Origin: a virus
Virus record (IMG/VR): IMGVR_UViG_3300032182_000642
Location: 1 to 22,933 of that record
Direction: 5' to 3' (one strand)
Length of the DNA: 22,933 nt
In this document: piece after piece, positions 1 to 22,933 of the stretch
Layout: each line of letters starts with the position of its first letter
Numbering within the stretch: the first letter of the stretch is position 1
The notes under the pieces: model-generated
Databases searched by the model: none
What the model saw: the letters and a program-made list of their open reading frames with translations, nothing else
What the model was told of the DNA's origin: nothing
Position numbers and translations under genes: made by a program

Positions 1-2
1 AA

Positions 3-824
3 CAGGGCTGGGCACTCTTCATCTCCACCCCCGAAGGCACCGCCAGCTGGTTTTATGAACTCTGGCAGTACGCGGACAGCGGCGATTCCGACTGGAGCCG
101 CTGGCAATACACCACGATCGACGGCGACAACGTCCCACCCGAAGAAATCGAAGCCGCCCGCGCCCAACTCGACGCCCGAACATTCCGCCAAGAGTTCGAG
201 GCCAGTTTCGAAAACCTCTCGGGCCTCGTCGCCATCAGCTTCTCGGACGAAAACCTCGACAAGACCGTCCAAGACCTCGCCGTTTTACCCCTTTTGCTGG
301 GGGTGGACTTCAACGTCGATCCGATGAGCGCCGTCTGCGCAGTGAAAAAGGGCGACGTGCTCTGGGTCTTCGACGAAATCATCATGACCGGCGGCGCCAC
401 CACCTGGGACCTCTGCGAAGAAATCCAATCCCGCTACGGCGTGGAGCGCCGCATCATCGCCTGCCCTGACCCCACCGGAGGCGCCCGCAAAACCAGCGGC
501 GTTGGAGCAACCGACCACAACATCCTCCGAAAATCCGGCTTCACGGTCTCCAGCCCCCGCAACCCCTGGAAAATCCGCGACAAGATCACCTGCGTCAACA
601 CCGCTCTACTAGATGCTTCTGGAACCCGCCGCCTCTTTATCAACCCCAAATGCAAAGAACTAATCAAATCCCTCCGCACCCTGACCTACGCCCCTGGCAC
701 AGGTCTCCCCAACAAAAACTTAGGCGTAGACCACGCTTTCGACGCTTTGGGCTACCTCTGCCTACAAACATTCAACCTTGCCAAACCAGAAGCCCTCGGT
801 AAAACGAACTATCGTGTGTGGTAG
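3..824 (+). CDS. terL: Terminase large subunit, C-terminal part (5' truncated by window edge)
   Basis: The reading frame is open from the window edge (frame of base 3) to TAG at 822-824, so about 273 codons are visible and the Walker ATPase motifs lie upstream. The visible part begins with GWALFISTPEG, the end of the ATPase domain where terminases have a coupling motif. It then enters an RNase H-like nuclease domain. Candidate metal ligands are the Asp in GVDFNVDP (base 306), the Asp in ACPDPTG (near 468) and the Asp pair in DHAFDALGY (729 and 741). Such proteins power DNA packaging into the procapsid and cut the concatemer. The position just upstream of the portal fits. An internal TTG at 294 is not a real start, because coding sequence continues without a break upstream of it. 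Confidence 0.93.
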   Translation, partial: QGWALFISTPEGTASWFYELWQYADSGDSDWSRWQYTTIDGDNVPPEEIEAARAQLDARTFRQEFEASFENLSGLVAISFSDENLDKTVQDLAVLPLLLGVDFNVDPMSAVCAVKKGDVLWVFDEIIMTGGATTWDLCEEIQSRYGVERRIIACPDPTGGARKTSGVGATDHNILRKSGFTVSSPRNPWKIRDKITCVNTALLDASGTRRLFINPKCKELIKSLRTLTYAPGTGLPNKNLGVDHAFDALGYLCLQTFNLAKPEALGKTNYRVW

Positions 825-838
825 CAGGTCTTAAGCCA

Positions 839-901
839 ATGCCCGGCCACTACGGCACCAAAAAGAAGCCCAAGGGCACCAAAAAAGGGGGCAAAAAGTA
901 A
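839..901 (+). CDS. Tiny lysine-rich protein (20 aa)
   Basis: This 20-codon frame encodes MPGHYG followed by a tail rich in Lys and Gly; 8 of 20 residues are Lys and none is acidic. It starts 14 bases after the terminase stop. Its TAA overlaps the ATG of the next gene (TAATG), which suggests translational coupling. I recall similar MPGHYG/MPGKYG-type basic peptides next to the terminase or portal in aquatic phages. Nothing beyond charge points to a function; binding to DNA or RNA is only a guess. Its size makes an automated caller likely to miss it. The conserved look of the first residues and the overlap with the next gene are the main support. Confidence 0.6.
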   Translation: MPGHYGTKKKPKGTKKGGKK

Positions 902-1056
902 TGGCTAAGCGCGGTCTCTACTCGAATATCCACGCCAAACGAAAGCGCATTGCCGCCGGTTCCGGCGAAAAGATGCGTAAGCCTGGTTCTAAGGGCGCAC
1001 CGACCGCATCCGCCTTCAAAAAGGCCGCTAAAACCGCCAAAAAACGGAGGAAATAA
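901..1056 (+). CDS. Small basic phage protein (51 aa) with GSGEKMRKPGSKGAP core
   Basis: The frame starts at ATG 901 and ends at TAA 1054-1056, overlapping both neighbours by a base in TAATG junctions. The product has 18 Lys/Arg in 51 residues and a single Glu. The pattern GLYxNIHAKRKRI, then GSGEKMRKPGSKGAPT, then a basic tail matches a small protein I recall from many marine phages, where it sits near the terminase and portal. A domain-of-unknown-function name may exist (possibly DUF6321), but I am not sure. The function is unknown. Charge and position would suit a nucleic-acid-binding or packaging-associated role, but no experiment known to me supports that. Confidence 0.75.
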   Translation: MAKRGLYSNIHAKRKRIAAGSGEKMRKPGSKGAPTASAFKKAAKTAKKRRK

Positions 1057-1397
1057 TGACTGTCACCGTCATCCGAGGCACCAACCTCGTCGAGCACCAC
1101 CAAGACGTACCCCTAACCCTCCTCAACGAGAGCTTCGAGGTCCACGCCGACAGCAGCGAGTTCTGCTTCGCCGCCGCCGTAACAGGTGGAGCCAACTTTT
1201 CCCTCGCCCTAGAAACCAATTTCAACGGCAGCGCCGACTGGTTCACCATCGACACCAGCAAAACCATCAACGCCGACGGTCAATACATCTATTTCTATAC
1301 CGGAAAACCCGTAAATCGCGTCCGTATGCGTATCGACTCCATCTCTTCCGGCACGCCTAACGTTATTCCCCACATTGGCGTCGCCTACCACGGCTAA
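1056..1397 (+). CDS. Hypothetical protein, probably beta-rich (113 aa)
   Basis: The start ATG at 1056 overlaps the previous stop and is preceded by a good ribosome binding site (GGAGG, 1046-1050). The stop TAA at 1395-1397 overlaps the next start. The product alternates polar and hydrophobic residues (for example FSLALETNFNGSADWFTI and QYIYFYTGKPVNRVRMRI), as in a small beta-sandwich, and has no signal peptide or membrane segment. I do not recognise the family. Its place in a coupled chain between terminase and portal suggests a minor virion or decoration protein, but this is inference from context only. Confidence 0.7.
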   Translation: MTVTVIRGTNLVEHHQDVPLTLLNESFEVHADSSEFCFAAAVTGGANFSLALETNFNGSADWFTIDTSKTINADGQYIYFYTGKPVNRVRMRIDSISSGTPNVIPHIGVAYHG

Positions 1398-1585
1398 TGA
1401 TTGAAACCATCAGTGGCGGATGCGTCCACGTCGAAATTGACGCCGAAGAGGGCACAACATCCGCCACATTTGTCTTTCCCACACCATCTGAAGCGGCAAT
1501 TTTGGGCGGTTTTATCGCCAAACTGGCGCAAGGAATAGAGGTGTTGATCCCCATCGAAGAGATGGACGAGGAAGACGACGAATAA
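1397..1585 (+). CDS. Small acidic hypothetical protein (62 aa)
   Basis: The ATG at 1397 lies within TAATGA, overlapping the stop of the previous gene. The product is acidic and ends in an Asp/Glu run (EEMDEEDDE). Its middle (AAILGGFIAKLAQGIEVLIPI) is hydrophobic but too short and mixed to call a membrane helix. The family is not recognised. A 34-base gap separates it from the portal gene, so it is the last gene of the small-gene cluster. The acidic tail contrasts with the two strongly basic proteins 340 bases upstream; a direct interaction is possible but not shown. Confidence 0.6.
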   Translation: MIETISGGCVHVEIDAEEGTTSATFVFPTPSEAAILGGFIAKLAQGIEVLIPIEEMDEEDDE

Positions 1586-1619
1586 CCTGCCAAAATAAGT
1601 ACAAAGTAGGAGCCAAGCC

Positions 1620-3077
1620 GTGGTCTACAGCGCCAAGATCCCGCCAACCGGAGCTGTAGTCAGCGAATCCCCCTTCGTTCGCAGCCTCGATGTCATCGCA
1701 ATGATGACCGACTGGAGCGCAATGGCCGCCGTCACCAACGGCACCGAGTACCTGCGCGACCAAAGCGAGAAATACCTCCCCCAAGAGCCCCGCGAAGACG
1801 ACGACGCCTACCAAACCCGCGTCGATCGCAGCGTCCTCAGCCCCTACACCAGCCGCCTAATCGAGAGCGCCGCTGGCGCCATCCTGCGCAAGCCCATCCG
1901 CATCGACGGCGACCCCTACTGGCTGCAGCTAGCGGAAAATATCGACGGCATCGGCTCAAACATCAACGAGTACGCCCGCCGCGCCCTGGTTAGCAGCCTG
2001 ACCTACGGCCACAGCGCGATTTTGGTGGACTATCCCGCAGCAATGGGAGCGCGAAATCTTGCTGAGGAACGCGCCCAAGGCCGCCGCCCGTACTTCATCC
2101 ACATCGACGCCAACCAAATCTGGGGTTGGCGCCAAGCCAGCACCATGCCTGGCGCCCCACTCACCCAAGTCCGCATCCACGAGTACACAACCCGCCCCCT
2201 AAACGACTTCGGCGAGGAGCAAATCGAGCAAATGCGGGTGATCTACCCCGGCAAGTACGACCTCTACACGCTGGGCCAAGACGTAGTCGAGTTCAGCGAG
2301 TCCGGCGGCTACAGCCTCGACGAAATCCCACTGGTGCCGATCTACAGCAACCGCCGGGGCATGTTGCAGTCCCTGCCCCCGCTGCTGGACATCGCCAACC
2401 TGAATATCACCCACTACCAACGCCAAGCCGACCTCATCCACGCCCTCCACATCGCCGCCATGCCCACCCTCGTCCTAGAGGGCTGGGACGACACAACTGG
2501 CAGCGCAACTATGGGCGTCAACTACGCCATTGCCATGCAGCCCGGCAACAAGGCGTACTACGTCCAAGCCGACGCCACGAGCTTCAACGCTCAAATGGAA
2601 GAACTCCAATCGCTGGAGCAACAGATGTCCACTTTGGGCGTCACCAAACTTTTCGGTCAGAAATACGTTGCTGAATCCGCTGAAGCGAAGCGTATCGACC
2701 AAGCCCAAGGCAGCAGCGTCCTCTCAATCATCAGCCAAGAGCTGGAGAGCGCCCTCAACCAAGCCTTCGCCTTTGCCTCCCGCTACGTCGGCATCGAACC
2801 CCCCGAAATCTCCCTGGATCGAGACTTCGACTACTACCGCCTTATCGGTCAGGACGTTGCTGTTCTGACCCAACTGAACGAAGCGGGCAAGATCACGGAC
2901 GGACTGCTGCTCGACATCCTCCGTCGCGGCGAAATCCTGCCCGACACGGTGGACATCGAGACCGAACTCCAAGCCGCCGAGCAAATGCCGCAGGAGGAGG
3001 AAGTTGCACCTGAAGCCCCCAGCGAAGATTTAGGCCCCAACCAAGTCGATCGGCTGATTGATCTGCTGTCCCGCTGA
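1620..3077 (+). CDS. Portal protein (DUF4055-type)
   Basis: The product has 485 aa and starts at GTG 1620 after a TAGGAG ribosome binding site (1607-1612). The N-terminal third follows the pattern of DUF4055 phage portals: a TDWSAMAAVTNGTEYLRDQ segment, then KYLPQEP...DDAYQTRVDRSVLSPYTSRLIE, then GAILRKPIRI. A central beta-rich part and the LNITHYQRQADLIHALHIAA stretch match the helical core of portal proteins. The C-terminus is acidic and probably flexible (residues ~455-475). The protein would form the dodecameric ring at the capsid vertex through which DNA is packaged and to which the tail docks. The position after the terminase supports this. The TGA overlaps the next ATG (TGATG). Confidence 0.88.
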   Translation: MVYSAKIPPTGAVVSESPFVRSLDVIAMMTDWSAMAAVTNGTEYLRDQSEKYLPQEPREDDDAYQTRVDRSVLSPYTSRLIESAAGAILRKPIRIDGDPYWLQLAENIDGIGSNINEYARRALVSSLTYGHSAILVDYPAAMGARNLAEERAQGRRPYFIHIDANQIWGWRQASTMPGAPLTQVRIHEYTTRPLNDFGEEQIEQMRVIYPGKYDLYTLGQDVVEFSESGGYSLDEIPLVPIYSNRRGMLQSLPPLLDIANLNITHYQRQADLIHALHIAAMPTLVLEGWDDTTGSATMGVNYAIAMQPGNKAYYVQADATSFNAQMEELQSLEQQMSTLGVTKLFGQKYVAESAEAKRIDQAQGSSVLSIISQELESALNQAFAFASRYVGIEPPEISLDRDFDYYRLIGQDVAVLTQLNEAGKITDGLLLDILRRGEILPDTVDIETELQAAEQMPQEEEVAPEAPSEDLGPNQVDRLIDLLSR

Positions 3078-4078
3078 TGGCCACCAAAAAAGACACCCTC
3101 ACGCTCGCCCAAGTAGCCGCCATCAAGCGGCTGGAGCGCCGCCTTGAGACCCTCCCAAGTCCCGCCAAGGGCGACACCGGCCCAGCAGGCAAACCCGGCC
3201 CCCAAGGCGCTCCAGGCCCCCAAGGAAAGCCCGGTGAAAAGGGTCCTGAAGGTCCCAAGGGCTCAAAGGGTCCGCAGGGTCCTAAAGGCAACGAGGGCAA
3301 ACAAGGCCCCACAGGCAAAATCGGCCCCCGAGGCAGAACCGGCCCTGCTGGAGCCCAGGGTCCCGCCGGTGAGGACGGCAACACTATCTATTCAGGCACC
3401 AAACCCCCTACTGCCGACTTAGGCCGCGAAGGCGACTTCCACATCCGCACCGAACCACTGGAGCTATGCGGTCCCAAAACCCGCTCCGGTTGGCCTACAC
3501 CAATCCGCCTATCTGTCGAAGACGAAAAGAAATTAAGTGAGCTAACTGTTGGCGGAAGTTTACCCGGAAGCGGCGGAGGCGGAGGTTTTAACGGCGCCTT
3601 CAGCATCGGCACTGTTACTACAACAGCCCCCGGAAGTAACGCCACTGTTACAGACACAGGCACCAACGGCGATATAGTCCTCAACTTCGGCATTCCTCGC
3701 GGCGACACAGGTCTAGCTGGAACCGCCGCAACAATCACCATCGGCTCCGTCACCACCGGCGCCGCTGGAACCAACGCCGTCGTAACAAACAGCGGCACAT
3801 CTTCCGCCGCAATTCTCAATTTCACCATCCCTCAAGGTGAAGACGGCAACTTCACGATGGACGAGATCCTCGATGAAGTCCGCACCGACGCCGCAAACAC
3901 AACATTTACATATACAAATGGCCAACTCACCGGCAGCTCAAATACCGACGTAAGCAAAACATTTACATATAACCAAAACGGCACACTTGCTACCGTAACT
4001 ATAGTTACTACAGCCAAAACCATTACAAAGACGTTTAGCTACAATTCGAATGGACTGTCTTCCATAACGGTGACCTGA
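3077..4078 (+). CDS. Collagen-like virion protein (333 aa)
   Basis: The protein starts at ATG 3077, overlapping the portal stop. Order of parts: a short helical N-terminus (1-31); 24 uninterrupted Gly-X-Y triplets (32-103) that should form a collagen triple helix; a NTIYSGTKPPTADLGREGDF segment of the type that follows collagen stretches in phage fibres, with ELCGPKTRSGW after it; a glycine linker (GSGGGGG); two copies of a ~37-residue repeat (SIGTVTT...NFGIPRGDTG and TIGSVTT...NFTIPQGEDG); and a C-terminal part with three F-x-Y-x-x-x-G-x-L repeats. The likely role is a trimeric fibre or capsid/neck appendage. The place right after the portal, away from the tail fibre genes, suggests a head- or neck-attached fibre. 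That location is inference. Confidence 0.8.
   Translation: MATKKDTLTLAQVAAIKRLERRLETLPSPAKGDTGPAGKPGPQGAPGPQGKPGEKGPEGPKGSKGPQGPKGNEGKQGPTGKIGPRGRTGPAGAQGPAGEDGNTIYSGTKPPTADLGREGDFHIRTEPLELCGPKTRSGWPTPIRLSVEDEKKLSELTVGGSLPGSGGGGGFNGAFSIGTVTTTAPGSNATVTDTGTNGDIVLNFGIPRGDTGLAGTAATITIGSVTTGAAGTNAVVTNSGTSSAAILNFTIPQGEDGNFTMDEILDEVRTDAANTTFTYTNGQLTGSSNTDVSKTFTYNQNGTLATVTIVTTAKTITKTFSYNSNGLSSITVT
3170..3385 (+). repeat. Collagen Gly-X-Y repeat coding region (24 triplets)
   Basis: Codons run G-x-x without interruption for 24 triplets, beginning GDTGPAGKPGPQG. Pro and Lys are common at X and Y, as expected for a collagen-type triple helix. The DNA is a degenerate 9-base repeat. Confidence 0.9.
3602..3847 (+). 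repeat. Two copies of a ~37-residue virion-fibre repeat
   Basis: Copy 1 is coded at 3602-3712 and copy 2 at 3737-3847. They share I-G-[TS]-V-T-T, then A-x-G-[ST]-N-A, V-T-x-[TS]-G-T, then a hydrophobic LNF-x-IP and G-[DE]-x-G. Similar repeats are common near collagen stretches in phage fibres. Confidence 0.8.
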
Positions 4079-4079
4079 G

Positions 4080-5666
4080 ATGGCTCTGATCGTTGACCCT
4101 GATGACCTGAACCAAGGTACGGAGGTCACTTTCAGTACCGCCGGCAAGACCATCACCCTTAACCAGGCGGGCAATCTCAGCACCGACGGCGTCACCCTGA
4201 AGGCCCTCTACTCCTTCTGCAAAGAAGAGTGGAAGAACGATTCCGCTCTAATTCCGTTCGAGTTCCCGTTCGTCCCAATTACGGACGAGAGCTTTGAATT
4301 GGTTTCCGGCTGGGACTTCGCCAACGACGCCAGCCGCTATCTGATCCGCACCGCCGGCTGGGCCGTCAAGAACACCAGCGGCAACACCACCCAAGAGTGG
4401 GCAGGCATTGTCGGCCTGGGCAGCATCGAGGCCAACGACCAGCTGTATTTCGACCAAGGCGCTGGCGCCACCAACGTCCAACTGCAGGGCCAAGTCAACC
4501 AAGCCGTTCAAACGCTGGACGACCCCAACGGCGACGGCGTCTACACCGACGGTTTTGACCGTCGCGCTCAGTTTGACCTGTACGTCCGGGAACAAGCCCA
4601 GATTTACGGAAAGTCCGATCTGACTGCGATTGGTGTTACGGGCAACATGCAGCCCATCGCCTATCGCTTCCCGCTCCAGACCAGCTCGGACTCAAAGGTC
4701 ACGGTCAGCGATAACGACATCGACACTCTTTCCCCCTACACGGGCATGAGCGTCACGTTCTACGCGACCTCTCAGTCCCGAGACATCGCTGGAACGACTT
4801 ACCAGTTCGGCATCATTGTTGACGCCAACGGCGGTACTGCTGAGCAGGTTTACCAGTGGCTGCAACGTCAACTGCGTAAAACCACCGACATTGACGCTGG
4901 CCTGAGCGGTCAGCTCGGTAATTTGACCGACCAGTTCGCCGAATTTATCGGTGACAACCTTTACACCCAGCTGGTAACCAACGACCAAGGCGGTGGCGGT
5001 GGTGTCTACATCGACAACATCCAGCTGGTTGACATCAACCGCTATTTCTTCTGCGACAACGCTGGCAACGTCCACACCGCTGCCTTCGTGGCGGTGGCAA
5101 CGCTCGACTTCAACGGCAACCTCGAAAACGACGCCGCTGCGATCTGGCGGATGTTCTACACCACCAACCCCGGCGGCAACTTCGGAACCTCCAACGCCAT
5201 CATCGTCCACGGTTCCGACGAAGTCGTTGGCACAGACATCAGTTTCACCTCTCCCGACCTCATCAACAGCTCAACGACCGACTTCACGACGGCCTTTGCT
5301 GTTGACGAGTACATCCACGTCCAAGGCACCACCTCAAACGACGGTTACTACAAGATCGCTGCAGTAACCGCCAACCAGATCGAGCTGGTGGAGCAAACCA
5401 TCTCAACCGAGTCTTCGGGCACCAGCTTCACCATCACCCAAGCCGCGATGGGGGATGTTTCTGGCCAAGACTTTGTCGAAGTCTCGTTCGACTACGACAA
5501 CAACACCCAAGGTGGCCGCACTTCCAACACGGACGCCGATGTAACTGTGGTTGCGATTGGTCTTACTACCGGCCAGTACGTCGCGGTCGAAAGTACGATC
5601 GCCCGTTCCAAGGAAAACAGCATTTCGCTGGTTGCTCCGCTGGAACGGAATTACCAGAACCCCTGA
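4080..5666 (+). CDS. Large putative virion structural protein (528 aa)
   Basis: The ATG at 4080 follows the previous stop by one base. No named domain is recognised, but the sequence is Thr/Ser/Asn-rich, beta-rich and lacks Lys-rich or enzymatic motifs, as is usual for virion surface proteins. The N-terminus contains DGVTLKALYSFCKEEWKND followed by FEFPF; I recall this LYSF-x-KEEW pattern from aquatic siphovirus structural proteins. A glycine run (GGGGG, near residue 306) may be a hinge. The C-terminus ends LERNYQNP, closely matching the end of the next gene product. It is probably a capsid decoration, neck or head-fibre component, because it lies between portal and scaffold. The function is unproven. 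Confidence 0.75.
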   Translation: MALIVDPDDLNQGTEVTFSTAGKTITLNQAGNLSTDGVTLKALYSFCKEEWKNDSALIPFEFPFVPITDESFELVSGWDFANDASRYLIRTAGWAVKNTSGNTTQEWAGIVGLGSIEANDQLYFDQGAGATNVQLQGQVNQAVQTLDDPNGDGVYTDGFDRRAQFDLYVREQAQIYGKSDLTAIGVTGNMQPIAYRFPLQTSSDSKVTVSDNDIDTLSPYTGMSVTFYATSQSRDIAGTTYQFGIIVDANGGTAEQVYQWLQRQLRKTTDIDAGLSGQLGNLTDQFAEFIGDNLYTQLVTNDQGGGGGVYIDNIQLVDINRYFFCDNAGNVHTAAFVAVATLDFNGNLENDAAAIWRMFYTTNPGGNFGTSNAIIVHGSDEVVGTDISFTSPDLINSSTTDFTTAFAVDEYIHVQGTTSNDGYYKIAAVTANQIELVEQTISTESSGTSFTITQAAMGDVSGQDFVEVSFDYDNNTQGGRTSNTDADVTVVAIGLTTGQYVAVESTIARSKENSISLVAPLERNYQNP

Positions 5667-5686
5667 TAACCCCCGAGATCTAGGGA

Positions 5687-7225
5687 ATGGCGACCCAGTC
5701 GATCACCACCGACCTAACGAACATTGCCACTGCCGAGCCTGGAACGTTAGGCAGCTGGGCAGCGTTAGGCGGTGGTCAGGCGGGTCTTGCCGAGGAAACG
5801 GACTATTTCGTCCAGGGAAGCACCTGTATTTCAAAGCAGGTGAAGCAGGAAACCAAGGGGATGCACGCCGACTTCGGCAGCAGCATCTCCTTTGGGACGG
5901 GCGACCACGTCTTCACTTGGCTGAACTCAACTACACCCGGAGCGTCTGACACCCGAGCCAACGGGGGTTTGCGGGTAACGATCGGCGACAGCGCCAACGC
6001 CCGTAAAGAGTTCTACGTCAACGGCAGCGACTTCTACCGCTACGGCGGTTGGGTTTGCTACCCGGTTGACCCTGGCGCGACTGCCGACAACACCCTTAGC
6101 ACCCCCGGAACAACGCCGCGTTATTTCGGCGGGATTCTGAGCAACTCTGTGACGGTGAAAGGCGTCAACTTTGGTGTTGATGTCATTCGCTATGGGACGG
6201 GGATCGACGCAACAGGCGGCGGAACCCCCGACCCCGACATCACTTTTGCCGACATTTCTACCGAGAACGACCTTCAAGCCAACGCCTGGGGCGTCTTCCA
6301 AGGCACTGACACCGGCGGTTTGCTCCAAGGTCGTCTCCGCATCGGCGCCGACGACACCACCACCGCCACAACTTTTGGTGACGTGGATGCGGTTATTACC
6401 AAGGCGAATAACAACCCCAGCGGCGTCAACACAAAGACTGCTACTGATTTCTCGGGCCTAGTCATCGCTGGTTCGCAGACCGTCGCCAACTTCACGGGCT
6501 GCCTATTCCTGAGTCTCGACACCACCGACAAGGGGTTTTTCGACTCCGGCAACGCCACCAACGCCTCCAGCGTCTACCTGACCAGCTGTACGTTTATCGA
6601 CTGGGGTCCCACTACAACCCAAACTGGCACCACCATCGACGGTTGCGCCTGGAAGAACTCTGACTCTCTAACCCTCGGCGGTGGAACGGTCAGTAACACC
6701 ACCTTTACCGACTGTGGCGAGGTTGTCGGGGCTCTGGGCGACATCCAGAACTGCACGTTTACGGCCAACGGCGCAACGACCTACGCCATCGAGACGTCTG
6801 ACACTGGCTCTGTTTCTCTGACCGGCAACACCTTTACGGGTTACGGCTCCAGTGGCACCGCCACGGCTGCAATCCACTTCACCGCAACATCTGGTTCTGT
6901 GAGCGTTGCGGTCAGCGGTGGTGCGGTCCCGACGTTTACGAGCGACGGCGTCTCAGTGACGATGACGCTCAGCACCACGCTGACGCTAACCGGCCTCCAG
7001 AACAACACAGAGGTCCGTGTCTACGACCAAGGCACCACCACCGAGATCGCCGGCATCGAGAACACTTCCACCGGCAGCTTCACCACTGGCATCTCGGTTT
7101 CTAGCGTCGATATTGTGATACACGCACTGGGCTACTTAAACCAGCGCCTAACCAATGTGGATACATCTACCGACCGCACCATCCCGATCCAGCAAACAAT
7201 CGACCGTCAGTACGAGAACCCCTGA
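5687..7225 (+). CDS. Putative virion protein with beta-helix-like middle (512 aa)
   Basis: The ATG at 5687 lies 20 bases after the previous stop. Residues ~250-400 contain short repeated turns such as FTGCLFLS, LTSCTFID, IDGCAWKNS, FTDCGEV and IQNCTFTANG. These have the spacing and Cys/Asn/Gly turns of a right-handed parallel beta-helix (pectate-lyase-like), a fold common in phage fibres and appendages. The C-terminal ~100 residues form a separate beta-rich domain (LTLTGLQNNTEVRVYD), ending IDRQYENP. No catalytic acid triad could be assigned, so an enzymatic activity is not claimed. With the preceding gene it probably makes an appendage complex. The shared C-terminal octapeptide supports a common docking or assembly step. 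Confidence 0.75.
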   Translation: MATQSITTDLTNIATAEPGTLGSWAALGGGQAGLAEETDYFVQGSTCISKQVKQETKGMHADFGSSISFGTGDHVFTWLNSTTPGASDTRANGGLRVTIGDSANARKEFYVNGSDFYRYGGWVCYPVDPGATADNTLSTPGTTPRYFGGILSNSVTVKGVNFGVDVIRYGTGIDATGGGTPDPDITFADISTENDLQANAWGVFQGTDTGGLLQGRLRIGADDTTTATTFGDVDAVITKANNNPSGVNTKTATDFSGLVIAGSQTVANFTGCLFLSLDTTDKGFFDSGNATNASSVYLTSCTFIDWGPTTTQTGTTIDGCAWKNSDSLTLGGGTVSNTTFTDCGEVVGALGDIQNCTFTANGATTYAIETSDTGSVSLTGNTFTGYGSSGTATAAIHFTATSGSVSVAVSGGAVPTFTSDGVSVTMTLSTTLTLTGLQNNTEVRVYDQGTTTEIAGIENTSTGSFTTGISVSSVDIVIHALGYLNQRLTNVDTSTDRTIPIQQTIDRQYENP

Positions 7226-7264
7226 CATGGTCCGCTCTAAACTGCTGCAATACAAATAAAAGCC

Positions 7265-7699
7265 ATGCCATCCGCAACGTTTGACGGCGCAAATCAAATT
7301 ATCCAGCTCCCAAGCATTGGCGATTTCGACGTGGAACGCGATCTGTACAGCGCCTGGAAGGTTTGGGCATCCGAAGGCGACAACGCGAAATATCTTCCCG
7401 CCTTTGAAACCACCGGAGGTGACCCAGTGGGCGGCGGCCAATCCATCGCTCCCTACTTTTTCTGCCGTAACGACCTTGGCTGGCGCGTAAAAATGCCTGC
7501 CGCCAACGGCGACATAACTCTTGCTGGAAATCTCTTCGCCCGCGACCCTGCCACTGCTCTATTCCAGTCGAACACTGGTTACGACGCCTTCCTACGTCTA
7601 TCGACATCGACCCAAGCACTGACAGTGGCCGAAACCGACTACACACAAACACTGAACGACATCAAGGCATCCACCAACCTGATCCCGGCACTGCTCTAA
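7265..7699 (+). CDS. Phage virion-associated protein with LYSAWKVW motif (144 aa)
   Basis: The ATG at 7265 follows a 39-base gap. The product contains DLYSAWKVWASEGDNAKYLP, AFETTGGDPVGGG, YFFCRNDLGWRVKMP and a GDITLAGNLFARD segment. I recall this order from many phage proteins that lie next to large structural or appendage genes; I cannot give a confirmed family name. Its first 50 residues resemble residues 15-65 of the 528-aa protein (TF...I.L...LYS..K..W). A structural role is likely. There is no signal peptide, membrane segment or catalytic motif. Confidence 0.72.
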   Translation: MPSATFDGANQIIQLPSIGDFDVERDLYSAWKVWASEGDNAKYLPAFETTGGDPVGGGQSIAPYFFCRNDLGWRVKMPAANGDITLAGNLFARDPATALFQSNTGYDAFLRLSTSTQALTVAETDYTQTLNDIKASTNLIPALL

Positions 7700-7744
7700 A
7701 ACTGCTTTTGTTGTAACCTAACAATGTCCAAGTAATACAAAACT

Positions 7745-8452
7745 GTGCCCGAAGAACAGCAAGCAACACAAGCTCCTGTGGAGCCTGTTGCTCCTCAACC
7801 TGTGGTTGAAAGCTCCGATCTGGCCGCCCAACTGGAAGCGTTGAAAGCAAAGAACGCGGAGCTAATTGCCGAACGCCGCAAGGACCGCGACAACCGCGAC
7901 TCCCTGCAGAAACAACTCGACGAGCTGAAGACCGCCCAAGAGTCCGCCGTCACCCAGAAACTGGCGGAGTCCGGCGAGTTCAAGACGCTCTGGGAACAAG
8001 CCCAAGACACCGTTGCCGACCTCAAGCAACAACTCGCAGAACGCGAATCCAAAATCTCCTCAATGGAGGCAAATTTCAGTCAAGAGCAACTGAAATCCTC
8101 CGCAATCGCCCAGCTCTCTACTGCTGGTGCATTGGCACCCGATCAGTTGTATCGTTTAGTGCAGGAGAATCTTCGTGCCAAAGATGGACAGCCTGTGGCT
8201 GTTGTTGGCGGCGTCGAAGTTCCAGTTGGCGAGTATATCGCCAACTTGAAAAACCCCGGCAGTGGCTACGAGCATCATTTTGCTGCAAGTAACCGCGCTG
8301 GGATGGGTGTCACAGGTAGTGCCCGTGCCACCGCCCTTCCCGGACAAACCAACCCTTGGTCACAAGAGGGCTGGAACGTCACTCAACAAATGATGATGCT
8401 GTCGGAAGATCCAGACCGCGCCCGTTTGTTGAAAGCCGAAGCCGGGAAGTAG
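7745..8452 (+). CDS. Capsid scaffolding protein (235 aa)
   Basis: The start is GTG at 7745; no strong ribosome binding site is present, so the exact start is less certain. The protein has a Pro/Gln/Glu-rich N-terminus, a long charged coiled coil (residues ~25-120, with LAAQLEALKAKNAELIAERR and a Gln/Glu/Lys-rich continuation), and a C-terminal part with YEHHFAASNRAGMG and NPWSQEGWNVTQQMMML. Length, coiled coil and position directly before the major capsid gene are typical of phage scaffolds, which line the procapsid and leave before or during packaging. A minor tail or stabilising protein is less likely. Confidence 0.85.
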   Translation: MPEEQQATQAPVEPVAPQPVVESSDLAAQLEALKAKNAELIAERRKDRDNRDSLQKQLDELKTAQESAVTQKLAESGEFKTLWEQAQDTVADLKQQLAERESKISSMEANFSQEQLKSSAIAQLSTAGALAPDQLYRLVQENLRAKDGQPVAVVGGVEVPVGEYIANLKNPGSGYEHHFAASNRAGMGVTGSARATALPGQTNPWSQEGWNVTQQMMMLSEDPDRARLLKAEAGK

Positions 8453-8464
8453 CCCCTGTGGGGC
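8452..8464 (+). promoter_or_regulatory. Leader hairpin between scaffold and capsid genes
   Basis: GCCCC (8452-8456) and GGGGC (8460-8464) form a perfect 5-bp stem with loop TGT, starting at the last base of the scaffold stop. No T-tract follows, so it is not a standard terminator. It lies 33 bases upstream of the capsid ATG. Confidence 0.45.
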
Positions 8465-8497
8465 AACCGCTAACCACGACTCCACCGGAGCTAACCA

Positions 8498-9607
8498 ATG
8501 GCCTTTAACGGCAACTACTCGGGAGGTACTTTCCTCTCCGATCTGGTCACCCGGCCAGAATTTCTTCAGTACACCTCTGAAGGCATCTTCGAGCAATCGA
8601 AGTGGGTTCAGAGCGGCATCATCCAGCGCAACGCTGCCCTCGACGCTCGTGCCGGCGGCACCCGCGTGCGCGTGCCTTTCTTCGATCCCATTGCCCCCAC
8701 TGAGACCCAAATTCTCAGCAACAGCACCTGGGGCGGTGGCGGCGGCTACCTCGTGCCCGCCAACGTGACTGCCGACGAGCAGATCATGACCCTGCTGCAC
8801 CGTGGCTTCGCCTACGCCGCAGACGACCTGAGCAAGCTGGGCTCCGGCGCAGATCCCCTGGCTCACGTCCGCGATCAGCTGACCGCAGCCATCAACAAGC
8901 TGAAGACCGGCACCCTGGCCGCTCAGCTGCTGGGTCTGTTCGGCGGCATCTCCGGCGCCGGCGTCCTCGGCCCCAACCAGAGCGACAAGTCGTTCGCTGG
9001 TGTTCCCGGTTCGGTGACCGAGAGCAACTATCTGAACGTTGCCAACGTGGTGGGCACGAAAGCACTGCTTGGTGAGCGCGGCGACGAGCTGGACAGCATC
9101 GCCATGCACTCCAACGTTGCTTACTACCTGCAACAGGTTGGGATGCTGACCTTCAGCACCTCTGCACTGGCTGCCTCCGGCGCCGTGACCTGGGGCGCAG
9201 GCGGCGTGGGCGTCCGTGCAACTGACGTTCCCTTCTTCGCCGGTCTGCGCGTCGTCATCGACGACCAACTGACCTACCTGACTGGCGGCACCTCCACCCA
9301 CGCGGTGAAGTACCCCGTCTATCTGTTCAAGTCGGGCGTTGTGTCCGAGGGCGTGCAGCAGGACCTGCGTCTGGCTGCCGACCGCAACATCCTGTCCATG
9401 CAGGACGTGATGGCTGTGGACTACCACTACGGCTACCACATCACCGGCACCAAGTGGGCCGCTGCTGGCGACAACCCGACCAACGCTGCCACCACTGGCA
9501 ACCTGGCCGACACCGCCTCCTGGAACCTCGTGTTCAGCACCACCAAGATGGTCCCCGTGGCCCGCTTGCTGGTCAACACCCCCTTCGACACCACTGCTTA
9601 CGCCTGA
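8498..9607 (+). CDS. Major capsid protein (369 aa, HK97-fold expected)
   Basis: The ATG at 8498 is preceded by GGAG (8487-8490) at 7-base spacing. The product is a single soluble chain with an N-terminal LSDLVTRPEFLQYTSEGIFEQ segment, a central DPIAP...ILSNSTWGGGG region, and LLHRGFAYAADDLSKLGSG followed by a helix, matching in general layout coat proteins of the HK97-fold group that use a separate scaffold. Its codons are very uniform (CTG, GGC, AAG, GCC), as expected for the most abundant virion protein. A strong terminator follows the stop. The order scaffold, capsid, connector is classic. No long N-terminal delta domain is present, which fits the separate scaffold gene. Confidence 0.88.
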   Translation: MAFNGNYSGGTFLSDLVTRPEFLQYTSEGIFEQSKWVQSGIIQRNAALDARAGGTRVRVPFFDPIAPTETQILSNSTWGGGGGYLVPANVTADEQIMTLLHRGFAYAADDLSKLGSGADPLAHVRDQLTAAINKLKTGTLAAQLLGLFGGISGAGVLGPNQSDKSFAGVPGSVTESNYLNVANVVGTKALLGERGDELDSIAMHSNVAYYLQQVGMLTFSTSALAASGAVTWGAGGVGVRATDVPFFAGLRVVIDDQLTYLTGGTSTHAVKYPVYLFKSGVVSEGVQQDLRLAADRNILSMQDVMAVDYHYGYHITGTKWAAAGDNPTNAATTGNLADTASWNLVFSTTKMVPVARLLVNTPFDTTAYA

Positions 9608-9624
9608 TCTTCAGGTCAAGCAGA

Positions 9625-9650
9625 AGGCCCCCAACCGGGGGCCTTTTTTA
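9625..9650 (+). terminator. Rho-independent terminator after the capsid gene
   Basis: AGGCCCCC (9625-9632), loop AACC, GGGGGCCT (9637-9644), followed by a run of six T (9644-9649). The stem is perfect. It lies 18 bases after the capsid stop and also faces the 3' end of the minus-strand gene, where no comparable T-run exists. Confidence 0.92.
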
Positions 9651-9653
9651 TTG

Positions 9654-9938
9654 TCAACCTTCAAGTCCGAGTCGAATCTTTTCCTGCACTTCAAACACCA
9701 CAGGAGTATTCATGGTGCTCTTATACGACTGCAGAATCAGCTGATTCAACACGTCATAGCTGACCTGAAGTTTCTCCCCAATTTGCTGGAGATCAAGGCC
9801 ATCTTCTTCCCGAAGACGACGCACTTCAAGCGCCACGTCCTCAAGTTTGCGAACAGCTTTACCAGGCATAGCCGGATTGGCTTTAGGTGCTGCAGGCTTT
9901 ACGCTGATTTCAGCGTCGAGGGATTTGCGAGCGGGCAT
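9654..9938 (-). CDS. Small putative helix-turn-helix protein on the opposite strand (94 aa)
   Basis: This is the only convincing minus-strand gene. The start ATG (complement of 9936-9938) overlaps the ATG of the divergent gene at 9937 within CATG. The stop is 4 bases from the capsid terminator. The first 30 residues are basic and Pro/Ala-rich and look disordered. Residues ~35-75 contain ALEVRRLREEDGLDLQQIGE followed by KLQVSYDVLNQLILQSYK, a good match to a helix-turn-helix (x-x-L-x-x-I-G-x-x-L-x-V-S). It could bind DNA and act as a regulator, or be a small morphogenesis factor. The family is not recognised. Balanced amino-acid composition and the precise fit between terminator and next gene argue against a chance frame. 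Confidence 0.65.
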   Translation of the reverse strand: MPARKSLDAEISVKPAAPKANPAMPGKAVRKLEDVALEVRRLREEDGLDLQQIGEKLQVSYDVLNQLILQSYKSTMNTPVVFEVQEKIRLGLEG

Positions 9939-10131
9939 GAAACTGGTACGTCTCTACGTGTTACAGAATAATCGCCGCTGGCATGAAGACATTCCTTACG
10001 GCGACCACCTAGAACGTACCGCCGAACTAGAGATGGATGGGGCGACTATTTACCACGCCTCAATGGTGCAGGCCCAGCTGCAATCAACTAAGCGGCGCAG
10101 GCGGGCTACACTCAAACAAAGAGGATATTGA
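9937..10131 (+). CDS. Small hypothetical basic protein (64 aa)
   Basis: The frame is open further upstream, but the ATG at 9937 gives MKLVRLYVLQNNRRWHEDIP and avoids running through the minus-strand gene. GAGCGGG at 9929-9935 may serve as a weak ribosome binding site. The C-terminus is very basic (STKRRRRATLKQRGY). The family is not recognised. The middle (GDHLERTAELEMDGATIYHA) has no clear motif. Its TGA ends 2 bases before the connector GTG. It is probably a small head-tail region protein. The start is the least certain part of this call. Confidence 0.55.
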   Translation: MKLVRLYVLQNNRRWHEDIPYGDHLERTAELEMDGATIYHASMVQAQLQSTKRRRRATLKQRGY

Positions 10132-10133
10132 CT

Positions 10134-10664
10134 GTGGCCGCGACTATTGATGCCACTCTGAAGGGCGCGTCGGCCAACAGCTACGTCACGCTGGCTGAGA
10201 CCAACACGTACTTCGAAACCGTCCCCGACTCCAGCACCTGGGACGACAAGACTGACGACCAGAAAAACCGCGCCATCATCTCCGCCACCCGCTGGATCGA
10301 CGCGCTGAGCTTCTACGGCGACCGCTGCACGGAAACCCAAGCCCTCAAGTGGCCCCGCGAGGACTACAAAGTTGACGGCATCGCCCTCGCCTGCACCCTG
10401 ATTCCCGAGGCCATCAAAGTCGCCACCTATGAGCTGGCACGTGCCTTCGCCAATGACACCGACGCCATCACCGGCAGCACTGGCACCACTGGTCTGTATG
10501 ACGAGGTTGAGCTTGGCGAGCTGAAGGTCAAGTACAAGGACAGCTCGATGACTCCGGGCATGGTCAACAACATCTTCGACCTTTACCCCTGGCTCCAGAC
10601 CTACTTAGGCCCGTACTGCATGGGCGGTGCCACCAACTACGCCGTCCGTTTATTCAGAGGGTGA
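10134..10664 (+). CDS. Head-tail connector / adaptor (DnaT-like family, 176 aa)
   Basis: I chose GTG at 10134, nine bases after GAGG (10121-10124), over TTG at 10128, which lies too close to it. The pattern ANSYVTLAETNTYFETV, then W...DDQKNRAIISATRWIDALSF, then GDRC..TQALKWPRED and a late IPEAIKVATYELARAF matches a family of phage head-tail adaptors often annotated as putative DnaT-like ssDNA-binding protein. In phages it is thought to be the ring attached to the portal (HK97 gp6 type), not a replication protein. Position right after capsid and before stopper genes supports this. Confidence 0.78.
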   Translation: MAATIDATLKGASANSYVTLAETNTYFETVPDSSTWDDKTDDQKNRAIISATRWIDALSFYGDRCTETQALKWPREDYKVDGIALACTLIPEAIKVATYELARAFANDTDAITGSTGTTGLYDEVELGELKVKYKDSSMTPGMVNNIFDLYPWLQTYLGPYCMGGATNYAVRLFRG

Positions 10665-10665
10665 A

Positions 10666-11043
10666 ATGAGTCTTGTCGATTCTTCCTTTGCCGGACTTCC
10701 CGCACCCCTTCTGCAGCAGTGGGGGCAAGACGTCACCTACCTAAAAGCCGACACATCGCCCACATACAACGCCACAACTGGCGAAGTCTCTGGAGTCGAT
10801 ACCAGCATCACTGTTCGTGCCCTTATCTTCCAAGCCAACCCTGAGGAGTTCGAGTCGTTTTACCAAACAAACGACTTAAAAGCGATTATCGGTAACGCCG
10901 AACTGGGTCAGTATGTCCCAAGCGTCCGCGACCGCATCCAGTACACCGAAAACAGCGTCACCAAGACGGGCCGCGTTATTAACTGCAAAACAATTCGCGG
11001 CGAAAACCCAGTCCTGCACACCATCCTTCTGAGGCCCCAATAA
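10666..11043 (+). CDS. Head-tail joining / stopper protein (125 aa)
   Basis: The ATG at 10666 follows the connector TGA by one base and has GAGGGTG upstream (10657-10663). The open frame extends to 10627, but that would overlap the connector for no reason. The product is beta-rich (DVTYLKADTSPTYNATTGEV, TVRALIFQANPEEFESFY, ITVR, GRVINCKTIRGENPVLHTIL). Size and position suggest the stopper ring (HK97 gp7 / lambda gpFII functional class) that closes the head and binds the tail. Sequence similarity to those proteins is not obvious by eye, so the role rests mainly on gene order. Stop overlaps the next ATG (TAATG). Confidence 0.65.
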   Translation: MSLVDSSFAGLPAPLLQQWGQDVTYLKADTSPTYNATTGEVSGVDTSITVRALIFQANPEEFESFYQTNDLKAIIGNAELGQYVPSVRDRIQYTENSVTKTGRVINCKTIRGENPVLHTILLRPQ

Positions 11044-11564
11044 TGGCCCGCGACATAAAATTCCTCGTAAAAGATATAAAAGCAGCCACCGTTGAGGCTG
11101 CACAGGAAGCGTGCGTAAGCATAATGAACGGCCTTGCCGAAGCGGGTCCCGGCTACTCCGGTGAGTTTTCCTCCGCCTGGTACGCAATACCCCGGAGCGG
11201 CAGTCCCGGAGGCCCACGAAGCTCAGGACGCATATACCGCTACGATAAACGAAACGTACCCAAAACCCGCTTTACTGCTGGGACGCTCTACCAAATAGTC
11301 AACGGCGCAGATCACGCTGCGGAGGCAATGGACTTAGTTGAGGGCCGCTTTGAAAGACAGGAAGAGGATCCAATTAAAGATCCAGTAAACACCGGACGTA
11401 GGTATGGACAACGTCGGGGTCAAGTGAGCAGTGGCGAAGGCTTAGCCATAAGCACCGCACCTTTGGACTGGTGGACTAACTACAACTTGGCGGGTAATCT
11501 CAGTAAGGACCTCGCCCGTGGGGTTCAACTAGGTTTCGGACGCGCCAGAGGCTTTGGCTCATGA
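11043..11564 (+). CDS. Tail completion protein (HK97 gp10-like, 173 aa)
   Basis: The ATG at 11043 overlaps the preceding TAA. The pattern MARDIKFLVKDIKAATVEAA at the N-terminus, GYSGEFSSAWYA with a basic, Gly-rich middle, and LYQIVNGADHAAEAMDLVEG matches the layout of HK97 gp10-like / lambda gpZ-like proteins: an N-terminal helix, the S-G-x-x-x-x-S-W region and an [IV]-N-x-A-x-x-A motif. These proteins help finish the tail end that binds the head. Codons are more A/T-ended than in the capsid gene. The ATGA overlap with the next gene supports coupling. Confidence 0.68.
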   Translation: MARDIKFLVKDIKAATVEAAQEACVSIMNGLAEAGPGYSGEFSSAWYAIPRSGSPGGPRSSGRIYRYDKRNVPKTRFTAGTLYQIVNGADHAAEAMDLVEGRFERQEEDPIKDPVNTGRRYGQRRGQVSSGEGLAISTAPLDWWTNYNLAGNLSKDLARGVQLGFGRARGFGS

Positions 11565-12028
11565 ACTACCAAAGCATCCGCGCCGCACTTGAAGCACGCC
11601 TCCTCACCGCTTACAACGATCTAAGCCCTGCTGTCCCGGTCTACTTCGACAACGTTTTCAACGACGACTCTGACAGCGCAGACGAGTTTGTCCACATCAA
11701 CATCCAATTCGGCGTCACTACCGAATCTACGCTGACCACCAGCCACGATCTTGTTCGTGGCACTATTGTCATTCGTACTTACACACCAAAAGGGAGAGGT
11801 CCCGCCCGCAATCAAACACTTGTAGACACAGCGTTTACTACACTAAACACTATCAATAACACCGCTAAAGCAGACAGCGGCGTCTACATGCGCCTAGGTT
11901 CTATCTCGGGTCCCACCTTTAGCCCGAATATGACTGAGCAGGATGCCGGTCAACAGTCCCGCCGAGCTTTTACGCCGTTTTTCATCTCCCGTATCGAGGC
12001 CGGATTCCAGGCGCAGGTTGTTTCTTAA
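11561..12028 (+). CDS. Tail terminator protein (DUF4128 / gpU-like, 155 aa)
   Basis: The ATG at 11561 overlaps the previous TGA (ATGA). The product begins MNYQSIRAALEARLLTAYND, then VPVYFDNVFN, then a beta-hairpin-rich core (FVHINIQFGVTT, LVRGTIVIRTYTPKGRG) and a late helix (QTLVDTAFTTLNTIN). This is the usual order in DUF4128-type phage proteins, related in role to lambda gpU. They form a hexameric ring that stops tube growth at the correct length and joins the head. The position directly before the tube gene agrees. Confidence 0.78.
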   Translation: MNYQSIRAALEARLLTAYNDLSPAVPVYFDNVFNDDSDSADEFVHINIQFGVTTESTLTTSHDLVRGTIVIRTYTPKGRGPARNQTLVDTAFTTLNTINNTAKADSGVYMRLGSISGPTFSPNMTEQDAGQQSRRAFTPFFISRIEAGFQAQVVS

Positions 12029-12059
12029 CAGGAACCAATACGGCTAACCTGTACTAAGC

Positions 12060-12072
12060 CGGGCAGTGCCCG
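12060..12072 (+). promoter_or_regulatory. Leader hairpin upstream of the tail tube gene
   Basis: CGGGC (12060-12064), loop AGT, GCCCG (12068-12072): a perfect 5-bp stem 27 bases before the tube ATG. No strong T-run follows. It has the same size as the hairpin before the capsid gene. Confidence 0.45.
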
Positions 12073-12099
12073 CGTTTCTGTCCATCCATAGGTACTACC

Positions 12100-12846
12100 A
12101 TGGCCACCGTCCTTTCGGGCACCTCCGGCGCCCTGTACTACTCCCCTGCTGGCACCTCGGTCACGACTCTGACCGCTAGTGCATTCCCCACCTCTGGCAG
12201 CGACATCACTGTCGGCACCTACCTGGGTTTTAAGGTCAACGATCCTGTGACACTGACCTACCCAGCTGGTGCAACCACCACGGGCGCTATTGCCGCCGGT
12301 GATTACTTCGTGCTGACCTATGACGCCGCAACCGGTGTGATGACGGTCAGCTCCACTGCTGGGGGCGCTGCTGAAACCGCAAGTGCTGCACCTACAGGTT
12401 TTGGCTCCGATTTTGCCAGCATTGTCTACACCGCACCTGCGGCTGTCGGATCTGTACGGGACTGGAGCTTTGAGATCACTCGCTCGGAAATCGACGTTAC
12501 AACCATCGGTCAAGCTGTTGGGCAGTATGCACCGTTCCGTACCTATATCACCGGCTTCGCTGACGGCTCCGGTTCCGCCACGGTGTACACCACTGATGAC
12601 GACACCAACCTGTCCAGCCGGATGATTGAGGACGTGCTCCAAGCCAACCAGGCTGGTGCAACGATGAAGCTCTACATCGACCGCATCAGCAGCGGCGGTT
12701 CCGTCGATGACACTCTTAGCCGCTCCATCACTGTCCCCGTGATCGTGACTTCGGCCAGCCTGAACGTGAACCCTGATGACGGCCAAAGCGTCTCCATCAA
12801 CTTCCGTCCCAGCGAGGCTCCCAGCTTCGACCTCGCCAAGTCCTGA
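12100..12846 (+). CDS. Major tail tube protein (248 aa)
   Basis: The ATG at 12100 follows a 71-base leader. The N-terminal ~120 residues are an Ala/Thr/Gly-rich beta domain (an Ig-like or decoration-type part). The C-terminal half, VRDWSFEITRSEIDVTTIGQ, then FRTYITGFADGSGSATVYTT and a SASLNVNPDDGQSVSINFRP end, is the tube-forming fold (VRDW-x-x-x-x-R-x-x-x-D-V-T motif seen in siphovirus tubes). It should stack as hexamer rings around the tape measure. Uniform codon use and a private terminator fit high expression. A long reverse-strand open frame over this gene is a shadow of that codon bias. Confidence 0.85.
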   Translation: MATVLSGTSGALYYSPAGTSVTTLTASAFPTSGSDITVGTYLGFKVNDPVTLTYPAGATTTGAIAAGDYFVLTYDAATGVMTVSSTAGGAAETASAAPTGFGSDFASIVYTAPAAVGSVRDWSFEITRSEIDVTTIGQAVGQYAPFRTYITGFADGSGSATVYTTDDDTNLSSRMIEDVLQANQAGATMKLYIDRISSGGSVDDTLSRSITVPVIVTSASLNVNPDDGQSVSINFRPSEAPSFDLAKS

Positions 12847-12870
12847 TACTTTTAACAAAAGCATCGTTAG

Positions 12871-12896
12871 CCCCGGCCTCACCGCCGGGGTTTTTT
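12871..12896 (+). terminator. Rho-independent terminator after the tube gene
   Basis: CCCCGGC (12871-12877), loop CTCACC, GCCGGGG (12884-12890), then six T (12891-12896). It lies 24 bases after the tube stop codon. Confidence 0.92.
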
Positions 12897-12940
12897 AATG
12901 CTTCTAGTCCGCTACATTAGAACCAAACCCCACATGGTTT

Positions 12941-13282
12941 ATGCCTTCCTCACTTCGAGCTATTGACCGCCTGCGTAAGGCGGCAAACCTGGAACCTGCA
13001 AAGAAAGTCGTCACCTTGTCCGACGGCACCGACTTCGAGATGTGGGTCACGCCACTGACTGCCGCTGAGCGTGAACGCGCTCAACGCCAAGCCAAATCTG
13101 ACGACGCCAACGCCTTTGCTCTTCAGTTACTGCTGGCAAAGGCCTTAGACGAAAACGGCACCAAACTCTTCAGCGCTGGCGAAATCGACGTTCTCAAAAA
13201 CGAAGTCAAGGACAAGGATCTCCAAGCATTGATGCTTGCGGTTCTTACCGATGACGCCGAGCCCATTGACCCAAAAGCCTGA
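12941..13282 (+). CDS. Tail assembly chaperone, short form (gpG-like, 113 aa)
   Basis: The ATG at 12941 begins MPSSLRAIDRLRKAANLEPA. The protein is helical and charged, with a TDFEMWVTPLTAAERERAQR segment typical of the G-type chaperones that precede tape-measure genes. It ends at TGA 13280-13282, just after the slippery heptamer. G-type proteins bind the tape measure and help polymerise the tube; they are not usually part of the finished virion. No strong Shine-Dalgarno is visible. The gene lies between two terminators, with its frameshifted extension. Confidence 0.82.
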   Translation: MPSSLRAIDRLRKAANLEPAKKVVTLSDGTDFEMWVTPLTAAERERAQRQAKSDDANAFALQLLLAKALDENGTKLFSAGEIDVLKNEVKDKDLQALMLAVLTDDAEPIDPKA

Positions 13283-13467
13283 GCGCGGAACTCCGCAAGG
13301 ACAGCTGGCTCATGCTCCAGTTTGGCGTTGCCAAGGAGCTGGGCCTAACCCTTAGCGAAGTACGCAACCGGATGACCGCCGAAGAACTTATCGGCTGGAG
13401 CGCCTACTTCCAGATCCTCAACGAGGACCAGCAGAAGGAGATCGACAAGGCCAAACGCCGCCGCTAA
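12941..13467 (+). CDS. Tail assembly chaperone, long form by -1 frameshift (gpGT-like, ~175 aa)
   Basis: A -1 slip on CCCAAAA (13270-13276) joins the short form to the overlapping frame that ends at TAA 13465-13467. The fused product has 112 residues from the first frame plus about 63 from the second. The second part reads SLSAELRKDSWLMLQFGVAK, then ELGLTLSEVRNRMTAEELIG, then WSAYFQILNEDQQKEIDKAK. Its L-x-L-x-E-x-x-x-R-M-T-x-x-E-[LI]-x-G-W pattern is the usual second half (T domain) of such chaperones. No start codon with a ribosome binding site explains this frame alone. As in lambda, the long form should be the minor product and recruit the tube subunit. Confidence 0.82.
13270..13296 (+). 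promoter_or_regulatory. Programmed -1 ribosomal frameshift site
   Basis: The heptamer C-CCA-AAA (13270-13276) is in the zero frame as X-XXY-YYZ, three bases before the TGA at 13280. A small hairpin GCGG-AACT-CCGC (13285-13296) starts 8 bases downstream, a typical spacer for a stimulatory structure. GAGC (13281-13284) and GCTC (13308-13311) may extend it. Confidence 0.8.
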
Positions 13468-13482
13468 CCCCGGCGGCTTTTT
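13457..13482 (+). terminator. Rho-independent terminator overlapping the end of the GT frame
   Basis: GCCGCCG (13457-13463), loop CTAACCC, CGGCGGC (13471-13477), then five T (13478-13482). The stop codon TAA (13465-13467) lies in the loop. Confidence 0.82.
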
Positions 13483-13485
13483 ACT

Positions 13486-13504
13486 GCGTAGACTGGTTCT
13501 ACGC
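13486..13504 (+). promoter_or_regulatory. Leader hairpin upstream of the tape-measure gene
   Basis: GCGTAGA (13486-13492), loop CTGGT, TCTACGC (13498-13504): a perfect 7-bp inverted repeat directly before the TAGGAA ribosome binding site (13505-13510). It could be an operator, RNA stabiliser or translation control element. Confidence 0.5.
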
Positions 13505-13518
13505 TAGGAAATTGGTCG

Positions 13519-16500
13519 GTGGCTGACTACAACGCCAATATCAAGGTAAACGCCGACACCCGTGCAGCTGAGCAGGCTCTAAAACGTTTAACAACAGAGT
13601 TTGACAAACTTAAAGGTGTTAAAAACATCGGAGAGGCTTTTGTCCCTAAACAGGGACTAACACGCCTAGAAAAAGGTCTAAGTACAGTAGTTAATCGTGC
13701 AAACACGGTTGAAAAAGCGTTTGCAAGAGTAGTAGAAGGTGTAGGGACTTTAGGCGTTTCTGGGGCAGCTTTAGGCGGACTAAATGAAGCATTAAAAGGT
13801 GTTGCTACAGCGACAGGACAATCGGCTGCAAATTTCTCTGGAGCGGCTCGAAAAATAGATGAGTTTGCAGCTGCAGGGGATACACTAAAAACCACTCTGG
13901 CCCAAGTAAATAATTTACTCGTTGATGTAGGTCATGAGATTGCTAGAGGCATTGTACCTGGTTTCTCAGTTATGGATGACACTGCGCAGGCTACTGCGCA
14001 GACTGCAAACAAACTTCAGTATGCTTTCCAGCAATTTTTAGATTCATCAGAGGGTATTCGTACCTTTGTAAATAATATAGGAACGCTTGAAGGTACGTCT
14101 GGGGCAGCTGCAGTTGCCCTTACAGCACTTGCAGCTGTAGTTGAAGGTCAGTTATCCGAAGCACTGTACGACGTAGATACAAGTGCATCTACGGCGCTAC
14201 AAAATTTAGCCGCAGACGCATCCAGAGGTGCCAGCGAGCTGCAACGCCTTATCAGAGCTACTCAAGGCACTGTTGAACAGTACGAAGCACTTATTTCTAA
14301 AGGACAAGAACGCATAAGAACCGTCAATGCTGAATCCGACGAAGCCCGTCGAGCTGCAAACACAGTTACACAAGGGCAAAAATTACTCAATGCCGAGCTG
14401 GAGCGTCAGAACGATCTACTTAGAGAAGCTCGTGGATTACGTCCGGCATCGGTGGAAAAGCGTGCAACCGACAGGTACAATCTATTCCAACGCCGTAAAG
14501 AATACACCAAAACTGTTGCAGACGAATTTACAGCAGTAGATGAGTCTATAGCGCGAATTGCACAGCAGCCTACGGACTGGTCCCGTGCGCTTGGTATTGA
14601 TACTGCAGAAGAAAAGCTGCGCAGATTTAATAAAGAAATGGACGCACTCCACCAGGCTCTTGGTCAAATGGAGGGCAGGGCTGCTAATCCGTTCGGAATT
14701 ACAGCTAAACAGATTGAATTAGCTGAGCATAACGCTAAAGAGTTTAAGCAACAAATTCAACAAGTAAATTTACAGCTTGAGGATCTTACACAGTTACATA
14801 AAGCCCTAGGTCAAATGGAAAAAGGCGGCAGTGGTCCTTTCGGTATAGAGGAAGAGCAGATACAGGAGGCTTATGAATTTCGTTTCAAGGAAGAAAAAGC
14901 ATTTGAAGATTTACGCTTAGATACTATTAGACAAGCTATAAACGCCGAACTAGACGGTATTGATGAAGTTTACAAGGCTAGAACTCGAGCTAACAAAGCT
15001 GCCTTGGATGATTTTGATCGTCGCCTAGCAGGACGGGGAGAAGCGAAAAAGCGTCGGCGTCAAGTGGCTGAAAACGTTGCCATCGGCGGCGCGTTTCCGT
15101 TGCTGTTTGGCGGCGGCCCCGGCGCCGTTTTAGGTGGCGCAGCTGGTGGTTTTATTCCAGGTAGCCCCCTGCTGTCTGTGGCCACAAGTGCCTTGGGTAC
15201 TGTGATTGACCAGTACGTCCAAGGAGTTATGGATACGGGTAAAGCGTTACGCTACCCGATAGAGTCTTTCAAAGAGCTAGCAGAAAAAGGTTTACTCGCC
15301 AGTAAGAGCCAAGAAAAGTACATTGAAAAACTTATTGAAGCAGGGCGTGTCTACGAAGCTGCCGGAATTATTCAAGACGAGATTATTAAAAAGATCGGTG
15401 TTCAAGGAGTCAAAAATCTCCAAAACGCCGGGGCGGCAAGCGACAAACTCAACAAGGCTATGGCTGAGCTTGCTATTCAGACGCAAGCAGCTGTTGCCGG
15501 CCCACTCGCTGCCTTCCTTAGCTGGCTTGCCGAGGTTGTGGCAATAGGTAATAACGCTAGGCGAGCACAAGCAGCTGCAGCGGATCTAGTTCCGCAGGAT
15601 CCAGCCCAACGTAAAAAGTTTGAAAGTGCCCTTATTGCGGAATTTAATCGTGCTTACGGGGGTAGCTCCACAAAGCTAACCAGAGGTTCCATATCTGAGA
15701 CTCTTAAGTATATGTCTATGGATCAGCGGGGTAGAGCAGGTCTACAAAGGCTGCAGACGCAATTCCAGCCACAAACAGCTCCCGGTCTGAACGTAGATCC
15801 CACTGCCGCGCAACTTGCGGCTGCCCAAACACAAGAGCTACAAAAGCAAGTAGATCTTGCAGGCAAACAGCTATCTCTTGTCGGCCTAACTCTTGAAAAA
15901 GACGGGGCACGTTACATCGCAGCTGCAAAAGACGTTGCTCTACAGAAGTATAACAACAGACTGCTTGAAATTAAGAACAGCTTTATTGGAAAAATTGCCG
16001 ATAAAGAACGTGAAACCGCGATGAATAAAAAAGCGCAGCTAGAATATGATGCACAAATAAAACAAATAAACCTAGAAATTGCTCAAAACGCTGAAATGCG
16101 TGAAAAGGCTGCTTTGTCTGCCGAAGCAGCTTTGTACCAACAATCAGAACGTATATTGCTTTTCCAGATAGAAGCCGAGAAATTCCGCGCAGGCGAAAAA
16201 GCAGCTTTAACTGAGCAGCTAAACCTTCACCAGCTTATAGGCAACCAAAGGGAAGCAGCCCTGGAGGTCGAGCGCACCCTTGCACTGCAGGAAGCAAGTA
16301 AAAATGGAACAACACAACAGGTCATCCAGTTGTATGACCTCAAACTTGCGCTACTTCGGGATGAACTGGATCTAAACGAAGCCATAGTTAGAACTCAGCG
16401 CGACCAACTGGTACTGGATAAGTCTCTTGCCCAAGCCGACGCACTACGAGAAGCCGCCACACCGTTTACGGAGCTTCGGCGTAACCGTGAACTGGAACAG

Positions 16501-17388
16501 CAGTACGCCAAAACGTATCTACGGCTTGTTACTGAAGGGATACTTCCGGCAGAAGCCGAACGTATCGCTAACTTCGAGAAGTTAGTTGCTGAACAACTGG
16601 CATACACAGATCAGCAGATTAAAATTGTTGAGCAGCAAATACTTCTTACTGAAGCAACAATTACGGAAGCTGAGGCTCGTGGAGTTGCTGTAAACAAGCT
16701 CAAAGAACAATTAGATTTGCTTGAAAGACAGCGGGCGGTTATTAAGGGTGAAGCCGCTGAAGGCCCTGGGCAGGGACCAACAAACCGCGAACAACTCCAG
16801 ACAGCTATTGCCGGTGTAAAAGGTGAACTAAACGCACTAATTAATCCTGTAAATCAGATTGTTTCCGCAGCTGATGCTATCGGCATTGCCTTTGCCGATT
16901 CCTTCAAGGGCATCATTTCTGGAGCAATGACGGCTCAAGAAGCTCTTGCCAGCTTCTTCCAAAACTTAGCGGACTACTTCTTAGATATGGCAGCCCAAAT
17001 CATTGCCAAGTGGATTCAAATGACAATTCTAAATAGCGTGCTGCAGCTGTTCCCCGGGGGTGGCGGTGGCGGTGCTTCCGGTAATGCAGTTGCTCAGTTC
17101 AACGCTTCCGCTCTTCAATACAGAGCTAACGGAGGTCCCGTCTCTGCCGGATCTCCCTACGTGGTTGGCGAGCGCGGTCCCGAGCTATTTGTTCCAGGGC
17201 GCAGCGGCACGATTGTCCCCAACAACAAGATGGGCATGGGTGACGCCAACATCGTGGTGAACGTCGATGCCAGCGGCAGCAAAGCAGAAGGCGATTCTGG
17301 ACAAGCCAATAAACTTGGTGAAGCTATTGGCCTTGCGGTCAAGCAGGAACTGATCAAGCAGAAACGACCTGGAGGCTTGCTTGCCTGA
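13519..17388 (+). CDS. Tail tape measure protein (1289 aa)
   Basis: The start is GTG 13519, eight bases after TAGGAA. The N-terminus is helical with heptad character (ADTRAAEQALKRLTTEFDKL). Long charged coiled-coil stretches fill residues ~240-500 and ~770-1110. Residues ~519-565 are Gly-rich and hydrophobic (AIGGAFPLLFGGGPGAVLGG), a core I recall from cyanobacterial phage tape measures. A second hydrophobic stretch (~1144-1175) may insert into the host membrane. The end, GGPVSAGSPYVVGERGPELF, is a common tape-measure C-terminus. An internal duplication lies at residues 377-452. The protein sets tail length and is ejected at infection. Codons are clearly more A/T-ended than in the capsid, tube or portal genes, mainly in the first half. 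Confidence 0.93.
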   Translation: MADYNANIKVNADTRAAEQALKRLTTEFDKLKGVKNIGEAFVPKQGLTRLEKGLSTVVNRANTVEKAFARVVEGVGTLGVSGAALGGLNEALKGVATATGQSAANFSGAARKIDEFAAAGDTLKTTLAQVNNLLVDVGHEIARGIVPGFSVMDDTAQATAQTANKLQYAFQQFLDSSEGIRTFVNNIGTLEGTSGAAAVALTALAAVVEGQLSEALYDVDTSASTALQNLAADASRGASELQRLIRATQGTVEQYEALISKGQERIRTVNAESDEARRAANTVTQGQKLLNAELERQNDLLREARGLRPASVEKRATDRYNLFQRRKEYTKTVADEFTAVDESIARIAQQPTDWSRALGIDTAEEKLRRFNKEMDALHQALGQMEGRAANPFGITAKQIELAEHNAKEFKQQIQQVNLQLEDLTQLHKALGQMEKGGSGPFGIEEEQIQEAYEFRFKEEKAFEDLRLDTIRQAINAELDGIDEVYKARTRANKAALDDFDRRLAGRGEAKKRRRQVAENVAIGGAFPLLFGGGPGAVLGGAAGGFIPGSPLLSVATSALGTVIDQYVQGVMDTGKALRYPIESFKELAEKGLLASKSQEKYIEKLIEAGRVYEAAGIIQDEIIKKIGVQGVKNLQNAGAASDKLNKAMAELAIQTQAAVAGPLAAFLSWLAEVVAIGNNARRAQAAAADLVPQDPAQRKKFESALIAEFNRAYGGSSTKLTRGSISETLKYMSMDQRGRAGLQRLQTQFQPQTAPGLNVDPTAAQLAAAQTQELQKQVDLAGKQLSLVGLTLEKDGARYIAAAKDVALQKYNNRLLEIKNSFIGKIADKERETAMNKKAQLEYDAQIKQINLEIAQNAEMREKAALSAEAALYQQSERILLFQIEAEKFRAGEKAALTEQLNLHQLIGNQREAALEVERTLALQEASKNGTTQQVIQLYDLKLALLRDELDLNEAIVRTQRDQLVLDKSLAQADALREAATPFTELRRNRELEQQYAKTYLRLVTEGILPAEAERIANFEKLVAEQLAYTDQQIKIVEQQILLTEATITEAEARGVAVNKLKEQLDLLERQRAVIKGEAAEGPGQGPTNREQLQTAIAGVKGELNALINPVNQIVSAADAIGIAFADSFKGIISGAMTAQEALASFFQNLADYFLDMAAQIIAKWIQMTILNSVLQLFPGGGGGGASGNAVAQFNASALQYRANGGPVSAGSPYVVGERGPELFVPGRSGTIVPNNKMGMGDANIVVNVDASGSKAEGDSGQANKLGEAIGLAVKQELIKQKRPGGLLA
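14647..14874 (+). repeat. Internal duplication in the tape measure
   Basis: LHQALGQMEGRAANPFGI (from 14647, residue 377) and LHKALGQMEKGGSGPFGI (from 14794, residue 426) are two copies of a ~27-residue unit, 49 residues apart. The third bases differ, so the duplication is old or under protein-level selection. Confidence 0.85.
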
Positions 17389-17729
17389 TGGCTACCTTCC
17401 CCGACTACAAGCCGACCTACTCAGCCACCAAAAGATCTGAGCCTGCCATCCGCAACGTCAGATTTGGCGACGGCTACGAGCAGCGCCTCAGCTTCGGTCT
17501 CAACCAAAACCCTAAGCAGTGGGACCTGGAGTTCAACGTCGCTGACGACGACGCGGATGTCATCGAGGCTTTCTTGGATGCCCGCGCCCTCGACTCGGCT
17601 AGCTTTGACTGGACCCCGCCTGATACAGGCACTTCCTACAAGTGGGTGTGCTCCAGCTGGAGTCGTGAGATGTTTAGCCCTCTCCGCAGTCGAATTTCAA
17701 TGACTTTCCGGCAGGTCTTCGAGCCTTAA
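17388..17729 (+). CDS. Minor tail protein (lambda gpM-like, 113 aa)
   Basis: The ATG at 17388 overlaps the tape-measure TGA. The product follows the phage minor tail family (lambda gpM): FPDYKPTYSATKRSEPAIRN, VRFGDGYEQRLSFGLNQNPK, a W-x-L-E-F strand, IEAFLDARALDSASFDWTPP, and an R-I-S-M-T-F-R-Q-V-F-E strand at the end. The FGDGYEQR and FxWTPP signatures are clear. gpM-like proteins help attach the tip complex to the end of the tape measure. Length agrees with lambda gpM. Confidence 0.9.
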   Translation: MATFPDYKPTYSATKRSEPAIRNVRFGDGYEQRLSFGLNQNPKQWDLEFNVADDDADVIEAFLDARALDSASFDWTPPDTGTSYKWVCSSWSREMFSPLRSRISMTFRQVFEP

Positions 17730-17753
17730 ACTACCCACATAGGAGATTGACTC

Positions 17754-18791
17754 ATGGCCACCATTGTCACTCGTGCAGGTAAGGGCAGCGCCCTAACTCA
17801 CACGGAGATGGACGCCAACTTCACCAACTTGAACAACGACAAGTTGGAATCCGGCGCCGTCACCACGAGCGGCCTGACAATGGCGACCGCCAAGTTGCTG
17901 GGCAGGTCTACCGCTAGCACTGGTGCGGTTGAGGAGATCACTATCGGCAGCGGCTTAACGCTTTCCGCTGGAACGCTTACCGCATCTGGCGGCGGCGGGG
18001 GCACAGATCTTAGTTACACCGCAGCGACCCGACTACTCGAATCCAGCACTGGTACTGACGTAACTCTCCCGCTGTTTACTTCAACGGCGCCGGGTCTTGT
18101 CAATCTGTCTGGCGGCGGCACGACTAATTTCTTGCGTGCTGATGGTACATGGGCGGCGCCTGCCGGGGGCACGGGCACAGACCTGAGCTATACGGCATCT
18201 ACTCGTCTGCTTGCAAGCTCCACAGGTAATGACGTAACCCTCCCGCTTTTCTCTACAACCAGCTCTAACGCGGGCCTGGTTCCTGGTAACTCAAGTCTGG
18301 GTGCCACCTATTTTCTGACAGCCGCTGGAACTTGGGCAATTCCTGCAGGCGGTGGAACGGTCACCAGCGTTGCAGCTTCCAGCAGTGGCAGCATCACAAT
18401 CACTGGCAGCCCGATCACTTCAAGCGGCACCATCACCGTTGACCTGAACACAGCGAACGCCAACAGCTTCACCGGCGAGCAGACCTTCAAGGAAATCAAG
18501 GAGACTGTTTTTACCCTTGGTACGACAGGTTCAATCGCACTGGATCCGGCAAACGGTTCAATTCAAAGCAGCGTGCTGACAGGCAACCCTACGTTTACGG
18601 ATTCTTTGCAAGCCGGTCAAACGCTCGTCGTTCACATTGAGAATGGTTCGACTTATACCGTGACATTCCCAACGATGACCTGGGTCACATCTTCCGGCAA
18701 CAGCGCCCCAACGCTGACTGCAAAAGACACGGTTGTGTTTTGGAAAATCAGCACCACCTTGTACGGTGCTTATGTCGGGAGCTACGCCTAA
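17754..18791 (+). CDS. Tail fibre protein with tandem repeats (345 aa)
   Basis: The ATG at 17754 has AGGAG at 17741-17745. The N-terminus contains SALTHTEMDANFTNLNNDKL, a frequent start of phage fibre proteins, followed by an AKLLGRSTASTGAVEEITIG segment also common in fibres. Residues 83-200 hold two ~58-60-residue repeats (see repeat entry). A linker (GTVTSVAASSSGSITITGSP) leads to a beta-rich C-terminal domain (residues ~245-345, with TFTDSLQAGQTLVVHIENGS and VVFWKISTTLYGAYVGSYA). This C-terminal part may be the trimeric tip. It probably contacts the host surface. The product's stop overlaps the next ATG (TAATG). Confidence 0.83.
   Translation: MATIVTRAGKGSALTHTEMDANFTNLNNDKLESGAVTTSGLTMATAKLLGRSTASTGAVEEITIGSGLTLSAGTLTASGGGGGTDLSYTAATRLLESSTGTDVTLPLFTSTAPGLVNLSGGGTTNFLRADGTWAAPAGGTGTDLSYTASTRLLASSTGNDVTLPLFSTTSSNAGLVPGNSSLGATYFLTAAGTWAIPAGGGTVTSVAASSSGSITITGSPITSSGTITVDLNTANANSFTGEQTFKEIKETVFTLGTTGSIALDPANGSIQSSVLTGNPTFTDSLQAGQTLVVHIENGSTYTVTFPTMTWVTSSGNSAPTLTAKDTVVFWKISTTLYGAYVGSYA
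18000..18353 (+). repeat. Two tandem ~58-60-residue repeats in the tail fibre
   Basis: Copy 1 (18000-18173) starts GTDLSYTAATRLLESSTG and ends ADGTWAAPAGGT. Copy 2 (18174-18353) starts GTDLSYTASTRLLASSTG and ends AAGTWAIPAGG. Both contain DVTLPLF and a Gly-rich turn before TWA-x-PAGG. Confidence 0.88.
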
Positions 18792-19843
18792 TGCTTGGTA
18801 CAAAACTTATACAGGCATCTTCTGGAAATACAGGCGGTGGTGCTCCACCTGCAACTGAATACCTAGCCCTTGCAGATACCTCAATCCCGTTTGTGCATGT
18901 CTACCCTTGGTCAACTTCTGGCTTCGGAACAAAATACTCAAACCCTGCATCACAGCCAAGTAATAATGGTAAAAGTGTTGCTTTTTCGCCTTCTGTTAAT
19001 GACATTGCAGTATCAACCGCAAGCAGTCCTTATTGTGCCGCGTACCCATGGTCTTCATCTGGTTTCGGAACAAGATACAGTAACCCTTCAACAGCACTGC
19101 CAGGGACTTGCGAAGAGGTTGCATTCTCGCCATCAGGAAATGCTATTGCGTTTGCAACTAATAGTTCTCCCTATATACAAGCGTATGAGTGGTCGTCAGG
19201 ATTCGGGACAAAATACTCAAACCCGTCTACCTTACCGACATCCCAGATGTACGCAGTCAAGTTTACACCTAGCGGAAATGCCGTAATTACAGGAGGAGTT
19301 GGAGGGTCCTCCATGCACGCTTACGCATGGAGCGACGTAAGTGGATTTGGTACAAAATACTCAGATCCAGCAACGCAGCCTGCTACCACGACGATCGCTC
19401 TAGATATAAATGCCGCCGGCACTGCCATTTTAGGTGGAGTCTTTAATACCACTGCAAATGCCTGGAACTGGAGTGACGCAACTGGATTCGGTGCAAAATA
19501 CTCAAGTCCCGCCACAGGGCCATCGGGGAGAGTTAGATCTTGTGCCTTTGCTAAAGACGATTCTGCTGTCGCTATCGGGAGTGAAGGTTCGCCATATATA
19601 GACGCTTGGGCTTGGTCAAATAGCACTGGTTTTGGTTCAAAATACTCTAACCCGGCTACTGCACCCACAGGTCTTGTTTACGAAGCTGTTTTTTCAAAAA
19701 ATAGCGACGCTCTATGCTGCGCTCACTCCACAAGCCCTTTTGTTACTGTCTATGCTTGGTCGACTTCGGGTTTTGGAGCTAAATTTTCAAACCCTTCAAC
19801 TCTCCCAACTAACATCTGTAACGGAGCTGATTTTTCATCATGA
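18791..19843 (+). CDS. Seven-repeat beta-propeller-like putative receptor-binding protein (350 aa)
   Basis: I chose ATG 18791, which overlaps the fibre stop, over an in-frame ATG at 18740 inside the fibre gene. After a short Gly-rich N-terminus, GFG[TAS][KR][YF]S[NDS]P occurs seven times with a 46-48 residue period. Each copy is preceded by a [YW]-x-W segment and followed by a VAFSPSGNAIAFATNSS-like segment in six cases. The N-terminal EYLALADTSI resembles the missing seventh copy of that segment, as in circularly closed seven-bladed propellers. WD40-type or related propellers bind partners or sugars. Placed after the fibre gene, it may be the receptor-binding tip. Codons are more A/T-ended than in surrounding genes. 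The receptor is unknown. Confidence 0.8.
   Translation: MLGTKLIQASSGNTGGGAPPATEYLALADTSIPFVHVYPWSTSGFGTKYSNPASQPSNNGKSVAFSPSVNDIAVSTASSPYCAAYPWSSSGFGTRYSNPSTALPGTCEEVAFSPSGNAIAFATNSSPYIQAYEWSSGFGTKYSNPSTLPTSQMYAVKFTPSGNAVITGGVGGSSMHAYAWSDVSGFGTKYSDPATQPATTTIALDINAAGTAILGGVFNTTANAWNWSDATGFGAKYSSPATGPSGRVRSCAFAKDDSAVAIGSEGSPYIDAWAWSNSTGFGSKYSNPATAPTGLVYEAVFSKNSDALCCAHSTSPFVTVYAWSTSGFGAKFSNPSTLPTNICNGADFSS
18857..19840 (+). repeat. Seven ~141-base repeats encoding propeller blades
   Basis: The GFG codons of the seven copies begin at 18920, 19061, 19199, 19343, 19484, 19628 and 19769, giving spacings of 141, 138, 144, 141, 144 and 141 bases. The DNA copies have diverged (GGCTTCGGA, GGATTCGGG, GGTTTTGGT and others), so the repeat is maintained at protein level. 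Confidence 0.92.
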
Positions 19844-20097
19844 CGCAAACTAAGCATCAAATTCTTCAAAGCGCCCTTGATCAGCGCCAAGACGAGGTAC
19901 TTAACTATCAAATTAACATCGACAACTACACGCGAGCTATCGCAAAAATTGATGCTGAATACGCAGACAACCCTGCCATCGCTGAGTTCAAAGCCAGGCT
20001 GCAGGACTTGCTGGCATCTTCCGAGACCGAGCAACTCAAGGCAATTATCATTCGTGATGTGATTGCCGAGCAGATTGCCGAACTGGAGGCTTCCTGA
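19840..20097 (+). CDS. Small coiled-coil protein of the tail fibre module (85 aa)
   Basis: The ATG at 19840 overlaps the propeller TGA (ATGA). The product is almost wholly helical with heptad pattern (HQILQSALDQRQDEVLNYQI and LKAIIIRDVIAEQIAELEAS) and has no Cys or membrane segment. The family is not recognised. Position between the propeller and the fibre chaperone suggests a role in folding, trimerising or attaching the fibre. Its TGA overlaps the next ATG. A chance frame is unlikely, because both ends are precisely coupled. Confidence 0.72.
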   Translation: MTQTKHQILQSALDQRQDEVLNYQINIDNYTRAIAKIDAEYADNPAIAEFKARLQDLLASSETEQLKAIIIRDVIAEQIAELEAS

Positions 20098-20564
20098 TGT
20101 TTTACGTCAAGCTCAACGATGACGGCAGTGTTGACCGTTATCCGTACACGTTGACGGACTTACGACGATCCGTGTCGAACGTCAGCTTTCCGGCGGTTAT
20201 CACTGACGAGGTTGCTGCAGGCTTCGACGTTTACCCGGTCACCCCTACTGAGCAGCCCGCCCCAGATCACACCGTCAACTTCAGCCGCACTGCTGTGCTG
20301 CAAGACGGGTCATGGGTTGAAGAATGGAGCAGCACTCCGGCAACTGCAGAAGAGATTGCCCAGCGCACGGCATCACAATCTGAGGCCATCCGCTACCAAC
20401 GCAACGACCTGCTGGCTCAATCCGATTGGACGCAACTAGCTGACTCTCCGTTTGATGCTGACGGTAAAGCCGCTTGGGCGCTGTACCGCGAAACCTTGCG
20501 GATGGTGCCTGAACAGGCAGAGTTCCCCTGGAACGTTGATTGGCCGCCAACTCCCGGTAGCTAG
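20097..20564 (+). CDS. Tail fibre assembly chaperone-like protein (155 aa)
   Basis: The ATG at 20097 overlaps the preceding TGA. The N-terminal half begins MFYVKLNDDGSVDRYPYTLT and is a small beta domain. The C-terminal half, RYQRNDLLAQSDWTQLADSP, then AWALYRETLRMVPEQAEFPW and a WPPTPGS end, matches the phage tail assembly chaperone pattern R-x-x-R-[ND]-x-L-L-x-x-[ST]-D-W...AW-x-x-Y-R-x-x-L-R. In known phages these help fold or attach distal fibre proteins and often lie directly downstream of them, as here. Confidence 0.82.
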   Translation: MFYVKLNDDGSVDRYPYTLTDLRRSVSNVSFPAVITDEVAAGFDVYPVTPTEQPAPDHTVNFSRTAVLQDGSWVEEWSSTPATAEEIAQRTASQSEAIRYQRNDLLAQSDWTQLADSPFDADGKAAWALYRETLRMVPEQAEFPWNVDWPPTPGS

Positions 20565-20572
20565 GAGCCGCC

Positions 20573-22084
20573 ATGGCTGTCCCCGTATCTGAGCTTCAGA
20601 AGGTCAATCCAAGCGCGATCATCGAGCTGTTCGTGCTGGAACTGAATGTTGCTCAGCACGGGGTCAGCAGTATTTATCGCTTCCACGCAGGCGTCAACGC
20701 CTTCGACAACGGCGATGTCTACTGGAACGGGGACGCTTATACCCCGATGCCCATTGAGGCAGAGGGGTTTGAGTACACGGGCAAGGGTCAAATTCCCCGC
20801 CCAAAAATCCGTATCAGCAATCTGCTTGGCACGATCACCACGTTGCTACAGACCCTCGCTTATGGATTAGAGGGTGCCAAGGTCACGCGCATCAGAACGA
20901 TGGCGCGGTATCTGGACGATCTGAACTGGGGCGGTATTGATTATGTGGATCCGGATTACGTCGATCCTGGCTACATTGCCAGCGGTACTAACCCGTATGG
21001 CACACCCGACCCTACGGCTGAATTCCCTCAAGAGATTTATTACGTCGATCAAAAGACAGCAGAAAACCGCGACGTCATTGAGTACGAGTTAGCAGCAGCA
21101 TTTGACCTGCAGGGCACACGGGTTCCTAAGCGCCAGACAATTCAAAATGTCTGCCAGTGGAAATACCGCTCATACAACTCTTCTACTAGCTCGTTTGAGT
21201 ACACCCAAGTCGATTGCCCTTATACCGGCGACATCTACTACAAAACAGACGACAGCGTTACAACCGATCCATCCCTGGATCAATGCAGCAAGCGCCTAAG
21301 CAGCTGCCAGAAACGCTTTGGTTATGTCGAACTGACTGGCGACATCACAAACGGCAGCAACTTATTCAACGTTGATTCCGGCCAAGCCGACGAGCTGGCA
21401 CGAATTGACACTTCTGCAGGTTTGCTGTTTAAGGGTATCGGCATCCCCGACGGCACAACAATTACAGGCAAAAGTGCAACACAACTAACGCTTTCCGCTA
21501 ATGCCACTGCCAGCACTACGGTCAATCTGACAGGGACGATTGTTAAGTCCGGTTTGGCAATCAAAATGGTCAGCAACCCTGTCACCGCAGGGATTGTGCC
21601 CGGCATGTTGGTCACAGGCAGCATGGTGCCATCTGGCACGCGAGTCGAAAAAGTGAATGCAAGTTTACGGCTGGTCTACCTAACAATCGACGACAATCTT
21701 GAGGTTTGGACACTTGTCTACCCTAGCGCTTATGTGGATCCAGGTTATGTCGAAGCTGGTTATATAGGCGACGTAGACGAGGCGATTTACACAGAATCCA
21801 GCAAGCAACTAGATGTTTCTTATACAACAGGCATCGGACTGTATGATAGGGTTGTTGGCGACTTAATCTACGCAGATACCCGTGTAAAAGCCAAAGGAAC
21901 AGACTACATCCGATTGAACAAAGCTCAGGCGATCGCTGATGGCGAAATAGTTTCCTTTGGTGTCTATGAACGTGCTACCCGCAGCCCAGCAACTTACACC
22001 TTTGACGCACCAGAAACCTATATTGTTCAGCCCCAAGCAGGCTTGCCCTACGGTTCATTCCCCGGCGTCGGATTGTACCGATGA
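20573..22084 (+). CDS. Minor tail protein (lambda gpL-like) with a large insertion (503 aa)
   Basis: The ATG at 20573 has TAGGAG at 20562-20567, overlapping the previous stop. N-terminal IIELFVLEL, YRFHAGVNAF, YWNGDAYTPMPIEAEGFEYT and IPRPKIRISNLLG are typical of gpL. Four Cys (194, 215, 238, 245) fit the pattern of the iron-sulfur ligands of lambda gpL, including C-x6-C in QCSKRLSSCQKRFG. The usual PFG-x-FPG end occurs as PYGSFPGVGLYR. Between RFG and this end lie about 240 extra residues (251-490), so the protein is about twice the length of lambda gpL (232 aa). Three-fold Y-[VI]-x-x-x pentads occur at 124-138 and 387-400. gpL joins the tail tip beside the tape measure. Confidence 0.85.
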   Translation: MAVPVSELQKVNPSAIIELFVLELNVAQHGVSSIYRFHAGVNAFDNGDVYWNGDAYTPMPIEAEGFEYTGKGQIPRPKIRISNLLGTITTLLQTLAYGLEGAKVTRIRTMARYLDDLNWGGIDYVDPDYVDPGYIASGTNPYGTPDPTAEFPQEIYYVDQKTAENRDVIEYELAAAFDLQGTRVPKRQTIQNVCQWKYRSYNSSTSSFEYTQVDCPYTGDIYYKTDDSVTTDPSLDQCSKRLSSCQKRFGYVELTGDITNGSNLFNVDSGQADELARIDTSAGLLFKGIGIPDGTTITGKSATQLTLSANATASTTVNLTGTIVKSGLAIKMVSNPVTAGIVPGMLVTGSMVPSGTRVEKVNASLRLVYLTIDDNLEVWTLVYPSAYVDPGYVEAGYIGDVDEAIYTESSKQLDVSYTTGIGLYDRVVGDLIYADTRVKAKGTDYIRLNKAQAIADGEIVSFGVYERATRSPATYTFDAPETYIVQPQAGLPYGSFPGVGLYR

Positions 22085-22785
22085 GCTGGCGCGATGACGC
22101 TTTAGCCCACGCCGTAGAGGAAACGCCCAAAGAGAGTTGCGGGCTGCTGATTATTGAAAAGGGCTTGGAGCGTTATTGGCGTTGCCGCAACCTATCCCAG
22201 GATCCGCACGAGCTGTTCATTATTGATCCAGCTGACTGGGCAAAAGCAGAGGATGCTGGCGAGGTCATCGCCGTTGTTCACAGCCACCCAAATATACCGC
22301 CAAGCCCAAGCCAAGCTGACCTGACTGCCTGCGAGGCAAGCGGTTTGCGTTGGGAAATCGTGAACCCGCAGCTTGAAACCTGGGGCAGTTGTGAGCCAAG
22401 CGGTTATAAATCCCCGTTGATTGGCCGCCCTTGGATTTGGAACGTCACTGACTGCTGGACATTAGTTCGGGACTGGTACGGCACACAGGGAATCGACCTA
22501 CCTGATTGGAAAAGACCGGCAACACCAGAAGAGTTTGACGAGTCTCCGATGTTTGACGAGTTGTGGGCTGAGGCAGGCTTCCGCGAGCTAGCTGAGGATG
22601 AACCGCTTGAAGTCGGCGATGCGTTGCTGTTTGATTTCAAGGGCAAACTCAACCACGTCGGTGTGCTGGTGGAGCCCCAAATGGTGCTGCATCATGTACG
22701 CGGAAGGCTTAGCAGCCGTGACCTGTACGGGCAGCTGCTACTAAAATCAACGGGTAGGAGGTTGCGCCATGCTTCGCAGGATTAA
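22081..22785 (+). CDS. Tail tip peptidoglycan hydrolase (lambda gpK-like, JAMM + NlpC/P60, 234 aa)
   Basis: The ATG at 22081 overlaps the gpL TGA. The N-terminal JAMM/MPN domain shows Glu18 in PKESCGLL, H67-S-H69 and S77-x-x-D80 (HSHPNIPPSPSQAD), the zinc-binding set. The C-terminal NlpC/P60 domain has the nucleophile Cys125 in NVTDCWTLVRDWYG, His192 in LNHVGVLVE and a further polar His at 204/205. Both sets of catalytic residues look intact. In lambda-like phages gpK acts in tail-tip assembly and may cut the cell wall during DNA entry. Length agrees with the family. The gene overlaps the next by 17 bases. Confidence 0.92.
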   Translation: MSWRDDALAHAVEETPKESCGLLIIEKGLERYWRCRNLSQDPHELFIIDPADWAKAEDAGEVIAVVHSHPNIPPSPSQADLTACEASGLRWEIVNPQLETWGSCEPSGYKSPLIGRPWIWNVTDCWTLVRDWYGTQGIDLPDWKRPATPEEFDESPMFDELWAEAGFRELAEDEPLEVGDALLFDFKGKLNHVGVLVEPQMVLHHVRGRLSSRDLYGQLLLKSTGRRLRHASQD

Positions 22786-22933
22786 GCTCTACGGCAGCCT
22801 GGCGAAGTTCATCGGCAAGCGGGTGCTCTACGCCGATGTGGCTAGTGCGGCTGAAACTGTGCGGTTTTTAGTCGCCAACTGGCCAGAGTTACGGCAACAC
22901 ATGGGTGACAAGCATTACAAGGTACTTGTAGGC
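22769..22933 (+). CDS. Tail assembly protein (lambda gpI-like), 3' truncated by window edge
   Basis: The ATG at 22769 has a strong TAGGAGG (22755-22761) at 7-base spacing, inside the end of the gpK gene. The 55 visible codons begin MLRRIKLYGSLAKFIGKRVL and include VASAAETVRFLVANWPELRQ, matching the start of lambda gpI-type proteins (LYG-x-L...FG, then an A-[EV]-x-x-R-x-L helix). The frame is open at the window edge. gpI is needed for tail-tip assembly, and the central tip protein gpJ would be expected downstream. Confidence 0.85.
   Translation, partial: MLRRIKLYGSLAKFIGKRVLYADVASAAETVRFLVANWPELRQHMGDKHYKVLVG

What the first reader, a model, noticed from the sequence alone, without database searches (positions are those of the whole stretch)
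18791..19843. Phage-encoded seven-bladed propeller with apparent circular closure
Seven GFG-x-KYSNP repeats of 46-48 residues fill the protein. The last lacks the SPSGNAIA-like strand, while the N-terminus carries EYLALADTSI, which resembles that strand. This is the velcro closure seen in propellers. The gene follows the tail fibre, so it is a candidate receptor-binding head of a kind rarely described in siphoviruses.
Basis: partly seen in the sequence, partly recalled or inferred. Interest (0 to 1): 0.75.

Follow-up and report, generated by a model that had tools for sequence, protein, structure and literature searches.

The report
Seven-bladed phage tail-fibre tip adhesin
This phage gene encodes a closed seven-bladed propeller that most likely sits at the tip of the tail fibre and recognises the host, and it appears to be one of several interchangeable heads that carry a short N-terminal peptide matched to the type of fibre tip encoded just upstream.

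Summary
ORF 18791-19843 has seven GFG-x-KYSNP repeats. A confident AlphaFold2 model (pLDDT 91.9, pTM 0.89) is a closed seven-bladed WD40/YVTN-like ring: the N-terminus supplies blade strands b-c-d, the C-terminus strand a. Independently, repeat number in relatives is quantised: 78 of 87 non-redundant complete ORFs carry 7, 14 or 21 repeats, with a regular spacing break only at the ring junction.

The propeller is not rare: at least 587 IMG/VR contigs encode relatives, and some phage records already call them WD40 proteins.

Context supports the receptor-binding reading. The gene lies between a tail fibre and a tail-fibre assembly chaperone. In other phages the propeller is fused to tail-fibre or Mtd-like N-termini. 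The most variable blade positions lie on the face opposite both termini.

The larger finding is the slot itself. The fibre ends in a ~100-aa domain ('socket'); the next gene starts with a ~15-aa peptide ('plug'). Unrelated heads (WD40-like, RCC1, SBBP-type propellers, DUF7483, glycine-rich) share the same plug behind the same socket type, while propellers behind another socket type carry a different plug. This resembles T2 gp37-gp38. Docking is inferred, not shown.

The parts
17754..18791 (+). Tail fibre gene (345 aa) directly upstream; its stop overlaps the propeller start codon (TAATG)
   Evidence: ORF list; junction sequence. No Pfam above cut-off or PHROG hit. C-terminal domain homologous to fibres in 44 of 61 stand-alone propeller loci and to gp42 of Roseobacter phage CRP-1
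18474..18788 (+). 'Socket': conserved ~100 aa C-terminal domain of the fibre, type S1 (ends ..LYGAYVGSYA)
   Evidence: Profile hits end 2-6 residues from the C-terminus in 138 of 194 domain hits; 448 relatives in viral contigs
18791..19843 (+). Seven-bladed propeller adhesin, 350 aa (P0001)
18791..18841 (+). 'Plug': N-terminal peptide MLGTKLIQASSGNTGGG, shared in kind with unrelated heads behind the same socket type; disordered in the monomer model
   Evidence: (pLDDT mostly under 50 for residues 1-17)
18857..18922 (+). N-terminal strands b-c-d (residues 23-44) that complete the last blade
   Evidence: AlphaFold2 secondary structure; same phase in 14-blade relatives
18923..19816 (+). Six complete blades between the two halves of the velcro blade
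   Evidence: Repeat spacing and model
19817..19834 (+). C-terminal strand a (residues 343-348) closing the ring
   Evidence: AlphaFold2 secondary structure
19840..20097 (+). Small 85 aa ORF; homologues lie between propeller and chaperone in 53 of 68 loci; ATGA overlap with the propeller stop
20097..20564 (+). Tail-fibre / tail assembly chaperone (PF16778, 155 aa)
   Evidence: Pfam E=2.9e-19; PHROG tail fiber assembly; found downstream in 51 of 59 loci

Best explanation
The gene encodes a tail-fibre tip adhesin. Its head is a closed seven-bladed WD40/YVTN-like propeller formed by a single chain (predicted, very confident). Both ends of the chain meet on the bottom face: the chain enters at strand b and leaves after strand a. 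The variable b-c and d-a loops lie on the opposite top face, around the pore mouth, and most likely contact a host surface ligand, plausibly a glycan (inferred). The flexible N-terminal plug MLGTKLIQASSGNTGGG most likely docks onto the C-terminal socket domain of the fibre encoded immediately upstream, with the downstream chaperone assisting fibre or adhesin assembly (inferred). Sockets and plugs occur in matched types, while heads are exchanged behind the plug.
For: Fold: AlphaFold2 pLDDT 91.9, pTM 0.89, strands of seven blades with N- and C-terminal strands sharing one blade; VIA Z 38.4 to a 7-bladed WRAP design, 35.3 to the YVTN S-layer propeller. Ring size without structure prediction: 78/87 non-redundant ORFs have 7, 14 or 21 repeats (40/45 in the set found with a single-blade query), spacing 47 except mostly 50-54 at blade 7 to 8; the 14-blade L088 is predicted as two 7-blade sets. 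Location: chaperone downstream in 51/59 loci, mostly about 250 bp away; fibre with socket directly upstream in 44/61 stand-alone cases; in other phages the propeller is fused to tail-fibre PHROG, Mtd_N or fn3 N-termini. Binding face: nonsynonymous change 57%, 56% and 53% at positions -14, +15 and +17 of each blade against 2-8% synonymous. No blade-specific invariant polar residue; the only near-invariant charged residue is the repeat lysine in all seven blades. Plug-socket matching: S1 sockets 44/71 strict P1 plugs and 0 P2; S2 sockets 0/85 strict P1 and 76 P2; background 5 and 4 of 1769 N-termini. Plug similarity follows socket, not head: 0.472 for different head/same socket, 0.229 for same head/different socket, 0 of 200 permutations.
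Against: No experiment shows virion location, receptor binding or docking. Socket and plug are adjacent in the genome, so their match could partly reflect shared inheritance. Plug and socket classes were defined after looking at the data, the loose P1 pattern matches 300/1769 background N-termini (only the strict pattern is specific), and 27 of 71 S1 cassettes fail the strict pattern. The variability analysis rests on 20 close pairs that are not independent. The plug is unstructured in the monomer model, and no complex could be modelled. Nine of 87 non-redundant ORFs are not multiples of seven, six of them by one blade.
Confidence: 0.75

Rival explanations
1. The propeller is a virion-associated enzyme (lactonase- or depolymerase-like) that acts on host surface polymers rather than a pure binding head.
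For: 6-phosphogluconolactonases are among the best structural matches (Z 34.8); a distant relative, the CGphi29 protein, matches Pfam Lactonase.
Against: P0001 has no Lactonase hit. The 33-sequence alignment has no conserved Asp, Glu, His, Arg or Cys and no blade-specific conserved polar residue; blades show no positional orthology between proteins (inter-protein identity 0.534 whether or not blade index matches), which does not suit an asymmetric active site.
Confidence: 0.08
2. The protein is a general tail component (scaffold or decoration) and not the receptor-binding part; something else in the tail recognises the host.
For: No receptor is known; propellers are common scaffolds; minor tail proteins also lie nearby.
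Against: The slot between fibre and chaperone is filled by different, largely lectin-like or propeller heads in related phages, and change is concentrated at three top-face positions per blade. Both are expected of an adhesin and not of a scaffold.
Confidence: 0.12
3. The plug is not a docking peptide; it is conserved as a DNA recombination arm, a translation-start context or a chaperone tag.
For: It lies at the extreme gene start, overlapping or next to the fibre stop, where recombination upstream of heads would leave it with the socket.
Against: Conserved plug residues use many synonymous codons, including TCN/AGY serine switches, so selection acts on the peptide. Behind inserted endonuclease-like genes the adhesin still starts with the plug of the matching type, so it does not depend on adjacency. 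Fused propellers lack the socket profile and start from a different linker. A chaperone tag is not excluded.
Confidence: 0.25
4. Non-propeller fold (beta-helix, solenoid or trimeric fibre) made of the same repeats.
For: Phage fibre proteins are often repetitive beta structures.
Against: Confident closed-ring model, strong matches to solved propellers, and repeat counts locked to multiples of seven; a solenoid would not restrict repeat number.
Confidence: 0.02

Closest known systems
T2 / PP01 / S16 long tail fibre gp37 with tip adhesin gp38
   Same: A separate tip adhesin whose N-terminus docks on the fibre tip and must match it: a T2 gp38 deletion was not complemented by PP01 gp38, ascribed to gp37 incompatibility, until its N-terminal 113 aa were exchanged (PMC12892980). 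Glycine-rich heads also occur in the slot found here.
   Different: No sequence relation was tested or found here; the plug is about 15 aa, not about 110; heads include WD40-like, RCC1 and SBBP propellers and DUF7483; an assembly chaperone gene follows.
Receptor-binding protein of Staphylococcus phage phi11
   Same: Siphovirus host-recognition protein with a beta-propeller whose N- and C-terminal strands share one blade (PMC4901313)
   Different: Five-bladed, inside a trimeric multidomain protein with stem and tower; no separate plug
phiKZ gp131C (PDB 4GBF, cited in PMC4901313)
   Same: Seven-bladed phage propeller at the baseplate periphery, suspected to bind receptor
   Different: Myophage, part of a larger protein; not among the rows displayed in the structure search, so relationship is not tested
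Highly repetitive WD40-like propellers and WRAP designs (PDB 2ymu, 7bid)
   Same: Seven similar blades from blade amplification; best structural match
   Different: Those are not phage adhesins; highly repetitive propellers there show a continuum of blade numbers (PMC9218822), while here counts are locked to 7, 14 and 21
'wD40 repeat protein' UOF80687 of phage MW202701
   Same: Closest named relative, 46.5% identity, same neighbours: small ORF then tail assembly chaperone
   Different: Two seven-blade sets in tandem (14 repeats)

Membership tests
Closed seven-bladed beta-propeller | Seven four-stranded blades closed by pairing of N- and C-terminal strands in one blade | tested here: met
Canonical WD40 repeat (PF00400) | Family profile above Pfam cut-off, GH..WD signature | tested here: not met
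   11.3 bits against a cut-off of 27; blades carry YPW, not WD. WD40-like in fold only
Lactonase, 7-bladed (PF10282) | Family profile match | tested here: not met
   No hit for P0001, although the distant relative P0004 passes
Tachylectin / sialidase propellers | Structural match near the top of the list | tested here: inconclusive
   Neither is among the rows shown; absence from a list is no proof
Phage tail-fibre tip adhesin (gp38-like by function) | Separate gene directly after the fibre gene | tested here: met
   TAATG overlap in the window; socket-bearing fibre directly upstream in 44/61 stand-alone loci
Phage tail-fibre tip adhesin (gp38-like by function) | N-terminal element matched to the fibre tip | tested here: met
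   Plug type follows socket type; this is statistical, physical binding is not testable here
Phage tail-fibre tip adhesin (gp38-like by function) | Binds host receptor and is present at the tail tip | not testable with these tools
   Needs virion and binding experiments
gp38 (T2/S16) sequence family | Homology to gp38 and its PGII sandwich | not tested
   No direct comparison was made; the head is a propeller, so it works like gp38 at most
DGR-diversified RBP (Mtd type) | Reverse transcriptase in the same genome | tested here: inconclusive
   No RVT_1 hit in 31 records including the window, but many records are partial; one relative (L067) has an Mtd_N N-terminus

The most novel reading that the evidence does not exclude
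Environmental tailed phages share a plug-and-socket adhesin slot: a fibre tip domain of one of at least two types accepts any head that carries the matching ~10-15 aa N-terminal plug. Unrelated heads (WD40-like, RCC1, SBBP and other propellers, DUF7483, glycine-rich) are exchanged behind the plug, and endonuclease-like genes sitting exactly between socket and plug may drive the exchange.
Probability: 0.5. Interest if true: 0.75.

Novelty: new variant of a known kind. Interest (0 to 1): 0.6.

Why it matters
A propeller head alone would be a new member of a known kind. The matched plug-socket pattern would give a sequence rule for finding the receptor-binding protein in uncultured phages (the gene after a socket-bearing fibre) and for understanding which heads go with which fibres. 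It would extend the gp37-gp38 principle from T-even phages to abundant environmental phages with many head folds. Repeat counts locked to multiples of seven also make the family a natural experiment on how propellers duplicate as whole rings.

Tried and rejected
Protein-pattern scan of bacterial genomes with P0001 alone found nothing; the alignment query found nine contigs. Diversity-generating retroelement: no reverse transcriptase in 31 records. DNA-level tandem repeats: none. PHROG and NCBIfam gave no named family for P0001. Loop entropy averaged over whole loops (first part) did not separate the two faces clearly; the per-position count did. Literature search for the motif string and for DUF7483 found no paper. 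Tachylectin and sialidase propellers were not among the listed structural matches. Two first attempts at family scans failed because of a frame error in the coordinates.

Full report
OBSERVATION. ORF 18791-19843 on the + strand encodes 350 aa. It contains seven GFG-x-[KR]-[YF]-S motifs at spacings of 46-48 aa; unit-to-unit BLOSUM62 scores average 88.8 against -12.5 in shuffled units. The last repeat ends after its first strand (NICNGADFSS), and the N-terminus EYLALADTSIPFVHVYPW supplies the missing strands.

FOLD. AlphaFold2 with 33 sequences (A2) gives pLDDT 91.9 and pTM 0.89. The strand list resolves into seven blades of strands a-b-c-d. Residues 23-29 and 35-41 are strands b and c of a blade whose strand a is residues 343-348: a 3+1 velcro closure. 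The best solved matches are the seven-bladed WRAP design 7bid (Z 38.4, rmsd 1.9 A over 285 residues) and the YVTN S-layer propeller 1l0q (Z 35.3); 6-phosphogluconolactonases follow. In BFVD the best hit is a 694-aa WD40/YVTN-annotated protein of an uncultured Caudovirales phage, 40% identical.

RING SIZE WITHOUT STRUCTURE PREDICTION. Relatives were collected from IMG/VR with three queries plus genomes. A profile of one hairpin counted repeats in complete ORFs: among 87 non-redundant proteins, 36 have 7, 38 have 14, 4 have 21, and only 9 have another number. favour 7- and 14-blade lengths, so a single-blade query was used as control: 40 of 45 non-redundant proteins are multiples of seven. In 14-blade proteins the spacing is 47 except at blade 7 to 8, where it is mostly 50-54, and there the sequence restarts with strand b (for example PEFLAVAH). 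A 14-blade relative (L088) is predicted with pLDDT 86.8 as two sets of seven blades. This is strong evidence for closed rings of seven.

POSITION IN THE PHAGE. The window is a virus record with lambda-type minor tail genes (PF05939, PF05100, JAB/NlpC) and a 1289-aa ORF in the tape-measure position, consistent with a siphovirus. The propeller lies between a fibre gene (stop and start overlap, TAATG) and an 85-aa ORF (ATGA overlap), followed by a tail-fibre assembly chaperone. The chaperone is found downstream in 51 of 59 non-redundant loci with enough sequence, in most of them about 250 bp away, and the small ORF lies between in 53 of 68. In several phages the same propeller is fused to an N-terminal part that matches tail-fibre PHROGs, the Mtd N-terminal domain or fn3. 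This places the propeller at the distal end of the tail fibre by gene order and fusion; it is not direct proof.

WHICH FACE BINDS. In 20 pairs of related proteins of equal length, nonsynonymous change per blade peaks at three positions relative to the G of GFG: -14 (57%), +15 (56%) and +17 (53%), with 2-8% synonymous change there. By the a-b-c-d meander these belong to the b-c and d-a loops, which lie on one face. The chain starts at strand b and ends after strand a, so both termini lie on the other face. The attachment and the variable surface are therefore predicted to be opposite. The pairs share members, so the percentages are descriptive. No charged residue other than the repeat lysine is conserved, and blades are more alike within a protein (0.67) than between proteins (0.534, same or different blade index), which speaks for repeated blade amplification and against an enzyme site.

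THE SLOT. The fibre upstream of 44 of 61 stand-alone propellers carries the same ~100-aa C-terminal domain, which ends 2-6 residues before the stop in 138 of 194 domain hits. Searching for this domain alone showed that the next gene is usually not a WD40-like propeller. It may be DUF7483, RCC1, an SBBP-type or SGL-like propeller, or a glycine-rich domain. Behind sockets ending in ..YGARVGDA or ..YGAYVGSYA (S1) these genes begin ML[GS]KxLxxAAAGNAG; behind sockets ending in ..GQNYTV or ..GQNYL (S2) they begin MFSSNTSQVS. P0001 has an S1 socket upstream and the plug MLGTKLIQASSGNTGGG.

TEST OF THE MATCH. Of 199 unique cassettes, S1 sockets carry 67 P1 and no P2 plugs, and S2 sockets 76 P2 and one P1, the latter a GIY-YIG endonuclease-like gene, not an adhesin. 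The loose P1 pattern is weak (300 of 1769 background N-termini), so a strict form was used: S1 44 of 71, S2 0 of 85, background 5 of 1769; P2: S2 76 of 85, S1 0, background 4 of 1769. A pattern-free test gives plug identity 0.472 for different heads behind the same socket and 0.229 for the same head behind different sockets; 0 of 200 permutations within head class reach this. Examples: DUF7483 with MLGKQLTQAAAGSAAG (L228) and with MFSSNTSTATA (L302); glycine-rich with an S1-type plug (L238) and an S2 plug (L311). Plug residues are conserved with varied synonymous codons, so the peptide is what is kept. Fused propellers show no match to the socket profile. The classes were defined after seeing the data, and linkage of adjacent sequences is not excluded as a contributor.

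MECHANISM. Shown: sequence, synteny, fusions, repeat quantisation, plug-socket statistics. Predicted with high confidence: closed seven-blade ring. Inferred: plug docks to socket; top face binds a host ligand; chaperone helps assembly. The nearest experimental precedent is T2-type gp38, whose N-terminus interacts with gp37 and must match it (PMC12892980). The propeller RBP of phi11 shows that propellers serve host recognition in siphoviruses (PMC4901313).

NOVELTY. The propeller is a new member of a large, already annotated phage group. The exchangeable slot with matched short plugs appears to be a new variant of the gp37-gp38 principle; a limited open-access literature search found no description of it. 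No claim is made beyond that search.

Noticed in passing
L335, L353, L355, L363, L365, L374, L377, L283 (just after the fibre stop): An extra gene sits exactly between socket and adhesin; two match endonuclease-associated families (GIY-YIG with NUMOD3 in L353, NUMOD3 in L377), others look HNH-like by eye only. In seven of the eight a gene with the plug matching the socket follows. They could drive head exchange.
   Followed up: partly
window 3077-4078: 333-aa ORF between portal and head genes with a long collagen-like G-x-y stretch (GPAGKPGPQGAPGPQGKPG..).
   Followed up: no
L155, L157, L159, L162 (Dojkabacteria, Tepidiforma, Nitrosotalea, Fimbriimonadales contigs): Propellers here are preceded by a different conserved ~110-aa ORF (YKALTQEEMDDIVVEFL.AQERD.F.H.LN..RF) and have no chaperone found downstream: a second, unrelated-looking genomic context.
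   Followed up: no
L133 6037-7881, also L164, L135, L142, L169, L204, L210: Proteins with 6, 12 or 13 repeats; in L133 the chaperone is 947 bp downstream, which suggests a frameshift or assembly break rather than a real 12-blade protein.
   Followed up: partly
L120 4513-5613, L185 7677-9572: Some upstream fibres appear to hold an internal second propeller-like repeat (YIRSDGLRLFMV / FFSPDGLKMYVAG), as if propellers were stacked along the fibre.
   Followed up: no
window 13791-22933; IMG/VR 3300032181_000059 and 3300032194_000117 (L001, L002): The same virus (99.99% identical over the 9,143 bases compared) is present in two other metagenome records.
   Followed up: yes
all blades of A2 (P0001 residues 48, 95, 141, 189, 236, 284, 331): A lysine in GFG-x-K is nearly invariant in all seven blades (arginine in blade 2 of P0001); its role (blade packing or a ring of charge) is unknown.
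   Followed up: no
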